Source of the DNA: Gammaproteobacteria bacterium
GTDB lineage: Bacteria > Pseudomonadota > Gammaproteobacteria > Steroidobacterales > Steroidobacteraceae
Assembly: GCA_947455595.1 (NCBI GenBank)
Contig: CANGOP010000016.1
Location: 1-64,000 of the forward strand
Reading direction: 5' to 3'
Length of the DNA: 64,000 nt
Position 1 is the first letter of the stretch, and every line of letters starts with the position of its first letter. Below are positions 1 through 64,000 of the stretch, in pieces. The position numbers and the translations under genes were made by a program. The notes beneath the pieces were generated by a model, which was not told where the DNA came from, did no database searches, and worked only from the letters and a program-made list of their open reading frames with translations.

Positions 1-17
1 AGTCGTGAGAGGATCCA

Positions 18-1721
18 ATGAAGCATGTAAGAATCGCCGCACTGCTTGCAGCCCTCTGGCTACAACCTGGCAGCGCAGAGACACCCACCGGCGATCAATT
101 GTTCCTCCATGGTGATATCAAGACGCCGACCGGCTGGGTCGAGGCCATGGCGGTCCGCGACGGCGCCATCATCGCACTCGGCGATGAGTCGGCCGTACGG
201 GCTGCCGCGGCTCCTTCGGCGGAGATCATCGAACTGAAGGGTGCGACGGTGATGCCCGGTCTGCATGACTCCCATGTGCATCCGCTCTTCGCAGGCCTCG
301 AGCAGTTTCAGTGCCGGCTTGCGCCGGCGGCAGCGCCTGATGTGATCCAAGCGGCCGTACGCGCCTGCGCGGCGTCCAGTGCCCCGGGGGACTGGGTAAT
401 GGGGGGCAACTGGGTGGCCGCAGCCTTTCAGACAGGACAGCAAAACCGCGCCTTTCTGGATACCGCGGCACCCGTGAATCCGGTCGTCCTCAACGACGAA
501 GCCCACCACAGCGTCTGGGTGAATTCAGCGGCGCTTGCCGCAGCGGGTATCACACGCGACACACCCAATCCCGAGGGTGGCATCATTGAGCGCGAGGCCA
601 ACGGCGAGCCCAATGGCTTGCTGCGAGAGGCCGCGACCCGACTGGTAGAGGCCGTCGTCCCGCCGGCCACCCTTGCGTTGCGTCGGCGTGCGTTACTGCT
701 CTCGACCCAACAGATGCTGGCCTATGGCATCACCTCCTTTACCATTGCCAGCGTTCGCCAGCCCGATATTGATCCGCTGTCGGCCCTCTCACGCGAGGGC
801 CTGATCCCGCAACGGATGCGCGGCTGTCTTGTGTGGGACCCGACACCGGCCGCCCTGCGTGAGGCGGAAGAGGCGCTGATCGCTCGGCGCACCGAGTACG
901 CCACACCCCGCTTCCAGACGGACTGCGTCAAGGTGTTCCTCGATGGTGTGCCCACCGAAAGCCATACCGGCGCCATGTTGGCGCCGTATGCGGATCTACA
1001 CGCAAACGGTCAGGATCTCCGCCCGACGCGCGGTCTGCTGCTCGTGCCGCAACCCGAACTCAACGGCGTTGTGACCGTCTTGGATCGTCTCGGGCTATCG
1101 GTGAAATTCCACGCCGCCGGCGATGCAGCGGTTCGCGCCGCGATTGATGCCGTGGCCGCTGCGCATCACAGCAATGGTTTGGGTGGCCCCTTGCACGCCG
1201 TAGGACACAGCACCTTTGTGGACGCGGCAGATATACCGCGGGTGCAGGCCAACGCCATGGCATGGGAGTTCTCCCCGTATATCTGGTATCCAAATCCCAT
1301 GGTGTCGATGGACGTCACCGCGGCGGTGGGTGATGCGCGGATGCGACGCTGGATGCCCGTGCGTGAGGCGGTCGAGACGAATGCTCTCGTCGTCGCCGGC
1401 TCCGACTGGTCGGTCGTGCCATCCGTCAATCCATGGCTTGGGATGGAGACGATGGTGACCCGCCAGCGCCCGGGTGGCAGCACCGAGACCATTGGCGATG
1501 AGGAAGCCGTCAATCTCGACACCGCGTTTACCCTTTTCACGTTGAACGCTGCGCGCCTTGAGGGACAGGCCGATCATCTGGGGAGTCTCGAACTGGGGAA
1601 GCGGGCCGACTTCGTCGTGACTCAGCAAAACCCTTGGAAGATGGCGATCACCTCATTACACGCCATCACGGTCCAAATGACCTTCATCGACGGCAAGCGG
1701 GTCTACGACGCGACCCATTGA
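18..1721 (+). CDS. Exported amidohydrolase, YtcJ-like (amidohydrolase_3 family)
   Basis: Metal-dependent hydrolase of the amidohydrolase superfamily; such enzymes cleave amides or cyclic ureides, and the substrate here is unknown. A short Sec signal peptide (about residues 1-20, hydrophobic core ending in GSAE) implies a periplasmic or secreted protein. The metal motif HDSHVHP occurs near residue 85, and the C-terminus has the typical closing segment GKRADFVV followed by IDGKRVYD. At 567 aa it has the usual size of YtcJ-like proteins. A purine-rich site (GAGAGGATCC) lies just before the ATG. The next gene is convergent. The family call is firm, the substrate open. Confidence 0.85.
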   Translation: MKHVRIAALLAALWLQPGSAETPTGDQLFLHGDIKTPTGWVEAMAVRDGAIIALGDESAVRAAAAPSAEIIELKGATVMPGLHDSHVHPLFAGLEQFQCRLAPAAAPDVIQAAVRACAASSAPGDWVMGGNWVAAAFQTGQQNRAFLDTAAPVNPVVLNDEAHHSVWVNSAALAAAGITRDTPNPEGGIIEREANGEPNGLLREAATRLVEAVVPPATLALRRRALLLSTQQMLAYGITSFTIASVRQPDIDPLSALSREGLIPQRMRGCLVWDPTPAALREAEEALIARRTEYATPRFQTDCVKVFLDGVPTESHTGAMLAPYADLHANGQDLRPTRGLLLVPQPELNGVVTVLDRLGLSVKFHAAGDAAVRAAIDAVAAAHHSNGLGGPLHAVGHSTFVDAADIPRVQANAMAWEFSPYIWYPNPMVSMDVTAAVGDARMRRWMPVREAVETNALVVAGSDWSVVPSVNPWLGMETMVTRQRPGGSTETIGDEEAVNLDTAFTLFTLNAARLEGQADHLGSLELGKRADFVVTQQNPWKMAITSLHAITVQMTFIDGKRVYDATH

Positions 1722-1742
1722 TCGGACGCAGGGTCGAAAAGT

Positions 1743-3134
1743 TTAGGTCACCGTCTTGGCTGCGGGCGGCAAAAGCTCGGCGATCTCCGTCAGCGCGGCT
1801 CGAAAGCAGTCCACCGCCTCGTCGAGGTCAGACGTCTGCATGGGCGTTGAGAGCGCGTATTCACCGCGGGCGGCCGCAAAGAGGCCCCGGTTGAGGAGCG
1901 CCAGATGCAGCAGTTCCTGTGTGGCGCGCGGGCTCGCCTGCGCATCGCGGTAATTACGCACCGGCTGCTCAATTTGCAGATGCATCTGCAAGAGTGAACC
2001 GACCCCGCCCACGTGTCCGGCCACACCGAGGGTGCGCAGCACCTTGTTCAGACGACCCCGTAAGACATCACCCTGTGAATTGAGTTTCGAGATTGCCGCG
2101 GCGGGCAGCCATTCCAGTGCCACGCATCCGGCCCGCATGCTGATGGCATTACCGTTGTAGGTGCCGCCCTGATGCAAGCGATGCGCGCGCGGATCGAATT
2201 GCGCCATCACGTCCTGACGTCCACCAAAGGCACCGATCGGAAACCCGCCACCGATGATTTTGCCCATGGCGGTCAGATCCGGCGTGACGCCGAGTCGCGC
2301 CTGTACACCGCCCACATCCAATCGCAGCGTGACGACTTCATCGAAGATCAGCAGCACGCCGGTACGTGTGGTGACCTCGCGCAAGCCCTGCAGATACGCC
2401 TGCGTCGCTGGAATCACCCCCGCAGAACCGAGCACCGGCTCGAGGATCACCGCGGCCAGATCTGCGGCATGCGCTTCAATGATCGCGACCGTTGCATCCA
2501 GATCATTGAACGGGGCCACGAGCACGTCCGTGACGACACCGGCGAACAGCCCGGGGCTGTCGGGCACGGATACCGGCGCATGTGCGGACCCGGCCTGCAC
2601 CATGGACGGTGACACGCTGATGTCCGCCGCATCGTGGGAGCCATGATATCCACCTTCCATCTTCAAGATCTTGGGGCGGCCCGTGTAGGCCTTAGCGGCC
2701 CGAATCGCGTGGAGCGTGGCCTCCGTTCCGGAGTTGCAGAAGCGCACGCGCTCCAACGACGGCAGCCGTTCACACAGAAGGGCAGCCAGTTGCGTCTGCG
2801 CCTCATGCGGACTGCCATACGCCGTCCCTCGCTGCAGTTGATCGGTCACGGCCGCGATGATGGCCGGGTGCGCATGACCATGGATCAAGGACGTGTAGTT
2901 ACCCAAAAAATCAAGATAAGTGCGCCCATCGAGATCCGTCATACGGCAACCGGCACCGTGCTGCATGAAGAGCGGATACGGTTCGAAGTACGTGGTCGTG
3001 CGCGTATCGCCACCGGGCATGACCGCACTCGCCGCGGCCACCGCCGCAGCCGAGCGCGGCGAGCGGCGACGGAACTCGGCTGTGACGTGCTCCCGTAATC
3101 GATCGAATCGAGCAGCCATGGGATCAGTCATCAT
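1743..3134 (-). CDS. Class III PLP aminotransferase, glutamate-1-semialdehyde aminomutase-like
   Basis: PLP-dependent class III aminotransferase. The Asp of FDEVV, which contacts the pyridine nitrogen, precedes the PLP lysine in MGKIIGGGFPIGAFGG; both patterns are shared with HemL. I start it at the ATG-ATG pair (3134 or 3131), after a GAGG site; the longer open frame runs back into the upstream oxidase gene and has no family-like sequence there. It lies 67 bp downstream of an FAD amine/amino-acid oxidase gene on the same strand, so a role in catabolism of an amino compound is more likely than tetrapyrrole synthesis. Substrate unknown. Confidence 0.85.
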   Translation of the reverse strand: MMTDPMAARFDRLREHVTAEFRRRSPRSAAAVAAASAVMPGGDTRTTTYFEPYPLFMQHGAGCRMTDLDGRTYLDFLGNYTSLIHGHAHPAIIAAVTDQLQRGTAYGSPHEAQTQLAALLCERLPSLERVRFCNSGTEATLHAIRAAKAYTGRPKILKMEGGYHGSHDAADISVSPSMVQAGSAHAPVSVPDSPGLFAGVVTDVLVAPFNDLDATVAIIEAHAADLAAVILEPVLGSAGVIPATQAYLQGLREVTTRTGVLLIFDEVVTLRLDVGGVQARLGVTPDLTAMGKIIGGGFPIGAFGGRQDVMAQFDPRAHRLHQGGTYNGNAISMRAGCVALEWLPAAAISKLNSQGDVLRGRLNKVLRTLGVAGHVGGVGSLLQMHLQIEQPVRNYRDAQASPRATQELLHLALLNRGLFAAARGEYALSTPMQTSDLDEAVDCFRAALTEIAELLPPAAKTVT

Positions 3135-3201
3135 GAATCGAATCCTCGCAGACCCAATGGCTGGTCGCGCGCAACACCCCACGCAGCTGACTGAGTCCCA
3201 C

Positions 3202-4389
3202 TCATCCGATGATCGCCAATTCCGTGAGAGGGGCACCGTGCTGAACTCGACTTGGCGATAGCGCCGCAAGATCCAGCGATCGGTAAGCGCCCGTCAGGAT
3301 CCGTTCCGCGAGTGCACGGCCCACGGCCGGTGCCTGCTGGATGCCGTGACCTGAGAACCCATTCATGAGAAAGAAATTGTCGGACTCCGGATGCAGCCCG
3401 ACGAGCCCATTATGGTCGAAGGTGTTGATCTCGTAATACCCAGCCCACGCCCGCACGACCTTCACAGCTTCAAAGGCGGGAATGCGATGCGCCAGTGCCG
3501 GCCAGAAGGAGTCCTCGAACTGCGCAAGATCCGGTTCGAGCGGCAGATCGGCCGCATCATCCGTCGGCACCACGCCACCAATAAAGTAGGGTCCATCCGG
3601 TCGCAACCAGAAGCCGGAGGTGTCGACGATGAGCGGGCATGACGGCAACGGCGTCGGGCAATCGAGTACGAACACCGTGCGACGATTCGCTGCAACCGGC
3701 ACCTCAAGGCCCGCCATTGACGCCACCCCACGGGCCCAGGGACCAGCAGCATTCACCACGACGCCGGCGGACCACCCGCGACCATCGGCGAGTCGCACGT
3801 CGCGCACCGAGCGACCGTCACGCATCATCGACACGACCTCACCGCGCACCATGTGCACACCCAGATGTCGCGCCTTGGCGGTGAGCGCACTCAAGAGTCG
3901 ATAGCCGTCGAACCAACCCTCGCCACTCAGCCCAAGGGAACCCAGCTGGAGATCCCGCACGTGCAGCCATGGAAACCGCGCGTGCAGCTGGGCAGGACTG
4001 AAGAGTGCGACATCCGCGGCATGGGCCTGCTGGATCGCGTGGGCTTGCCGCAGCACCGGAGCGCCCTCCGCTCCGGCCAGGATCAGATAGCCGCCCTCGT
4101 AAAAGCCCAGATCCGGACGATCTCCCTCGACCGAGAGCCAGTCGGCGGCCGTTCGCAGCAGCGCCAGACTTTGTCGCGAGATCTCGATGTTGACGGCAGT
4201 GGTAAACTGTTGCCGGATCGACGCGGCCGACAAGGCCGAGGACGCCGAGGTCCACGTGGTATCTCGCTCAACAAGGGCCACGGAGACCGAGGGGTCACAC
4301 AGACGTAACCAAGTCGCCAGGGATGCGCCCATCACGCCGCCGCCAATCACGAGCACATCGACGGACGGGCATGTGTCTGAATCCTGCAT
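3202..4389 (-). CDS. FAD-dependent oxidoreductase of the DAO family (sarcosine/glycine oxidase-like)
   Basis: Flavin enzyme of the D-amino-acid oxidase fold, which oxidises secondary or primary amines such as sarcosine, dimethylglycine or D-amino acids. The N-terminal dinucleotide motif VIGGGVMGASLA (about residues 15-26) and the C-terminal FSGHGIQQAPAVGRALAE block are diagnostic. Length 395 aa is normal and there is no signal peptide, so it is cytoplasmic. AGGA lies 8 nt before the ATG. It precedes the class III aminotransferase on the same strand and is divergent from the lpxA-like gene. A demethylase-type role would suit the methylated-amine genes further right, but that is inference. Confidence 0.85.
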   Translation of the reverse strand: MQDSDTCPSVDVLVIGGGVMGASLATWLRLCDPSVSVALVERDTTWTSASSALSAASIRQQFTTAVNIEISRQSLALLRTAADWLSVEGDRPDLGFYEGGYLILAGAEGAPVLRQAHAIQQAHAADVALFSPAQLHARFPWLHVRDLQLGSLGLSGEGWFDGYRLLSALTAKARHLGVHMVRGEVVSMMRDGRSVRDVRLADGRGWSAGVVVNAAGPWARGVASMAGLEVPVAANRRTVFVLDCPTPLPSCPLIVDTSGFWLRPDGPYFIGGVVPTDDAADLPLEPDLAQFEDSFWPALAHRIPAFEAVKVVRAWAGYYEINTFDHNGLVGLHPESDNFFLMNGFSGHGIQQAPAVGRALAERILTGAYRSLDLAALSPSRVQHGAPLTELAIIG

Positions 4390-4491
4390 ATCAGGATCCT
4401 AGCGCAACGCACGGGGCCACCGACAGCCGCCACGAGGCCGCAGCGACGCGTTACGATAGTGTCCCGTGGCTGTTGATGGTGGACTCCCTGC
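4390..4491. promoter_or_regulatory. Divergent intergenic region, oxidase / lpxA-like
   Basis: A 102-bp gap between divergent starts that must hold both promoters. I see no clear -35/-10 pair or long inverted repeat here. The lpxA-like start has only a weak purine-rich site. Confidence 0.4.
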
Positions 4492-5241
4492 ATGCGCATT
4501 CACCCGACCGCGATCATCGAAGACGGTGCACGTCTCGGCGCTGATTGCATCATTCACGCCCATGCACTCATCACCCGGCATAGCGTCCTCGGCAATGGCG
4601 TTGTCGTGCACCCGTTTGCCGTGATCGGGGGTGACCCACAGGATCTGGGCTTTAAGACGGAGACCGAGTCGGGTGTCGTGATTGGGGATCGCACGGTGCT
4701 GCGCGAACACGTCACCGTCAATCGTGCCACCAAGCCGGGAACAGCGACGACCATCGGCGCCGACTGTTTCTTGATGGCCACCTCGCACGTCGCGCACGAC
4801 GGTCAGGTGGGGGATCGCGTTATTTTGGCCAACCAAGTGCTCTTGGCGGGTCATGTCCACGTGGGTGAGCGCGCGTTCATCGGCGGCGGCGCCGGCATTC
4901 ACCAATTCTGTCGGATCGGTGAAAGCGCCATGATCGGCGGCCTCACCCGACTGACGCGGGACGTCCCGCCCTACACGATGACTGCCGAGCGCGATGAGCT
5001 CGTGGGACTCAATGCCATCGGCTTACGCCGTCGCGGATTTTCCGCCACCACCATTGCCGAGATTCGTCGGGCGTTTCATGCGGTCTGTCGAACCGTTGGC
5101 AACCCCCGCGAATTGGCCGCGGCAGCACTTGCCTCGGGTGACTATCCGTCACCCGAGACACAGCGCTTCTTAGCGTTCTTCGCAACCGGCAAGCGCGGCT
5201 TTGTGCGTGCGCACGCTGCCGGCGACGACGGCGAGTCCTGA
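4492..5241 (+). CDS. LpxA-like acyl-ACP--UDP-N-acetylglucosamine O-acyltransferase (orphan copy)
   Basis: Left-handed beta-helix acyltransferase that resembles LpxA, the first enzyme of lipid A synthesis. Hexapeptide repeats fill the first 170 residues. The catalytic-His block HVAHD (H102, equivalent to H125 of E. coli LpxA) is followed by LAGHVHV, IHQFCRIG, DVPPYT and GLNAIGLRRRGFS, all LpxA signatures, and a short helical C-terminal domain. At 249 aa it is slightly shorter than E. coli LpxA (262). It stands alone, with no lpxD, fabZ or lpxB beside it, so it may be a second copy with another acyl chain or sugar. Confidence 0.88.
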   Translation: MRIHPTAIIEDGARLGADCIIHAHALITRHSVLGNGVVVHPFAVIGGDPQDLGFKTETESGVVIGDRTVLREHVTVNRATKPGTATTIGADCFLMATSHVAHDGQVGDRVILANQVLLAGHVHVGERAFIGGGAGIHQFCRIGESAMIGGLTRLTRDVPPYTMTAERDELVGLNAIGLRRRGFSATTIAEIRRAFHAVCRTVGNPRELAAAALASGDYPSPETQRFLAFFATGKRGFVRAHAAGDDGES

Positions 5242-5253
5242 GCCTCGCACGGC

Positions 5254-5274
5254 CGGCACGCCTAGAGCGTGCCG
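5254..5274. terminator. Hairpin between convergent lpxA-like and MFS genes
   Basis: Perfect 8-bp stem CGGCACGC / GCGTGCCG with a 5-nt loop that contains the stop codon of the MFS gene. There is no clear T-run, so it may act as a bidirectional transcript end or 3' stabiliser. Confidence 0.5.
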
Positions 5275-6563
5275 CCACTCATTTCACGGCGGGTGCCAAT
5301 CGCGAGAACCGAACAGATCGTGATCAGACTCGCGCCGGCGATGTAGACCGCGATCCAGGTTGTGCCGTGCGTGACCTCCAGGATCCACGTCGCGATCAAC
5401 GGCGCAAAGCCGCCACCGAAGGCCGCGCCGATCTGATAACCCAATGAAGCGCCGGAGTAACGCACCGAGGTGGGAAACAATTCCCCGAAGAGCGCGGCCT
5501 GCGGCCCGTACATCAGACCATTGATGATCGTGCTGATGGCGACCGCCACGAAGATCAGGAACGGCTCGCGCGTCTCGATCAATGGGAACATGATAAAGGA
5601 CCACACCGCCGTCAGCGCCGCGCCCCACAGATACACGCGGCGCCGGCCGAACCGGTCGGACAGTCGGCCACACAGCAGCAAGCTCGGTGCCATGACCCCG
5701 CTTGAGCACATGACAGCCGTGAGCAGCGTTGATTTGGGCAGGCCAAGGCCGAAGTCAGGATTACTGCCCCAGACCACCACAAACTGAATGGCGATATAGA
5801 ACGACACCTGCACCGCCATGAACGCCCCCGCGGCGAGCAAGACGCGCTTCGGATGATTGATGAGCGCATCGCGGATCGGCGAGATCGGCCGCTGTCCCGC
5901 AAGCGACTGCTCAACGGCTTTGAATTCCGCCGTCTCCTCGATACGCGTATGGATGTACCAGGCAAGACCCACGAGTCCCGCCGACAGCAAGAAGGGTAGA
6001 CGCCAACCCCATGCGATGAACGACGAGTGATCGGTGATGTGGTCGATGATGATGAACGCGAGATTCGCGAGCACCACGCCCGCGGGGGCACCCACCTGCG
6101 CGAAGCTGCCGTAGAAGCCGCGCTTCTCCGGCGGAGCGCTTTCCACCACCAACAACATCGCCCCGCCCCATTGTCCACCGATTGCCAGACCCTGCACGCA
6201 GCGCAAGAGCACGAGCAGCGTCGGCGCCGTGACACCGATGACGGCATAGCCGGGCAAAAGACCAATCAATGCCGTGGCCAGCCCCATGACCACGAGGGCC
6301 ACCGTGAGCGCCGCTTTACGGCCCAACCGGTCGCCGACATAGCCAAACACCACGGCACCAAAAGGGCGCGCCACAAAGCCCACCGCATAGGTGCTGAGCG
6401 AGGCGAGCACGGATACGTAAGCCGGCATGTCTTTGGGGAAATAGAGCGTGGGAAAAACCAGCGCAGCGGCCACACCATAGAGATAGAAGTCGAACCATTC
6501 GATACTCGCACCAACGAGGCTGGTCGCCGCGAGGCGCGCCATGGAACGGGGTGACGCAGTCAT
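5262..6563 (-). CDS. MFS transporter, metabolite:H+ symporter (MHS) family
   Basis: Twelve-helix inner-membrane proton symporter of the MHS family (relatives carry shikimate, proline/betaine, alpha-ketoglutarate or citrate). The N-terminal GASIEWFDFYLYG, the loop GDRLGRKAAL and RCVQGLAIGGQWGGAMLL are family signatures. Length 433 aa is standard. It overlaps the upstream amidohydrolase by 4 nt (ATGA), so it is the last gene of an operon with two exported hydrolases and probably imports a product they release. The substrate is not readable. Confidence 0.9.
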   Translation of the reverse strand: MTASPRSMARLAATSLVGASIEWFDFYLYGVAAALVFPTLYFPKDMPAYVSVLASLSTYAVGFVARPFGAVVFGYVGDRLGRKAALTVALVVMGLATALIGLLPGYAVIGVTAPTLLVLLRCVQGLAIGGQWGGAMLLVVESAPPEKRGFYGSFAQVGAPAGVVLANLAFIIIDHITDHSSFIAWGWRLPFLLSAGLVGLAWYIHTRIEETAEFKAVEQSLAGQRPISPIRDALINHPKRVLLAAGAFMAVQVSFYIAIQFVVVWGSNPDFGLGLPKSTLLTAVMCSSGVMAPSLLLCGRLSDRFGRRRVYLWGAALTAVWSFIMFPLIETREPFLIFVAVAISTIINGLMYGPQAALFGELFPTSVRYSGASLGYQIGAAFGGGFAPLIATWILEVTHGTTWIAVYIAGASLITICSVLAIGTRREMSGGTL

Positions 6564-7870
6564 CGGCTGGCTCCGGTGGCAGTAGGCCCGTCAAGGCGAT
6601 GCACCTTGCCGTCCTTCATCACGAACACGACGTGCTCAAGCACGCCCACATCCTGCAACGGATCGCCCTGCACAGCCATGAGATCCGCGAATGCCCCCGG
6701 CGCCACCACACCGAGTTGGCCGGCGCGACCTAACAGCTCGGCTGCGCGATGGGTGGCCGACTCGATTGCCTGCATCGGCGTCATGCCGAGAGCCACCTCG
6801 CGACGAAACTCCAGCGCGATGGGCTCACTCCAGGGGATACCACCGATGTCGGTTCCAAAGGCGATCTTCACACCGGCGGCCAGCGCCTTGCGGAACGTGC
6901 CCTCGTGCACCGCCGCCCGAACGCGATCGCGCTCGCCTGACGGCGTGCCTGCCGGATCCCAGTCGCGGTAGTACACTTCGAGGGTCGGCACGTACCACAG
7001 GTCCTGGCGCTTCATCTGCGCGATCTGTGCATCGGTCATTTCAAGACCATGCTCGATCGTGTCGCAACCGCCATCCAAGGCACGCTGCAGACCGATGCCG
7101 TTATAGGCATGACAGGCCACCTTGCGGCCCCAGCCATGCGTCTCGTCGGTGACCGCGCGCAGCTCCTCTAACGTGAGGGTGGGCTGCGTGACCAGTCGTC
7201 CGTTGTCGTCCAACCACGAGCGGTGGGTCATGTAGACTTTGATCCAGTCCGCGCCGTTATCCAACTGCTCGCGTGCTGCCTTGCGCGCGGCGACCGGGCC
7301 ATCGATCAACTGCGCACCCTTCGGCACCGTGATCTCCGGCGCATAGCCTTCCAGCGGATAACCTCCGGTTGTCGAGATCGAACGGGTGGCTACGAATAGA
7401 CGTGGACCGGGGATGTAGCCGGCCTCGATAGCTTCCTTAATCCCGACATCGCCGTATCCGGCGCCTTCCGTCTCCAAGTCCCGCAAGGTCGTAAAACCCT
7501 GATCGAGCGCACGCCGCGCCGAGACCACCGCACGCGCGGCGCGGAAGGCCTGCGGATGCTTCAGCAACTGCGCGTCGTATCCGCCCTCTTCAGGCAACTC
7601 GCCTTGCAAGAATAGGTGCGTGTGCGTGTCGATCAAGCCTGGCAACAGGGTCGCAGAACCCAGATCAACGACTCGACTACCGGCCGGCGGCGTGTAGCCC
7701 GCACGCACGTGGATCGCGGTGATCCGGTTGTCGAGCACCTCGACCGCGACGGGGCCTTGGGCGGCGGCACCCGTGCCGTCGATCAGTCGTGCAGCCAGCA
7801 CCACAGTCGGCGGCGCGGCCAGCGCCGCTTGCGCGAGGAATAGGGCCAGCGCGCCACAGCACCCGCGCAT
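6560..7870 (-). CDS. Exported amidohydrolase (imidazolonepropionase / Xaa-Pro dipeptidase-like)
   Basis: Amidohydrolase superfamily protein with a Sec signal peptide (MRGCCGALALFLAQAALA). Metal ligands appear in DTHTHLFLQ, KVYMTHRSW, KVACHAYNG, DTIEHGLEM and the late Asp in FGTDIGG. The last block, GAFADLMAVQGDP, is typical of the group often annotated as imidazolonepropionase-like or dipeptidase. I start at the internal ATG at 7870, which directly precedes the signal peptide and overlaps the upstream TGA by 1 nt (TGATG). It probably acts in the periplasm on small peptides or cyclic amides, alongside the asparaginase-like enzyme encoded just before it. Confidence 0.85.
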   Translation of the reverse strand: MRGCCGALALFLAQAALAAPPTVVLAARLIDGTGAAAQGPVAVEVLDNRITAIHVRAGYTPPAGSRVVDLGSATLLPGLIDTHTHLFLQGELPEEGGYDAQLLKHPQAFRAARAVVSARRALDQGFTTLRDLETEGAGYGDVGIKEAIEAGYIPGPRLFVATRSISTTGGYPLEGYAPEITVPKGAQLIDGPVAARKAAREQLDNGADWIKVYMTHRSWLDDNGRLVTQPTLTLEELRAVTDETHGWGRKVACHAYNGIGLQRALDGGCDTIEHGLEMTDAQIAQMKRQDLWYVPTLEVYYRDWDPAGTPSGERDRVRAAVHEGTFRKALAAGVKIAFGTDIGGIPWSEPIALEFRREVALGMTPMQAIESATHRAAELLGRAGQLGVVAPGAFADLMAVQGDPLQDVGVLEHVVFVMKDGKVHRLDGPTATGASR

Positions 7871-9078
7871 CACAAGCTCGCCTTCGACGGCGCCACGATG
7901 GGCGGCCATTCTTGCGAGGCGCCCTCGAACAAGCTCACCGTCTTCTCCAAGCGTCGCGTACCGTCATGTACGCCAATCGTGTGCGGTCGACCGGGCTCAT
8001 AGCCCGTCCACAGCGACACACCAGCATAGGCACCGTCTTTGCGGAGAATATAGTAGGTCATATCCACGTACTGCAGCCGGTTCATGTCCCCGTTGTAGTT
8101 GCGCACGATGCGCTTCAGCGTATCCATGCCCGCTTCCAATGGACTCATGCCGTGTCGCATGTTCTCGATGATCGTGTGTGCGCCGGCGACGCGAATGTTT
8201 TCCTCACCGCTGCCCGTTGCACCGGCGGAACCGACATCCTGATCCGTATAGCAACCTGCGCCGATGATCGGAGAATCTCCGAGGCGACCGGGGATCTTCC
8301 AGGCAAGCCCACTGGTCGTGGTACAGCCGGACATATCTCCGTTCGCCGCGAGCGCAGAGCAGTGAATCGTGCCCGTCGGCGGGTAGACGATTTTGTGTAT
8401 CGCCGCCGAACGGACCGCCGGATCAATGCCGAGGTCCTCGGCGATTCGTTGCAGTCGCTCATGGAACTCGAGGCGTTCATCGGCCGAGCGGTTCTTGAAA
8501 CGGTCACGCCAGTTCGGGCTCGACACACCAGGACCCCACCAGTCCGAGTGCGCTTCCTTCCACAACAGCCAGACCTTGCGGGTCTCATCGGTCAGGAGGT
8601 TCTCACGCTTCATACCGCGCGCCACCGCGAAGCGCTCGGCGCCTTCACCCACCAGCATGACGTGCCCAGAGTGATTCATCACCTCGCGGGCAAGCTCCGC
8701 CATTGTGCGGATATTGCGCACTCCACCGGCTGACCCGGCTCGGCGCGTCGGTCCGTGCATGCAGGAGGCATCCAACTCAACGACGCCTTCTTCGTTCGGC
8801 AACCCGCCTAAGCCAACGCTGTCATCGTTCGGATCGTCTTCCGGACCCTTCACCACCAAGATGGCGGCATCGAGCGTGTCACCCCCGTTCTTTAGGTGTT
8901 CGTAGGCCCGATCTAGATAGTCGTAACCGTTGCCGGCACACACGATGACGGGCTTGTTGGCGGCGAGCATGCGCTGCTTAGGCGCGATCTCGGCAGCGGT
9001 AGCCGGCGTGGCCACTCCCGTAGACCCCAGTGCCCCCAACGCGACCCCGGACATAAATTCACGACGTGACCATGGCAT
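7870..9078 (-). CDS. Tat-exported N4-glycosylasparaginase / isoaspartyl peptidase family protein
   Basis: Ntn-hydrolase of the asparaginase-2 family, made as a precursor that cleaves itself so that a Thr becomes the N-terminal nucleophile. The Thr in GTIHC matches the nucleophile of glycosylasparaginases (normally preceded by Asp), followed by the family blocks GRLGDSPIIGAG and GSAGATGSGE. The Tat leader SRREFMSG begins at residue 4, so the protein is exported folded. The ATG at 9078 follows GAGGGGGAAC; the longer frame has no leader. It is the first gene of the operon with the exported amidohydrolase and MFS carrier, which suggests scavenging of beta-aspartyl or glycosyl-Asn compounds. Confidence 0.87.
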   Translation of the reverse strand: MPWSRREFMSGVALGALGSTGVATPATAAEIAPKQRMLAANKPVIVCAGNGYDYLDRAYEHLKNGGDTLDAAILVVKGPEDDPNDDSVGLGGLPNEEGVVELDASCMHGPTRRAGSAGGVRNIRTMAELAREVMNHSGHVMLVGEGAERFAVARGMKRENLLTDETRKVWLLWKEAHSDWWGPGVSSPNWRDRFKNRSADERLEFHERLQRIAEDLGIDPAVRSAAIHKIVYPPTGTIHCSALAANGDMSGCTTTSGLAWKIPGRLGDSPIIGAGCYTDQDVGSAGATGSGEENIRVAGAHTIIENMRHGMSPLEAGMDTLKRIVRNYNGDMNRLQYVDMTYYILRKDGAYAGVSLWTGYEPGRPHTIGVHDGTRRLEKTVSLFEGASQEWPPIVAPSKASL

Positions 9079-9203
9079 GCGCAGTTCCCCCTCAGCGTTC
9101 GCACGAGGGCCCACTCTAGCGCGCTTGAGGGCACAACGGATATGGGCGTGACCTTCGCAGGATTCGGAGTGCGACCAGACGGCTGAGCCGGTATCGTTTA
9201 TCC
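9079..9203. promoter_or_regulatory. Divergent promoter region, asparaginase operon / Ada-like gene
   Basis: A 125-bp gap between divergent starts. On the plus strand TATCGT (9192-9197) ends 6 nt before the ATG of the Ada-like gene, with no Shine-Dalgarno sequence, which would fit a leaderless transcript. On the minus strand a strong purine-rich site precedes the asparaginase ATG. No long inverted repeat was seen. Confidence 0.35.
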
Positions 9204-10064
9204 ATGACCAACCCCAAGCCAACCTCTCTTTGCGAACGCCTGCATGCGGTGGCCCGCTATATCCGTGAGCACGCCGAGGACGCGCTACCGCTTGAGTCGT
9301 TGGCTGCGCGTGCCGCGCTCTCGCCGGCCCACTTCCAACGCACCTTCAAGCAACAGTTCGGTCTATCACCCAAACAGTATCAGGACGGTCATCGCATGCA
9401 GCGACTGCGCGAAGCCCTCAAATCGGGCGAGTCTGTGACCGATGCCATCGCCACCGCCGGCTACTCCTCGACGAGCCGCCTCTATGGGGAAACGGCGCGC
9501 GGATTGGGAATGCCACCTGCGACCTACCGAGCCGGCGGACGCGGCGAGGCGATCTACTATGCCGCTCGCCCCACGCAGGAGGGGCTGCTCTTGATGGCGG
9601 CGACGGTGCACGGCGTGTGTTTTGCGGAGTTCGGCGCGGATGAGCCCTCGCTGATCCGGCAGCTGCACCAGGAGTTCCCGAACGCCACCTGCTACCCTGC
9701 CACTGCTGAGGAAACCGCCCTCCAAGGCTGGATCGAGGCATTGGAAGAGCATTTACAGGGATCGGGTCCGGTCCCCGATTTGCCGCTCGATCTGCGCGGC
9801 ACGGCCTTCCAACTCAAAGTCTGGCAATTCCTCCGCTCGCTGGAGCCGGGCGCGCGCGTAACCTATACGGAAGTCGCCGTTGCCATCGGTGCGCCACGCG
9901 CAGTACGGGCAGCGGCGTCCGCGTGCGGCGCCAACCGCATCGCGATCCTCGTGCCTTGCCATCGGGTACTGCGAGGCGACGGCAGCCTAGGCGGCTACCG
10001 GTGGGGTCTGCCGCTGAAGCGCCGCCTGCTTGATCGCGAGACGGCACTTCGGACTGCTCAGTAG
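9204..10064 (+). CDS. AraC-domain / methylated-DNA-protein-cysteine methyltransferase fusion (short Ada)
   Basis: Two domains: an AraC-type helix-turn-helix region at residues 1-100 (LESLAARAALSPAHFQRTFKQ; GLGMPPATYR) and an O6-alkylguanine-DNA alkyltransferase domain with the acceptor Cys in VPCHRVL and the downstream GGYRWG. This is the order of E. coli Ada without its N-terminal Zn/Cys phosphotriester-repair domain (AdaA part), which normally switches Ada into an activator. At 286 aa it should repair O6-alkylguanine and may regulate genes, but cannot sense phosphotriesters in the usual way. The 3' end overlaps the convergent aldehyde dehydrogenase gene by 7 nt. Confidence 0.9.
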   Translation: MTNPKPTSLCERLHAVARYIREHAEDALPLESLAARAALSPAHFQRTFKQQFGLSPKQYQDGHRMQRLREALKSGESVTDAIATAGYSSTSRLYGETARGLGMPPATYRAGGRGEAIYYAARPTQEGLLLMAATVHGVCFAEFGADEPSLIRQLHQEFPNATCYPATAEETALQGWIEALEEHLQGSGPVPDLPLDLRGTAFQLKVWQFLRSLEPGARVTYTEVAVAIGAPRAVRAAASACGANRIAILVPCHRVLRGDGSLGGYRWGLPLKRRLLDRETALRTAQ

Positions 10065-11497
10065 GCGGTATAGGCGGTCTTCACCGTTGTGTAGAACTCG
10101 ACCGCGTAGCGGCCTTGCTCGCGAGGGCCGTAGGAGCTGCCCTTACGACCGCCGAAGGGCACGTGGTAATCCACACCCGCGGTCGCGAGGTTCACCATCA
10201 CCAGACCGGCTTCCGCGCGACGCGTGAACTCCCGCGCCCACTTGAGACTGCGCGTGCAGATACCGGCCGACAGTCCGTACTCGGTATCATTGGCCAACCC
10301 GAGCGCGTGTTCAAAATCATCGGCGGCGATGACGGACGCACACGGCCCGAAAATCTCTTCGCGGCTGGTACGCATTGCGTTAGTGGCATCGAGGAACAAG
10401 GCTGGGCGCATGTAATGGCCCCGCGTCGCGCCGTCGATCAACTCCCCGCCCACGACCGTCGCGCCTTCCTGACGTGCCAGCGATACGTAGCGCTGATTTC
10501 CCGCCAACTGCCCCTCCGAGACGACCGGTCCAATTTGCGTCTGCGGATCCAGCGCATGACCGACCTTCAACGACTGCATGAGCGCACTCATGCGGGTGGA
10601 GAACGCATCGAGAATGCCGCGCTCGACAATGAAGCGTGAGGTCGCCGTGCACCGTTGGCCGGTGGAATAAAACGCGGCGTTGATGCACTGCGGGAGAACG
10701 GCGTCAAGGTCTGCATCGTTCAAGATGACCATCGGGTTCTTGCCGCCCATCTCTGCCTGCACTTTGAGCTGCCGCGCGGCGGCTTTGGCCACGATACCCC
10801 GACCGACTTCCGCCGAGCCGGTGAAGGAGAGCGCAGAAAGACCCGGATGCTCCACCAACGCTTCACCGACCACGCGACCACGGCCCATCACGAGATTGAA
10901 GACGCCGGCGGGCAGACCCGCCTCGACCAAGATCTCCGCGAGCGCATGCGCACACGCCGGCGTCAGATCAGCGGGCTTGATGACGACCGTATTGCCATAC
11001 GCCAAGGCCGGCGCAATCTTCCACGCCGGAATCGCGATCGGGAAATTCCAAGGTGTGATCAGGCCCACGACACCCATCGGCTCGCGGCGCACTTCCACGT
11101 CGACATCCGGACGTACCGAGTCCAGTGATTCGCCCGGCGTGCGCAGCACCTCCCCCGCAAAGAAGCGGAAGATCTGCGCCGCACGATTCACCTCGCCTAT
11201 GCCTTCGGCCAGCGTCTTGCCCTCCTCGCGCGACAACAAGCGCCCCAACTCGTCGCGACGAGCTTCGATCAGGCGCGCGGCGCGATCCAACACATCTGAG
11301 CGCAATTGCACTGAACGGGACCATGCAGGCTGTGCGCGGCGAGCCGCCAAGACCGCGGCATCTACATCGGCCGCGGTGCCTTGGGCGAAGCGACCTATCG
11401 TATCGTCGAGATCCGAAGGATTGATGTTGTCCGCCGCGCCCACACCGGCTGTCCAGACGCCATCAATCAAGTTCAGCTTCACATCGGATTGAGCCAT
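10058..11497 (-). CDS. NAD(P)+ semialdehyde dehydrogenase (alpha-ketoglutarate/glutarate semialdehyde type)
   Basis: Aldehyde dehydrogenase of about 479 aa. The catalytic Glu lies in AEMGGKNPM and the nucleophilic Cys in TGQRCTATSR; TPWNFPIAIPAWK is the cofactor region. The C-terminal block AGVDYHVPFGGRKGSS resembles alpha-ketoglutaric semialdehyde dehydrogenases. I start at the ATG at 11497 after GAGGATGTC. It is third in the operon gcdH - CoA-transferase - ALDH, so oxidation of glutarate semialdehyde to glutarate (lysine/5-aminovalerate route) is the simplest inference. Specificity cannot be fixed by eye. Confidence 0.85.
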   Translation of the reverse strand: MAQSDVKLNLIDGVWTAGVGAADNINPSDLDDTIGRFAQGTAADVDAAVLAARRAQPAWSRSVQLRSDVLDRAARLIEARRDELGRLLSREEGKTLAEGIGEVNRAAQIFRFFAGEVLRTPGESLDSVRPDVDVEVRREPMGVVGLITPWNFPIAIPAWKIAPALAYGNTVVIKPADLTPACAHALAEILVEAGLPAGVFNLVMGRGRVVGEALVEHPGLSALSFTGSAEVGRGIVAKAAARQLKVQAEMGGKNPMVILNDADLDAVLPQCINAAFYSTGQRCTATSRFIVERGILDAFSTRMSALMQSLKVGHALDPQTQIGPVVSEGQLAGNQRYVSLARQEGATVVGGELIDGATRGHYMRPALFLDATNAMRTSREEIFGPCASVIAADDFEHALGLANDTEYGLSAGICTRSLKWAREFTRRAEAGLVMVNLATAGVDYHVPFGGRKGSSYGPREQGRYAVEFYTTVKTAYTAY

Positions 11498-11504
11498 GAC
11501 ATCC

Positions 11505-12689
11505 TCATTGGTGATCGGTCCGTGCAAATCCATATTCACGCCGGACGTCGTCCGTGTGTTCCCCCAGTTGTGGGGCTGGTCGATGCGTGTTCAGGGTCGC
11601 GTCACTGAACGCGATCGGCGTGCGCACGCCCGGCATCCGCCCTCCCGCGACCGCCGGCGCCGCAAGATCAAGTTGCATCCCGCGGAACTGAACCTGCGGG
11701 TCGGCAAACACATCTGCGACCGTATTAATCGGGCCTGCGGGCACGGCAGACGTGGCCAACCTCGCAAGGAGCGCATCGCGGGGCCATTGGACCAAGTAGG
11801 CACCGAGCGCTGCCATTAGGTCGATGCGGTGGATGACGCGGCCTTCGTTGGTCTGATAGCGCGGATCTTCAGCGAGATCCTTTGCACCCAGAACGTCGCA
11901 CAGGCGCTGGAACTGCCCGTCGTTACCGACCGCCAACATCACATGACCATCGGCAACCGCGCACACTTGATACGGGACGATGTTGGGATGGGCATTGCCA
12001 TAGCGGTGGGGTACCTGGCCGGAGACCAGATAATTCATTGCCTGATTGGCGAGCACACCGACCATCACATCGAGCAGAGCCATATCGACATGCTGGCCAC
12101 GTCCGGTGCGTTCGCGCTGCGCGAGCGCCGCCTGCACCGCAATCACAGCATAAACACCGGTGAAAATATCGGCAAAGGCGACACCTATCTTTTGCGGCTC
12201 GCCCGTCGGCTCGCCGGTCAGCGACATAATGCCGCTCATACCCTGGATCATCGCATCGTAGCCGGCACGCTCAGCGTAGGGCCCTTGCTGACCAAAACCC
12301 GTCACCGAGCAGTACACGAGACGTGGATAGCGCGCCGAAAGCGAAGCGTAATCAAGTCCGTACTTGGCAAGGCCACCCGTCTTGAAGTTCTCAATCACGA
12401 CGTCTGCATCAGCGATCAGCGCGTGGACGAACTCTAAATCATCAGGTTTGCGGTAATCAGCGATCACGGAGCGCTTGCCGCGGTTGCAAGCATGAAAGTA
12501 AGCCGCGTCCAGTCGCGACCCTTCGGCACCTTCCACAAACGGGGGACCCCACTTGCGCGTGTCGTCGCCTTCAGGGGCTTCAACCTTGATCACGTCGGCG
12601 CCCAAATCCGCGAGCGTCTGGCCGCACCAAGGCCCCGCCAGAATGCGCGCCAACTCGACGACTTTCAGTCCAGCGAGGGGCGCAGTCAT
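11505..12689 (-). CDS. gcdG: Class III (CaiB/BaiF) CoA-transferase, probable glutarate CoA-transferase
   Basis: Family III CoA-transferase that moves CoA between acids through an aspartyl-CoA thioester. The N-terminal block VVELARILAGPWCGQTLADLGADV and the catalytic Asp in GRGQHVDMALLD are plain; length is 394 aa. The ATG at 12689 (after GAGGTGACGG) is preferred to an upstream GTG. Immediate linkage to glutaryl-CoA dehydrogenase on one side and a semialdehyde dehydrogenase on the other matches the gcdHG arrangement of pseudomonads, where the enzyme activates glutarate with succinyl-CoA. The symbol is given by context. Confidence 0.82.
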   Translation of the reverse strand: MTAPLAGLKVVELARILAGPWCGQTLADLGADVIKVEAPEGDDTRKWGPPFVEGAEGSRLDAAYFHACNRGKRSVIADYRKPDDLEFVHALIADADVVIENFKTGGLAKYGLDYASLSARYPRLVYCSVTGFGQQGPYAERAGYDAMIQGMSGIMSLTGEPTGEPQKIGVAFADIFTGVYAVIAVQAALAQRERTGRGQHVDMALLDVMVGVLANQAMNYLVSGQVPHRYGNAHPNIVPYQVCAVADGHVMLAVGNDGQFQRLCDVLGAKDLAEDPRYQTNEGRVIHRIDLMAALGAYLVQWPRDALLARLATSAVPAGPINTVADVFADPQVQFRGMQLDLAAPAVAGGRMPGVRTPIAFSDATLNTHRPAPQLGEHTDDVRREYGFARTDHQ

Positions 12690-12699
12690 AACCGTCACC

Positions 12700-13887
12700 T
12701 CAGAAGAACGCCTGCAATCCGGTTTGCGCGCGGCCCAGGATCAGCGCGTGCACATCGTGGGTGCCCTCGTAGGTGTTCACGGTCTCGAGGTTCTGCGCGT
12801 GACGCAGCACGTGGTAGCCGGCCTGAATACCGTTGCCGCCGTGCATGTCGCGCGCCATCCGCGCAACATCGAGCGCCTTACCGCAGTTGTTGCGCTTGAC
12901 GATTGAGATCATCTCCGGCGCCATCTTGCCTTCATCGAAGAGACGGCCGACGCGCAGCGATGCCTGCAAACCCAACGCAATTTCGGTCTGCATGTCCGCC
13001 AGCTTCTTTTGATACAGCTGCGTCTGCGCGAGGGGGCGACCGAACTGGTGACGCTCCAAGCCGTAACTGCGCGCACGGTACCAACAATCTTCAGCCGCAC
13101 CCATCACACCCCAGGAGATGCCGTAGCGGGCGCGGTTCAAGCATTCGAACGGTCCCGTTAAACCCGAGACGTTCGGCAAGAGCGCATCTTCACCGACCTC
13201 AACATCCTGCAGCACGATTTCACCCGTGATCGACGCGCGCAGCGACAACTTACCTTCGATCTTTGGTGCCGAGAGACCTGGCGTACCCTTTTCGAGCACG
13301 AAGCCGCGGATCGCGCCGTCATGCGCCTCGGACTTCGCCCAGACGACGAACACGTCGGCGATGGGTGAATTGCTGATCCATATTTTTGAACCATTTAGGC
13401 GGTAGCCGTTGGCAGTCTTGGTTGCACGCGTCTTCATGCCACCGGGATCGGAACCGGCACCCGGCTCCGTGAGGCCAAAGCAGCCTATTTTCTCGCCTGA
13501 GGCCAACCCAGGCAGAAAGCGCTGCCGCTGCTCCTCACTACCGAAGGCGTAGATCGGATGCATCACGAGCGATGATTGCACGCTCATCATTGAGCGGTAA
13601 CCCGAATCGACACGCTCTACCTCGCGCGCGATGAGGCCGTAGGCGACGTAGGAAGAACCCGCACCGCCGTACTCCACCGGGATCGTGACGCCAAGAAGGC
13701 CGAGTTCACCGAACTCGCGGAAGATCGCCGGGTCCGTGTGCTCGTGGAGATAGGCCTCGGTCACCCGCGGCATCAAGCGCTCCTGCGCATAGGCACGCGC
13801 CGAGTCACGAATCATGCGTTCTTCATCGCTCAACTGGTCGTCCAAGCGAAACGGATCAGCCCAGTCGAAAGGCGCGTTCTTGGCCAT
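12700..13887 (-). CDS. gcdH: Glutaryl-CoA dehydrogenase
   Basis: FAD acyl-CoA dehydrogenase that oxidises and decarboxylates glutaryl-CoA to crotonyl-CoA, the late step of lysine, hydroxylysine and tryptophan breakdown. The sequence is GcdH-like over its full 395 aa: [18 protein letters not shown] at the start, [35 protein letters not shown], and the catalytic Glu in [16 protein letters not shown]. It heads the operon and is divergent from a LysR gene across an AT-rich gap, the same layout as gcdR-gcdHG in Pseudomonas. Confidence 0.95.
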
Positions 13888-13957
13888 GGTGCGATTCCTC
13901 GTCGGCTACGGAAAGGCCCCGGTGTCGGGGCAGAGTATCGGCATTACGCCAGACTCG

Positions 13958-14011
13958 TTTGATGCATTTCAATGGTTTAATATTCATTTTTGATCCTTTT
14001 TGAGCATCAAA
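13958..14011. promoter_or_regulatory. Putative LysR-type operator in the gcdH / LysR divergent gap
   Basis: This stretch is markedly AT-rich compared with its surroundings. TTGA-N6-TCAA at 13959-13972 fits the LysR T-N11-A motif. In addition TTTGATGC (13958-13965) is repeated inverted as GCATCAAA (14004-14011), ending at the base before the regulator's ATG. Both are expected of an autoregulated LysR switch. Confidence 0.6.
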
Positions 14012-14905
14012 ATGCTGGATACCCACCTGCTGCAAGCCTTCGTGGCGGTTGCCGAGACGCTGCACTTCGGACGAGCCGCCGATCGCCTCGAGCGAGCCCA
14101 ATCGGTGGTGTCCCGGCAGATCCGTGAACTCGAGCAGCAACTCGGAACCCAGCTGTTGCGGCGTGGACGACGCTCCGCGGTGAGCCTCACCGACGCCGGT
14201 GACGCCTTGTTGAGTGAGAGTCGTACGGCACTCGCGCAGCTAGATCGCGCCGCGGTCGCCGCCCGCCGCGCCGGCCGGGGTGAATTGGGGCGCCTCGCGA
14301 TCGGCTACGTTGCCTCGGCCGCGCTGACCGGCGTCCTGCCCGTGGCATTAACGGCTTTTCGAACCGCCAGACCGGACGTCGCCGTCGAACTCTCAGCCCT
14401 CGATACCCCCCGCCAGCTTGCGGCCCTGGCCGACGGCAGTCTGGACCTCGGCTTCCTCCGTCCGCGGTCGAGTTATCCCGAGGGCCTCGACATGCTGGTC
14501 GTGCATCGTGAGGGGTGGCTGCTCGCCGTCTCGGATCGTCACCGCCTCGCCCACGGCAAAGTCACCCCCGTGACCCTCGCCGGCGAACGCTTCGTCTTGC
14601 CGCAGTTCGACGAACAGGATGGCTTCGAAGAACACCTCGGGAGTCTCGCGCGTCTCGGCGACTTTCATCCCGGTCCTGTTCTGCGAGTTCGGGACTTCAT
14701 CACAGCGATCACGCTGGCCGCTGCCGGTTACGGCATCGCACTCGTCCCTCGCTCGGTAACGACGCTCTCACTCGCCGGTGTCGTCTATCGCCCGATCGAT
14801 GACTACGCCGCGAGCGCAGAACTGGCGGTCGTCTGGCGACGCAATAATGGCTCGGCCGCCTTGCGCGCCTTCGTTGAACGTTTGCGCGGCAGCGCACTGC
14901 GCTGA
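14012..14905 (+). CDS. gcdR: LysR-family regulator of the glutarate operon
   Basis: N-terminal winged helix-turn-helix (FVAVAETLHFGRAADRLERAQSVVSRQIRELEQQLG) and a two-lobed ligand-binding domain: about 297 aa, a normal LysR. I use the ATG at 14012; a TTG four codons upstream (14000) is possible but would lie within the putative operator. Divergent orientation to gcdH, with a T-N11-A box between them, suggests it activates the glutarate genes in response to glutarate or a derived metabolite. The regulatory role is inferred from position. Confidence 0.85.
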   Translation: MLDTHLLQAFVAVAETLHFGRAADRLERAQSVVSRQIRELEQQLGTQLLRRGRRSAVSLTDAGDALLSESRTALAQLDRAAVAARRAGRGELGRLAIGYVASAALTGVLPVALTAFRTARPDVAVELSALDTPRQLAALADGSLDLGFLRPRSSYPEGLDMLVVHREGWLLAVSDRHRLAHGKVTPVTLAGERFVLPQFDEQDGFEEHLGSLARLGDFHPGPVLRVRDFITAITLAAAGYGIALVPRSVTTLSLAGVVYRPIDDYAASAELAVVWRRNNGSAALRAFVERLRGSALR

Positions 14906-14940
14906 ACCTGTTAGAGTCGACGCCCGCTTCAGGTCCCGCC

Positions 14941-16185
14941 ATGACGAGCCCACCCAATTCCGCGCCCGTTCGCAGTCTGCCCTACGCCGAATTCGTGGCG
15001 ATGATGGCGTTCCTATCGGCCCTAGGCGCGTTGGCCACCGATGCCATGTTGCCGGCGCTACCGATCATCGGCGCAGCTTTCAAGGTCGATGAGCCCAATC
15101 GGTTGCAGTTCATTGTCAGCACGTTCTTGATGGGCTCCGGGTTCGGGCAACTCGTGTTCGGGCCTCTCTCGGATGCCTTCGGACGTCGCCGCGTGTTGTT
15201 GGCGGGCGTCGCGCTCTACGCCGTGCTCAGCCTCGTCGCGGCCTTCTCGGTATCACTCAAGATGCTACTGATCTGTCGTTCCCTACAGGGCATCGCCTCA
15301 GCCTCCACGGCGGTGCTGTCCCGGGCCATCATTCGCGATCGTTTTTCAGGCAGCACAATGGCGCGTGTGTCCTCGACGATCTTCATCGTTTTCTTGGCGG
15401 CCCCCATCCTCGCGCCGAGTATCGGTCAGGCTATCCTGCTGATAGCGCCTTGGCCGGCAATTTTCGCCTTCCTCGCGCTCACCGCGGCGAGCATGTTCAT
15501 TTGGGTGGGATTTCGGCTACCCGAAACCCTGCCGGTCGAGCGTCGACATGACTTCGGCCTGCAACCGATTCTCGATGCCGCGCGCTATGTGTTGAGCCAT
15601 CCCACCTCGCTGCTCTATATGGTGGCGATGATGTTGCTCTTTGGTGCCTTGCTGACCTACGTGTCGACGATGCCACAGGTGTTTGTCGATGTGTTTCACG
15701 CCCCGTCCCGCATGGCGCCTGCCTTCGCTGGCGCCGCTGCCCTGATGGGCATCGGTTCGTTCACGAACGTCAAGATCGTCGAGCGCTATGGCATGCATCG
15801 CATCTCGCACATTGCGTTGCTATCGCTGCTGTGCGTCAGCGGCGTTCATGTACTGCTGACACTGTGGATCCACGAGAGCATGCTTACCTTCACCCTGCTG
15901 CAAGGGCTCACGCTCTTGTTCTTCGGTCTATCGCTCTCAAACTTCGGCGCGATTGCCATGCAACCGATGGGCAAGGTCGCCGGCAGCGCTGCATCCTTGC
16001 AGGGCATGACGATGGGACTGGGCGGCGCCGTCATCAGCGCGATCTGCGGCAGCTTTTGGCACGGCTCCCTCGCGCTACTGCCGCTGAGCTTCCTGCTGCT
16101 CGGCGCCCTCGCCCTCATCTGCATTCTCATCGCCGAGCGCTGTCGACTCTTCCACAATCATTACGGGGCCGCCCATGGCCCATAA
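14941..16185 (+). CDS. MFS drug-resistance transporter, Bcr/CflA family
   Basis: Twelve-helix MFS exporter. The motif A loop GPLSDAFGRRRVLLAG, the preceding AMLPALPIIGAAF and the CRSLQGIASASTAVLSRAIIRD segment are typical of Bcr/CflA multidrug or sulfonamide exporters. Length 414 aa. It starts 35 bp after the LysR gene on the same strand and could be co-transcribed, although no shared function is apparent. A hairpin follows its stop codon. Confidence 0.85.
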   Translation: MTSPPNSAPVRSLPYAEFVAMMAFLSALGALATDAMLPALPIIGAAFKVDEPNRLQFIVSTFLMGSGFGQLVFGPLSDAFGRRRVLLAGVALYAVLSLVAAFSVSLKMLLICRSLQGIASASTAVLSRAIIRDRFSGSTMARVSSTIFIVFLAAPILAPSIGQAILLIAPWPAIFAFLALTAASMFIWVGFRLPETLPVERRHDFGLQPILDAARYVLSHPTSLLYMVAMMLLFGALLTYVSTMPQVFVDVFHAPSRMAPAFAGAAALMGIGSFTNVKIVERYGMHRISHIALLSLLCVSGVHVLLTLWIHESMLTFTLLQGLTLLFFGLSLSNFGAIAMQPMGKVAGSAASLQGMTMGLGGAVISAICGSFWHGSLALLPLSFLLLGALALICILIAERCRLFHNHYGAAHGP

Positions 16186-16188
16186 ACA

Positions 16189-16211
16189 AGAACCTCGCTG
16201 AACGGGGTTCT
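16189..16211. terminator. Convergent hairpin terminator, bcr-like / yceI-like
   Basis: Nine-bp stem AGAACCTCG / CGGGGTTCT (one G-U pair) with loop CTGAA. Read on the minus strand it is followed by CTTGTTTAT, so it fits the end of the yceI-like transcript best. Confidence 0.6.
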
Positions 16212-16233
16212 CTGATGTGGCCATCTGCAGGTG

Positions 16234-16815
16234 TTACTGGCGAATGCCTTCGACCTGAATGCGCAAGATGACCGACATATCAAAACCATAAGCCTGCCCG
16301 TAGCTGACGCCGAAGTCAGCGCGGTTGATCGTTGCCTCCGCGTCCGCGCCACACACTTCCTTCAGCAGCATCGGGTTGATCTTGCACAAGAACCGGTTGA
16401 TCTTCAGCGTCACCGGCTTACTCACGCCGTGCAGCGTCAACGTGCCTTGCACTTCCGTGGGCTTGCCGTCCTGAAAGCCCCCCAGCGTGCCGGTATAGGT
16501 CGCCGTCGGGAAGTGTTCGACATCGAAGATCTGCGCCGAGCGCGCGTGCTCGTTCATCTTGTCGTGACCGAAGTCGACCGAAGTCGTATCAATGTTCACC
16601 GTCACCTCACCGGTCTTAGCCTCTTTGTCCAGCACGACCGAGCCGCTCGTCGTGCGGAACTTGCCGCGCCAGACCGACAAACCACCGAAGTGATCGGCAT
16701 CGAAACTTGGGAATGTGTGATTGGGATCCAGTGCGTAGGTCACTGGAGCCGAATTGGCCACCGCCGACGCAAGAACAGCTGCGAAGACAAGCGAAGTACG
16801 CAAAAAGATCGACAT
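16234..16815 (-). CDS. YceI-family periplasmic lipid-binding protein
   Basis: YceI-like lipocalin-type protein, thought to bind polyisoprenoid or other apolar ligands in the periplasm. A signal peptide spans about residues 1-22 (ends VANSAPV). The family pattern follows: YALDPNHTFPSFDADHFGG, GEVTVNIDTTSVDFGHDKMNEH, HFPTATYTG, GVSKPVTLKINRF. Length 193 aa is typical. AGGAGG lies 9 nt before the ATG. A VOC-family gene lies 44 bp upstream on the same strand. Confidence 0.92.
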   Translation of the reverse strand: MSIFLRTSLVFAAVLASAVANSAPVTYALDPNHTFPSFDADHFGGLSVWRGKFRTTSGSVVLDKEAKTGEVTVNIDTTSVDFGHDKMNEHARSAQIFDVEHFPTATYTGTLGGFQDGKPTEVQGTLTLHGVSKPVTLKINRFLCKINPMLLKEVCGADAEATINRADFGVSYGQAYGFDMSVILRIQVEGIRQ

Positions 16816-16859
16816 AAGAGCAGCCTCCTAAAAGGTCAATGAGCGAGAACGCGAGCCGA

Positions 16860-17225
16860 TCAGCCGGCGTGGTAGACGGCGAGCTTGTTGCCGTCCAGAT
16901 CGCGGAAATAACCCGCATAGAAATTATCGCCGCGCGGACCAGCGGGACCTTCATCCTTCGAACCGAGCGCCATGGCGCGTGCGTAGACAGCGTCGACCTG
17001 CGCAGGAGAACTCGCCGCCAGGGATACCATCACGCCGTTGCCCACCGACGCCGGCTGCCCGTCGTAGGGGAGGATCACGAGCAACATCTGGCCGTTTGTG
17101 AAATTCCACGCGATGTAACGCTCCGACTGCCAGCCGCGCGTCGCGCCGAATTCGGCTAGAAGAGCATCATAGAAAGCGGCACTGCGCGTCAGATTATTGG
17201 TACCGAGGGTGACGTAGCCAATCAT
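16860..17225 (-). CDS. VOC-superfamily (glyoxalase/bleomycin resistance-like) protein
   Basis: Small vicinal-oxygen-chelate protein of 121 aa with the paired beta-alpha-beta pattern: GYVTLGTNNLTRSAAFYDALLAEFGA at the start and AGYFRDLDGNKLAVYHAG at the end, where the Glu that usually closes the metal site is replaced by Ala (KLAVYH). I start at the ATG at 17225, which has GGAG 7 nt before it; the upstream ATG at 17231 overlaps that site. Substrate unknown. Confidence 0.8.
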   Translation of the reverse strand: MIGYVTLGTNNLTRSAAFYDALLAEFGATRGWQSERYIAWNFTNGQMLLVILPYDGQPASVGNGVMVSLAASSPAQVDAVYARAMALGSKDEGPAGPRGDNFYAGYFRDLDGNKLAVYHAG

Positions 17226-17293
17226 GCACATTCTCCTAACGAGGGAATCTCTGAACTGGGATTAGAGTATGCCTGAAGCGGATGAACAACCCG

Positions 17294-18445
17294 TCAACGG
17301 GTGCCGAGCACACCGCGGGCGATGATCGTGCGCTGCACTTCCGATGCACCTTCATAAATTCGCAGGATGCGCGCATCGCGCGCCATTCGCTCCAGTGGCA
17401 ACGCGCGGCTGTAACCGTAGCCGCCATGCAGTTGCTGCGCCGTATCGACTACAAACGCGACCATCTCCGAGGCATACAACTTGGCCGTTGCCGACTCCAT
17501 GGAGAACGGCGCACCGGCGGCTCGTCGGGAAACGGCCTGCATGGCCAGCGCCCACGCCGCCTCCAGGCGCACTTTCATATCGGCGACCATCCACTGTACA
17601 CCCTGCTTTCGCGCCAAGGGCTCACCGCCCACGTGCCGTTCCTGCAACCAGGACACCGTGAGCGCCAGCGCCGCTTCGGCAATGCCGAGGGAGGTCGCCA
17701 CCACGTCCAAGCGACTGTTGTCGAGCACGCGCATCGCGATCCGAAAGCCCGAACCCTCCTCGCCCAGTCGATCCGCGAGCGGGACCCGTACATGGTCGAA
17801 GCGCACGGAATGCGACGGTGCCGAGCGGATACCCATGAGTTTCTCGGGCGGACCGACCGACACGCCAGCCGCCGTGGCATCGACCACGAATGCCGTGACG
17901 CCTCGCGCACCTGCCGCTGGATCCGTCTTGGCAAACACGACCAATCGATCCGCCGCGCCTGCATTCGAGATGAACTGCTTTTGACCATCCAACCGATACC
18001 CATCGCCGTCGCGGACCGCGCGCGTCGTGAGATCTGCCGGATTCGACCCACCACCCGGCTCGGTGAGCGCAAAGCCATAGACCTCGTCACCCGTCGCGGC
18101 ACGTGGCAATAACCGCCTGTGCTGGGCGTCGTCGCCCCCAAGGTAAACCGCATCAGTTCCGAGGTAATGCGCACCGATCATCGAGGAGGTGGCGGCGCAA
18201 TGCTTGGAGACCTCGACGAGTGCAAGCAGCATCCCGGCCGCACTGACGCCTGGGCCACCCAGCGAGGCCGGCAGGTTCAAACCCATCAGTCCCATCGCGC
18301 CCAACGCCGGAACGTGTTCCAGACAGGAGCCTTCTGTCTCATCGAGCGCCGCTGCGCGTGGTGCGAGCGTACCCGCGGAAAAACGGCCGACGGCTTCAAC
18401 CAGATCCAGATCCTCGTCCGTCACACCCTGTCGATGACTCGTCAT
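17294..18445 (-). CDS. Acyl-CoA dehydrogenase
   Basis: FAD acyl-CoA dehydrogenase of about 383 aa. The FAD/substrate block ALTEPGGGSNPADLTTRA, the segment GQKQFISNAGAADRLVVFAKT and the catalytic Glu in RIYEGASEVQRTIIARGVLG are all present. The start at 18445 is set by the 4-nt ATGA overlap with the CoA-transferase stop codon. The pair (CoA-transferase then dehydrogenase) suggests activation and alpha,beta-oxidation of one short or branched acid, which is not identifiable here. Confidence 0.9.
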   Translation of the reverse strand: MTSHRQGVTDEDLDLVEAVGRFSAGTLAPRAAALDETEGSCLEHVPALGAMGLMGLNLPASLGGPGVSAAGMLLALVEVSKHCAATSSMIGAHYLGTDAVYLGGDDAQHRRLLPRAATGDEVYGFALTEPGGGSNPADLTTRAVRDGDGYRLDGQKQFISNAGAADRLVVFAKTDPAAGARGVTAFVVDATAAGVSVGPPEKLMGIRSAPSHSVRFDHVRVPLADRLGEEGSGFRIAMRVLDNSRLDVVATSLGIAEAALALTVSWLQERHVGGEPLARKQGVQWMVADMKVRLEAAWALAMQAVSRRAAGAPFSMESATAKLYASEMVAFVVDTAQQLHGGYGYSRALPLERMARDARILRIYEGASEVQRTIIARGVLGTR

Positions 18446-19662
18446 GCTCGCTTCTCCTGCCCACCGAAAAGTCCGGCCGCCGCCAATTCCGTCAGCCGTT
18501 CTGCACTTAATCCCAACCACTGAGCCATGACGTCCGTGGTGTGTTCGCCCAGCGCCGGCGCACGCTCAGCGACATTCGGAGCGGAACCGGTGAACTTCAC
18601 CGGCTGCGTGGGCAGGCGTAAGCCCGGCAGCCGGGGATCCGCCACAGCCGTGAGCACGCCGCGCACAGCCGCCTGCTCACTGTTCAAGGCGTCCGCCAAC
18701 GTCGCTACCGGGGCCGCCGGCACCCCGGCCGCTGACAGCACCGCGCAAACAGCGGCAACCGACTGCTGACGTGACCAGGCCTCGATACCGGAGCGGATTT
18801 CGGCTTCATGGTTCAGTCGACCGTCATCGGTCAGGAAGCGCGGATCGCTCGCCCACTCGGGGCGACCGAGCACCTGCGCGAGTTGAGTGAAGAACCGGTG
18901 GGTCAGCACCGCCAACACATACGGCCCATCGGCAGCCGCGAACACACCAAAGGGCGCCGACAACGGATGCCGGTTGCCCACCCGCGTCGGCACTTGGTCG
19001 GTGAAAAGATAGCGTGCAAGCGAGGTGATCAGGAACGACAAGGTCGCGTCATACATGGCGACGTCTACGTGTTGGCCTTGGCCGGTGCGCTCGACCTGGA
19101 GGAGGGCGGCCAGAATAGCCCACGAGGCATACAAGCCCGTGACCACATCCGACACCACTTCGCCCACAAGCGTCGCCTCGCCGGCCGGATCGCCGGTGAC
19201 GTGCATGAGGCCCGTGGTTGCCTGCATCACGATGTCGTAGGCGGGCTGGTCCGTGAGCGGTCCGCTTTGCCCGTAGCCAGAGACACTGACATACACAAGC
19301 CGCGGATGCGCCGCGATCAGACCCGCGGCACCAATCCCGAGCCGGTCCGCGACACCGGGGCGGAAGTTTTCGACGACCACGTGGGCGCTGCCAATGAGCT
19401 CGCGCGCAATGACTTGGGCCGCAGGCTGCTTGAGATCCAGCACAACACTGCGCTTACCGCGATTGACGATGGTGAAGAGCGCGCTCTCCCCCGCGCGGAA
19501 CGGACCGATCGCCCGGTAGTCATCGCCCTGCGGTGGCTCAATCTTGATGACCTCGGCACCGAGGTCCGCGAGCAGGACCGTCGACAGGGGCCCGGCCAGC
19601 ACTCGGCTGAAATCGACGATGCGGATACCCTCCAGCGGCCGAGGGCGATGCGGTGCGTTCAT
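18442..19662 (-). CDS. Class III (CaiB/BaiF) CoA-transferase
   Basis: Second family III CoA-transferase of the window, about 406 aa. It shows GIRIVDFSRVLAGPLSTVLLADLGAEV at the N-terminus, GDDYRAIGPF, and the catalytic Asp in GQGQHVDVAMYDATLSF. The ATG at 19662 has AAGAGG upstream; the longer open frame back to 19776 lacks family sequence. Coupled to the following acyl-CoA dehydrogenase by a 4-nt overlap. Confidence 0.88.
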   Translation of the reverse strand: MNAPHRPRPLEGIRIVDFSRVLAGPLSTVLLADLGAEVIKIEPPQGDDYRAIGPFRAGESALFTIVNRGKRSVVLDLKQPAAQVIARELIGSAHVVVENFRPGVADRLGIGAAGLIAAHPRLVYVSVSGYGQSGPLTDQPAYDIVMQATTGLMHVTGDPAGEATLVGEVVSDVVTGLYASWAILAALLQVERTGQGQHVDVAMYDATLSFLITSLARYLFTDQVPTRVGNRHPLSAPFGVFAAADGPYVLAVLTHRFFTQLAQVLGRPEWASDPRFLTDDGRLNHEAEIRSGIEAWSRQQSVAAVCAVLSAAGVPAAPVATLADALNSEQAAVRGVLTAVADPRLPGLRLPTQPVKFTGSAPNVAERAPALGEHTTDVMAQWLGLSAERLTELAAAGLFGGQEKRA

Positions 19663-19748
19663 AGATACCTCTTGGGGGGGGGTAGTGTCGCCGGTCGGCT
19701 CCGCGGGGGAAACCCCCAAAGACTCGCCTCGACTGCCTCGAGCTTGGC

Positions 19749-19761
19749 TAGAATCTGCAGA
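19749..19761 (+). promoter_or_regulatory. Candidate -10 element for a leaderless psiE-like transcript
   Basis: TAGAAT (19749-19754) ends 6 nt before the psiE-like ATG, and no Shine-Dalgarno sequence is present. If used, transcription would begin at about the A of the start codon. No convincing -35 was found at 16-18 nt. Confidence 0.35.
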
Positions 19762-20255
19762 TGCGTAAAAAATCACACCCCTTGCCCGGCATGATGCGCT
19801 GGTTGCGGCACTTCGAAATCGGCGTCAACGTCGTCTTGCTGCTGATGATGACGATCATCGTGACCCTCTCGATCGTCGATCTGGGCTGCGTCATCCGCGA
19901 CGCGGTCACCTCCCCGCCCTATGGTCGGATCGGCGTCACCGAACTGGTCAGTCTGTTCAGCGACTTCCTGCTCGTCCTGATCGGTGTCGAGCTCGTCGAG
20001 ACCGTGCGCAGTTACATTCAAGACAAGACCATCCACGTGGAGGTCATCCTTGCGGTGGGCTTGGTGGCCATCACCCGCAAAATCATCGTCCTCGAGCCTG
20101 CGCACCTCGAACCCTTGGCGATGGTCGGCATTGCCGCGATCATCGTTTCGCTCGCCGTCTCGTTTTATCTCGTACACCAGACGTTGCGCGATGCGCGTGA
20201 CGAGGACGGTGAGGACGACGCCACTGCCCACGGACACGAGAACACCCCGTCATGA
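19761..20255 (+). CDS. PsiE-family membrane protein
   Basis: Inner-membrane protein of 164 aa with about four hydrophobic helices. It resembles the phosphate-starvation-inducible PsiE family: an N-terminal helix (VNVVLLLMMTIIVTLSIVDL), then LVSLFSDFLLVLIGVELVETVRSYIQ and HVEVILAVGLVAITRKIIVLE. An acidic His-containing tail follows. The cellular role of PsiE is unknown. It overlaps the next gene by 4 nt (ATGA), so the two are translationally coupled. Confidence 0.82.
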   Translation: MRKKSHPLPGMMRWLRHFEIGVNVVLLLMMTIIVTLSIVDLGCVIRDAVTSPPYGRIGVTELVSLFSDFLLVLIGVELVETVRSYIQDKTIHVEVILAVGLVAITRKIIVLEPAHLEPLAMVGIAAIIVSLAVSFYLVHQTLRDARDEDGEDDATAHGHENTPS

Positions 20256-21565
20256 CACCGACCTCATTCGGACGATCGATCGCCCTCTTGGCCTTGAGCG
20301 GAGTGACGGTCATCGCGTCGGCCGCCACGGCGCCGAGCATTCCACCCGTCGACGCCCCGGAGCTCGCGGCCTTGGGCCCTGCGCAGGTCGGCGTGCGCAG
20401 CGTGCATCTGATCGATCCGCAGCAGTACGACGTCCTCGCGACCGACAAGACCACCGGTGTAGTGCCCGTCCGTGACCGATCGCTCGTGGTCGACGTGTGG
20501 TATCCCGCGACCCCATCGGCCCACGCCCAGTCGGAAACCTATTCCGATGCGCTGCCCTCAGAGCCACCCGCGCCGCCGGCGCGCTTCACCGTCCCTGGGA
20601 TTGCCGTGCGCAATGCGCCGGCGATCAAAGGCCGCCACCCGCTCGTCATTGTTTCGCACGGCTACTCTAATGTGACAGTGGCCTTGTCCTGGCTCACCGA
20701 AAACCTCGCCTCCAAAGGGTACGTGGTCGCCGCGATCCGGCACGAAGACCCGATGATCGGCGACCGCTCCACCTTCGCAGGGCCGTTCTTACGCCGCCCA
20801 CTCGATATCGCGTTTGTGGCCCGTGAGTTGAGCTTATCGCTCGCAGCGGAAGGTCTCATTGACCCCGAGCGGGTGGCACTCGTCGGCTATTCGATGGGTG
20901 GCTATGGCGTGCTCACAGCCGCCGGCGCCGCACTCGATCCCAACGGTCCCGCGCGACTCGTGCCGGGCGGCGTCATGCTGCCCTATGCACAGGGTGGCGC
21001 GATGGCCGACAGCCTCGTCATCCCTCATCTCAAAGCCGTCGTGGCACTTGCTCCGGCCGGTGGTGGCACACTCAAGGCCTGGGGTGACAGCGGCCTCGAG
21101 GGCATACATGCGCCGATGCTGCTCATTGCGGGTGATCGCGACCTGACCGTCGATTACGCGTCCGGCGCCCGCGCCTTCTTCGACCGCGCAGTGCATGCGC
21201 CGCGCTATTTGCTCACCTATCTCGGTGGCGGTCATGGCATTGGCCTTGATCCAGCACCCGCGGAGATGACGAGCGATCTATGGAACTTCAGCTGGTTCGA
21301 AGACCCGCTGTGGCGCAAAGACAAGATCATCGCGATCAACACCCACATGATCACCGCGTTCCTCGACCGCTACGTGAAGGGTGACGACTCCCGCGCCGCT
21401 TACCTCGATGGTCTCGTGCCGCGCATCGATGACACGGTGTGGCCGGCAGATCTGGCGCCGCGCTTTGACATGACGAGCACGGCGACGGCACCGGTGACCT
21501 TGTGGAAGGGGTTCAAGCGCCGCTTCTCGACAGGTCTTGAGTGGCTGTCGGCGCCTGCCCGCTAA
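20252..21565 (+). CDS. Exported alpha/beta hydrolase (dienelactone hydrolase / PAF-acetylhydrolase-like)
   Basis: Serine hydrolase of 437 aa with a signal peptide (about residues 1-25, ending SAATAPS). The oxyanion region is PLVIVSHGYSN, the nucleophile elbow GYSMGGYG, and a late Asp/His pair lies in LLIAGDRDLTVDY and GGGHGIGLD. A long N-terminal strand region VVDVWYPATP is typical of predicted dienelactone or PAF-acetylhydrolase-like proteins. Overlap with the PsiE gene is 4 nt, and the 3' end overlaps the small convergent membrane gene by 4 nt. Substrate unknown. Confidence 0.85.
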   Translation: MTPTSFGRSIALLALSGVTVIASAATAPSIPPVDAPELAALGPAQVGVRSVHLIDPQQYDVLATDKTTGVVPVRDRSLVVDVWYPATPSAHAQSETYSDALPSEPPAPPARFTVPGIAVRNAPAIKGRHPLVIVSHGYSNVTVALSWLTENLASKGYVVAAIRHEDPMIGDRSTFAGPFLRRPLDIAFVARELSLSLAAEGLIDPERVALVGYSMGGYGVLTAAGAALDPNGPARLVPGGVMLPYAQGGAMADSLVIPHLKAVVALAPAGGGTLKAWGDSGLEGIHAPMLLIAGDRDLTVDYASGARAFFDRAVHAPRYLLTYLGGGHGIGLDPAPAEMTSDLWNFSWFEDPLWRKDKIIAINTHMITAFLDRYVKGDDSRAAYLDGLVPRIDDTVWPADLAPRFDMTSTATAPVTLWKGFKRRFSTGLEWLSAPAR

Positions 21566-21837
21566 CGCGGACCACGCCCTTCGCGCCGTCCACGCCAGAG
21601 TCCGTAGACGGCGATCGCCAACCAGATAATATTCAGCGTCATCGATGGGTAGGCGTGATGCCAAGCGCCGTTGACGCAAAAGCCGACGGCGCCGACGATG
21701 TTCATCCATTGATACAGCGGCGCGTTTGGCTGCAACCAACGCGCGGTGATCAGCGCATACGACACCAGAATGAGGCTCGCGCCGATCCAACCGGCCACCT
21801 CAATCGCCAGCGTCCATCCATCCAGTGTCTGTAGCAT
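21562..21837 (-). CDS. Small three-helix membrane protein, CBU_0592-like
   Basis: A 91-aa protein with three predicted membrane segments: WIGASLILVSYALITAR, LYQWMNIVGAVGFCVNGAW and TLNIIWLAIAVYGLW. The pattern, including the YQ..N..GA..F..N motif and the Trp/Pro-rich links, matches the CBU_0592-like family of unknown function. I start at the ATG at 21837 because the upstream part of the frame is not hydrophobic and has no family resemblance. Confidence 0.7.
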   Translation of the reverse strand: MLQTLDGWTLAIEVAGWIGASLILVSYALITARWLQPNAPLYQWMNIVGAVGFCVNGAWHHAYPSMTLNIIWLAIAVYGLWRGRREGRGPR

Positions 21838-22006
21838 CCGCGGTTCTCCAAAAGCCCAGCTAGCATGGCGGATCATCGGCACGGGTAACAGCGCCCTGAC
21901 GCCAGAAGTGCCTGGCAGACCGATATTCCGCTCGACCCTGCGGCTGAGGGGCCCGCATCCGCTAGAATAGCGCGGCAGCACACCGCTAATCGCACCGAGG
22001 CGCCTG
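21838..22006. promoter_or_regulatory. Divergent gap before the homocysteine methyltransferase gene
   Basis: 169 bp. TAGAAT at 21963-21968 is a plausible -10 for the plus strand, and GAGG lies 7 nt before the ATG at 22007. I looked for SAH- and cobalamin-riboswitch cores because of the gene downstream and did not find them. Confidence 0.35.
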
Positions 22007-23059
22007 ATGAGCAACCGATTCGCCGACCTGTTGGCCCAACGCACCTATCTGCTCGCCGACGGCGCCACCGGCAGCAACCTCTTCGGCATGGGCCTCGTGT
22101 CAGGTGAAGCACCGGAGTTGTGGAACTTCGAGCATCCGGACCGCATCCAACGTCTGCATCAACTCTTTGTCGATGCCGGCGCCGACATCATCCTCACCAA
22201 TAGCTTCGGCGGTACGCGCTATCGGTTGAAGCTGCACGGTGCCGATGATCGAGTCCGCGAAACCAACCTCGCAGCCGCACAAATCGCGCGCAATGTCGCC
22301 GATGGCGCGAACCGCACCGTGTTGGTCGGCGGCAGCATCGGCCCTACCGGCGAGATCCTAGAACCGATCGGCCCCCTGTCCATCGCAGATGCGAAAGCTG
22401 CCTTTGCAGAGCAGGCGCGGGCGCTGGCTGAGGGTGGCGTGGACGTGCTGTGGATCGAGACCATGTCCTCGCGCGAAGAAGTAGAGGCGGCGATCGAAGC
22501 GGCAGCCGAAACCGGGCTCCCCGTCGTTAGCACGCTGTCCTTCGATACGAACGGTCGCACCATGATGTCGCTCACGCCGGCTGATCTCGCGGAAGTGGCC
22601 CATAAGCACCACCTGGCCGGTTGCGGCAGCAATTGCGGCGTCGGGCCATCGGAGTTGGTCGCTTCGATTCTCAATTTGGCCGCGGCCTCTGAGCCTAGCG
22701 CCGTGTTAGTGGCCAAGGCCAACTGTGGTCTGCCTCAGTACGTGGATGGTGCCATCCGTTACAACGGGACGCCCGAACTGATGGCCACCTACGTGCACAT
22801 GGCGCTCGACGCCGGCGCTCGCATTGTCGGCGGGTGCTGCGGCACGTCACCCGAACATCTGGCGGCGATGCGGGTCGCCATCGATCAATACGTGCCGGGC
22901 GAGAAGCCGACGGCAGAACGCATTGAGGCGACGCTCGGCCCGCTCACGCAAGGCGCTCGCGCTCAGCTGAGCGGACACTTGGATCGCGCCTCAGGCGCCG
23001 CAGCCGGCGCCACCTTGCGCCGGGGTACCGGACGTCGCGGGACGCGACCCGAGAGCTGA
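22007..23059 (+). CDS. Homocysteine S-methyltransferase, betaine-homocysteine type
   Basis: Zinc TIM-barrel methyltransferase that makes methionine from homocysteine; in betaine-dependent members the donor is glycine betaine. Zn ligands are visible: C210 in GSNCG and C277-C278 in GGCCGT. The N-terminus ADGATGSNLFGMGL and the segment ILTNSFGGTRYRL are typical. Its 350 aa is the length of bacterial BHMT-like proteins, and it lacks the cobalamin modules of MetH. The C-terminal 30 residues are Ala/Gly/Arg-rich and look disordered. It is convergent and adjacent to a tmpB-like gene whose predicted product is glycine betaine. The donor is inferred. Confidence 0.85.
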   Translation: MSNRFADLLAQRTYLLADGATGSNLFGMGLVSGEAPELWNFEHPDRIQRLHQLFVDAGADIILTNSFGGTRYRLKLHGADDRVRETNLAAAQIARNVADGANRTVLVGGSIGPTGEILEPIGPLSIADAKAAFAEQARALAEGGVDVLWIETMSSREEVEAAIEAAAETGLPVVSTLSFDTNGRTMMSLTPADLAEVAHKHHLAGCGSNCGVGPSELVASILNLAAASEPSAVLVAKANCGLPQYVDGAIRYNGTPELMATYVHMALDAGARIVGGCCGTSPEHLAAMRVAIDQYVPGEKPTAERIEATLGPLTQGARAQLSGHLDRASGAAAGATLRRGTGRRGTRPES

Positions 23060-23614
23060 TCAGCGCAGGAGCGCGGCGATCCGTTCGCGGTAGCTTGCGA
23101 GCGTGGGTGCGGAGAAGCCCTGCACTTTCCCCTGCTCGTCGCACAACCGCAGCGTGATCGCGTCGCGGTAATACGGGTTCGCCTCGAAAGTCTCCACTTC
23201 GGTCGGACTCATGGGGCCTCCCTGCAGCGACAGCGTGTGCACCGATGCCGGCGACAATCGCGCGAAATAATCCGCGTCTGTCGCGCACAGATAGCGCTTC
23301 GCCGCCACGTGCAAGCGAACGGGCTCCGTCACTGCCGGACCAAAATAAGGCGTCAGCCAGTCCGCACCCGTATGCTCGTGCTGCGCATCATGGACCCAGT
23401 CGGCTAAATTCTCGGGCACATCGACGACGAGATGTCCGACGTCATGCAAAAGCGCGGCAATGATCACCGTTTCCGGTGCACCTGCTTGCTCGGCAAAGTA
23501 CGCGCTTTGCAGACCATGCTCGAGCTGGGTGATCGCCTCGCCAAAGTAGTTGCCCTGGGCGCGCGCTGCATACAGGCGCTCGATCTCATTGATGATGGGG
23601 GGTAATGCACTCAT
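23060..23614 (-). CDS. tmpB: HD-domain mixed-valent di-iron oxygenase, TmpB/PhnZ-like
   Basis: HD-fold protein of 184 aa resembling PhnZ and TmpB, which use a di-iron site and O2 to break C-P bonds of alpha-hydroxyphosphonates. Ligands align by spacing with PhnZ: H33, H57-D58 (ALLHDVGH), H81, H102 and D159. Y23 and E26 in NYFGEAITQLEH match the PhnZ gating pair Y24 and E27. It follows the tmpA-like gene by 9 nt, and its ribosome site overlaps that gene's stop. By analogy with TmpB it would turn hydroxy-trimethylaminoethylphosphonate into glycine betaine plus phosphate. PhnZ proper, with 2-aminoethylphosphonate, is the alternative. Confidence 0.82.
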   Translation of the reverse strand: MSALPPIINEIERLYAARAQGNYFGEAITQLEHGLQSAYFAEQAGAPETVIIAALLHDVGHLVVDVPENLADWVHDAQHEHTGADWLTPYFGPAVTEPVRLHVAAKRYLCATDADYFARLSPASVHTLSLQGGPMSPTEVETFEANPYYRDAITLRLCDEQGKVQGFSAPTLASYRERIAALLR

Positions 23615-23623
23615 GGACTGTCC

Positions 23624-24742
23624 TTAGGGCAATACAGCCGCTTGGCTGAGCACGCTGTCACGGGTCAGATAGCAGCCCTGCAGATGACGAGGATGCCGTT
23701 GGCTGAAAAAGCCGGTGCGACCATGCAGGGTGCGGCGATTGTCGAAGACAACGAGTTCCCCATCCTGAAGGCGGCGGCGTAATTGGAAGCGCGGCTCCCG
23801 TAGTAAGGTGGCAAACGCCCGATAGGCTCGATAAAAGGCTTCGGTCTCCTCAGCTGACTGACGCTGCGGCGCGATCGAGCGATTGTTGTAGTGCACAGCG
23901 CGAACGTCGCCCTCCACGCTGAGTTCAATAATGGGCTTCACCGAACACAGGTCGGTATCCGGTGTGCGGTAGTGGAACGCGACCGGGGTGCGCGTCAGGA
24001 CCTCGAAGGCAGCCGTATCGATGCGACGCAAGTGCTCAGCCAAGGCGAGGCCATCAGCAAAGAGGCTGTCGCCACCATCGGGTGAGGCGACCAACACGTG
24101 CAGCGCCTGAAAACCGGGCACTGGATCGCGATACGGATTATCCGTATGCAGCCCCAAGCCCAAATCGGTGAAGGCAAGATTTTCGGGGCTCGGTACCGCC
24201 TTTACGTCGAACAGTCGCCCGTAATTGGTGTGTGGCACTTCGCCCATCAAAGAGCAAGTCGACACGACCGTCCCCTCGACGCTCGGCACACCCGCCAAAA
24301 ACGCGAGGCCATCCCGCGCCAACCGTCGCAACCACACACCACGCGTGGCCGCATCGGCCGTGAACTGTGCATGATCGACCCAGGCGAAGTCGCGCATGGC
24401 CTCCAGCCGTGCGCCTTCCAGCCACGGATGACGATCGAGCTCCGCGCGCACCGCCCGTAGGGGCCCCAGTGTCGCCCGCAACCAGGAAAGGGGACGGCTG
24501 AAGGCTGGCACGCCCTGAGCGAACTGCACACACAAGGCATCGCCCTTCACTTCTGCGGACGAGATACACACGTCAGCCGGCAGATCCATGATGTCGATCA
24601 AGCGCTGGCCATTGGCGTGACGATCTTCTGACCGATTATCGGCGAGCCACAGCGCCGCAAATTCGCCGCGAACGCCGTGACCCCAATCGAGCAGGACACG
24701 ATTGTTTTCCACCGTGAGGTAGACGCTGGCGGTCGAGGTCAT
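23624..24742 (-). CDS. tmpA: Fe(II)/2-oxoglutarate hydroxylase, TmpA-like (gamma-butyrobetaine hydroxylase family)
   Basis: TauD-type dioxygenase of 372 aa with the N-terminal DUF971/GBBH-like domain (residues about 12-85). The iron triad is H199-x-D201 (LHTDNPYRD) and H340 (RTLHGR). Members are usually annotated as gamma-butyrobetaine hydroxylase, but pairing with a PhnZ-type HD oxygenase is the arrangement of TmpA, which hydroxylates 2-trimethylaminoethylphosphonate. The start at 24742 overlaps the transporter stop by 4 nt. The N-terminal segment WLADNRSEDRHANGQR lacks the Cys zinc ligands found in animal BBOX. The substrate is inferred from context. Confidence 0.8.
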   Translation of the reverse strand: MTSTASVYLTVENNRVLLDWGHGVRGEFAALWLADNRSEDRHANGQRLIDIMDLPADVCISSAEVKGDALCVQFAQGVPAFSRPLSWLRATLGPLRAVRAELDRHPWLEGARLEAMRDFAWVDHAQFTADAATRGVWLRRLARDGLAFLAGVPSVEGTVVSTCSLMGEVPHTNYGRLFDVKAVPSPENLAFTDLGLGLHTDNPYRDPVPGFQALHVLVASPDGGDSLFADGLALAEHLRRIDTAAFEVLTRTPVAFHYRTPDTDLCSVKPIIELSVEGDVRAVHYNNRSIAPQRQSAEETEAFYRAYRAFATLLREPRFQLRRRLQDGELVVFDNRRTLHGRTGFFSQRHPRHLQGCYLTRDSVLSQAAVLP

Positions 24743-26067
24743 TCGGAAGCTCCTTCCGACAGACGCATCGTCTGCCGCTGTGTGAGGTACATCAGGCCGG
24801 CGGCGAGCGCCGAGGCGGTCGCGACACAAGCAAGACCGATGAACACGCCGCGCCAACCAAACGCCACTGCGATGCGAGCCACACCGGCCCCAGCAAGCGT
24901 GCCGCCTAGATAACCGACGCCATCGATGAGGCCGGAGGCCAAGGCGCCACCGCGTGCGCCACCGAAGTCGAGCGCAAACGCCCCGCCTAGATACGAGTAG
25001 GGACCCAACAGGCAGAAAGCGACGAGCCCGATGAGGCACACCGTCGCACCCCGGCCGATCAGCGCCGGCTCCAATGCGTAGAGCGCGATCAGCACCAGCG
25101 CAGTCGCGACGAGCCCGATGAAGAGCAACGTCGGGCGGCCATTCACACCGAGTCGATCACCGGCCCAACCGGTGAGCAGCACTGAAACAGCACCCACAGC
25201 TGGAAAAACCGCCGAGAGACTCGCCGCACTGGCGGCATCAAAGCCTACGGAGTCTTTCAAAAAGACCGGCATCCAGACGTTGAAGGCTTCGCGTACCACC
25301 GTGCACCCGAAGGAGAGGACGCACACGAGACGGAAGGAGCGACTCAGAAGCAGTGGACGCAACCAGGCGGCCCACGTGAGACGTCCCGCAACGGGCGGCT
25401 CCTCTGCATAGAGATTGACGGGGTTCGTGGTCGTAGGCGCAAAGCCAAGCTCCGTGCGCGTTTCGCGCAACAAAACGAGGTTTAGGATAAAGAGCGCGCC
25501 CAGCACCAACGCCGCGAAGCGAAACAAATCGACCCATGTCGCCCCGTGCGCAAGCAGCGCCCCCATCGACTGGCGCGCCAACGCATCGCCTACGAGGTAG
25601 CTCACCGAGAGAATTCCGATCACGGTGCCGTGCGTATGGAAATCAAACCAACGGCCCGTCACCTTGATCAGCCCCGCCCAGCCGACCGACTGCGTGAGAC
25701 GGTTGCCCACCCACGCCACCGTGAACAACGGCAATCCCGCCCCGAAGGAGAAGAGCAGGGTAAACAATGCGGCACCGCCCAATGCCAACAAGAAGGAGCG
25801 GCGCCCGCCCCACAGATCACCGAGGCCACCGAGCGCCATCTTACCGATCGCATAGGCCAGCACACCGAGGGAATAGACTTCACCGAGGCGCACCACCGCC
25901 TCATCCGCCGACACGCCGCGCTGCCGTAGGGCGTCGGCCAAGAGTGGCATGGCCACTGAAAAATTCGCGCGACCGAAATAACAGGCCGCGTAGCCGCCGA
26001 AGAGCAGCATCACGATGAGCACCTGGCGCGGCAGCAACGCTCGATCGCGAACCGGACCCGTCGTCAT
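24739..26067 (-). CDS. MFS organophosphate (GlpT/UhpT-type) transporter, candidate phosphonate carrier
   Basis: Twelve-helix carrier of the organophosphate:phosphate antiporter (OPA) family. Family marks are GGYAACYFGRANFSVAMPLL at the start, the RLTQSVGWAGLIKVTGRWF segment in the middle, and LLGPYSYLGGAFALDFGG with GLIDGVGYLGG late in the protein. I start at the ATG at 26067, which follows GAGGAG; a shorter-spaced upstream start is less likely. It is the first gene of a three-gene overlapping operon with tmpA and tmpB, so it probably imports the phosphonate (or a phosphate-bearing analogue) in exchange for phosphate. Confidence 0.85.
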   Translation of the reverse strand: MTTGPVRDRALLPRQVLIVMLLFGGYAACYFGRANFSVAMPLLADALRQRGVSADEAVVRLGEVYSLGVLAYAIGKMALGGLGDLWGGRRSFLLALGGAALFTLLFSFGAGLPLFTVAWVGNRLTQSVGWAGLIKVTGRWFDFHTHGTVIGILSVSYLVGDALARQSMGALLAHGATWVDLFRFAALVLGALFILNLVLLRETRTELGFAPTTTNPVNLYAEEPPVAGRLTWAAWLRPLLLSRSFRLVCVLSFGCTVVREAFNVWMPVFLKDSVGFDAASAASLSAVFPAVGAVSVLLTGWAGDRLGVNGRPTLLFIGLVATALVLIALYALEPALIGRGATVCLIGLVAFCLLGPYSYLGGAFALDFGGARGGALASGLIDGVGYLGGTLAGAGVARIAVAFGWRGVFIGLACVATASALAAGLMYLTQRQTMRLSEGASE

Positions 26068-26100
26068 GCTCTGATCTCCTCGCAACCCCGTGCGGTGCGC

Positions 26101-26129
26101 AGCCTAGCATGCGTCGCGAATGCTAGGCT
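26101..26129. promoter_or_regulatory. Perfect 10-bp inverted repeat upstream of the tmp-like operon
   Basis: AGCCTAGCAT (26101-26110) and ATGCTAGGCT (26120-26129), perfect arms with a 9-nt spacer. It lies between divergent genes, 34 bp from the transporter ATG and 27 bp from the SDR ATG, and is a good candidate operator. Confidence 0.6.
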
Positions 26130-26155
26130 TCACGCTTTACCGCAGAGCACACTCC

Positions 26156-26935
26156 ATGTCCCACATTCCGCTCACGGCTCTCGTCACCGGCGCCTCGCGC
26201 GGGATCGGCGCCGAAATCGCCCGCCAGTTAGCTGCCCGCGGCGTTACCGTGGCCCTGCACTATGGCGCGAACGCAGACCTCGCCCGCGCCGTCTGCGACA
26301 GCCTGTCAGGTCAGGGCCATACGCTGCATCAGGCCATGCTCGAGAGCCCAGAAGCGGTGGATACCCTATGGGCGTCGGTGCTGCGGGCGCACCCGCGCGT
26401 CGACATCCTCGTGAACAACGCCGGTCTGTTCCGCGACCATCCCCCACTTCGCACCACCCCAGCGGATTGGCTCGCAGCCTGGCAACTAACGCTCAGCGCC
26501 AATCTCATCGCACCGGCGCAGCTCTCGCAGCATGCGGCCACCGCCATGGCACAACAGGCGCCCCGCAATGATCAATTCGGACGTGGGCGTCTGGTGCAGA
26601 TCTCCTCCCGCGGCGCCTTTCGTGGGGAGCCAGATTCCCCCGCCTACGGCGCTTCCAAGGCCGGCCTCAACGCGATGAGCCAATCATTGGCCAAAGCTCT
26701 CGCCCCAGCAGGGATCTATGCCTACTGCCTAGCACCGGGTTGGGTGGGGACCGACATGGCGCGCGGCCACATCGATGGACCAGGGGGAGCGGAGATACTG
26801 GCGCAGCATCCCCTGGGTCGGATTACGCGGCCCGATGAACTTGCCGCAGCAGCAGTGTGGTGTGCACTCGATGCACCGGCCGCTATGACCGGGTCTATCC
26901 TCGATGTGAATGGTGCAAGCTACCTGAGAACCTAA
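26156..26935 (+). CDS. Short-chain dehydrogenase/reductase (SDR)
   Basis: Classical SDR of about 259 aa: NAD(P) motif VTGASRGIGAEIA, NNAG, and catalytic YGASK. The ATG at 26156 directly precedes the fold's first strand; upstream codons look untranslated. It is divergent from the tmp-like operon across the inverted repeat and followed after 2 nt by a class V PLP gene, so those two form an operon. The substrate is unknown; an alcohol or aldehyde from the neighbouring amine/phosphonate pathway is possible but unsupported. Confidence 0.88.
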   Translation: MSHIPLTALVTGASRGIGAEIARQLAARGVTVALHYGANADLARAVCDSLSGQGHTLHQAMLESPEAVDTLWASVLRAHPRVDILVNNAGLFRDHPPLRTTPADWLAAWQLTLSANLIAPAQLSQHAATAMAQQAPRNDQFGRGRLVQISSRGAFRGEPDSPAYGASKAGLNAMSQSLAKALAPAGIYAYCLAPGWVGTDMARGHIDGPGGAEILAQHPLGRITRPDELAAAAVWCALDAPAAMTGSILDVNGASYLRT

Positions 26936-26937
26936 GT

Positions 26938-28107
26938 ATGACACTCGATATCCACCAACTGCGTCGCGACACGCCGGGCTGCACACAGCGGATCCATTTC
27001 AACAATGCGGGGGCGGGACTCATGCCCAATGCGGTGGCCGACGCGGTCCTCGCGCATCTGGACCTCGAGCGACGCATCGGCGCATACGAAGCCGAGGCTG
27101 CTGCCGCAGCAGACCTAGCGGACTTTTATCAAGCCTTTGGCGAGCTCTTGCATTGCCGCGCCGATGAAGTCGCATGGATCGAAAACGCCACGCGAGCCTG
27201 GGATCTGGCTGTCCATGCCCTCCCGTGGACGGCTGGCGATCGCATCCTCGTACACGCCTCGGACTACGCCTCCAACCATCTTGCGCTGCTGCAATTGGCA
27301 AAGCACCGTGGTGTCGAGCTCGACACTGTTCCTTCCGCTCCCGACGGCACGGTCGATGTCGAAGCGCTCGCCGCGGCGATCGGCCCGCGCACGCGGGCGA
27401 TCATGGTGACGCACTCGCCCACCCACGATGGGTTGATCAATCCGGTACACGCCATCGGCGCCATCGCCAAGCAACACGGTCTCTGGTTCGTGCTCGATGG
27501 CTGTCAGTCGGTCGGTCAGGTCGAGGTCGACGTCAAAGCGATTGGCTGCCACATCTACTCAGGCAGCGGTCGCAAGTTCCTGCGTGGCCCAAGAGGGACT
27601 GGGTTCTTGTATGTGGATGTGGATCTGTTAGCGATCATGGAGCCTCCCTTCATTGACCTGCATGCGGGCAGTGTTGAAGGGAGCGGCTATCGCTTTATCG
27701 ACGGCACCCGGCGTTTCGAATGTTGGGAAACGTATGTCGCCGGTCGCTTGGGTGAACGCGCAGCCGTGCGCTATCTACTCTCATTGGGCGTCACTCAGGT
27801 CACGACCCGCATCGCGCAACTCGCCGCGCGCCTACGCGAAGCGCTCGCTGCGGAAGCGTCCGTGACCGTGCTCGACCACGGAACTAGACGCGGTGGCATC
27901 GTGACGTTCATCTGCCGCGACGAAGCTCCGACGGCGACGATGCTGCGACTGCGTGCTCGGCATATGAATACGTCGGTTACGGGACCCAACGCCGCACCCT
28001 TGGCACCGCAATGGGCGACCCACGCCGGCGCCGTGCGCGCCTCGGTACACGCCTACAACACGGATGAGGAGATTGCGCAGTTCGTGGCCGCGCTGCGGGA
28101 GCGCTGA
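26938..28107 (+). CDS. Class V PLP-dependent aminotransferase / cysteine desulfurase-like protein
   Basis: Fold-type I PLP enzyme of 389 aa. FNNAGAGLMPNAV at the start, FVLDGCQSVGQ (Asp to the PLP ring nitrogen) and the PLP lysine in GSGRKFLRGPRGTGFLYV are clear; the last block is typical of the isopenicillin-N epimerase / CsdA-like branch. It begins 2 nt after the SDR stop codon. It lacks a convincing Cys-containing desulfurase loop, so a lyase, epimerase or aminotransferase on an amino-acid-like compound is more likely. Substrate unknown. Confidence 0.82.
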   Translation: MTLDIHQLRRDTPGCTQRIHFNNAGAGLMPNAVADAVLAHLDLERRIGAYEAEAAAAADLADFYQAFGELLHCRADEVAWIENATRAWDLAVHALPWTAGDRILVHASDYASNHLALLQLAKHRGVELDTVPSAPDGTVDVEALAAAIGPRTRAIMVTHSPTHDGLINPVHAIGAIAKQHGLWFVLDGCQSVGQVEVDVKAIGCHIYSGSGRKFLRGPRGTGFLYVDVDLLAIMEPPFIDLHAGSVEGSGYRFIDGTRRFECWETYVAGRLGERAAVRYLLSLGVTQVTTRIAQLAARLREALAAEASVTVLDHGTRRGGIVTFICRDEAPTATMLRLRARHMNTSVTGPNAAPLAPQWATHAGAVRASVHAYNTDEEIAQFVAALRER

Positions 28108-28127
28108 GGAACTGGTCTAACGGATCG

Positions 28128-28574
28128 TCAGTATTCCGCCGCGATGGCCGCGGCATCGACGCCGGCGGCACGCAGCAATTGCGTCCGCTCGACTTCCACC
28201 CCGACCAAGGGCCGCTGACGGGCCCTGTGGATTTCATCAGCCGTAAACGGCGCCATCGTCGCAGCGGCCTCGGGCGCAAAGCGCTGTGCCACCTGATTCA
28301 TGACCGCCGCGAGGCGACCATCATCCAACTGCGAATTGGAAACGCCCGGCACTCGCAAGACGAACTCACGGCCACCGGGCACCCCGAGGTATAGTCCGAG
28401 CCGCCCGGCCAGGCGCGGCACCTTGTGTGGCAAGCCGCGTCCGCTTTCACCATGACAGCCGGCACAGAACAGGGTGTAGTTTTGAGCGACATCGTCGGTG
28501 GGCTTGCGTTCGAGGGCGGCCAGCACGCCGACCCAAGTCAAGAGTAGAGCCGCTAACCCAAGAGCACGCATCAC
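28128..28574 (-). CDS. Class I cytochrome c, distal gene of the amine dehydrogenase operon
   Basis: Exported mono-haem cytochrome c of 148 aa. An N-terminal hydrophobic leader (LGLAALLLTWVGVLAAL) precedes the haem site CAGCH (about residue 38); the likely distal Met is in ATMAPF. A charged C-terminal extension follows. It overlaps the previous cytochrome gene by 4 nt. It probably passes electrons from the amine dehydrogenase (or its first cytochrome) to the respiratory chain. It is too small, with one haem motif, to be a MauG-like di-haem enzyme. Confidence 0.85.
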   Translation of the reverse strand: MMRALGLAALLLTWVGVLAALERKPTDDVAQNYTLFCAGCHGESGRGLPHKVPRLAGRLGLYLGVPGGREFVLRVPGVSNSQLDDGRLAAVMNQVAQRFAPEAAATMAPFTADEIHRARQRPLVGVEVERTQLLRAAGVDAAAIAAEY

Positions 28575-29035
28575 GGCGACGCCGTGACCACCGTCGCACG
28601 GTGCGCACGCACAGCAGCCCCATCCACCACTTGCGCCCGTTCATGCGCAAGATCAGCCGCCTCGATCGGCGCAATTCCGGCGTCGACATGCGCAAGATCA
28701 AAAAGGACGTGATTCAACACGGCCGCCAAGGTCGCATCGTCGAAGCGACTGAACTCGGGCATCTTGAAGTTATAGCGACGCTCGCCCACCGTGATCTCGC
28801 CATACATCCCGTAAAGCACCGTCATCGCCAGTTGCCGACGACCCTCGGATGTCTGGGCAAAGCGTGGCGCATCGATAATGACCGGCGGCGCAAGGCCGGC
28901 ATTACCCGCACCGTTGGCGCGATGACAAACGGCGCAGTTCGCCTGAAACGTCGCCGCGCCCTCAGCGTAGCGCGGCTCGTCTGCGACCGCAGATGCGACA
29001 ACGAGGAGTGCCTCCCACCAACCGACCTGCCTCAC
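28571..29035 (-). CDS. Class I cytochrome c, proximal partner of the amine dehydrogenase
   Basis: Mono-haem cytochrome c of 154 aa with haem motif CAVCH and probable axial Met in FKMPEF. I start at a GTG at 29035, which overlaps the light-chain stop by 4 nt (GTGA) and gives a proper signal peptide (WWEALLVVASAVADEP). The open frame extends further upstream, but only inside the light-chain gene. Position right after the light chain suggests it is the direct electron acceptor, in the place of amicyanin or azurin. Confidence 0.85.
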   Translation of the reverse strand: MRQVGWWEALLVVASAVADEPRYAEGAATFQANCAVCHRANGAGNAGLAPPVIIDAPRFAQTSEGRRQLAMTVLYGMYGEITVGERRYNFKMPEFSRFDDATLAAVLNHVLFDLAHVDAGIAPIEAADLAHERAQVVDGAAVRAHRATVVTASP

Positions 29036-29610
29036 TTCTCCGCCACCCCGAGGATCACGGATACGGAGCAATGGTAGTTCGGGTTGTCGTTCGCCATGCA
29101 CCAGTTCACGTCGTTGTTGAGCGACATGCGATACATCGGCTTTTCACCTTCGTTGCGTACGCACGTGCAGGCGCCGCAGGTCGTGCGACCGCAGCAATCG
29201 TTGTAAGACACCAGGTAGTCGCGACCATCGGCGGGATTCTGGCACGTGCCGATCCAGGTGATCGGCGACGGTTCCGTGCCGGGCGGACAGGTGGTTGACG
29301 TGCCACCGCAACACGCACACAAGAAGCCGTCGATCGCGCAGTACTTCCAGTAATCACACGATTGCTGATCCGTGACGATCGTCGCCGGCGCCTTGGCGTG
29401 ACCGGCCTGCGGTGCGGCCGGGGCATCTTTTGCCGGCAGATCGGCGGCTTCCGCCACAGCACCGCGGCGCACCGGCAGCAATGGCAAGGCCGCGACACCG
29501 GTGATGGCCATCGCGAAGGTCCCCAAGAAACTACGCCGAGATGAACGGCGCGCGACCGAGCGCGACGCCAGTTCCATCAGTCGGTCCAATCGAGCTTGCA
29601 TTGAAATCAT
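29032..29610 (-). CDS. Amine dehydrogenase light chain, TTQ-bearing (MauA/AauA-like)
   Basis: Small subunit of a periplasmic quinoprotein amine dehydrogenase. W119 and W170 are 51 residues apart, exactly as the two Trp that form tryptophan tryptophylquinone in Paracoccus MauA (W57, W108). D138 in YNDCC matches the essential D76. About 14 Cys are present, as expected for its many disulfides (SCDYWKYC, CACCGG, CCGRTTCGACTC). A twin-arginine leader SRRSFLG lies near residue 24, followed by an Ala-rich spacer. The start at 29610 overlaps the heavy-chain stop by 4 nt. Methylamine or an aromatic amine could be the substrate. Confidence 0.93.
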   Translation of the reverse strand: MISMQARLDRLMELASRSVARRSSRRSFLGTFAMAITGVAALPLLPVRRGAVAEAADLPAKDAPAAPQAGHAKAPATIVTDQQSCDYWKYCAIDGFLCACCGGTSTTCPPGTEPSPITWIGTCQNPADGRDYLVSYNDCCGRTTCGACTCVRNEGEKPMYRMSLNNDVNWCMANDNPNYHCSVSVILGVAEK

Positions 29611-30767
29611 GACGGGTTCTGCATGTACCACAGCGATTGCCCCAGTTTTGCTTCGGTGTGGAGAACTCGGCCACTGCGGGCATCTAGCACCAGCAGAGCC
29701 GACCGGTCGGTCGCGACGTACAGCAAGGGCTGGGCATCGCGAGTGGCGAGGAGTGCAATTCCACCGCCGTGTTGCGTCACATTGATGGGCCAACGGCTCA
29801 GACGCTTGTGCGTAACCGTATCGAAGACCCACACCTCGTTGCCGGCTTCCTTATGCGAGCCATCACCACCGCGGTGCATGAGCACATACAGTCGGTTGAG
29901 CGGCGCATTGAAGGCCAGCATCTCTTGTCCACCCGGACGCCAATGGCCCCGTTCGCTAGCCGAGACCAGCGACCAGATCGGCGCGAAGGTCGGACGGTCG
30001 CCCGTCAGATCGACGGCGTGCACATCACCCAAGAAGGACACAAAGGTGGCGCCAACGGGGGTCTGCACCGACTGGACAAAGACCGGATCCTTGTCCACGT
30101 CGAAGAACGCATCCGACACCGAACGCGAGGCTTCATGTCCGGTTTCATCGACGCTCACCGTCAACAAACGACCGTTTTCGCAGATCGCTGAGAACCGATG
30201 CGGCGCCGACGGAATCGCCTGCACACAACCGTCGGTGTCGATTTCCGTGGTCACGCTGTTCTTGGCGATATCGATCACCGACACCGATGACGCCGGCGTC
30301 AGGTTGGTCGAGTACAGAAACTTGCCGTCCGCGCTGTAGGCGAGATTGAACGGAGTGATGGCGCCGACCTGCGCACGTTTTGCTGGCAGAACGAGTTCGC
30401 CGCGTGGCTTTAACGTCTCGTTGTCGTACCACTCGACGACTTCGGTTCGAGTGCCGTGACCACCGCGCGACCAGTAGGTAGCCGCCAGCGCCGAGGTCTT
30501 GCCATCCGGCGACTCCGCGAAGTTACCGTAGTAACCTAAGTCCATCATTCCGAGCAGCCGACCCGCGTCACCGTCGTACACATAGACACGCTCGTCGATG
30601 TAGTTCGACCAGGAGACGTCGAGCAGATACGCCCAGTGTGCGGAGCGATGCGGCAGCTTTTCAATGCCGATATGTTCAGGTGCCAACGGTGGCGAAACAG
30701 CGGTGGCTGCCAGTGAGGCCGCCGGTAGGCAGGCGATCAACACGGCACCGATACGACCCAAGCGCAT
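29607..30767 (-). CDS. Amine dehydrogenase heavy chain (MauB/AauB-like)
   Basis: Large subunit of the same enzyme, a seven-bladed propeller exported by a Sec signal peptide (MRLGRIGAVLIACLPAASLA). Family blocks include YVYDGDAGRLLGMMDLGYYG, FAESPDGKTSALAATYWSRG, LYVLMHRGGDGSHKEAG and EVWVFDTVTHKRL. Its 386 aa matches MauB/AauB. It heads the operon heavy - light - cytochrome c - cytochrome c, with each junction overlapping by 4 nt. In the known mau and aau operons the E and D genes lie between the subunit genes; here they are absent. Confidence 0.92.
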   Translation of the reverse strand: MRLGRIGAVLIACLPAASLAATAVSPPLAPEHIGIEKLPHRSAHWAYLLDVSWSNYIDERVYVYDGDAGRLLGMMDLGYYGNFAESPDGKTSALAATYWSRGGHGTRTEVVEWYDNETLKPRGELVLPAKRAQVGAITPFNLAYSADGKFLYSTNLTPASSVSVIDIAKNSVTTEIDTDGCVQAIPSAPHRFSAICENGRLLTVSVDETGHEASRSVSDAFFDVDKDPVFVQSVQTPVGATFVSFLGDVHAVDLTGDRPTFAPIWSLVSASERGHWRPGGQEMLAFNAPLNRLYVLMHRGGDGSHKEAGNEVWVFDTVTHKRLSRWPINVTQHGGGIALLATRDAQPLLYVATDRSALLVLDARSGRVLHTEAKLGQSLWYMQNPS

Positions 30768-30874
30768 GAGAACCCCCGAAACAGCTGGGTTGAGTTCCCC
30801 GAGTCTGCCACATAGCCCCCATCCTCGTCTCCGGGGTCGTAGCGCAAAGTTGAAAACGCAGGGATACTCGGCCG
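30768..30874. promoter_or_regulatory. Divergent gap, amine dehydrogenase operon / MFS-oxidase pair
   Basis: 107 bp between divergent starts. I see no strong inverted repeat or consensus promoter. Shared control of the two amine-related operons is plausible from layout only. Confidence 0.3.
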
Positions 30875-32164
30875 ATGACTACACCACGCACCTCAGGCCG
30901 CCTAGGCGGCCTCTACCACGGCTGGAAAGTGCTCATTGCGCTCTTCCTCGCGGGATTTTTCGTCTACGGCGGGGGGCTGTATTGCTTCGTGCTCTTCGTT
31001 ACCCCCCTAACGGCTGAGTTTGGCTGGAGTCGAGCCAGTACCGGTGGCATCGTGTCAGCCTTCTGGCTGTCCTTCCCGTTGTTGCTGGTGGGCGGCTACG
31101 CGATTCGGCGCTTTGGCGTCACGCGCATGTTGGCCGTCGGCATCAGTATTGAGGCCATCTGCGTCATTCTTTTGGCGAGCGTTTCGGCGCTTCCGCAGAT
31201 GTACTTGCTGCGCGGGGCGATGGGATTCGGGAAAATCCTCTTCGCGGCCTCGATTCCGGTCACCTGCGCGCGCTGGTTCTCACGCCATTTCGGCTTATCG
31301 CTCGGCATTGCGTGGGCCGGCTGGCATATCGGCGGCATGGTGCTCGCACCCATCACGGGCATGATCATCGAGCACTCGGGATGGCGGACCGCCTGCATCG
31401 CACTCGGCGTAGCGCTCTTGACTCTGGCGCTGCTGCCGATCCTGTGGGTGCAGCGCATCGACTCGCCGGCTGCCTTGGGTCTGGGGCTCGATGGCGATCC
31501 CCTCACGGCGGACGGCACGGACGCACAACCCGTGAAGGCAAATGCCCCGAACATGGCAGCCACCGGTACGTTGCCGGATCTTTTGCGCGCGCCGACGTTC
31601 TGGCTGATTGCGCTGGCCACGCTCTTTTTCTACACAACGTATGGCGGTGTGTTGGCGCATGAAGGCGCGATCGTTGAAGCGGCGGGCTATTCAGCAACCG
31701 CCTCCTCGCTCGTGCTCAGCCTGACCACCGGGTTCGCGGCGCTCGGCAGCGCAGCGTCGGGGTGGCTGCTTGATCGCTGGAGCCTGAGCCGAGTCGGCGT
31801 TCTGATGCACCTTCTGTTGATAGCCGGCACCGCTGCGCTGTTCATCGTCATGGGCGCACCGTCCTTACTGGCCTTGGCGGTGTATGGTGTGACCTTCGGA
31901 TTGATGATTGGCGGATCCGACGTATTCTTCGTCGCCTTCGTACGCGACCGCTTTCCACATGTGGGCGTCGGCTTTCAGTACAGCACCTGGTATTTCGTCG
32001 AGCTCGGCACATTGCTCGTCGCGCCCGTGATCGCCGGTCACATCTACGACGTGTTCGGTAACTACCGCACCACGCTCGGCATTCTGGTTGTGTGTGCCGT
32101 GGCCGCACTGGCCCTGTGCGGTGTGGCACTGCGCACGCGACGGCCACTGACTTCACCTGCATGA
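30875..32164 (+). CDS. MFS transporter, oxalate/formate or monocarboxylate (OFA/MCT)-like
   Basis: Twelve-helix transporter of 429 aa. The start YHGWKVLIALFLAGFFVYGG and FVTPLTAEFGWSRASTGG are typical of OFA/MCT-type carriers, as is GVGFQYSTWYFVELGTLLVAPVIAGHIYD near the end. It overlaps the following FAD oxidase gene by 4 nt (ATGA), so the carrier probably supplies that oxidase's substrate or removes its product. It is divergent from the amine dehydrogenase operon. Substrate unknown. Confidence 0.85.
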   Translation: MTTPRTSGRLGGLYHGWKVLIALFLAGFFVYGGGLYCFVLFVTPLTAEFGWSRASTGGIVSAFWLSFPLLLVGGYAIRRFGVTRMLAVGISIEAICVILLASVSALPQMYLLRGAMGFGKILFAASIPVTCARWFSRHFGLSLGIAWAGWHIGGMVLAPITGMIIEHSGWRTACIALGVALLTLALLPILWVQRIDSPAALGLGLDGDPLTADGTDAQPVKANAPNMAATGTLPDLLRAPTFWLIALATLFFYTTYGGVLAHEGAIVEAAGYSATASSLVLSLTTGFAALGSAASGWLLDRWSLSRVGVLMHLLLIAGTAALFIVMGAPSLLALAVYGVTFGLMIGGSDVFFVAFVRDRFPHVGVGFQYSTWYFVELGTLLVAPVIAGHIYDVFGNYRTTLGILVVCAVAALALCGVALRTRRPLTSPA

Positions 32165-33441
32165 CCGCCGTTACTCTCTCCTCGATCTATCCTCACACCG
32201 CACCAGCAGCGCCGGCCACGCCACCGTGGGCGGGTTATGCCACCTGTGATCTGATCGTGATTGGCGCAGGCTACACGGGCCTATCAACCGCACTGCATGC
32301 CGCTGAGCGAGGACTGCAGGTGATCGTGTTGGAAGCGGTGGAGCCTGGTTTTGGTGCCGCGGGTCGCAATGGCGGGCAGGTGAATCCCGGCCTCAAGCAC
32401 GAGCCAGACGAGATTGAGGCGCATTTCGGTACTGACGTCGGCACAAGGCTGGTGGCGATGGCCGGCGAAGCCCCCGGCTTCCTGTTCGATCTGGTGGAAA
32501 GGCATAGCTTGCAGTGCGACGCTCAGCGCAGTGCCACGTTGCGCGCGGCCTATCACCCGGTTAGTTTAAGCGCGCTAGATACGCAGGTCACCCAATGGGC
32601 GCGCCGGGGTGTGGTCATTGAACGTCTCGATGCGGCGGGGGTTGAACGCCTGACGGGGACTAACCGCTATGTGGGCGCCACGCGAGACCCACGCGGCGGC
32701 AGCGTGAACCCGCTCGCGTATGCGCGCGAACTGGCGCGCGCCGCGCTCTCAGCCGGCGCACGGATCGCCGGACACAGCCCGGTCCGGACGCTTCAACGCA
32801 CGGGAGACGGATGGCGCGCCCACACCGCCGGCGGCAGCGTGCTCGCCCCTCAGGTCGTGATCGCGACCGACGGTTATAGCGATGAGCTCTGGCCGGGTCT
32901 GCGCAGAAGCGTGGTGCCGGTCTACAGCTCCATCGTCGCCAGCGCACCGTTGCCGGACGCCGTACGGGATCGCGTGTTGCCACAGGGTGAGGTCGTTTAT
33001 GAGTCGGGGCAGGTCACCACGTACTATCGCGTGGATGCGGCCGGTCGCCTGCTCATCGGTGGGCGCGGGGTACAACGGGCCGTGCGCAGCGCAGACGATC
33101 ATCGCCATCTCAGTGACTATGCGATTCGCCTATGGCCGGCGTTGCGCGGCATCGATTGGACACATGTCTGGAATGGGCAGTTTGCGCTCACGCCAGACTT
33201 TTACCCGCGCTATCACGCACCGGCACCCGGTGTGCACATCGCGTTAGGCTACAGTGGTCGCGGCGTCGCCTTGGCCACGCGCTTCGGCGCTGCACTCGCA
33301 AAGCAGGTATCGGGAGACGACCCACACGCCCTACCTCTCACGCCCACGCCGATTCCGCACCTGCCGATGCATCGCTTCTGGCGACTAGGCGTATTGGCCG
33401 GCGTCTCGTGGGGCCGCCTGAGAGATCGTCTCGGTCGCTGA
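32161..33441 (+). CDS. FAD-dependent amine oxidoreductase, PuuB-like (DAO family)
   Basis: Flavin oxidase of 426 aa with the dinucleotide motif IVIGAGYTGLSTALHAAERG and GFGAAGRNGGQVNPGLK, both characteristic of gamma-glutamylputrescine oxidase-like enzymes (PuuB/OrdL). The C-terminal GYSGRGVALATRFGAALA completes the FAD site. The start at 32161 overlaps the MFS stop by 4 nt; the longer frame lies within the MFS gene. Oxidation of an amine or N-methyl amino acid is likely. There is no puuA, puuC or puuD next to it, so the putrescine pathway is not supported. Confidence 0.85.
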   Translation: MTAVTLSSIYPHTAPAAPATPPWAGYATCDLIVIGAGYTGLSTALHAAERGLQVIVLEAVEPGFGAAGRNGGQVNPGLKHEPDEIEAHFGTDVGTRLVAMAGEAPGFLFDLVERHSLQCDAQRSATLRAAYHPVSLSALDTQVTQWARRGVVIERLDAAGVERLTGTNRYVGATRDPRGGSVNPLAYARELARAALSAGARIAGHSPVRTLQRTGDGWRAHTAGGSVLAPQVVIATDGYSDELWPGLRRSVVPVYSSIVASAPLPDAVRDRVLPQGEVVYESGQVTTYYRVDAAGRLLIGGRGVQRAVRSADDHRHLSDYAIRLWPALRGIDWTHVWNGQFALTPDFYPRYHAPAPGVHIALGYSGRGVALATRFGAALAKQVSGDDPHALPLTPTPIPHLPMHRFWRLGVLAGVSWGRLRDRLGR

Positions 33442-33443
33442 GT

Positions 33444-33875
33444 CTACTCGCGCTCGCGGCCGCCGGAGGCCTCGTAGGCCACCCAGCCGAGCACGATGCC
33501 AATACCGATGCCAAAGAGCACTCGGGCGGCCGAATTAAAGGCCGAACCCACCGGTAGCGCCGCGCCATGACCGAGATCCGCCCGCGTCAGATCCGACAGT
33601 CGCGACAGCACGATCCCGACCACCGTAAAGACCAACAGCACGACCCAGCGAGACGGTCGCCGCGCGATCCGCTCGGCGGTGGTGCTGCCAGCCTGCAGGC
33701 CGCTGCCGACTAACAGCCCACCGAGCGCGCCCATCAACCACCGCGGCGCAGCGAGCTGTTCGGCAATGCCCGGCAGATCGCCAGCGGTCATCCCCAACAG
33801 ACCGAGGCCAGCCATGATCAAACCCAGCGTCGCGATCTGCGGCAGGGGATTATCGGAACGGGACGTGGGGGACAC
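33444..33875 (-). CDS. Hypothetical integral membrane protein
   Basis: A 143-aa protein I do not recognise. It has four likely membrane segments: LGLIMAGLGLLGMTA, LMGALGGLLVGSGLQAG, WVVLLVFTVVGIVLSRL and ARVLFGIGIGIVLGWVA. Two resemble glycine-rich (GxxxG) helix pairs. The 3' end is 2 bp from the convergent oxidase gene. Its ATG at 33875 is the first in frame. Confidence 0.55.
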   Translation of the reverse strand: MSPTSRSDNPLPQIATLGLIMAGLGLLGMTAGDLPGIAEQLAAPRWLMGALGGLLVGSGLQAGSTTAERIARRPSRWVVLLVFTVVGIVLSRLSDLTRADLGHGAALPVGSAFNSAARVLFGIGIGIVLGWVAYEASGGRERE

Positions 33876-34000
33876 GGAACACCTCGGAACCTAGACGAAC
33901 CCGGTTGATTCTAGCGCTCCACGCCAGCAACGCTAGCTCAACCGTTGCCGGGCGCTGGCCGAGAGGGGATCATGCAACGACGTTTGAGGGGGAGTTCGCC
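33876..34000. promoter_or_regulatory. Divergent gap before the six-hairpin glycosidase gene
   Basis: 125 bp. A short inverted repeat CTAGCG...CGCTAG lies in the middle, and a strong ribosome site (GAGGGGGAG) precedes the ATG at 34001. No consensus promoter was seen. Confidence 0.3.
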
Positions 34001-36484
34001 ATGGGGATTCGGATAGTCGCGCTCGGCGCGAGCCTACTGCTGTGCAGCGGGGCGTGGGCCGATAGTTTCGACTTTGCAGGTCGGCACAGTACGGTCGAGC
34101 GGGCCGGTACGGCCGAGGTACCGGCAGCGTACAACTACTCCGTCCGCGAAGCCGACGGCACGCTGCGTCGGAGACGGGTGTCGGAGTCGCCCGATCAACC
34201 GCGGGTGCGCACCAACGATCTCTACGTCGATGCGGCCTATGCGCTCGCCCTTGAGGAAGCCGCCGGCAACACGGTGGATTCGATCGAAGACGGTCAGTTC
34301 GACCACGGTGCCCCGATGGCCTGTCACTGCTTCAAGACGGGTGTGAAGTGGCCCTATGTGTGGACACGCGATACCTCGTTCTCCACAGACCTTGGCGCCG
34401 GACTGTTTGATCCGCAACGCGCGCGTAATTCCCTCGCGTTCAAGCATTCATCGCTCGACCCGATGATCCTCGCCCACGGGATTCCGGACGAACGTTCGGT
34501 CGCACAAGACACCGGCAGCGGCGGTAGTTGGCCGATCAGTTCCGATCGTGTCGTGTGGATCCACGCGGCCGCAGGCCTCGTCCCCTTGCTGCCCGATGCG
34601 GCAGCAGGTGAGTGGGAGGACGATGTGTATCGCACAGCCGTCGATACGCTAAACCAAGATAGGCGCCACGCCTATGACGCCACGAGCGGCCTTTACCGCG
34701 GCGAAACGTCGTTTCTAGACTGGCGAGAACAAACCTACCCAAGCTGGACGCGCGATGACACGCTCGCAATCGCCTCATCCTACGCCTTGTCCACAAACGT
34801 CTTGCACTACGAAGCCCTGCGCGATGCCGCGGCCCTCGCTACCCGCCGAGGTGACGCACGCAGCGCGCAATTCAACCTCGAAGCAGCAGAGCTCGGGGCC
34901 GCCATTCTGCAGCGCTTCCGCAATCCAACCAACGGCCTCTACGCCAGTTATTTGCTGCGCGATCTCGCTCCCGTCGACACCTACGATCTGTTGGGCATTG
35001 CTCTGCTCATTGAATCCGGTCTCCTCAGCGACTCAGCGGCACAGCGACTGCTGGCAGCGTATCCACTTAGTGAAGGCGGGCCACCCGTCATCTGGCCGGA
35101 GCAAGCGTCTCAACCCATTTATCACAATCGTGCCGTTTGGCCCTTCGTGACGGCATATGCACTCAGGGCTGCCGAGCGCGTCCATGACGGCTCGCATGCC
35201 GTGGCTTACGCTCGTTCTCTGGTACGCGGTGTTGCAATCGCCCTCTCCAATCAGGAGAACGCCGAGTTCCTCACGCTCTCGCCGCACTTTGACGATGGCA
35301 CGAACTCAGGTCCTGTCATCAACTCCGAATCCCAATTGTGGTCGGTCGCCGCAACGCTCGACCTCGTGGATCGCGGACTCTTCGGCATCACAACCCGAGT
35401 CGACGGCATCCACGTCGCGCCCTCTTTCCCGGCGCTCATCACCGGCCGTCTGCCGACGGGCAACAGCATGTGGACCCTGACCGGTCTGCGGCTGGGGGAT
35501 GGAATCACGACGGTCACCCTGCACTTCCCGGCCAAGATCGAGGAAAGAGACTGGCTGCAAGCCGGTAACGTGCGGGTCGACGGCCAAATCCTTCCGCCAG
35601 CGGAAACAATCGATGGGCGACATCCACCAAAACGAATTGAGATCGACCTCGTCACCGCAGCCGCTGTCTGGACACCGCTGGATCTGGTACGCGTCGCCGA
35701 CCCACATGCGCCGACGGCGCACGAGCGGGCGCGCCTGTATGCGCCGCCGCCGCCGCTCATCGATTCGATTGCGGATGATAACGGGCGCATCCGGATCGCT
35801 GTGGGCGCGGTAGTTCCCGAGCACGAGTGGGAGTTGTGGCGCGATGGCGCACGCATCAGCAGCGGCAAGACCGCGGTAGCACATGACCAGCTAGGTCACG
35901 CCCATGGCGCTGCCTGCTACACGCTGCGTCAGCGTGCGCCACACGGCCATACCTCCCTGCCCTCGCTGGAGCGCTGTATTGCGCCGAGTGAGGGCACCGT
36001 AGAGGTCTCTGCCGGCGACGTTGCGGTCGAAACGCAAGGCCCGGCCCCTCGAGCGACGGATCCGACCCGACTCGCCTTGTGGGGCGCGCCGGAGGCGACC
36101 TTGCACATTCCGGCTCGGATCCGTGTTGGCGGTCGGCAGCGGCTGACCGTGCTGTATCGCAATGATGGCCGGATCAACACCGGTGTCACGGCGAGCGTCA
36201 AATCCGTTACCGTCAACTGCGATGGCGTCGTTCAGCGCGGCACACTCGTCATGCCACAACTCGGTGACGCCGCCCGCCGTGGCCGCTCAACACCGTTCGA
36301 TTTCGACGCAGCAGCCGGTGCGCACTGTGAGGTCACTCTCAGTGATGGCCTCAACATGTCTTATCTATCGCATTTCAGGCACTACACTGCGGGACGCGGT
36401 GGGAGCGAAGGCCCGCAAAACACGGCGGACCTGTTGGCGTTTCGGATCGAACCGGTTGAGTACGCACCGCGCACTCGCCGCTAA
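34001..36484 (+). CDS. Secreted six-hairpin glycosidase-like protein
   Basis: Exported protein of 827 aa, signal peptide ending GAWADS. The middle (about residues 80-500) is an alpha-helical barrel of the six-hairpin glycosidase type (glucoamylase, GH63-like, amylo-1,6-glucosidase): WPYVWTRDTSF, FLDWREQTYPSW, HNRAVWPFVTAYA and NSESQLWSVAATL hold the usual Trp, Asp/Glu and Arg residues. Beta-rich C-terminal domains follow; FRHYTAGRGGSEG is near the end. The ATG at 34001 has GAGGGGGAG upstream. Substrate and GH number cannot be fixed. A hydrolase gene follows 27 bp later. Confidence 0.72.
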   Translation: MGIRIVALGASLLLCSGAWADSFDFAGRHSTVERAGTAEVPAAYNYSVREADGTLRRRRVSESPDQPRVRTNDLYVDAAYALALEEAAGNTVDSIEDGQFDHGAPMACHCFKTGVKWPYVWTRDTSFSTDLGAGLFDPQRARNSLAFKHSSLDPMILAHGIPDERSVAQDTGSGGSWPISSDRVVWIHAAAGLVPLLPDAAAGEWEDDVYRTAVDTLNQDRRHAYDATSGLYRGETSFLDWREQTYPSWTRDDTLAIASSYALSTNVLHYEALRDAAALATRRGDARSAQFNLEAAELGAAILQRFRNPTNGLYASYLLRDLAPVDTYDLLGIALLIESGLLSDSAAQRLLAAYPLSEGGPPVIWPEQASQPIYHNRAVWPFVTAYALRAAERVHDGSHAVAYARSLVRGVAIALSNQENAEFLTLSPHFDDGTNSGPVINSESQLWSVAATLDLVDRGLFGITTRVDGIHVAPSFPALITGRLPTGNSMWTLTGLRLGDGITTVTLHFPAKIEERDWLQAGNVRVDGQILPPAETIDGRHPPKRIEIDLVTAAAVWTPLDLVRVADPHAPTAHERARLYAPPPPLIDSIADDNGRIRIAVGAVVPEHEWELWRDGARISSGKTAVAHDQLGHAHGAACYTLRQRAPHGHTSLPSLERCIAPSEGTVEVSAGDVAVETQGPAPRATDPTRLALWGAPEATLHIPARIRVGGRQRLTVLYRNDGRINTGVTASVKSVTVNCDGVVQRGTLVMPQLGDAARRGRSTPFDFDAAAGAHCEVTLSDGLNMSYLSHFRHYTAGRGGSEGPQNTADLLAFRIEPVEYAPRTRR

Positions 36485-36511
36485 AATTGCCTCGAACTCG
36501 GAGAACTCTGC

Positions 36512-37426
36512 ATGCAACTGAACCGGATTTTTCGCCGTCTCGTGCTCGGCCTGTGGCTGGCTCTCCCGCTCGGCGCATTCGCGGCGCCGACCTTAGACCT
36601 CGATGGCTTTGATCGCTTGAAACACACGGTCGCGCTGCCCAATGGCATCACGCTCGGCGTGATCGAGATGGGCCCGAAGACGGGGCGTCCGGTGGTGCTC
36701 GTTCACGGCTACACCGATAGTGCGCGCGACTGGGCTCCGGTGGTCTCGTCCTTGGATCCGGCGTGGCGACTGATCATCGTCGACATTCGCGGACACGGCG
36801 CATCCAGCAAACCGGAGTGCTGCTACGACCGTATCGACTTTGCCTACGACATCAAGTTGCTGCTCGATCACCTGCACATCGAACGGGCCACTATCGTGGG
36901 CCATTCTCTAGGCAGCATCATTTCCCAGACCTTCGCAGAATTCTGGCCGGAGCGGACCGACAAGTTGGTGCTGGTCTCCTCCACGGGCGGTGCGCGCGCC
37001 TCGTGCCCCGACGATGGCGTGAAGACGATGGACTTCCGCAGTGAGATCGTAAAGCTCGAGGATCCCATCGATCCCAACTCACGGTGGATGATCGAGTGGT
37101 GGTCATCGCCCACCCCAGTTCCGGAGGAATTTATTCGGCGCCAGCGCGTCGACTCCGCCAACATGCCGGTGAAGGTGTGGCTGGCGGTGCTTGAGCAGGG
37201 GCTGACCGGCTCCGATCTGCAAGCGACCTTGCCCAAGATCGCCGCCCCGACGCTGATGCTGTGGGGCGAGAAGGATCCGATTTTCGGGCCGCGCGATCGC
37301 TGCTCGCTGATTGATGCCCTGCCGACAGCTCAGGTCCATGTCTTCGCAGGACTCGGACACAACCCGTTCTGGGAACAGCCGGAAGCGTTTGCCAGCGTCT
37401 TGGCGGGCTTTATCAACGCTCCGTGA
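36512..37426 (+). CDS. Exported alpha/beta hydrolase
   Basis: Alpha/beta hydrolase of 304 aa with a signal peptide (residues about 1-25, ending GAFAAP). The oxyanion motif is VVLVHGYTDSA, the nucleophile elbow GHSLGSI, the acid in LMLWGEKDPIFG and the catalytic His in GLGHNPFWEQP. A pair of Cys (ECCYD; ASCPDD) may form disulfides in the periplasm. It follows the glycosidase gene by 27 bp with GGAG before the ATG, and may be co-transcribed. Substrate unknown. Confidence 0.88.
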   Translation: MQLNRIFRRLVLGLWLALPLGAFAAPTLDLDGFDRLKHTVALPNGITLGVIEMGPKTGRPVVLVHGYTDSARDWAPVVSSLDPAWRLIIVDIRGHGASSKPECCYDRIDFAYDIKLLLDHLHIERATIVGHSLGSIISQTFAEFWPERTDKLVLVSSTGGARASCPDDGVKTMDFRSEIVKLEDPIDPNSRWMIEWWSSPTPVPEEFIRRQRVDSANMPVKVWLAVLEQGLTGSDLQATLPKIAAPTLMLWGEKDPIFGPRDRCSLIDALPTAQVHVFAGLGHNPFWEQPEAFASVLAGFINAP

Positions 37427-37433
37427 AAGTTGA

Positions 37434-37463
37434 TGACCGGCCGTCACTACGTACGGCCGGTCA
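37434..37463. terminator. Convergent hairpin, hydrolase / TetR gene
   Basis: Perfect 11-bp stem TGACCGGCCGT / ACGGCCGGTCA with an 8-nt loop. It begins 8 nt after the hydrolase stop and its right arm contains the TetR stop codon. It is the strongest hairpin seen in the window and probably serves both transcripts. Confidence 0.75.
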
Positions 37464-38141
37464 GGCGTGGGGACGACCCTCACGCCATGCAAAATCAGCT
37501 GCGTGCGAGGGGAAGAGCGCCGCCAGTTGCCGATACGCGAGTGCGTGCAGGGATTCGCGACTGGGCTTCGGGTTGCCTGTGAGCAGCTCCAACCACAGTC
37601 CGTAGCAGCTGGACGTCAGCAATTTGGCCAGCGCACCGGCATCAGTCGGGTCGCGTCTCGCCTCGCGCAACACATCTGCCACCAACGCCTCAACAGTCGC
37701 ATCGTGGGCGCGATCATGCTCTTCGCAGACGGATCGATACTGCGGTTGCGCGCGCACCTCGCCCCAGAACGCAAACCAGACCGCCACCTTGCGCCGTTGC
37801 CCGGTCGATGCATCGAAATACGCATCGATATAGCCACGCAGACGTTCGGCGGGCGCATCGCCTGCGGCCGCCAAGCGCTCTGCCACGCGGGCCGCGAACT
37901 CGGTCGCAATCGCATCCAAGGCCGCCGTATAGAGCGCTTCCTTGCCCTCGAAGTACTGACTGATGGAACCCACCGCCATCCCCGCCGCCGCCGCGATATC
38001 CTGGACGGTTGTTTCGCGCAAGCCGAGGTTTGCGATGCAGTCGAGGGTCGCTTCGATGAGCCGCCGCTCCCGGTCGCGTCGCCGGCGGTCGTCCCGCATG
38101 GCACTCGGATTCGGAGTATTAATGACTTTGACTAGACTCAT
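37461..38141 (-). CDS. TetR-family regulator, BetI-like
   Basis: TetR protein of up to 226 aa. The DNA-binding part is RRLIEATLDCIANLGLRETTVQDIAAAAGMAVGSISQYFEGKEALY. The ligand domain has VAVWFAFWGEVRAQPQYR, which resembles the choline-sensing repressor BetI. The ATG at 38141 sits at the predicted transcription start of a good -35/-10 pair (leaderless); an internal ATG at 38099 is the alternative. It is divergent from an MttB-family gene with a perfect palindrome between them, so it probably represses both. Confidence 0.85.
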   Translation of the reverse strand: MSLVKVINTPNPSAMRDDRRRRDRERRLIEATLDCIANLGLRETTVQDIAAAAGMAVGSISQYFEGKEALYTAALDAIATEFAARVAERLAAAGDAPAERLRGYIDAYFDASTGQRRKVAVWFAFWGEVRAQPQYRSVCEEHDRAHDATVEALVADVLREARRDPTDAGALAKLLTSSCYGLWLELLTGNPKPSRESLHALAYRQLAALFPSHAADFAWREGRPHA

Positions 38142-38147
38142 TTCACT

Positions 38148-38176
38148 ATTGTATTTAGGATGTTAAAATCTTTCAA
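38148..38176 (-). promoter_or_regulatory. TetR-gene promoter (TTGAAA-N17-TACAAT)
   Basis: On the minus strand TTGAAA (38176-38171) is followed by exactly 17 nt and TACAAT (38153-38148), each one base from consensus. The -35 overlaps the left end of the palindrome, so binding there would block it. Confidence 0.7.
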
Positions 38177-38196
38177 TGAATGAACATTCATTCATT
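38175..38196. promoter_or_regulatory. Palindromic operator for the BetI-like repressor
   Basis: AATGAATGAA-CA-TTCATTCATT: perfect 10-bp arms with a 2-bp centre, 22 bp in all. It lies 23 bp before the MttB-family ATG and over the TetR-gene -35. TAAAAT at 38164-38169 could be the plus-strand -10, which places the operator at that start site too. Confidence 0.8.
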
Positions 38197-38219
38197 TATT
38201 GATTGCTTGGAGTCTGCCC

Positions 38220-39800
38220 ATGTCGACGAATCCCGAACGCCCGATCCGAGCCCGCGGCCGTGAAGCCCTGATGGCCGCCCGACGCTCCGGGGCGCGCTCG
38301 ACCGCGGTCCGACCCGGTCTGCAGGGCGGTCTCTATCGGCCGCTGTCGGATCACGACATGCGCCAGATCGCCGATACCGCGTACCGCATTCTGGAAGAAC
38401 TGGGCTTTGGCGCGTTTACCGACGAAGTCCGCGATTACGCCTTGGCCGGCGGCGCTCACCTCAACAACGAAGGCCGCCTGTGCTTCCCGCGGGCGCTAGT
38501 CGAAGACCTGTTGGCCGGCGCGAGTCGCGAGATCGTCTATCACGGCCGCGATGAAGCGCGGACGATTCGCTCAGGAGGCAATCGCGTGTACTTCGCGACG
38601 TCCGGCGAAGCGGTCCGCGTCGTGGATCCGGTGACAGGCCGATACCGGCCGTCGGAACTGCTCGATTTGTACGATTTTTTCCGGATGGCCGACCATCTCG
38701 ATCACATCGACTTCTGCGGTCAGACAGTGGTCGCCAACGACATCTGTGAAGACGCTCGACTGCACAGTCTCAATATTGCCTACGCAGGCACAGCGGCGAC
38801 GACCAAGCCCTTCAGCATTTCTCTTGCGGATCCGTCAACCGTTGGGGATGTCGAATCGCTGTTCGATACCGTGCTAGGTGGCAAGGGTCGCTTTCGTGAG
38901 CGCCCGTTTGCCGCGATCGGCGTGTGTCCGGTCGTCTCACCGTTACGCTTTGGTCCGGACACCTCCGCTGTGCTGTGCGAGGCCGCACGTCGCGGTCTGC
39001 CGATCTCCGCTTGTACCGCCCCGCAGTCCGGTGCCACAGCACCCGCAGCACTTGCAGGGGCCCTGGCACAGTGCACCGCCGAAGCCCTCGCCATTGTGGT
39101 GTTGGCGAATCTGATCAACCCCGGTCATCCGATTGATTTTGGTCCTTGGACCTTTGTCGCCGATCTGCGCACCGGAGCCTTCACCGGGGGTAGTGGTGAG
39201 GAGGCCATCCTGCAGGCGGCAGCCGCGCAATTAGCGCGCCATTTCGGACTGCCCGGCGTCGTCGCGGCTGGCATGACCGACGCCAAGCGCCCCGACTATC
39301 AGGCCGGCTACGAGAAAGGCATGACGATTGCGCTGTCCGCTCTCGCTGGCGGCAACATGATTTGCGAATCAGCCGGCATGATGGGCAGCCTCATGGGCTG
39401 CTCGTTGGAATCGATGCTCCTCGACAACGACCTGATCGGCGCGGTGCAGCGCACCTTGCGCGGCATCGAGGTCAGCGAGGAAACCCTGTCGTTTGATGTG
39501 ATCGCAGCAACCGTCCGCGGACCTGCACACTTTCTCGGCGCGCCACAGACGCTCTCCTTGATGCAGAGCGAGTACCTCTATCCATCGCTCGGTGACCGCA
39601 CGTCACTCTCCGAATGGGAGTTCCGCGGCTCGCCACATCTCATGGAGCGCGCCCGGGAACGCGTGGCGGACATCATGGCCCGCCATTACCCCGAGCATCT
39701 GGCGGCCGCAGCCGATGCCGAGGTCCGCAGTCGCTTCGACATTCGTCTGCCGCAGACATACATGCGGCCCGGCAATGACCGCTGGCCGAGTCGCGCTTAA
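38220..39800 (+). CDS. Trimethylamine methyltransferase (MttB) family protein, non-pyrrolysine
   Basis: COG5598/MttB-family TIM-barrel methyltransferase of 526 aa. It reads through without an internal TAG, so it belongs to the non-pyrrolysine branch, which includes the glycine betaine:corrinoid methyltransferase MtgB. Recognisable blocks are ILEELGFGAFTDEV, CPVVSPLRFG, DFGPWTFVADLRTGAFTGGSGEEA and GGNMICESAGMMGSLMG. I start at the ATG at 38220 (GGAG upstream), not the TTG at 38199. The BetI-like repressor gene is divergent. No corrinoid-protein or reductive-activase gene is in the window. The substrate, perhaps a betaine, is inferred. Confidence 0.85.
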   Translation: MSTNPERPIRARGREALMAARRSGARSTAVRPGLQGGLYRPLSDHDMRQIADTAYRILEELGFGAFTDEVRDYALAGGAHLNNEGRLCFPRALVEDLLAGASREIVYHGRDEARTIRSGGNRVYFATSGEAVRVVDPVTGRYRPSELLDLYDFFRMADHLDHIDFCGQTVVANDICEDARLHSLNIAYAGTAATTKPFSISLADPSTVGDVESLFDTVLGGKGRFRERPFAAIGVCPVVSPLRFGPDTSAVLCEAARRGLPISACTAPQSGATAPAALAGALAQCTAEALAIVVLANLINPGHPIDFGPWTFVADLRTGAFTGGSGEEAILQAAAAQLARHFGLPGVVAAGMTDAKRPDYQAGYEKGMTIALSALAGGNMICESAGMMGSLMGCSLESMLLDNDLIGAVQRTLRGIEVSEETLSFDVIAATVRGPAHFLGAPQTLSLMQSEYLYPSLGDRTSLSEWEFRGSPHLMERARERVADIMARHYPEHLAAAADAEVRSRFDIRLPQTYMRPGNDRWPSRA

Positions 39801-40054
39801 TCCTCGCGACTCGTCACCGTGCCGCCGAGCACCTTCATCACAAAGACGGCGCGATCGGGGCCCGCAAGCGTCGTCCCCATCTCGGCGGTCAGCGCGGCCA
39901 TCACCGCCGCGTAGTCGCCGCGCACCTGCGTGCTCATCGCGTTGGTGTCGATCTCAAGACCTGCGTGCGCATGCAGCCGCGCGATGAAATCCTTGATCGG
40001 TGGCACGTACTCGCCATTCAGCGGATACAAACTAATATCTACGGCGATGCGCAT
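39797..40054 (-). CDS. YkoF-like small protein (thiamine/HMP-binding family)
   Basis: An 85-aa protein with the YkoF-family pattern: AVDISLYPLNGEYVPPIKDFIARL, LEIDTNAMSTQVRGDY and AVMAALTAEM. YkoF in Bacillus binds thiamine or its pyrimidine. The ATG at 40054 has AGGAG upstream and overlaps the end of the gamma-glutamyltransferase gene by 16 nt, so it is the downstream gene of that operon. Its stop overlaps the MttB-family stop on the other strand. The ligand is unknown. Confidence 0.72.
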   Translation of the reverse strand: MRIAVDISLYPLNGEYVPPIKDFIARLHAHAGLEIDTNAMSTQVRGDYAAVMAALTAEMGTTLAGPDRAVFVMKVLGGTVTSRED

Positions 40055-41727
40055 GGGCAATCTCGCTCCTTGGGAATGACAACTGACGCGCCCCGACCCC
40101 GCGGATCGGAAACGGCTTCGACATGCTCGGGCGTGATAGAGATCGCCTGCACATCGCCCATCGACCAACCCTGATCCTCGAAGCGATAACCGCGCGCGGT
40201 CAGATTCTGCATGACGGAAGCGTCTAGCGTTCGCTTCGGCTCGAGGTAGATGACCGAATCCGGTAACAGCTGATGATGGAAGCGCGGCAGCGCCACCGCA
40301 TCCTTAAGCGACAGACCGGTATCACGCCAGTTGGCGATCACTTGGAATACCGTGGTGAAAATACGCGACCCGCCGGGCGTACCCACCACGAGGGCCACAT
40401 GTCCATCCTTGGTCAGAATCGTCGGCGTCATGGAGGACAACGGTCGCTTGCCGGGCGCGATAGCATTGGCATCACCGCCCACCACACCGTACATATTCGG
40501 CACGCCTGGTTTGATGGAGAAGTCATCCATCTCGTTGTTCAGCAAGAACCCCGCGCCGCGCACCACAGCGCCGCTGCCGAACGAGTCGTTCAACGTGTAG
40601 GTAATGGCGACCGCATTGCCGTCTCGGTCGAGCACGGAATAGTGAGTCGTCTGATGATGTTCCTTCAACCCCGGCAACACATTCGCCGTTGCCGTCGGCA
40701 TCTTAGGATCAATTTCATCCGCACGCGCGCGCAGGTAAGACGGATCGGTGAGCGCTGCGACCGGAACATGCACGAAGTCCGGGTCCCCGAGATATTCGGC
40801 ACGATCGGCAAAGACACGCTTTTCAATTTCAGCGACCCGGTGAACATAGTCTGCCGAGTTAGGGGCCACTCCCTGAAAATCAGCTGCTCGAACCGACTTC
40901 ATTCCCAACAACTGCAGCAAGGCGATACCGCCCGAGCTGGGTGGCGGCGCAGTGATCACATGGTAACCATCCGTGTCCGCTTCCAGCGGCGTACGCCAGA
41001 CGGGCTTGTAGTCGGCTAAATCCGCCTGATCGATCAGGCCGTGGTCACGACGCATCGTCTTGACGATCAAGTCAGCGGTTCGACCCTTGTAGAAATCATC
41101 CGGACCTTCTGTCGCGATGCGCTTCAATACTGCGGCCAACTGCGGCTGCTTGAATCGCTGTCCAGCGCGGACACGAAAGTAGTCGGCGAAATTGGTGTGA
41201 CCCTTCATCGCCGTCACTTCATCGGCAGATCCGTCGGCAAGGCCCGGCGGCACCACAAAGCCGCGGCTCGCGAGCGTGATCGCGGGCGCCAGATCGTGCG
41301 CCCACGGCAGCACACCGAAGCGATGATGCAGCTCATAAAGACCCGCAACGCTGCCGGGCACGCCCGCAGCACGAGCCCCGATGGTGCTGCTATTGGGGAT
41401 CGGTTCGCCCTTAGCGTCAAGGTACATGGTGGCCGTGGCCTGATGCGGCGCACGCTCGCGGTAGTCGAGAAAATAAGACTTTCCGCCGAACCAGACCGTC
41501 GCGAGACCACCGCCACCGAGGTTGCCGGCTTCCGGATAGGTCACCGCCAAGGCAAAGCCCGCCGCAACGGCCGCATCGACGGCGTTACCTCCGGCGCGCA
41601 AGACCTCCTCGGCGGCAGCGGTGGCATGGGCTTCTGCGGTCGCCACCGCAGCACGGTTTGCCCACGCCGGCATTGCGCACGCCGCGAGTAGAAGGGCAAG
41701 GACCGCCCGATATCGTGTCATTCGCAT
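40039..41727 (-). CDS. ggt: Gamma-glutamyltransferase
   Basis: Periplasmic Ntn-hydrolase of 562 aa that cleaves gamma-glutamyl bonds (glutathione and other conjugates). The signal peptide ends at PAWA. The autocatalytic site is Q-TTHYSVLD with nucleophile T360, followed by LNDSFGSGAVV, LLNNEMDDF and the GKRPLSSMTPTI block. The N-terminal VATAEAHATAAAEEVLRAGGNAVDAAVA and the YRERAP substrate Arg are standard. The ATG at 41727 has GGAGAG upstream. It is followed by the YkoF-like gene and preceded by two SDR genes on the same strand. Confidence 0.95.
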   Translation of the reverse strand: MRMTRYRAVLALLLAACAMPAWANRAAVATAEAHATAAAEEVLRAGGNAVDAAVAAGFALAVTYPEAGNLGGGGLATVWFGGKSYFLDYRERAPHQATATMYLDAKGEPIPNSSTIGARAAGVPGSVAGLYELHHRFGVLPWAHDLAPAITLASRGFVVPPGLADGSADEVTAMKGHTNFADYFRVRAGQRFKQPQLAAVLKRIATEGPDDFYKGRTADLIVKTMRRDHGLIDQADLADYKPVWRTPLEADTDGYHVITAPPPSSGGIALLQLLGMKSVRAADFQGVAPNSADYVHRVAEIEKRVFADRAEYLGDPDFVHVPVAALTDPSYLRARADEIDPKMPTATANVLPGLKEHHQTTHYSVLDRDGNAVAITYTLNDSFGSGAVVRGAGFLLNNEMDDFSIKPGVPNMYGVVGGDANAIAPGKRPLSSMTPTILTKDGHVALVVGTPGGSRIFTTVFQVIANWRDTGLSLKDAVALPRFHHQLLPDSVIYLEPKRTLDASVMQNLTARGYRFEDQGWSMGDVQAISITPEHVEAVSDPRGRGASVVIPKERDCPCASP

Positions 41728-41748
41728 TCAGGTCTCTCCATACCGCGC

Positions 41749-42498
41749 TTATTTTCCGGCGGAATAGCCAAAATCAATCGACAGCAAGGCGCCGGTAATC
41801 GGCGCCGCCTCAGGCCGTGACAAATACTCGATCAATGACGCCACTTCATCGGCCTCAATAAAGCGCGCCTTTGCGCCTTGAGGGTAGCCGCTGAGCAATT
41901 TCGCATAGTAGGCCGCGGGATCACCACCGCCATAGTGTTCGGCCTGAAATTCCAGCATGGGTGTCTTCACATCGCCGGGGCAGACGGCCACGACGCGCAC
42001 GTCACCGGCCAACTCCAACGCCAGCGCCTTGGTGAACAAGGACACCGCCCCCTTGGAGGCACAGTACAACGCTGCGCCGGTATTACCTTGCACACCCGCA
42101 TCCGAGGAGAGGTTCACGATCAAGCCGCGACGTGCCCGCAGGTGCGGAATCGCCGCCGCCGAGAGGAAATACAGCGACTTAAAGTTGACGCCCATGACGA
42201 GGTCGAAATCCGCCTCGGAGGTGTCTTCGGTGGGGCCTTCGCGCCATACACCGGCGATATTGACGAGTACATCTAAGCCGCCACCGGTGGCCACAGCCCA
42301 CGCCACGACGCCTGCACACGCTGGGGCACTGCGCAGGTCGGCACCAAAGGAGGGGGCCCCGAGTTCATCGGCGCATGCGGCCAACCTCGGACCCGGCAAA
42401 TCAGTCAGCAACACGCGATCCCCCGCCCGAGCGAAGCGCGCCGCAACCGCCGAGCCGATGCCGCCGGCCGCTCCGGTGACGAGGACCGTGCGCGTCAT
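41749..42498 (-). CDS. Short-chain dehydrogenase/reductase
   Basis: SDR of 249 aa: VTGAAGGIGSAVAARFA, NIAG and catalytic Ser/Tyr/Lys (NLSSDAG; YCASKGAVSL). The start overlaps the upstream SDR stop by 4 nt. With the preceding gene it forms a two-SDR operon that may continue into ggt 21 bp downstream. Substrate unknown; an NAD-linked sugar, hydroxy-acid or betaine-derived alcohol dehydrogenase are all possible. Confidence 0.88.
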   Translation of the reverse strand: MTRTVLVTGAAGGIGSAVAARFARAGDRVLLTDLPGPRLAACADELGAPSFGADLRSAPACAGVVAWAVATGGGLDVLVNIAGVWREGPTEDTSEADFDLVMGVNFKSLYFLSAAAIPHLRARRGLIVNLSSDAGVQGNTGAALYCASKGAVSLFTKALALELAGDVRVVAVCPGDVKTPMLEFQAEHYGGGDPAAYYAKLLSGYPQGAKARFIEADEVASLIEYLSRPEAAPITGALLSIDFGYSAGK

Positions 42499-43247
42499 GC
42501 TCGCGACTCCACAATGGCATTACCGCCATCAACGATCAGCATCTGACCGGTGATATACGAGGCAGACTCGCTGGCCAGAAACGCGATGGCGGCGGCGACT
42601 TCATCGGGTCTTCCCGATCGACGTAAGGGTGTGGCGCGCCCGGCGGCCTGCTCGGCTTCTGTTTGTGAGCCGGTCGCAATCCAACCCGGCGCGATGGCAT
42701 TGACCGTCACGCCCGCTATTGCAACCTCTAAGGCCAGCGACCGCGTCAAGCCCAAAAGGCCGGCCTTCGCAGCTGCATACGCCGCATCTCCAGCCACACC
42801 GGCAACCGCGCCCGTGGTCGAAGCGATGTTGACGATACGCCCATACCCACGCGCCACCATCGACGGGACAACGGCTCGAGTGACCAGAAAGGCGCTCGTC
42901 AGGTTGCGGTCCAAGACGTCGCGCCACAACTGCGCCGACATCGCGCTGACCGGACACTGCTCGTCAATCACACCGCTTGCCGCCATGCCCGCGTTGTTGA
43001 TGAGCACGTCCACAGGGCCACACTGCCGACACAGGTTGCTCACGGCCGTCTCATCGCTCAAGTCACCCACAAACGCGCTCACCGACAGACCGAGCGCCGC
43101 CAGTTCCTCGGCGCGCGTGAGCACTCGTTCGGATAATCCTGCGACGAGCAACCGGTAGCCGGCCTGGCCCAAGGTTCTGGCGGCGGCAAACCCGATGCCT
43201 GACGAACTTCCGGCGCCGGTGACAAGAGCGAGGCGAGACGTCGGCAT
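42495..43247 (-). CDS. Short-chain dehydrogenase/reductase (3-oxoacyl-reductase-like)
   Basis: SDR of 250 aa: VTGAGSSSGIGFAAARTL, NNAG, and YAAAKAGLLGL with upstream Ser in NIAST. The C-terminus YITGQMLIVDGGN is the common FabG-like ending. GGAG lies 7 nt before the ATG, and a TATAAT plus a short palindrome lie further upstream. First gene of the SDR-SDR(-ggt-ykoF) run. Substrate unknown. Confidence 0.88.
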   Translation of the reverse strand: MPTSRLALVTGAGSSSGIGFAAARTLGQAGYRLLVAGLSERVLTRAEELAALGLSVSAFVGDLSDETAVSNLCRQCGPVDVLINNAGMAASGVIDEQCPVSAMSAQLWRDVLDRNLTSAFLVTRAVVPSMVARGYGRIVNIASTTGAVAGVAGDAAYAAAKAGLLGLTRSLALEVAIAGVTVNAIAPGWIATGSQTEAEQAAGRATPLRRSGRPDEVAAAIAFLASESASYITGQMLIVDGGNAIVESRA

Positions 43248-43460
43248 GAGCGGACTCCGGGAAACGTTTCGTCATTATAGGCGTGGCACGAAGCCCGATG
43301 CGGACGGGGTATGGCCAAACCCGTGTGCTCGCCGGGTTTTGCGCGGCGTCAGCAGCGACGGAGGCCGGCCGCAAATGGGCCGCTTGATGACGCAATCGAC
43401 ACCCGGCACACCCTTCATTCATGCGAGCATCCGTGCTTCCTGTTCGTGCCAAAGCCCGTC
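43248..43460. other. Divergent intergenic region, SDR operon / betC
   Basis: 213 bp between divergent starts. Apart from the TATAAT and palindrome near its left end I see no gene or repeat. The betC start has only a weak ribosome site. Confidence 0.4.
43261..43279 (-). promoter_or_regulatory. Candidate promoter and LacI-like half-site palindrome before the SDR operon
   Basis: On the minus strand a perfect TATAAT (43279-43274) is followed by GAAACGTTTC (43270-43261), a 10-bp palindrome with the CG centre common in LacI-family operators. The ATG lies 13 nt further. No good -35 was seen, and no LacI gene is in the window. Confidence 0.5.
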
Positions 43461-44978
43461 ATGCCGACCCAACCGAACATCTTGATCATCCAGGCGGACC
43501 AACTCACCGCTGGGGCGCTCGCCTGCTATGGCGGCCAAGTCGCCAAGACCCCGCACATGGACCGCCTCGCAGCCGAAGGTGTGGTGTTTGACTCCTTCTA
43601 CACCAACAGCCCCCTGTGTGCGCCGTCGCGCTTTTCGATGATGTCCGGGCAATTGCCGTCGGCCATCGGCGCCTACGACAACGCAGCCGACTTCGCCGCG
43701 GATATCCCGACGTTCGCGCATTACCTGCGCGCCGCCGGCTACCAAACGTACTTGTCGGGGAAGATGCACTTCTGCGGCCCGGACCAACTGCACGGCTTCG
43801 AGCAACGGCTCACCACCGACATCTATCCTGCCGACTACGGCTGGACACCGGACTGGGCGCATTTCGAGCAGCGTCTGTCGTGGTATCACGTGATGAATTC
43901 AGTCACCGAAGCCGGCCCGTGCACGCGAACGAACCAGATCGATTTTGACGACGAAGTGGTCTATCAGGCGCGCCAAAAGCTCTTTGATATCGCGCGTAGC
44001 AAGGACGAACGGCCGTTCTGCATGGTCGTCTCGATGACACACCCCCACGATCCCTACACCACGCCGCAGGAGTATTGGGATCGCTATGCCGATGCGACCA
44101 TCGATCCGCCCACGGTATCGATGACGTTTGATGAGATGGACCCGCATTCGAAACGCATTCATCACGTCATCGGTCTCGGCGAGAAAAGCCCAACCGCCGA
44201 GCAGATCATCGACGCGCGCCGCGCCTACTACGGCTCGATCGCCTACGTCGACGATCAGGTCGGCGCGCTCGTGAAGACTCTGAAAGACGCGCGCCTGTCG
44301 GACAACACCATCGTGATCGTGACGTCCGACCACGGCGACATGCTCGGTGAGCGCGGATTGTGGTTCAAGATGACTTTCTTCGAAGGCGGCTGTCGCATCC
44401 CACTGATCGTGCATGCGCCGCAGCACTACGCACCACATCGGGTCGCCACCCACGCCTCACTCGTGGACCTGCTGCCCACCTTGGTGGAGATGGGTACCGG
44501 TGAGCCGTTCCAAGCGATTGTCCCCATCGAGGGGCAAAGCCTCGTACCGGCCCTGAAGGGAAGTCCGGTACGCGACGAGGTGATCGGTGAATTCATGGGC
44601 GAGGCGTCGATTGCACCGATCATCATGATCCGCCGAGCTACTCAGAAGTTCATCCACTGCCCCGTAGATCCGGATCAGCTGTATGACCTTCAGACCGATC
44701 CGTTGGAACTCCACAATCTCGCCCAAGAACCGGCTTATGCGGCCGTGGTCACCGCTTACCGGGCGGAGATTGCCGAGCGCTGGGATCTCGATGGCCTGCA
44801 TCACAGCGTGCTGGCTAGCCAGCGACGCCGCCACTTCGTTTACGATTCGCTCCGCCAAGGGCGCTATACGCCCTGGGACCACCAACCGTTCCAGGATGCC
44901 ACGAAGGCCTATATCCGTAATGATCAGGAACTCAATGACCTCGAGGCGATGGCCCGCTTTCCGCGTCTGGGCGCTTAG
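43461..44978 (+). CDS. betC: Choline-sulfatase
   Basis: Type I sulfatase of 505 aa that releases choline from choline-O-sulfate. The formylglycine Cys is C53 in CAPSR; metal and substrate residues lie in IIQADQL, SGKMHFCGPDQLHGFEQRL and VTSDHGDMLGE. The C-terminal part (SVLASQRRRHFVYDSLRQGRYTPWDH) is the choline-sulfatase tail that separates BetC from other sulfatases. I start at the ATG at 43461; upstream codons do not resemble the family. It has no signal peptide. The choline-type transporter gene follows and overlaps it by 44 nt. Confidence 0.93.
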   Translation: MPTQPNILIIQADQLTAGALACYGGQVAKTPHMDRLAAEGVVFDSFYTNSPLCAPSRFSMMSGQLPSAIGAYDNAADFAADIPTFAHYLRAAGYQTYLSGKMHFCGPDQLHGFEQRLTTDIYPADYGWTPDWAHFEQRLSWYHVMNSVTEAGPCTRTNQIDFDDEVVYQARQKLFDIARSKDERPFCMVVSMTHPHDPYTTPQEYWDRYADATIDPPTVSMTFDEMDPHSKRIHHVIGLGEKSPTAEQIIDARRAYYGSIAYVDDQVGALVKTLKDARLSDNTIVIVTSDHGDMLGERGLWFKMTFFEGGCRIPLIVHAPQHYAPHRVATHASLVDLLPTLVEMGTGEPFQAIVPIEGQSLVPALKGSPVRDEVIGEFMGEASIAPIIMIRRATQKFIHCPVDPDQLYDLQTDPLELHNLAQEPAYAAVVTAYRAEIAERWDLDGLHHSVLASQRRRHFVYDSLRQGRYTPWDHQPFQDATKAYIRNDQELNDLEAMARFPRLGA

Positions 44979-46749
44979 CCTCGCGGCCGCACTTGGCATC
45001 GCGCTTGCAGGCCGTACGAGCGCGGCCGGCGATCCCGCATCCTGTCAGGAAGTGCATTTTGCGGACGTCGGTTGGAGCGACGTGACCGCCACGACGTCAC
45101 AGGTGATGACCACGCTGGAGGATCTCGGTTATACGCCGCGTGCAACGCTCGTGTCGGTACCCGTGACTTACGAGTCGATGAAAGCGGGCCGAATCGACGC
45201 ATTTTTGGGCAACTGGATGCCGGCGCAGGTCGATACCCGACGTCCCTACATCGAAGGTGGCTCGATTGAAATTGTCCGGGCCAATCTGACCGGCGCGAAG
45301 TTCACCCTCGCCGTGCCAGATTACCTCTATGCCGCGGGCCTCCACGACTTCCGTGATATCCGCCGTTTTGCCGATGCGCTGGGGCGTCGCATCTATGGCA
45401 TTGAGCCCGGGAACAACGGCAATCGGATCGTCCAAGGGTTGATCGATCAGAACGCGTTTTCCTTGGGTGACTTTCGGCTGATTGATTCGAGCGAACAGGG
45501 CATGCTCGCCGAAGTCGATCGCGCCATCGCCGCACGCGCACCGATTGTTTTTCTCGCGTGGGAGCCCCACCCGATGAATATGCACTTTTCCATCCGCTAT
45601 CTGACGGGTGGGGATGCAACCTTCGGCCCCAACTATGGCGGCGCCACAGTCTGGACGCTTGTCCGGCAGGGCTTGGCGCAGCGCTGCCCAAACCTCGGTC
45701 GGCTGCTGACCAATATCGAATTCACCACACGTGGCGAAGACGAGGTCATGCTAGATATCCAGAGCGGCACGCCGGCAGAGACAGCAGCCCGACGCTGGCT
45801 TAACGCCCATCCGCAGGTTCGCGCCAGTTGGCTCGAAGGCGTCACCACCTTTGATGGCCGACCACCCGAGACCCATGCCACGGCGCGCCATGTGCTCTCA
45901 ACCGATGCGGTGGAGACTTTTTTAACAGCGCATAAGATTCCCGTGGGCGTCGCCATCGCTAGTGCCATCGATGCGATCAAATTACGAGGTGCCGGGATCT
46001 TCGGCGGGATCTCAGCAGCTACCAACGGCGCCGTGGCCTTGTCAGTCAAGGCACTGCGCAGTGTGCCGGCGACGGTGATGGTCACCGTCTTCGCGTTGCT
46101 TGCCTGGGTGCTGCAACGCTCATGGAAGCTCGTACTTTTCGTGGCCGCCGCGTTGCTCTTCATCATCAATCAAGGCTACTGGTCCGCAACACTCGAGACG
46201 CTCGCGCTGGTAATCGTGGCCGCACTGGTCACGGTCGCGCTCGGGATTCCGCTCGGCATCCTCGCCGCACACCGACCTCGGCTGCATGCGGCGCTACGGC
46301 CCGCTCTGGACCTCATGCAGACTCTGCCAACCTTTGTCTACTTGATCCCGACTCTCGTACTGTTCGGTCTGGGTGTCGTGCCCGCCATCATCTCGACGGT
46401 CATCTTTGCCCTGCCCGCCCCGGTGCGACTTACGCAGTTGGGGATCTCGTCCACGCCGAAGGCGTTGCTGGAAGCGGGTGATGCCTTTGGGGCAACGCCG
46501 TGGCAGCGCTTGATCAAGATTGAACTGCCCTCGGCGCTACCGCTGATCCTCGAAGGGGTAACACAGTGCATCATGCTGTGCCTATCGATGGTGGTCATTG
46601 CGGCACTCGTCGGCGCCGGCGGATTGGGTGTCCCCGTCGTGCGCGCCCTCAACACTGTGCAAGTTGGCATGGGCTTTGAGGCGGGGCTGGCCATCGTGCT
46701 TTTGGCAATTGTGCTGGACCGCATCTCGCGCCGCCGCGGCAAGCGCTAG
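44935..46749 (+). CDS. Fused choline/betaine-binding protein and ABC permease (ChoX-ChoW type)
   Basis: Single 604-aa protein. After a signal peptide (residues about 1-31) comes a ChoX/OpuAC-like binding domain (about 32-320): VHFADVGWSDVTATT, LGNWMPAQ and VFLAWEPHPMN carry the aromatic residues that usually box quaternary ammonium groups. About seven hydrophobic helices follow, with the permease motif EAGDAFGATPWQRLIKIELPSALP. The ATG at 44935 lies inside betC's end, with AGGA 5 nt upstream. No ATPase (ChoV/OpuAA) gene is present on either side. It probably imports choline, choline sulfate or glycine betaine. Confidence 0.87.
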   Translation: MTSRRWPAFRVWALSLAAALGIALAGRTSAAGDPASCQEVHFADVGWSDVTATTSQVMTTLEDLGYTPRATLVSVPVTYESMKAGRIDAFLGNWMPAQVDTRRPYIEGGSIEIVRANLTGAKFTLAVPDYLYAAGLHDFRDIRRFADALGRRIYGIEPGNNGNRIVQGLIDQNAFSLGDFRLIDSSEQGMLAEVDRAIAARAPIVFLAWEPHPMNMHFSIRYLTGGDATFGPNYGGATVWTLVRQGLAQRCPNLGRLLTNIEFTTRGEDEVMLDIQSGTPAETAARRWLNAHPQVRASWLEGVTTFDGRPPETHATARHVLSTDAVETFLTAHKIPVGVAIASAIDAIKLRGAGIFGGISAATNGAVALSVKALRSVPATVMVTVFALLAWVLQRSWKLVLFVAAALLFIINQGYWSATLETLALVIVAALVTVALGIPLGILAAHRPRLHAALRPALDLMQTLPTFVYLIPTLVLFGLGVVPAIISTVIFALPAPVRLTQLGISSTPKALLEAGDAFGATPWQRLIKIELPSALPLILEGVTQCIMLCLSMVVIAALVGAGGLGVPVVRALNTVQVGMGFEAGLAIVLLAIVLDRISRRRGKR

Positions 46750-46807
46750 CCCCTCGGTTTGTGGCGAGATTGTCGCGGCAAGCCAGGCTATGGTTCGCAT
46801 GCCGTGG

Positions 46808-46829
46808 GCGTTATGATATGACATAACGC
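46808..46829. promoter_or_regulatory. Inverted repeat upstream of the copper-storage gene
   Basis: GCGTTATG-ATATGA-CATAACGC, perfect 8-bp arms with a 6-nt spacer, 31 bp before the csp ATG. The left arm and spacer contain TATGAT, a possible -10, so a repressor bound here would block initiation. It does not match CueR-type copper operators. Confidence 0.6.
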
Positions 46830-46860
46830 TCATCTCCCGACGCGATACATGGAGCCGACA

Positions 46861-47283
46861 ATGGACCGCAGACACCTACTCATGGCAACGGGCGCCGCCT
46901 TGGCTGCCACCACCCTCGCCGCGCGCGCGGACGAACACGAGCACCATGGTCATCACGGAGCCACAACGCCCCTCGTAGCGTCGGCAACCCACTGTGTGGA
47001 AACGGCGAATGTGTGCCTCGCTCACTGCCTCGATCGCTTGGGTGATGGTGACAAGACGATGGCCGCTTGCGCGCGTTCGGTCACGGGACTGATCGCCATG
47101 TGCAATGCCTTAGTCGTGCTGGCCGCACAGCACTCACCGCTCCTACCGCGCTATGCGGCGGTCGCGGCCGACGCCTGCAAGGCCTGCGAGGACGAGTGCA
47201 ACAAGCACGACCACCCGCCATGCAAGGCGTGTGCGGATGCCTGCAAGGCCTGCGCAGCCGAGTGCGCCAAGATCGCCGCCTAA
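46861..47283 (+). CDS. csp1: Csp1-type copper-storage protein (four-helix bundle), Tat-exported
   Basis: Cys-rich four-helix bundle of about 140 aa that stores Cu(I) inside the bundle. The mature part has 13 Cys, mostly in CxxxC and CxxC spacing (CVETANVCLAHC; CKACEDEC; CKACADACKACAAEC), the same number as Methylosinus Csp1. A Tat-like leader MDRRHLLMATGAALAATTLAARA and a His-rich linker (HEHHGHHG) precede it. I use the ATG at 46861, with GGAG 6 nt upstream; the ATG at 46849 overlaps that site. Three likely copper genes follow on the same strand. Confidence 0.9.
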   Translation: MDRRHLLMATGAALAATTLAARADEHEHHGHHGATTPLVASATHCVETANVCLAHCLDRLGDGDKTMAACARSVTGLIAMCNALVVLAAQHSPLLPRYAAVAADACKACEDECNKHDHPPCKACADACKACAAECAKIAA

Positions 47284-47343
47284 GGCTCGCTACTCATTCA
47301 CCCGCGTTGCCGACCTGACGGCTCGGCGGTATAAAGAGAGGGT

Positions 47344-47709
47344 ATGCGTCTCCCTCAGCGACCTTTACGCCGATTTTGGAGTCTGGTGGCGGTGGCCTTG
47401 TTGCCGCTGCTGTTCCTGCGCGCGTTAGTGCCGGTTGGGTTCATGGCCAGCGCCGTCGATGGCGGTGTGCGGTATACGCTGTGCGGCGGCGATAGCCCGG
47501 CTCCCGGCAAACACACGGCAACATCGGACGGTCACTGCCCCTTTGCGCAAAGTGCCGGTGGCGCAACGTGGACCGTATTACCGACCCTATTGGCCTCGGC
47601 CGATGCACTCCGTTATCAGATGCCGGCGCTGGGTTCACCGCCCATTGGCCTGCAAGGACCTAGTCGCGCCACAGGTTCCCGCGCACCCCCACACGTCTCT
47701 TTCGTCTGA
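47344..47709 (+). CDS. DUF2946-like membrane-anchored protein
   Basis: A 121-aa protein with one N-terminal hydrophobic segment (SLVAVALLPLLFLRALVPVGFMA), then YTLCGGDSP and HCPFAQSAG, the Cys/His pattern of DUF2946. Such proteins often occur beside copper-handling genes, though their role is unknown. It sits 60 bp after csp1 and before the outer-membrane gene. Purine-rich AGAGAGGGT precedes the ATG. Confidence 0.7.
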   Translation: MRLPQRPLRRFWSLVAVALLPLLFLRALVPVGFMASAVDGGVRYTLCGGDSPAPGKHTATSDGHCPFAQSAGGATWTVLPTLLASADALRYQMPALGSPPIGLQGPSRATGSRAPPHVSFV

Positions 47710-47783
47710 ATCTGCGCGTCCATTGGACGCATCGTGGATCGCGCATGCGATCTAGTCAGAATGTTTGAGAGAGTGTCTCCATC

Positions 47784-48740
47784 ATGTCGTCATCAATTCT
47801 CGATCGCGGGCCGCGCAGCGCGTGGGCCAGCCTCCTCACCGCTGCCGTGTTCGCCACGGCCCTTTTGACACCCGCTACGAGCCACGGTTGTGCCTGCGGC
47901 TGTGGCGTCTTTGACGTCGGTACCGGCGCTCTGTTCCCCGACGGCTCCGGCGGCACCGTGTTCGTCGAAGCAGACTTCGTCGATCAGAATCGCAATTGGA
48001 GTGGCACCTCGGCCGCGCCGGCCGACGCCAATGCCGACAAACGCGTGCGCAGCGACTTCTACACCGCCGGCATTCAGTACATGTTCAATCGTCGCTGGGG
48101 CCTACAGGTTGACGTGCCGTATTGGAATCGGCAGTTCGCAACCGCCGAGGAGCCAAGCGACGTTGCGGTGAACACTCACGCCGCGTTGGGTGACATTCGC
48201 ATTCGTGGCGTCTACACCGGTTTCTCACCGGACATGTCCTCCGGTCTCACCTTCGGACTGAAATTGGCCACCGGGGATGCAAGCTATCCGAATTTTGATC
48301 CCGATACGGAAATCGGCTCAGGTAGCACGGACTTACTCCTCGGCGGATTTCATCGCGGCCGTCTGACTCAGGACAGTCGCTTCGGCTATTTCCTGCGTGG
48401 CCAGTGGCAGCAGCCACTGCGCAGCAAGGCAAACTATCGCCCGGGCAATGAGTTGATCGGAGTGGCCGGGGCGTATTTTCAGGGATGGACGCATGCCGAT
48501 CAGCTCGCCATCACGCCCATTCTGCAATTGACAGCGGCCTATCGGGGTCACGACGGCGGACCCGACGGTCATCCGGAAGACACGGGTTCCACCCGCCTAC
48601 TCGTGTCACCCGGCATTGAAGTTCACTTCTCCAAGATTCGGCTCTATGCCGAAGCCGGTTTTGCGGTACACGACAACGTCAGTGGCAATCAGTTGGTCTC
48701 GCGACGCAACTACAAGCTGACGGCGTTTTATTCCTTCTAG
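47784..48740 (+). CDS. Outer-membrane beta-barrel protein of the copper group
   Basis: Exported protein of 318 aa with a signal peptide ending near TSHG, then a CACGCG motif (four residues from the mature start) and amphipathic beta strands to a C-terminal Phe (FYSF), the usual outer-membrane barrel signature. Blocks such as FNRRWGLQVDVPYWNRQF and SSGLTFGLKLATGD resemble transporter-like barrels of the phenol-degradation MetA type. The N-terminal Cys pairs could bind copper. Function unknown; grouped by position with csp1 and SCO. Confidence 0.7.
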   Translation: MSSSILDRGPRSAWASLLTAAVFATALLTPATSHGCACGCGVFDVGTGALFPDGSGGTVFVEADFVDQNRNWSGTSAAPADANADKRVRSDFYTAGIQYMFNRRWGLQVDVPYWNRQFATAEEPSDVAVNTHAALGDIRIRGVYTGFSPDMSSGLTFGLKLATGDASYPNFDPDTEIGSGSTDLLLGGFHRGRLTQDSRFGYFLRGQWQQPLRSKANYRPGNELIGVAGAYFQGWTHADQLAITPILQLTAAYRGHDGGPDGHPEDTGSTRLLVSPGIEVHFSKIRLYAEAGFAVHDNVSGNQLVSRRNYKLTAFYSF

Positions 48741-48872
48741 GCGTGTCGGCGAGAGACATCTGGGCGCGGCATTCCCGTCCCTTGCCTGAAAGACTATGGG
48801 CAATGCACCCGAGTTGACGGCGGTGAACGCAGACTCCACCTTAGGGGCTCATTCAGGTTTAGGGCTACCGAC
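48741..48872. other. Intergenic region before the SCO gene
   Basis: 132 bp with no recognisable gene or repeat. AGGG lies 8 nt before the GTG start of the SCO gene. Confidence 0.4.
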
Positions 48873-49505
48873 GTGAGTCGTCCATCCGCCGTCAACGGAT
48901 CCAACAGGCCGTCGCGCCGAAGCGATTGGGCCGTGCGCGCCTGGCTGCTGGTTGCTGTGGCTTCCGCCGGCGTGTTCGTCGCGTTCTATCTGGGGCTCGG
49001 GCCCAAAGCCCTCACCGTCACCGCTCGTTTCGATGGTTTGATCGACACAGCCGGCCGTCCATACTCGTCTCTTGAGACAACGGCTCGTTATAAGCTGGTC
49101 GCATATGGCTATACAGCCTGCCCCGACGCCTGTCCGGCTACACTGACGAAGCTGCACGCCGTGTTGGATACCTTATCCGCCGACAGCGCACCGCTCACAC
49201 CGATGTTCATCACGCTGGACCCAGGGCATGACACGATCAAGGTGTTAGCAGCCTACGTGCATCATTTCGATCCCCGCATTGTGGGACTGACCGGCGATCT
49301 TGGGCGTCTTCAGCAGAGTGCGGCACAGCTTGGCGCACTGCCCACCGAGACTGCCGCCGCGCACACGCCAGACGGTGGACCTAATCACGCGGTTCGGTTG
49401 TATCTCCTGTCGCCGCAGAATGTGCTGTTGCGGACCTATGAACTTGCAGATCCCACGCGGCTGATTGCCAGCGACATCCACCGTCGCCTCGCACCCATCC
49501 GTTAG
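48873..49505 (+). CDS. SCO1/SenC-family copper chaperone
   Basis: Thioredoxin-fold protein of 210 aa, anchored by an N-terminal helix (WLLVAVASAGVFVAFYLGLG). The Cu site is CPDACP (YTACPDACPATLTKLH) plus the distant His in NHAVRLYLLSPQ; FITLDPGHDT is the usual link. SCO proteins deliver copper to the CuA centre of cytochrome oxidase. The start is GTG at 48873. It closes the csp1 - DUF2946 - barrel - SCO group. The 3' end overlaps the convergent hydrolase gene by 4 nt. Confidence 0.9.
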   Translation: MSRPSAVNGSNRPSRRSDWAVRAWLLVAVASAGVFVAFYLGLGPKALTVTARFDGLIDTAGRPYSSLETTARYKLVAYGYTACPDACPATLTKLHAVLDTLSADSAPLTPMFITLDPGHDTIKVLAAYVHHFDPRIVGLTGDLGRLQQSAAQLGALPTETAAAHTPDGGPNHAVRLYLLSPQNVLLRTYELADPTRLIASDIHRRLAPIR

Positions 49506-50236
49506 GACAGCGGCGTTAAGCCTGCGACAAACTGATCCATCCACGCGAGGATCCGGTCGGGGTCTTCCACCTGTGCATTGTGGCCGAGCGCTGGAAACCC
49601 CTGAGCCGTCGGCACCAACGCCCTCAAAGCCTCAACGGTCACCATCGGATCCTCTGCGCCACACGCAGCGGCGACAGGACATCGAACGTGCTCGAGCAGC
49701 TCGGCCATGGGCGTCACAACAATGGCATTGACGCCAGGGTCCATACTGAGCTGCCACCCAGCATCGCTCAGCAGAACACCGCGATCCAGCACAGCGACAT
49801 CCGACGAAATGCTCCGATCCAAGCCGGCCACTTTGCGATAACGCTCAAGGGCCTCGGCGTGCGTAGCAAACGCTCGCGCCGGTCGCCCTGCAAGGTCACG
49901 GCCCCGCGCGCGCTCCTCGTCCGAGAACGCCAATTTGGTGCCGAGCATCAATACACCGAGTGGTGCAGCGCCACCTCGAGCATCGGCCAGCGCGAGCGCG
50001 ACATAGCCACCGAGCGAGTGACCGACCAGCACTGTGTCCATCATCGGGATGGCAGACGCGCGCAGCGCATCGGCCAAGCCAGCTACTGTGTAATGTTCAA
50101 GCGGAGCGGCGCGACCATGCCCCGCCAGATCCGGCAGAAACACGTCATCACCTCGCGCCTGCAATCGCTGCGCCACCGGGTGCCACACCGCACCGGTGGC
50201 ACCGAGGCCGTGCAACAGACACCAACGCCGGGCCAT
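49502..50236 (-). CDS. Alpha/beta hydrolase
   Basis: Cytoplasmic alpha/beta hydrolase of 244 aa: LLHGLGATGAVW (oxyanion), VGHSLGGYVALALAD (nucleophile Ser), AACGAEDPMV (acid) and FPALGHNAQVEDP (His). It overlaps the upstream MFS gene by 1 nt (TGATG), so it is co-translated with an aromatic-acid-type carrier. It may act on an ester or ring-cleavage product of the aromatic pathway encoded to the right. Substrate unknown. Confidence 0.85.
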   Translation of the reverse strand: MARRWCLLHGLGATGAVWHPVAQRLQARGDDVFLPDLAGHGRAAPLEHYTVAGLADALRASAIPMMDTVLVGHSLGGYVALALADARGGAAPLGVLMLGTKLAFSDEERARGRDLAGRPARAFATHAEALERYRKVAGLDRSISSDVAVLDRGVLLSDAGWQLSMDPGVNAIVVTPMAELLEHVRCPVAAACGAEDPMVTVEALRALVPTAQGFPALGHNAQVEDPDRILAWMDQFVAGLTPLS

Positions 50237-51570
50237 CAGCGTCGTGGTGTGGGCGGTACGTGGCAGCGCATCAGCATGGCTGCCACAAAGGTCAAGGCCA
50301 GCACAGCCGACAAGCCGCTAAAGAAGGTCGTCAATCCGCCGCCTAGGCCAACCAAGAACGGTCCGGTATAGGCCGAGAAAATGCCGCCAACCCGTGCATT
50401 CGCCAAACCGGCGCCAATACCGGTTGCGCGCAAATGTGTCGGGTATGCAGCCGCGCAGACCGTATACATGTTGACCTGCAAACCTGAGATGCAACCGCCA
50501 GCAACGGTCATGAGTCCATAGAGAACGAGCATGCTCATATCGGGGCAGATCGGCAATTGGCCGAGCGTAAACACCGACACCACGCCGATCGCACCCAGTC
50601 CGCCGATAACCAGGCGTGAACCGACGCGGTTCATGAACCACGCCCCGCCGACCGCACCGATCACGCCGCCGAGATTGAAATACAGCGAGCCCTTGATCGC
50701 TGCCGGCAACGCGATACCGGTACCCGCCAACAACGTCGGCGTCCAATTAAAGAAAGAGTACACGGTCAGCACGTTAGTCATGAACACCAACCAGATCATG
50801 ATCGTGTTGTAACGGAACTCGGGCCGGAACAGTTCCCGTACGCCTTGGCGGACCTTGTCCTTCACCGTGACCGACCAAGCCTCGGTACCCATAAATCGCG
50901 CTGATCCCACCACCCGGTTCATGAGGGCGGCAAGATCCGCGCCCCGCGTGCCCTGCAAGGCCAGAAACCGCGGGGATTCCGGTAACGCGATCAAGGCCCA
51001 CACCGCGAGCACGGCGGGCAAGATCGCACCGATCACGAAAATAGCCTGCCAGCCATATGAGGGCACGATCTCCGCTGCGAACGCGGCACCGAGCAAGCCA
51101 CCAACAGGCACACCCACAACCGTCACCGCGACCGCGATGTTTCGCGTCTTGCGATTGGCGAACTCGACGATGAGAGCCGTAGCATTGGGCAGCACTCCGC
51201 CTAAGCCAATACCGGCAATAGAACGCCACAGCGCCAGGTCATGCAGGTTGTGCGCGCGAGCCGCCAACAGCGTCCCGACGGCAATGATGGCGAGCGAGAT
51301 GATCGTGGCGCCACGCCGACCGTAGCGATCGCCGATTTCGCCGACGACCAATGCACCAAAGGCCATGCCACCCAAACCCCAGGCAAGCACGCCGGAAAGA
51401 TCGGCCTTGGTGATGGCCCATTCTTTGATGAGCGCTGGCGCTGCAAAAGCGATCGCTTGAATGTCGATGCCGTCGAACACTAAGGTCAGTGTCGTCAGCA
51501 CCAAGACCAGCCAACTGACCCGACCGAATGGTGCGGACTCGATCACTTCCTCGAGATCTATCGTCGACAT
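50236..51570 (-). CDS. MFS transporter, aromatic acid:H+ symporter (AAHS) family
   Basis: Twelve-helix symporter of 444 aa. Family marks are LVLVLTTLTLVFDGIDIQAIAFAAPALIKEW, LAWGLGGMAFGALVVGEIGDRYGRRGATI and GIGLGGVLPNATALIVEF, as in PcaK/BenK-like carriers of benzoate-type acids. It lies 73 bp downstream of the aromatic CoA operon on the same strand, which suggests uptake of the pathway's aromatic acid (2-aminobenzoate or salicylate). AGAGGGG precedes the ATG. Confidence 0.88.
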   Translation of the reverse strand: MSTIDLEEVIESAPFGRVSWLVLVLTTLTLVFDGIDIQAIAFAAPALIKEWAITKADLSGVLAWGLGGMAFGALVVGEIGDRYGRRGATIISLAIIAVGTLLAARAHNLHDLALWRSIAGIGLGGVLPNATALIVEFANRKTRNIAVAVTVVGVPVGGLLGAAFAAEIVPSYGWQAIFVIGAILPAVLAVWALIALPESPRFLALQGTRGADLAALMNRVVGSARFMGTEAWSVTVKDKVRQGVRELFRPEFRYNTIMIWLVFMTNVLTVYSFFNWTPTLLAGTGIALPAAIKGSLYFNLGGVIGAVGGAWFMNRVGSRLVIGGLGAIGVVSVFTLGQLPICPDMSMLVLYGLMTVAGGCISGLQVNMYTVCAAAYPTHLRATGIGAGLANARVGGIFSAYTGPFLVGLGGGLTTFFSGLSAVLALTFVAAMLMRCHVPPTPRR

Positions 51571-51643
51571 GCTGACCCCTCTTCGTGAACGCGGACTCTA
51601 CAGGTCCGTCTCGCCGAGCATACCTGATTACGGGGGCTGTCCC

Positions 51644-53101
51644 TCAGCGACGCCAAGGGGGGGCCAACAACCGGCGTTTACCATCCGATGAGCGGGGAAG
51701 ACCGGGCTCATCCAAGCCCTCGCGGTCCCACAACTCACAGGTGACTTCTTTGTGTCGACCGTCGAGCGCCTCGCAATAGTTCGTGTACTTGCACAAGCGG
51801 ACCTCGGCGCCGCAGCCACGCTTGATCTTGATGAAGAAGTCAGGATCGGCCAACGCCTGTCGCGCAATGCCCACCACATCGGCAACTTCCTCCGTGAGCA
51901 ATGCCTCTGCCTGTTCGAAGTTATGCACCCCACCGGCCACGACTGTGGGGGTCATCATTCCCGCGGCGCGCAAGGCCTGCCGGATCGTCCGAGCCGCACC
52001 TTGATTGCGGCCAAACGGACCCTTTGCGTCCGAATAGTACGAGGGCATGCACTCGTAACCGGACGGACCGGTGTACGGATAGACCGCTTCACCAATTTTC
52101 GGCGGCAGCGCATCGTCAAACTTGCCACCGCGGGACAGTGACAGAAAGTCCATGCCCGCCCGGGCCAAGGCTTTCGCAAAAAATACGGCGTCATCAACCG
52201 AACTGCCGCCGTCGATACACTCGTCGGCTAGTAGCCGACAACCTACTGCGCAGTCGGCGGGCACCGCCGCGCGTACCGCTTGATAGACCTCAAGCGGCAG
52301 ACGGATCCGCCCCTCGAGGCTACCGCCATACCCATCACTGCGATCATTCGTCCGCGATAAGAACGAGGACATCGTGTATGCATGGGCGTAATGCAACTCC
52401 ACACCATCGAAGCCAGCATCGGCGGCGCGTCGCGCTGCCCCCGCAAACAGCGCCGGCAGCGTGCGCGGCAACTCTTCGACATGTGGCAGTTCAAGATCGG
52501 TCACTCGCTCGCGATACCCCTTCTCGAGCGCTTCGCGTTCACGGGGCGATAGCACCGCCAGCCGTGCCGGCTCGTTGAGCGCCAACAGCGCTTGCCGGAC
52601 GGCCTCCTCCGGTGCGTGCGGTAACTGTAGTTGTCGCCGGTGGTCCTCTGTGATGCGTAAGAAGCGCTCGAAATATTTGTGGGGCTCGGGACGACGGCGC
52701 ACCGACAGAAAATCGATGATCTGGATAAACAGCTTGGTTTCACCCGCAGATGCCTCGCGCACAGCCGATACGAGTTCGCGCAACCCAGGGATAAAGCGAT
52801 CATGACCAATGCGCAGCAACGGACCACTCGGCACATCCCGAATGCCCGTCGCCTCCACCACGATCGCCGCCGGGCGCCCTTCGGCGAACCGTCGATACCA
52901 GTCGATGACGGCGGGCGTCACAAAGCCCTCGTCATCCGCCCGCCACGGCACCATGGCTGGCACCCAGGTACGCCCACTCAGGGTCACCGGTCCGATCTGT
53001 AGCGGCTGAAACAGCCGCGCCTGAAGCGCCTCCGCCGCTGTCGGCCAGTGTCCTCCGGCCACGTCATAACGAATACGTTCTTTGGGCCGCCACATCGCCA
53101 T
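51644..53101 (-). CDS. NADH:flavin oxidoreductase, old yellow enzyme family
   Basis: OYE-type TIM-barrel flavoenzyme of 485 aa. GFDGVELHYAHAYTMSSFLSRTNDRSDGYGGSLEGRIRL is the FMN/substrate block and VVGIARQALADPDF the phosphate-binding end. The C-terminus has a Cys group (GCGAEVRLCKYTNYC) that resembles, imperfectly, the Fe-S motif of 2,4-dienoyl-CoA reductases, but the NAD(P)H domain of those enzymes is missing. It follows the Rid-family gene by 3 nt and ends the aromatic operon. It may reduce a ring double bond alongside the OYE domain of the hydroxylase. Confidence 0.85.
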   Translation of the reverse strand: MAMWRPKERIRYDVAGGHWPTAAEALQARLFQPLQIGPVTLSGRTWVPAMVPWRADDEGFVTPAVIDWYRRFAEGRPAAIVVEATGIRDVPSGPLLRIGHDRFIPGLRELVSAVREASAGETKLFIQIIDFLSVRRRPEPHKYFERFLRITEDHRRQLQLPHAPEEAVRQALLALNEPARLAVLSPREREALEKGYRERVTDLELPHVEELPRTLPALFAGAARRAADAGFDGVELHYAHAYTMSSFLSRTNDRSDGYGGSLEGRIRLPLEVYQAVRAAVPADCAVGCRLLADECIDGGSSVDDAVFFAKALARAGMDFLSLSRGGKFDDALPPKIGEAVYPYTGPSGYECMPSYYSDAKGPFGRNQGAARTIRQALRAAGMMTPTVVAGGVHNFEQAEALLTEEVADVVGIARQALADPDFFIKIKRGCGAEVRLCKYTNYCEALDGRHKEVTCELWDREGLDEPGLPRSSDGKRRLLAPPWRR

Positions 53102-53104
53102 CTC

Positions 53105-53512
53105 TCAAACCTCTTCGTCGGGAATGACGGCGGTCGCTTCAATCTCGACCTTGGCCTCGGCTTCCATCAAGGCCGTCACCTCAACGACCGCCATCGCGGG
53201 AAAGTGCTTTCCGATTGTCTCGCGGTACGCCTGTCCGACCGCCGCAATCTCGGTAAGATATTCCGCGCGACTCGTAACGTACCAAGTCAGTCGCACCAAG
53301 TGCTGAGGGCCAGCACCGGCCTCGGCGAGAATCGCCACGATGTTGGCAAGGGCCTGACGAACCTGATCGGAAAATCCGCCTTTAACGAAACGGCCGTCGC
53401 CGTCCCAGCCGATTTGACCGGCGATGTAGATCTGCCGACCGCGCGCCATGACGCCGTTGGAATAGCCCTTGGGGCGAGCCCAGCCGGCCGGCTGCAGAAC
53501 ATGGTGAATCAT
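53105..53512 (-). CDS. Rid-family protein lacking the canonical Arg
   Basis: RidA/YjgF-fold protein of 135 aa. The family pattern is present (YIAGQIGWDGDGRF, QVRQALANIVAILAEAGAG, TWYVTSRAEY, KVEIEATAVIP), but in the segment that normally carries the active-site Arg (R105 of E. coli RidA, in PARS) this protein reads FPAMAV, with Met in that position. It therefore belongs to the Arg-less Rid groups, which are not known to hydrolyse imines. Genes of this family are found in 2-aminobenzoyl-CoA operons, where an amino group must be lost. Confidence 0.85.
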   Translation of the reverse strand: MIHHVLQPAGWARPKGYSNGVMARGRQIYIAGQIGWDGDGRFVKGGFSDQVRQALANIVAILAEAGAGPQHLVRLTWYVTSRAEYLTEIAAVGQAYRETIGKHFPAMAVVEVTALMEAEAKVEIEATAVIPDEEV

Positions 53513-53530
53513 GATGCTGACAATCTCCGC

Positions 53531-54715
53531 TCAGGAAAGCAGTTCGCGCGCGATGATGAGTTTCTGCACTTCAGTCGCGCCCTCATAGATGCGCAACGCT
53601 CGGATCTCGCGATACAACCGCTCGATCGTTTCTCCCACAACGACACCCTGCCCGCCAAACAATTGCAGTGCCCGATCAATCACGGTCTGGGCACCTTCGG
53701 TGGCGGCGAGTTTAGCCATCGCAGCTGCCTGCGTGGGCCGCTCGCCGCGATCGCGCAGCCAAGCGGCGCGATAAGTCAGCAGCCTAGCGGACTCGAGCGT
53801 CGTAGCCATCTCGGCCAATGCGGCTTGCGTCAACTGGAAGTCCGCGAGCGCCTTACCGAACATCTGTCGTGAGCGTGCCCGCGCCAAACCCTCATCCAAG
53901 GCCCGCTGCCCTAAACCCAGCGCGGCGCCTGCGACCGAGGTTCGAAAGACGTCCAAGGTGCGCATCGCGATCTTGAAGCCGTCGCCCTCAGCGCCAATGC
54001 GGCGGCTGGCCGGTATCCGTAGGTTGTCAAACCGCAAAGTCGCCAACGGATGGGGTGCCATCACATCAATGCGTGATTCGATCGAAAACCCCGGGTCTCC
54101 AGGTTCTGCCACAAACGCACTAATACCGGCCGCACCCACCGTGCCGTCGGGTCGGACTACACCGGGACTCGTGCGGGCAAAGACGCAATAAAAGTCGGCG
54201 ATGCCGCCATTCGAGATCCAGGTCTTCGATCCATCGAGCCGATACTCGTCAGCTTCGCGTCGAGCCGTTGTCTTCATCGCCGCCACATCAGATCCCGCTT
54301 CGGACTCTGATAGCGCAAATGCAGCCAGCCAGCGACCTTCGGCGACGGCCGGTAGATAGCGGCGACGTAACGCGGCATCACCCGCCAGTGAAATCGCGCC
54401 ACTACCAAGGCCCTGCATCGCAAACGCAAAGTCCGCGAGCCCTTCGGCGTGGGCCAGTGTCTCGCGGACAAGCGTGATTGCGCGTGCGTCCAACTCAGGT
54501 AACCAACCCCCGTCCTCACTTCGTACGCAATACCGTGTGAGACCGCTTTGGCCCATGGCCGTGACCAAAGCCCGGCAGCGGGAATCCACCTCAGCGCGGT
54601 CATGTGGGTGATCGGTATCCTTCAGCGTGGCGGCAAACGCAGCTGCCCGTTCGGCAACGATGCGATGCTCCGCCGATAAGAACGGCCAATCCAGGTGATC
54701 TTGGGAAATGACCAT
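53531..54715 (-). CDS. Acyl-CoA dehydrogenase of the aromatic operon
   Basis: FAD acyl-CoA dehydrogenase of 394 aa: FALSESEAGSDVAAMKTTA, KTWISNGGIADFYCVFART and the catalytic Glu in RIYEGATEVQKLIIARELL. AGGG precedes the ATG, and the stop codon of the upstream enoyl-CoA hydratase lies directly before it. In the operon it would oxidise an alicyclic acyl-CoA intermediate made from the aromatic ring, the role proposed for AbmB-like proteins. The exact step is inferred. Confidence 0.88.
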   Translation of the reverse strand: MVISQDHLDWPFLSAEHRIVAERAAAFAATLKDTDHPHDRAEVDSRCRALVTAMGQSGLTRYCVRSEDGGWLPELDARAITLVRETLAHAEGLADFAFAMQGLGSGAISLAGDAALRRRYLPAVAEGRWLAAFALSESEAGSDVAAMKTTARREADEYRLDGSKTWISNGGIADFYCVFARTSPGVVRPDGTVGAAGISAFVAEPGDPGFSIESRIDVMAPHPLATLRFDNLRIPASRRIGAEGDGFKIAMRTLDVFRTSVAGAALGLGQRALDEGLARARSRQMFGKALADFQLTQAALAEMATTLESARLLTYRAAWLRDRGERPTQAAAMAKLAATEGAQTVIDRALQLFGGQGVVVGETIERLYREIRALRIYEGATEVQKLIIARELLS

Positions 54716-55546
54716 TTAATTACCCTGAAACACGGGCTTTTGTTTGGCGACAAAGGCGTCGTACGCGCGCTTGAAGTCCTCCGTCTGCATGCAGATCGCC
54801 TGCGCCTGCGCCTCGGCTTCGATCGCCTCGTCGATGCCCATCGTCCATTCCTGGTGCAGCATGCGCTTGGTCATGCTGTGCGCGAAGTACGGGCCCGCGG
54901 CAATCATCCGCGCCCAGTCACCAGCGCGCCCCAGCAAGTCCTCGCGACCAACCAGCGTGTTGTAAAAGCCCCAGCGCTCGCCTTCCTCGGCCCCGAGCGC
55001 GCGCCCGGAATACAGCAGATCCGAGGCGCGACCCTGGCCGATCACTCGCGGTAACAGGGTGCAGGCACCCATGTCACAGCCGGCGAGGCCGACACGGGTG
55101 AAGAGAAAAGCAGTTTTTGTCGTCGAAGTCGCGAACCGATAGTCCGATGCGAGCGCGATCATCGCGCCCGCACCCGCACAAATGCCGTCAATCGCCGATA
55201 CGATCGGCTGTGGGCAAGCGCGCATGGCTTTCACGAGATCACCGGTCATGCGGGTAAAGCGGAGTAGTTCCGGCATCGTCATCCGGGTAAGAGGCCCGAT
55301 AATTTCGTGCACATCACCGCCCGAGCAGAAGTTATCTCCCGCGCCGTTGATGACGATCGCCCGCACCCGATCAGTGTAGGTGAGCGCTCTAAAGAGATCG
55401 CGCAGTTCGGCATATGACTCGAAACTGAGCGGATTCTTGCGCTCCGGCCGGTTCAACGTCACATAACCAATCTGCTGATCAACGCGCCAACCGAAATGAC
55501 GAGCCTCGTAGCCGTCCTGCGAGTCGAGGACCCGGTCAATGTCCAT
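54716..55546 (-). CDS. Enoyl-CoA hydratase/isomerase family protein
   Basis: Crotonase-fold protein of 276 aa. [13 protein letters not shown] and the oxyanion pair [15 protein letters not shown] and [16 protein letters not shown] are present. A strong ribosome site (AAGGAGG) precedes the ATG at 55546; the TTG at 55555 is an unlikely start. It resembles hydratases of 2-aminobenzoyl-CoA and benzoyl-CoA operons in length and in the conserved [13 protein letters not shown] segment. It probably hydrates or isomerises a ring-derived enoyl-CoA. Confidence 0.88.
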
Positions 55547-55551
55547 GGTGA

Positions 55552-56028
55552 TCAATCCTCCTTAGCGCGGATATGAAGTTTGAGGCGCCCGAGCAAGTCC
55601 GATAGCATCGCCCGCTGCTCGGACTCAAGACCAGCGAACAGATCAACGATCCAGCCTTCATGCTCAGAAGCCATGAGCCGAAACGCGCGACGTCCTGCCG
55701 TGGTCAAGCGGACGCGTAGCACCCGGCGGTCTTCTGGATCCGGAATGCGCGCCACGAGCCCTTCGGCCTCCAGACCATCGGTAATGCCGGTCACGTTGCC
55801 ACCGGTGACCATCATGCGTCGGGACAATTCACCCATCTTGAGACCATCAGGCGCACGATCAAGCTGCGACATCAGATCGAATCGCGGCAGTGTGGTCGTG
55901 AATCGATCCTGCAGACGCCGCCGGATACGTCCTTCGATCAGGTTTGTCGTGGCCAGCAGGCGCAACCATAGGCGTAGCACTTCGTGGTCATCGCGCGTGA
56001 CGCGTGTCTCGGCATCCGCAGGGCTCAC
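55552..56028 (-). CDS. MarR-family regulator of the aromatic operon
   Basis: Winged-helix MarR protein of 158 aa: [61 protein letters not shown] is the DNA-binding part with the wing DPEDRR. I start at the GTG at 56028, which overlaps the SDR stop by 4 nt (GTGA) and has GAGG upstream. Being inside the operon, it is likely an autoregulated repressor relieved by an aromatic-CoA ligand, as for other MarR proteins of aromatic catabolism. Confidence 0.87.
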
Positions 56029-56792
56029 GTGACCTCGCCTCCGGCCACGGTGATACTTTGACCGGTGATCGCAGCGGAGCTCGGCCGGCACAACCAGCGG
56101 ACCGCATCGGCAACTTCTTCTGGGGTGATCAACCGGCCCTGTGGATTTCCAGCGAGCAGAGAGGCCATCGCATCGTCGTCGTTACGACCAGTCTTCTCAC
56201 GGATAATACTGAGCGCGTCGCGCACAATGTCGGTGTCCGTGAATCCTGGACAGACCGCATTCACCGTGATCGGGTGCCGAGCCAACTCCAGAGCAAGCGC
56301 GCGGGTGAATCCAATTACCGCATGCTTAGCGGCACAGTAGGCGGTGCAGTAGGCGAAACCCTTCTGACCGGCGATGCTCGAGATATTCACGATTCGTCCG
56401 AAGCCTTGCGAGCGCATGTCCGCCAACGCCAGCTGCGTGCCGTGATAAACACCATCGACGTTCGTGGCCATCACAGAGGCCCAAAGCGCCTCATCGGTCC
56501 GGTGAAAGGGCGATGAAGGTGCGATGCCGGCGTTGTTGATTAAAATGGCGATCGGTCCATGTATGGCGCGCGCCTGCTCAAAGGCCTCCGCTAACGCTAC
56601 CCGCCGCGTCACGTCTGCCACGGCGTAAGCCGTGCCTTGGCCCATCGCCGCCGCAGTCTCGCGTAGACGCGCTTGATCGCGTCCAATCAAGGTCACCGCA
56701 GCGCCTTCTGCGAGCAGAGCGCGCGCAATCGCCGCCCCAATGCCGCGCGAACCTCCGGTGACGATGGCATGCCGATGGCTCAGTGTGCTCAT
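56025..56792 (-). CDS. Short-chain dehydrogenase/reductase of the aromatic operon
   Basis: SDR of 255 aa: VTGGSRGIGAAIARALL, NNAG, and YCAAKHAVIGF with the Ser in NISSI; the end [16 protein letters not shown] is FabG-like. It overlaps the hydroxylase stop by 1 nt (TGATG) and the MarR start by 4 nt. It most likely oxidises a 3-hydroxyacyl-CoA or ring hydroxyl intermediate in the pathway. Confidence 0.9.
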   Translation of the reverse strand: MSTLSHRHAIVTGGSRGIGAAIARALLAEGAAVTLIGRDQARLRETAAAMGQGTAYAVADVTRRVALAEAFEQARAIHGPIAILINNAGIAPSSPFHRTDEALWASVMATNVDGVYHGTQLALADMRSQGFGRIVNISSIAGQKGFAYCTAYCAAKHAVIGFTRALALELARHPITVNAVCPGFTDTDIVRDALSIIREKTGRNDDDAMASLLAGNPQGRLITPEEVADAVRWLCRPSSAAITGQSITVAGGEVT

Positions 56793-59077
56793 CAGACAGC
56801 CCCCATCAATTGCTGTGCGAGGCGCTGCGCCTGCGTCTCCAACTGAGATTTCGCAGATTCATAAGACTTCGGCCACCACTGCGCCCGATAGCCTTCGCTG
56901 GCTGCGGCATGCAATGTCCAGGCCGGATTCGCCAGATGCGGTCGCGCAATCGCGCACAAGTCGGCGCGACCTGCGGCCACGATGGAGTCGACCTGATCAG
57001 GTTCATGGATGTTGCCCACCGTAATCGTCGGCACACCCACCGTATTACGGATCAGATCCGAGAAGGGTGTCTGCCACATCCGGCCATAGACCGGCGTCTG
57101 GCTCGGTACCGTCTGACCGGTCGATACGTCCAAAAGGTCCGCTCCCGCTTCCACCATCGCGGCGGCAATGACGAGAAGATCGTCTTCCGTCAGTCCACCC
57201 GGCGCCCAATCGGTCGCTGACAGACGCACAGACAAGGGCCTGCCTTGCGGCCAGGCGGTACGAACGGCCCTTAAGACCTCCAAGGGAAATCGCAGTCGGT
57301 TTTCAACCGACCCGCCATAGTCATCCTCACGATGGTTGGTGAGGGGCGAGACGAAACTGCCCAGCAGATATCCATGCGCCATATGCAATTCGAGCAGGTC
57401 AAACCCAGCGGCGACGGCGCGGATCGTCGCCTGCACAAAGTCATTCCGTACCTGATCCATATTCGCCCGCGTCATGGCCGCCGGTACGGCGCTGATGCCG
57501 TCTAGATACGGCACCGGAGATGGCGCAAGCAGCGACCAGTTTTGCGCTGGCAACGGATGATCCATGCGTTCCCATCCGAGTTGGGTCGACCCCTTACGCC
57601 CAGCGTGCCCCAGTTGCAGCGCGACCTTTGCTGGCGACTCAGCATGGATGAAGTCGGTGATGCGACGCCACGCCTTGACCTGTTCCTCATTCCAAAGCCC
57701 CGTACATCCGAGGGTGATGCGCGCATCTGTACTGACGGCCGTCATTTCCGTGTAGACCAGTCCGGCACCACCGGTGGCCCGTGCGCCGTAATGCACGAGA
57801 TGCCAGTCACCCGGGACGCCATCGATGGCCCGATATTGGGCCATGGGCGAGACGACCACACGGTTCGCCAGTTCCAGATCGCGCACACGGAACGGCAGGA
57901 ACATGGGCGGTCGCGGCGATGACACTCCGGCCTGTTCGGCGAGCTCGATTTCCACTTGATCAACGAATGCGCGATCCCGCATTTTTAAGTTGGCGTGACC
58001 AATCCGTTGGCTACCCGTGAGTAAGCTATAGGCGAACTGCCAGGGTGGCAGGTGCGCGTAGCGTGCTACGTTCTCGAACCACTCCATCCGATTACGCGCG
58101 GCGTTCTGCAGTTTCAACGCTTCTAAGGTCCGCGCTTTCTGGTAACGGACTAGCCCCGCTTGGACATCCTCTGCGCCTACGACTTCCTGCACGAGCGAGA
58201 TGGCGTCTTCCATCGCCAGCTTCGTCCCCGACCCGATCCCAAAGTGGGCCGTATGCGCCGCATCTCCTATCAATACAACGTTGCCGCGATGCCAGCGACG
58301 GCACAGCACGCGATTGAAATTCAGCCAAGCAGATCCGCGCAGATGACGCGCGTTACTCATCAGCGCATGTCCACCCAGGTAGCGCGCAAAAAGTTTCTCG
58401 CAGAAGGCGATGGACTGTGCGGTATTGAACCCATCCAGCCCGTGGGCTTTCCAGGTCTCTTCACGGGTCTCGACAATCACCGTCGACAGATCACGGCTGA
58501 ACTGATAAGCGTGGATCTGGAACCAGCCGTGTTCGGTTTGTTCGAACGCAAAGGTGAAGGCTGGAAACGTCTGCCGAGTGCCAAGCCAGATATAGCGACA
58601 CTTGCGCACATCAATATTCGGCTCGAAGTGCGCCTCATGGCGCGTGCGAATCCGACTGTTCACGCCGTCGGCGGCGACGATGAGATCGGCATCCGGGAAG
58701 TCTTCTTCGCTTAAAAAATCATGACCAAAGTGCAGGACAACGCCGAGCGCCTGGGCTCGGTTCTGAAAAACGTTCAGCAGCGTCTTGCGTTCAATGCCAC
58801 AAAAGCCATGCCCACCGGTGCGAATATTCGTGCCACGAAAGTGCACGTCAACGTCGTCCCAGTGGTAGAAATTCCCGACGATGTCGTCGTGGGTTTCGGG
58901 ATCCGCGGCGCGAAAGCCCTGCATGGTCTTGTCGGAAAACACGACACCCCAGCCGAAGGTGTCATCTGCCTGATTGCGCTCGTAGACATCGACTTGGGCG
59001 TCAGGCAGCGCTTTCTTAAATAGAATCGCCGAATAAAGCCCGGCCGGACCGCCACCAAGACACACGATGCGCTTCAT
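56792..59077 (-). CDS. abmA: 2-aminobenzoyl-CoA (or salicylyl-CoA) monooxygenase/reductase, two-domain flavoprotein
   Basis: Fusion of 761 aa. Residues 1-370 form an FAD aromatic hydroxylase ([45 protein letters not shown]). Residues 390-740 form an OYE-type FMN reductase ([57 protein letters not shown]). This architecture is that of 2-aminobenzoyl-CoA monooxygenase/reductase (AbmA of Aromatoleum evansii) and of salicylyl-CoA 5-hydroxylase. It heads the operon. A nearby Rid-type gene favours the amino substrate. No aryl-CoA ligase gene is in the window. Confidence 0.88.
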
Positions 59078-59104
59078 GGGACACCCTTCTAAAGACAGGG
59101 ATTA

Positions 59105-59133
59105 AAGTTAAGCCTAAATATTTTAAGTGTCAA
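59105..59133 (-). promoter_or_regulatory. Promoter of the aromatic operon (TTGACA-N17-TAACTT)
   Basis: On the minus strand a perfect TTGACA (59133-59128) is followed by 17 nt and TAACTT (59110-59105). The spacer is very AT-rich and contains the palindrome AAATATTT (59116-59123), a possible MarR contact. The predicted transcript starts about 20 nt before the abmA-like ATG. Confidence 0.65.
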
Positions 59134-59208
59134 TCAAATAGCATTCCAGTTGGCCCGAAGGGTGCGTCTCGTCATACTCTTGGGCGGTTACGTCAGGAAA
59201 AACGCGCC

Positions 59209-59652
59209 ATGTCGAGTTACCAGAAAGAAATTCAGGTCCGGTTCGGCCACTGTGATCCGGCTACTTTCGTGTACTACCCCCGCTACTTCGAGATGCTGAA
59301 CGGGTTCATCGAGGACTGGTTTGAGGAAGGTCTCGAGGCCAGCTTTCCAGGCCTCATGCACCATCAGAACATCATGGCCCCCACCGTGCACCTGGACACG
59401 GATTTCCCGAATCCGTCGCGATTTGGCGATCGTCTGACCTTTAAATTGCAGGTCGTCAAAATCGGCCGCAGTTCTGTGAATTTGGAGATTGAAGGATCCT
59501 GCCAAGGGCAGCCTCGCGTGACCTTCAAGCAGACGCTCGTCTTCATGAGCGCATCGGAGCGTAAGGCCGTCGCGATCCCGCCCGATATCGTGCACCGATT
59601 GAAGCGATACGTGGTTGAACCGGCGCGCAAGGCCAAACCCGCTGCACCCTAA
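59209..59652 (+). CDS. Acyl-CoA thioesterase, 4-hydroxybenzoyl-CoA thioesterase-like
   Basis: Hot-dog fold thioesterase of 147 aa. The active-site block VRFGHCDPATFVYYPRYFEMLN aligns with the Asp-containing FGDCDPA motif of 4-hydroxybenzoyl-CoA thioesterase. It is divergent from the 2-aminobenzoyl-CoA operon across that operon's promoter, so it could release CoA from dead-end aryl-CoA esters, protecting the CoA pool. The substrate is inferred from context. Confidence 0.88.
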   Translation: MSSYQKEIQVRFGHCDPATFVYYPRYFEMLNGFIEDWFEEGLEASFPGLMHHQNIMAPTVHLDTDFPNPSRFGDRLTFKLQVVKIGRSSVNLEIEGSCQGQPRVTFKQTLVFMSASERKAVAIPPDIVHRLKRYVVEPARKAKPAAP

Positions 59653-59712
59653 TCAAAGGTGGCGTCACGACACGGTATCCCTTGCGCGTGTGACCTCATC
59701 AGGCACTCAGGT

Positions 59713-60771
59713 ATGCATTGGCTGGAACTGTCAGACACGGAAGTGAAGTGGGTGGCACGCTCGGTGATGGGCGCGTTACGAGACAACTCGTGGCAGGAAT
59801 GGGCCGATCCCGTACAACCGCGATTCTTCAATGCCATCTTCAATGGACTGTTCGGCAATCCTATCGATTTTTGGGACCCAGACCCCGTTGAATGCGGCGT
59901 AGCTCTATCCGCTCTAACACGCGAGTCTGCCCGCCGGACTGCGATTGAATTGATGGTTGCCGGCGAATTGCTCTGCCGCCCGATCCCACCGGACGTCCAT
60001 GTCTCTGTCGAACGTTGGGCCGCGGCCTTTGGTATTGAAGGACAGTCCTTGACCCTCGCCCGCCAGACGGCGAGCGGCGCGTACTACCAGGCACAAGCCG
60101 ATCTGTATCGGCATGGTTACTGGGGAGCGTATGCTGCAACGGCGCACAATGTTGATGCCCAAGTCGCGCGTTACGGCGTCTCCGCTTTTGCCGCAACCCA
60201 TGAGCCCGATCCTGAGCTGGCTGCTCAATGGCAGCAACTTGCGCACTGCGCACCCGGCACGATAGGCCGGAGTGTCTGGGAATTCTACGGCCTGCACGGC
60301 TTCGACTGGCCGGGTGAGCCGGGCGGCGCGAACCCGATCACCGCGCAGCACGATTGGATTCACGTGTTGGCTGACTACTCGGCAACGGGATTGGGCGAAA
60401 TCGAGACCGCAGCTTTTCGAATCACTTCGACCCGCCTCCCGGGGACACTGCTCACGTTTTTAGGCGAACTTGGCTTCTGGCACAGCGGCATGATCGGTAG
60501 CGCCTTCAGTGGTTGGCACCAGGCTTATTCGCTCGATGCCAAAGACGCGCCGGAAAGTGTTGCTGACGCCTTCCGCCGTGGCGCCGCGTGCAATCAAGAT
60601 TTGTATCTGGAAACCGACTTTTTCGCGTTCAAGGATGTGAACCTCGACACTCTGCGAGAACGCTGGAACATTCCCCCCAAACAATCCGTGCATTCGCCAG
60701 GCTGGAAAACGCGGACTCATCTTACGGCGGCTGACGGGGAGTCCCACTCTCCGCCAGACTTCACGATCTGA
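59713..60771 (+). CDS. Coq4-family protein with an N-terminal helical extension
   Basis: A 352-aa protein (a GTG at 59659 is an alternative start). The C-terminal half carries the Coq4 zinc motif HDxxH-x11-E: H213, D214, H217 and E229 (QHDWIHVLADYSATGLGE), followed by a helical region ending LRERWNIPP. The N-terminal 140 residues are helical and resemble TerB-like bundles (ARRTAIELMVAGELLCRPIPPD). Coq4 acts in ubiquinone synthesis, where it has been linked to oxidative decarboxylation of the aromatic ring; a version beside an aromatic CoA operon is unexpected. It follows the thioesterase by 60 bp. Confidence 0.7.
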   Translation: MHWLELSDTEVKWVARSVMGALRDNSWQEWADPVQPRFFNAIFNGLFGNPIDFWDPDPVECGVALSALTRESARRTAIELMVAGELLCRPIPPDVHVSVERWAAAFGIEGQSLTLARQTASGAYYQAQADLYRHGYWGAYAATAHNVDAQVARYGVSAFAATHEPDPELAAQWQQLAHCAPGTIGRSVWEFYGLHGFDWPGEPGGANPITAQHDWIHVLADYSATGLGEIETAAFRITSTRLPGTLLTFLGELGFWHSGMIGSAFSGWHQAYSLDAKDAPESVADAFRRGAACNQDLYLETDFFAFKDVNLDTLRERWNIPPKQSVHSPGWKTRTHLTAADGESHSPPDFTI

Positions 60772-60807
60772 GTATCATCTGGTAATCCGCAGCGTCCTGC
60801 GTGCACG

Positions 60808-61590
60808 CTAGCGACTCTCCACTAACCCCAACACGCGTAAGGGACTACCCGATCCCTGCTCGATTTTGAGTGGCGCGCAAAAGATAAATGCACCCGTCGG
60901 CGGGAGTTGATCGAGATTATTGAGGCACTGCAGCCCGTAACGACCCGCTCCGTGCAGGAGATCATGCGCAGGATGCGGTGGCCGCAGATGAAACGCCTGT
61001 CCGGCATCTGTGCCAATCGTTTCGGTGCCAAACCCTAACACTTTGCGCTCAAATACGAGGAACTGCATGGCATCGACGGACGGCCCCGGAGTGTGCTGTC
61101 CTTCTTCGTCAAAGTTCTGATAAGCGACCGGATCGCTCACTTTCTTGGACCAATCGGTACGCATCAGCACCCACGAGCGCTCCGGAATCTGCCCGTGCTC
61201 GGATTCCCAGCGTAAAAGAAAGTCTTTCGTCAGCAGAAAATCGGCGTCGAGCACCGACTCCTTTGAGCAGTCGATTACGCAGGCAGGCCCCATCATGTCC
61301 TCGACGGGAATCGAGTCGGTGGCGTTGTTGGGCAAATACCGGCCACTGATCCAATGGACCGGGGCATCAAAATGAGTGCCTGTGTGTTCACTGCATGTGA
61401 AATTATTCCAATACCAACCACTGCCACGCTCGTCATAGCGTGAGATCTCCTCGGTACGAAACGGTGCCGCTTGGCCCAATTCCGTCTGCAGCACGATAGC
61501 CGGGAAGTTCGGCGACAGCGTATGCGTGAGATCCACCACTCGAACAGAGCGCTCAGCCAACGCGTGGGCAAGATTTGCAAGAATAGACAT
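60808..61590 (-). CDS. Cyclase/kynurenine formamidase-family metal hydrolase
   Basis: Cyclase-family protein of 260 aa. The metal motif EHTGTHFDAPVHW (HxGTHxDxPxH) and the C-terminal GLQCLNNLDQLPPTGAFIFCAPLK with its conserved closing segment are diagnostic. KynB-type members hydrolyse N-formylkynurenine on the way to anthranilate; others open cyclic amides or lactones. It is the last gene of the thiolase - OB-fold/SDR - SDR - cyclase run. It is longer than KynB (about 210 aa), so a different ring-opening hydrolase is as likely. Confidence 0.87.
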   Translation of the reverse strand: MSILANLAHALAERSVRVVDLTHTLSPNFPAIVLQTELGQAAPFRTEEISRYDERGSGWYWNNFTCSEHTGTHFDAPVHWISGRYLPNNATDSIPVEDMMGPACVIDCSKESVLDADFLLTKDFLLRWESEHGQIPERSWVLMRTDWSKKVSDPVAYQNFDEEGQHTPGPSVDAMQFLVFERKVLGFGTETIGTDAGQAFHLRPPHPAHDLLHGAGRYGLQCLNNLDQLPPTGAFIFCAPLKIEQGSGSPLRVLGLVESR

Positions 61591-61608
61591 CGTAGAAACG
61601 CTCCCAGC

Positions 61609-62358
61609 TCAGAGCACGAGACTGCCGGTCGACGTGCCACCGCAGACATAGAGTGTCTGCCCAGTCACGAACGAGGCCGCAGGATCGGTGAAAAATTGCA
61701 CAGCACGCGCGACATCCGATGGGCGACCCAGGCGGCGTACCGGTATGGCGCGCGCTAATGCCTCGCGACGCGGATCACCCGTCGGTGTCACGCCATCGAA
61801 CATCTCCGTTTCGGCTATCGGCCCGGGCGCCACGACATTGGCCGTGATGCCGAAAGAGCCGAGCTCGAGCGCCCAGGTGCGCGCCAAGCCAAGCATCCCC
61901 GCCTTGGTCGATGAATACACGGTCCGCTGAGCCAGCCCGAGTACGGCCCGACTCGAAACCAAGACGATGCGACCGTATCCGGCCGTCTTCATGGCCGCAA
62001 GATTTGCCTGCACCAGCGAAATAGGCGTCGCGAGGTGCAGCTGTGTCAACGCCTGCACATCCTCCGGGACGACATCCTCGAGAAACTTTTGGCGGATCAC
62101 ACCTGCGTTGTGCACGACGGTGGTCACTGGAAAGGTCTGTGCCAACTCGCTAACGATCGTACGCGTCGCGCCGCCATCGGTCAGATCCACGGCGATAGAG
62201 CGCAGACGAGAATGCGCCAGTCCCGCCGGGCGGCGCGACAAATTGACCACCTCGTAGCCGTCATCCAGCAAGGCCTGCACGATCGCCACACCAATGCCCG
62301 TGCTCCCACCCGTGACAATCGCCCGCCTCGGCACGTTGTGCGGCAATAACGCGCTCAT
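61609..62358 (-). CDS. Short-chain dehydrogenase/reductase
   Basis: SDR of 249 aa: VTGGSTGIGVAIVQALL and catalytic YSSTKAGMLGL, with the Ser in LVSSRAV; the end FVTGQTLYVCGGTS is FabG-like. HNAG replaces the usual NNAG. It overlaps the upstream OB-fold/SDR gene by 4 nt and precedes the cyclase by 18 nt. Probably a 3-hydroxyacyl-CoA or alcohol dehydrogenase of the same pathway. Confidence 0.88.
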   Translation of the reverse strand: MSALLPHNVPRRAIVTGGSTGIGVAIVQALLDDGYEVVNLSRRPAGLAHSRLRSIAVDLTDGGATRTIVSELAQTFPVTTVVHNAGVIRQKFLEDVVPEDVQALTQLHLATPISLVQANLAAMKTAGYGRIVLVSSRAVLGLAQRTVYSSTKAGMLGLARTWALELGSFGITANVVAPGPIAETEMFDGVTPTGDPRREALARAIPVRRLGRPSDVARAVQFFTDPAASFVTGQTLYVCGGTSTGSLVL

Positions 62359-63611
62359 GTGCCGCTTCCCGCGGCCAGTTCACGCTCAAAGCCCTTGGCG
62401 CTTTCCTTGAGTCGGGTGCGCCATTCCTGGGCGACATCACCCGGATACACGTCCTCTAGACCGTCGCGCAACGCAGCCACAATGGCATTCGCCACCGCCT
62501 GAGGGGAGAGTTTCGGGGGTGGCAACAACTGATTCCATTCGTCGTCGATCGGTCCGGGGAACACATTGATCACGCGCACACCAGCAGGCTTCATCTCGGC
62601 TCGCAGACACTGCGCCAACGACAGCGCAGCCGCTTTCGACGCCGAATACGTGCCATGGGCGGGGAAGTTCGATAGCGCGAAAATGGACAGCAAGTTGACC
62701 CATGCAACTGCACTCGACTGTCCGTCGGCACCGCGCGCCTTCATCACCGGACCGAATTCCTGTGCTAAGCGCAGCAGTCCGAGGTAATTCACATCCATTT
62801 CCATTCGCGCGATGTCGGTTCCCGCACGTGTCGAAATACCGTAGGCGCGGTGATATTCCGCGGTGTTCACGAGAATGTCCACCTTGGGTCCGACCTGGCT
62901 TGCGACTTCCTTGATTGATCGCGGATCGGTGACATCCAGCGGCAACAGCGTAACCTGAGGCAGCGCTTGCAGATCAACAAGCCCCGGCACCCTTTTCCAG
63001 GGCTCCGCATGACCTACCCAGATCAATTCGGCGCCGGCCGCCGCCAACGCACGCACAACCGCCTGACCGGTCGCCGTCTTACCGTCCGTGACGAATACTC
63101 GCCGGAACTTGGGATCACAAGTGAATTCCCTTAACTGTCGGTCGTCAGCCATGTTGGGCACGTCCTCTTGCGGAAATCCGACGAGCACTGCCATGCCCGC
63201 CTTATCGAGTTTACAGGCCACGCGTACCCGCGCCGGGGGTGCGGTCACGTCACCGTGCAAGTGCACGACGACCGTTGGACCCGCATCTAATCGCACCATG
63301 CCGAGGCGCCAGGGAACCCGTTCACGAAAATACAGATCGTGGCTATGTAACAGGGTGGTCTGTGAAATGAGATCGCCGAGCCCGTCAATCTCCACCCATG
63401 GGAGTTCTTCGCTCAGGCAACGGCAGCACGCTTCTCGAGGTGGATACTGCACCGTGGCGCACTGCTCACATCGCTGCAATTCGAACCGGCCCTCGGCTGC
63501 TGCCGCGGTCATCCCAAGCGCGACACGGCTCCGCGTCCAAGGTGGCAGCGTCGGATGGCGCGTCTTGACGACAGGATTCTTGCGCTTCGGTCTCTGCAGG
63601 GGCGCGGTCAT
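62355..63611 (-). CDS. Zn-ribbon/OB-fold (DUF35) protein fused to a degenerate SDR
   Basis: One 418-aa protein. Residues 40-155 are a DUF35-type acyl-CoA-associated domain: the rubredoxin-like Cys set CEQC (48-51) and CCRC (62-65), then the OB-fold. Residues about 170-400 are an SDR with catalytic YSASK but a changed cofactor motif, VTDGKTATG, where TGxxxGxG is expected. DUF35 proteins normally pair with SCP2/BbsB-type thiolases. The start at 63611 overlaps the thiolase stop by 4 nt. The SDR half may therefore be structural or bind NAD(P) poorly. Confidence 0.82.
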   Translation of the reverse strand: MTAPLQRPKRKNPVVKTRHPTLPPWTRSRVALGMTAAAAEGRFELQRCEQCATVQYPPREACCRCLSEELPWVEIDGLGDLISQTTLLHSHDLYFRERVPWRLGMVRLDAGPTVVVHLHGDVTAPPARVRVACKLDKAGMAVLVGFPQEDVPNMADDRQLREFTCDPKFRRVFVTDGKTATGQAVVRALAAAGAELIWVGHAEPWKRVPGLVDLQALPQVTLLPLDVTDPRSIKEVASQVGPKVDILVNTAEYHRAYGISTRAGTDIARMEMDVNYLGLLRLAQEFGPVMKARGADGQSSAVAWVNLLSIFALSNFPAHGTYSASKAAALSLAQCLRAEMKPAGVRVINVFPGPIDDEWNQLLPPPKLSPQAVANAIVAALRDGLEDVYPGDVAQEWRTRLKESAKGFERELAAGSGT

Positions 63612-64000
63612 GCGACACTCCCGCGCGACAACACCGCAGCACCACTGCAAAGACCACGGTCGTAGTTGATCATGCCAAAGCCACTGACCAGCGCATGTTC
63701 AGCATCAGGCACCGCCACGCCCAACGGGCGACCGGTCAGTTGCCGTAACGCTTCCACGAGGCCTAGGTAGCCACCGGCTGCGCCCGCTTGGCCTACCGAG
63801 AGTTGTCCGCCCGAGGTATTCAGCGGAAAGCTACCCTCATTGTTAAACGTGTGGGATCTGATAAACGCCTGCGCCTCACCCTTAGGACAAAAACCTAAGT
63901 CCTCGAGCTGCATGGCGCTGATGACCGGATAGTCGTCGTAGACCTGTACGAGGTCCATATCTTCGGGACCGACCCCAGCCTGTGCATAGAGATCGTCACG
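63608..64000 (-). CDS. SCP2-type thiolase, C-terminal part (runs off the window)
   Basis: Partial gene; only the last 130 or so codons lie in the window. NTSGGQLSVGQAGAAGGYLGLVEALRQLTG carries the family's Gly-rich region, and LVSGFGMINYDRGLCSGAAVLSRG is the typical end of non-condensing SCP2/lipid-transfer thiolases. The reading frame is open to base 64000. It is cotranscribed with the OB-fold/SDR gene and probably forms a complex with it, as BbsB does with BbsA in benzylsuccinate degradation. Confidence 0.85.
   Translation of the reverse strand, partial: RDDLYAQAGVGPEDMDLVQVYDDYPVISAMQLEDLGFCPKGEAQAFIRSHTFNNEGSFPLNTSGGQLSVGQAGAAGGYLGLVEALRQLTGRPLGVAVPDAEHALVSGFGMINYDRGLCSGAAVLSRGSVA

Follow-up and report, generated by a model that had tools for sequence, protein, structure and literature searches.

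The operon and its surroundings

The window, a 64,000-nucleotide stretch of the genome of an uncultured gammaproteobacterium (Steroidobacteraceae), contains a three-gene operon on the minus strand (23060–26067) that encodes an OPA-type MFS carrier (P0003), a TmpA-like dioxygenase (P0002), and a TmpB-like HD oxygenase (P0001) (Table 1). The coordinates bear out the three-gene operon of the original prediction: the coding sequences for the carrier and the dioxygenase overlap by 4 nt (24739–24742), and those for the dioxygenase and the HD oxygenase are separated by 9 nt. The carrier–TmpA–TmpB trio is present in 15 of the 18 regions fetched from relatives, so the arrangement is not a matter of chance. 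A promoter scan of the window found no sites, and five terminator-like sites were observed (3.6 by chance). No match to a Pho-box pattern (≤3 mismatches; chance mean, 4.1) was found in the window, and no PstS in the 88%-complete assembly; both results say little.

Table 1. Features of the operon and of the adjacent gene.
Feature	Position	Strand	Details
OPA-family (GlpT/SLC37-type) MFS carrier P0003, predicted phosphonate importer	24739..26067	-	442 aa, ATG start
TmpA-like Fe(II)/2-oxoglutarate dioxygenase P0002	23624..24742	-	372 aa, ATG start
TmpB-like HD-domain mixed-valent diiron oxygenase P0001	23060..23614	-	184 aa
HxD iron-binding motif H199-D201 of P0002	24140..24148	-	alignment; third ligand H340 at 23723-23725
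Codons of P0002 N287 and R288 (phosphonate contacts)	23879..23884	-	alignment; roles from the available text of PMC9296572
YxxE loop (Y23, E26) of P0001	23537..23548	-	alignment; role from the available text of PMC8177086
Betaine-homocysteine S-methyltransferase-type gene	22007..23059	+	NCBIfam NF005718, 468 bits (cut-off 338)

The betaine-homocysteine S-methyltransferase-type gene is convergent with tmpB, the final bases of the two genes are adjacent, and such a gene is located near the trio in 7 of the 15 trio regions from relatives; its product is a possible user of glycine betaine. The betA, choline-sulfatase, and choline ABC genes are part of the cell's betaine/choline metabolism.

The dioxygenase groups with TmpA

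In the PDB, P0002 matches TmpA (6npb, E = 5.5e-67) and γ-butyrobetaine hydroxylase (BBOX, 2.5e-27); its identity to the TmpA from Leisingera caerulea is 39.1%. Of the DUF971 and TauD domains originally assigned to it, TauD stands (Pfam, residues 132–358) and DUF971 is not called at E ≤ 0.001, although residues 16–130 can be aligned to the N-terminal portion of the TmpA structure 6NPB. The facial triad for iron is kept as predicted (H199, D201, and H340), together with the 2-oxoglutarate Arg (R352); the triad aligns with H202, D204, and H347 of human BBOX, its iron ligands. The AF2 model of this protein (pLDDT 57) was set aside.

The phosphonate contacts of TmpA are given as N187, N287, and R288 in the available text of PMC9296572, and all three are kept in P0002 (N188, N287, and R288). 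R288 occurs in 86 of the 87 rows of the TmpA clade (the other row has a gap) vs none of the nine rows outside the clade. The aromatic cage is also retained; it is aromatic in all nine outside rows, so the cage does not single out TmpA. P0002 has F191 at the site of Y190 in the L. caerulea enzyme.

In the tree, P0002 is located in a supported clade of 87 rows (97/95) with Leisingera TmpA; BBOX, DfmD, and the carnitine-cluster enzymes lie outside (human BBOX and DfmD as long, weakly placed branches). The dioxygenase, then, does not cluster with true γ-butyrobetaine hydroxylases, the outcome named at the outset as refuting. P0002's own clade is a branch separate from L. caerulea TmpA. The larger TmpA clade holds rows above the cut-off of 400 for the NCBIfam TmpA profile NF049936 (L136, 577; L114, 457; L110, 440); P0002 (332.3) is below it, as are two proteins that also occur with the trio (L042, 348; L103, 356). 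That P0002 scores higher on the TmpA profile than on the BBOX profile (280) was rejected as proof of TmpA identity because a carnitine-cluster dioxygenase (L142) ranks likewise (253 and 236).

The HD protein has a diiron-oxygenase motif

Among solved structures, the best match for P0001 is TmpB (6npa, 3.3e-42; 46.0% identity), with PhnZ also matched (3.1e-32; 43.0%); TmpB and PhnZ have substrate-contact residues in common, according to the available text of PMC11203657. The diiron motif (H...HD...H...H...D) consists of H33, H57, D58, H79, H102, and D159, and the YxxE loop provides Y23 and E26. Seven of the residues named in the original prediction (Y23, E26, H33, H57, D58, H102, and D159) are conserved or nearly so in the alignment; the eighth, H81, was rejected as a diiron ligand. 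Of the 90 aligned rows, 4 have His at position 81 (the others show 15 different residues there), whereas all 90 have it at position 79, so the ligand is H79. With this motif, the YxxE loop, and TmpB as the best solved match, the other outcome named as refuting, clustering with non-oxygenase HD phosphatases, was not found.

P0001 scores below the cut-offs of both the NCBIfam TmpB profile NF049941 (191.9; cut-off 300) and the Phn-HD profile TIGR03276 (211.5; cut-off 214.6). In the HD tree, which is unrooted, L. caerulea TmpB and three plasmid kin diverge early from P0001's group (90/94); HD proteins that lack a TmpA partner (L144–L148) are located inside this group, nearer P0001 than is L. caerulea TmpB. 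PhnZ and two others (L130 and L131) split from P0001 at 100/100. With P0002 and P0001 both below the NCBIfam cut-offs, the natural C–P compound 2-trimethylaminoethylphosphonate (TMAEP) stays a predicted substrate.

A carrier found beside C–P-cleaving enzymes

The PDB matches for P0003 are SLC37A4 (9e-17) and GlpT (1.8e-14), and its AF2 model (pLDDT 87) has the OPA fold, with human G6PT as the best Foldseek match. The phosphate-site residues are kept: the equivalents of R45/K80/R269 in GlpT (R33/K76/R259) occur in 14 of 14 aligned rows. More broadly, Y38, Y42, R45, Y76, K80, W138, R269, and Y393 in GlpT correspond to Y26, Y30, R33, Y72, K76, W130, R259, and Y386 in P0003; however, the proteins are 20.7% identical, K46, W161, H165, Y266, and Y362 of GlpT are replaced, and P0003 has an invariant Glu (E260) directly after R259.

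P0003 is the sole member of its subfamily in the genome at E ≤ 1e-60. A search of 398 genomes from the phylum (its own included) at 1e-30 identified the window's genome only, and a profile search added one more; a plasmid search identified two records, including a Hymenobacter plasmid (L130) in which an HD oxygenase follows the carrier without TmpA. The window's taxonomic family contains 64 such carriers. The contexts of 53 were examined: TmpA is present in 36, TmpB alone in five, and the remaining 12 fall into a single clade whose loci are AEP-type, 11 of them with PhnW. Thus, 52 of the 53 adjoin genes for C–P enzymes (TmpA, TmpB, or PhnW), which marks a phosphonate-carrier subfamily and strengthens the proposal that the MFS gene encodes the importer; transport itself is predicted. 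In the tree, the AEP-linked paralogues are nested among the TmpAB-linked carriers.

TmpB is directly downstream of TmpA in 76 of 80 related loci. Six of 54 evaluable TmpA-clade loci have neither a subfamily carrier nor another OPA carrier. Where the slot upstream of tmpA lacks a P0003-type carrier, other solute carriers fill it in four of eight cases (L057 and L058 have an SDF symporter there, L083 and L096 another MFS protein). In two loci (L114 and L116), phnW-phnA-phnY-tmpA-tmpB form an uninterrupted same-strand run.

The trio is not the genome's only phosphonate system, an idea refuted when a PhnW search located a separate PhnWAY (AEP) cluster (PhnW, PhnA, PhnY, TIGR03329, and PhnR, all above cut-off). 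No P0003-type carrier was found in the 18-kb stretch with this cluster, so P0003 may serve AEP as well. The presence of the cluster slightly lowers the odds of a dedicated TMAEP system and slightly raises those of action on another phosphonate. In the 88%-complete assembly, we found no PhnJ and, above cut-off, no PhnE (the sole ABC importer family searched) or phosphonatase (PhnX).

Predicted function

We conclude, with a probability of roughly 0.7, that the operon encodes dedicated uptake and cleavage of TMAEP or of a very close N-methylated aminoethylphosphonate. The TmpA/TmpB-plus-carrier interpretation is supported, with substrate and transport as predictions. The OPA carrier would import the zwitterion, and perhaps AEP, probably coupled to phosphate exchange or protons; the TmpA homologue would hydroxylate C1 using Fe(II), O2, and 2-oxoglutarate, and the TmpB homologue would break the C–P bond, releasing phosphate and leaving glycine betaine; both steps are predicted from homology and from the residues in the active sites. 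The glycine betaine would enter the cell's betaine/choline metabolism, so the operon may serve the supply of carbon, nitrogen, or methyl groups as much as that of phosphorus. Counting against this reading are the sub-cut-off scores, the 39.1% identity to TmpA, and an identity to TmpB (46.0%) barely above that to PhnZ (43.0%).

The closest known system is TmpA/TmpB from L. caerulea (6NPB–6NPD and 6NPA), also an Fe/2-oxoglutarate dioxygenase followed by an HD diiron oxygenase, with the same Fe ligands, 2-oxoglutarate Arg, aromatic cage, N/N/R phosphonate contacts, and YxxE loop; the window's pair differs in its modest identities, its separate clade, and its scores below the NCBIfam cut-offs. The available text of PMC10574752 describes the L. 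caerulea operon as two genes, whereas that in the window has its own OPA carrier. PhnY/PhnZ (AEP) and GmPhnY/GmPhnZ (methylphosphonate) are alike in their HD oxygenase chemistry, although PhnZ is separated from P0001 in the unrooted tree. AepP from Pseudomonas putida BIRD-1 is a published case of an OPA carrier, instead of an ABC importer, for 2-AEP (available text of PMC8316502); it is a GlpT-related MFS permease tied to phosphonate catabolism in which the phosphate-binding residues are likewise kept (available text of PMC8316502 and PMC9311074). An AepP-like carrier (L212), so identified by its context (adjacent LysR, PhnW, and TIGR03329 genes) and standing in for the AepP sequence, shares 27% identity with P0003 and is placed by the tree outside the P0003 group.

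The same chemistry might act on another phosphonate (mono- or dimethyl-AEP, AEP, or a longer trimethylammonium phosphonate); alternatively, P0003 might import aminophosphonates in general. We consider this unlikely, but the scores below all curated cut-offs, the separation of P0002's clade from L. caerulea TmpA, F191 in place of Y190, the nesting of AEP-linked carriers among TmpAB-linked ones, and a PhnWAY stretch in which no P0003-type carrier was found (P0003 being the genome's only one) are consistent with it; the retained contacts (N188, N287, and R288) and cage, the coverage of AEP by the PhnWAY cluster, and the known AEP PhnY enzymes, which presumably belong to another dioxygenase subfamily, argue against it. 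It is improbable that the carrier, instead of importing the phosphonate, exports the phosphate set free from it or transports some unrelated organophosphate: OPA carriers do bind phosphate, and five loci pair the carrier with TmpB without TmpA, but the carrier accompanies different C–P pathways (TmpAB, TmpB alone, and PhnWAY), other solute carriers occupy its vacant slot in four of eight cases, and the GlpT relative AepP is required for growth on 2-AEP as nitrogen source (available text of PMC8316502). That P0002 is a γ-butyrobetaine hydroxylase and P0001 an unrelated phosphohydrolase is very hard to sustain: plasmid records label some relatives γ-butyrobetaine dioxygenase or HD phosphohydrolase and P0002 has its BBOX profile score, but its tree position, R288, the fixed TmpB pairing, and the diiron motif with the YxxE loop all oppose it.

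Returning to the uptake and cleavage of TMAEP, the P0003-type carrier is the new part of the system, and the enzymes are of known type. As a tentative proposal that we hold at well under even odds, P0003 may be the founder of a phosphonate-carrier subfamily that is undescribed and distinct from AepP. On this view, the carrier would have originated together with tmpAB to import TMAEP, or aminophosphonates in general, and a later duplication would have brought it into phnWAY operons to serve 2-AEP; a few substitutions around the central cavity (131, 132, 155, 257, and 384, perhaps 359 and 361) might tune its cargo, and phosphonate/phosphate exchange might make the route to betaine (carbon, nitrogen, or methyl groups) largely independent of phosphorus starvation.

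Significance

The carrier subfamily could help correct the annotation of relatives that are labelled, for example, gamma-butyrobetaine dioxygenase or HD phosphohydrolase. This genome, which has TmpAB and a carrier at one site and PhnWAY at another, where no such carrier was found nearby, poses the question of whether one carrier feeds both pathways, and comparison of the TMAEP-linked and AEP-linked paralogues would allow the difference in cargo to be mapped residue by residue. The enzymes for TMAEP catabolism are known, and no transporter is described among the matches listed (open-licence papers); the carrier subfamily provides a concrete candidate for the TMAEP transporter.

Enzymes of the operon

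The original prediction read three minus-strand genes as a TmpA/TmpB operon for 2-trimethylaminoethylphosphonate (TMAEP) with its own GlpT-type importer, and it was right in substance: the genes lie where it placed them, with one 4-nt overlap and one 9-nt gap (see the table). Gene order, homology, residues, and linkage are established for the operon; from these we infer its substrate, product, and direction of transport.

Against solved structures, the dioxygenase (P0002) matches TmpA (6npb, 5.5e-67) ahead of DfmD (1e-34) and gamma-butyrobetaine hydroxylase (BBOX; 2.5e-27), and the HD protein (P0001) matches TmpB (6npa, 3.3e-42) ahead of PhnZ (3.1e-32). The dioxygenase shares 39.1% identity with L. 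caerulea TmpA; the HD protein shares 46.0% with TmpB and 43.0% with PhnZ. The top-ranked NCBIfam profiles, both under their curated cut-offs, are TmpA for the dioxygenase (332.3; cut-off 400) and Phn-HD for the HD protein (211.5; cut-off 214.6), which scores 191.9 against TmpB (cut-off 300); this ranking is weak evidence, because at locus L142 a BBOX-like enzyme encoded within a carnitine cluster also favors the TmpA profile (252.9 vs 235.6 for BBOX). Pfam at E<=0.001 calls TauD alone in the dioxygenase, so the DUF971 domain once assigned to it was not recovered.

Relatives were collected by scanning contigs with patterns of the window's own relatives and taking the best 80 of 146 encoding stretches, so the sampling is biased toward the window. 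The dioxygenase tree has 96 rows, among them the scan loci, 12 plasmid loci, and three references. One clade (support 97/95) takes in 87 of these rows and contains both the window and L. caerulea TmpA. Outside it fall human BBOX and DfmD, on long and weakly positioned branches, two Rhizobium enzymes, loci L135 and L143, and the Rhodobacterales enzymes L138, L141, and L142, which are carnitine- or aldolase-linked. According to PMC9296572, TmpA binds the phosphonate through N187, N287, and R288; the window equivalents are N188, N287, and R288. In counts over these rows, which share kinship and are not independent events, position 288 is Arg in 86/87 clade rows (one gap) and in 0/9 rows outside (His in 6, the rest Ala, Thr, or Trp); position 287 within the clade is Asn in 62, Ser in 22, Thr in 1, and Pro in 1, with one gap. 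Positions 174, 178, 191, and 358, which we take from roles in BBOX to be the aromatic cage, are aromatic in the window and likewise in the nine outside rows; they are therefore evidence for a trimethylammonium-type pocket and not for TmpA specifically.

In the unrooted HD tree, PhnZ, L130, and L131 part from the remaining 87 rows with 100/100 support. Within those 87, an early split (90/94) sets L. caerulea TmpB and its three plasmid relatives apart from the window's HD group, which also includes HD proteins without an adjoining TmpA (L144-L148). The tree thus distinguishes the window's protein from PhnZ, but on its own it does not prove a TmpB substrate. In L148 (Asticcacaulis plasmid, NZ_AP029026.1), the HD gene adjoins phnX and a TIGR03364 FAD oxidoreductase, and the YxxE-loop E26 is replaced by His. 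The HD residues named by the prediction stand with the exception of H81: column 81 holds 16 different residues (His in 4/90 aligned rows), and the ligand is instead the conserved H79 (His in 90/90). Some TmpB proteins carry a fused HAD domain; for the fusion in L058 the best-scoring named families resemble phosphoglucomutase and phosphatases but stay under their cut-offs.

TmpB lies immediately downstream of TmpA in 76/80 loci; of the other four, L078 and L098 stop at a contig edge and L101 and L118 do not. A TmpB search of 98 genomes, including the window's own, gave a match at E<=0.001 in 34, that is, 19 at 1.3e-27 or better and 15 weak ones; 14 of the 19 belong to the window's genus (15 genus genomes searched). 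The MFS-TmpA-TmpB trio occurs in identical order in 15/18 fetched regions, L046, L048, and L049 having neither TmpA nor the carrier. A betaine-homocysteine methyltransferase-type gene is present in 7/15 trio regions and adjoins the operon in the window. The enzymes are new members of a known pathway. On a P. aeruginosa plasmid (pF045_1, NZ_CP115240.1; L137), a divergent TmpA-like/HD pair adjoins choline substrate-binding, choline dehydrogenase, and aldehyde dehydrogenase genes.

Features in the window, its own genome, and related loci (L numbers)
Feature	Location	Strand	Remark
OPA-type MFS carrier (P0003)	24739-26067	-	gene call
Dioxygenase (P0002)	23624-24742	-	gene call
HD protein (P0001)	23060-23614	-	gene call
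SDR gene and SufS/EgtE-like PLP enzyme	26156-28107		divergent from operon
Trimethylamine methyltransferase (MttB) family gene	38199-39800		350 bits, cut-off 525; no in-frame stop
Choline-sulfatase	43461-44978		adjoins ChoX/ChoW ORF
ChoX/ChoW single ORF	44998-46749		ChoX 401 bits (cut-off 379), ChoW 372 (363); putative choline-binding protein fused to its own permease
phnY-phnA-TIGR03329-phnR / phnW, 2-AEP cluster	L231:3075-9125 (G000:C8, own genome)		all five above NCBIfam cut-offs
phnW-phnA-phnY-tmpA-tmpB	L114:2144-7646	one strand	contiguous genes
phnW-phnA-phnY-tmpA-tmpB	L116:2113-7622	one strand	contiguous genes
TmpB with fused C-terminal HAD hydrolase domain	L057:4888-6150, L058:7142-8383, L069:4341-5585
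Second, divergent TmpA-like gene	L214:4816-5946, L217:2890-4017		~225 bits; across carrier from TmpA

The carrier and its contexts

Among solved structures P0003 matched SLC37A4 and GlpT; its predicted model (pLDDT 87) points to human G6PT first, with GlpT at rank 19. Of the GlpT residues, whose functional roles we assume, Y38, Y42, R45, Y76, K80, W138, R269, and Y393 are kept in 14/14 aligned rows, whereas K46, W161, H165, Y266, and Y362 are not; the Glu directly after P0003 R259 is invariant. AepP, the OPA-type 2-aminoethylphosphonate (2-AEP) permease of Pseudomonas putida BIRD-1, retains the GlpT phosphate-binding residues, according to PMC8316502.

A P0003-type carrier occurs in 46/56 loci of the window-holding clade (44 upstream, 2 downstream) and in 0/24 loci outside it (L121 and L127 include <0.6 kb upstream). 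Two of the ten clade loci without it, L101 and L102, are truncated where the contig begins. In L057 and L058 an SDF symporter stands upstream and an OPA carrier of a different type downstream; L083 and L096 have another MFS in the upstream position, and a crude hydropathy count showed no membrane gene immediately upstream in L062, L067, L075, and L094.

When 200 genomes from the taxonomic family of the window were searched with a profile, 64 carriers were identified in 51 of them, and the gene context of 53 carriers was inspected (47 from 30 loci and 17 stretches, 6 from the fetched regions described above). The carrier adjoins TmpA in 36/53, TmpB without TmpA in the available stretch in 5/53 (the L222 stretch stops 0.2-0.3 kb beyond the carrier), and neither in 12/53. 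PhnW was found in 11 of these 12, with PhnA and strong PhnY in 9 of the 11 (L207 and L211 are without both; L209 is truncated by the end of its contig); representative PhnW, PhnA, and PhnY exceed NCBIfam cut-offs. In the five TmpB-only loci (L219-L223), TmpB immediately follows the carrier, which perhaps takes up a phosphonate already hydroxylated; L220 has a GbcA-like Rieske gene nearby, below cut-off.

In a tree built by a quick method, all 12 AEP-linked carriers fall in a single group (SH-aLRT 100) inside the TmpAB-linked ones, with those of L103 (Acidobacteriota) and L130 (Hymenobacter) outside; this nesting points to the AEP-linked form as the derived one. Eighteen alignment columns distinguish AEP-linked from TmpAB-linked carriers; of these, 131, 132, 155, 257, and 384 are <=3 residues from a GlpT-site equivalent, and 359 and 361 are five to seven residues away. 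P0003 shares 48-56% identity with the AEP-linked carriers and 27% with the AepP-like carrier of L212.

The window's own genome encodes PhnW (482; cut-off 400.8) beside PhnA (612; 408), PhnY (845; 636), a TIGR03329 aminophosphonate oxidoreductase (730; 633), and a PhnR-type regulator (300; 271.5); therefore, the operon is not the sole phosphonate route. In this assembly (88% complete), PhnJ was not found and neither PhnE nor phosphonatase scored above cut-off; betA did. No P0003-type carrier was found in the 18-kb stretch around the PhnW cluster, and P0003 is the genome's sole carrier of its type at E<=1e-60, so P0003 may also import AEP for this second route. In L114 and L116, phnW-phnA-phnY continue directly into tmpA-tmpB, that is, the AEP and TMAEP pathways apparently share one operon; the L114 TmpA scores 457, above cut-off. 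Choline-sulfatase and choline ABC genes occur at another place in the window.

Implications for phosphonate uptake

Among the matches listed in the open-licence literature, no TMAEP transporter is described; the carrier offers a new variant, open to experiment, of the idea that OPA proteins act as phosphonate permeases. If P0003 takes up phosphonate in exchange for phosphate, the cell would on balance gain betaine rather than P. A strict form of this proposal is weakened by AepP, which, according to PMC9311074, could sustain growth with 2-AEP as the only source of P if other importers were absent. AepP is also required for the use of 2-AEP as a source of N (PMC8316502) or C, and this agrees with a role beyond P.
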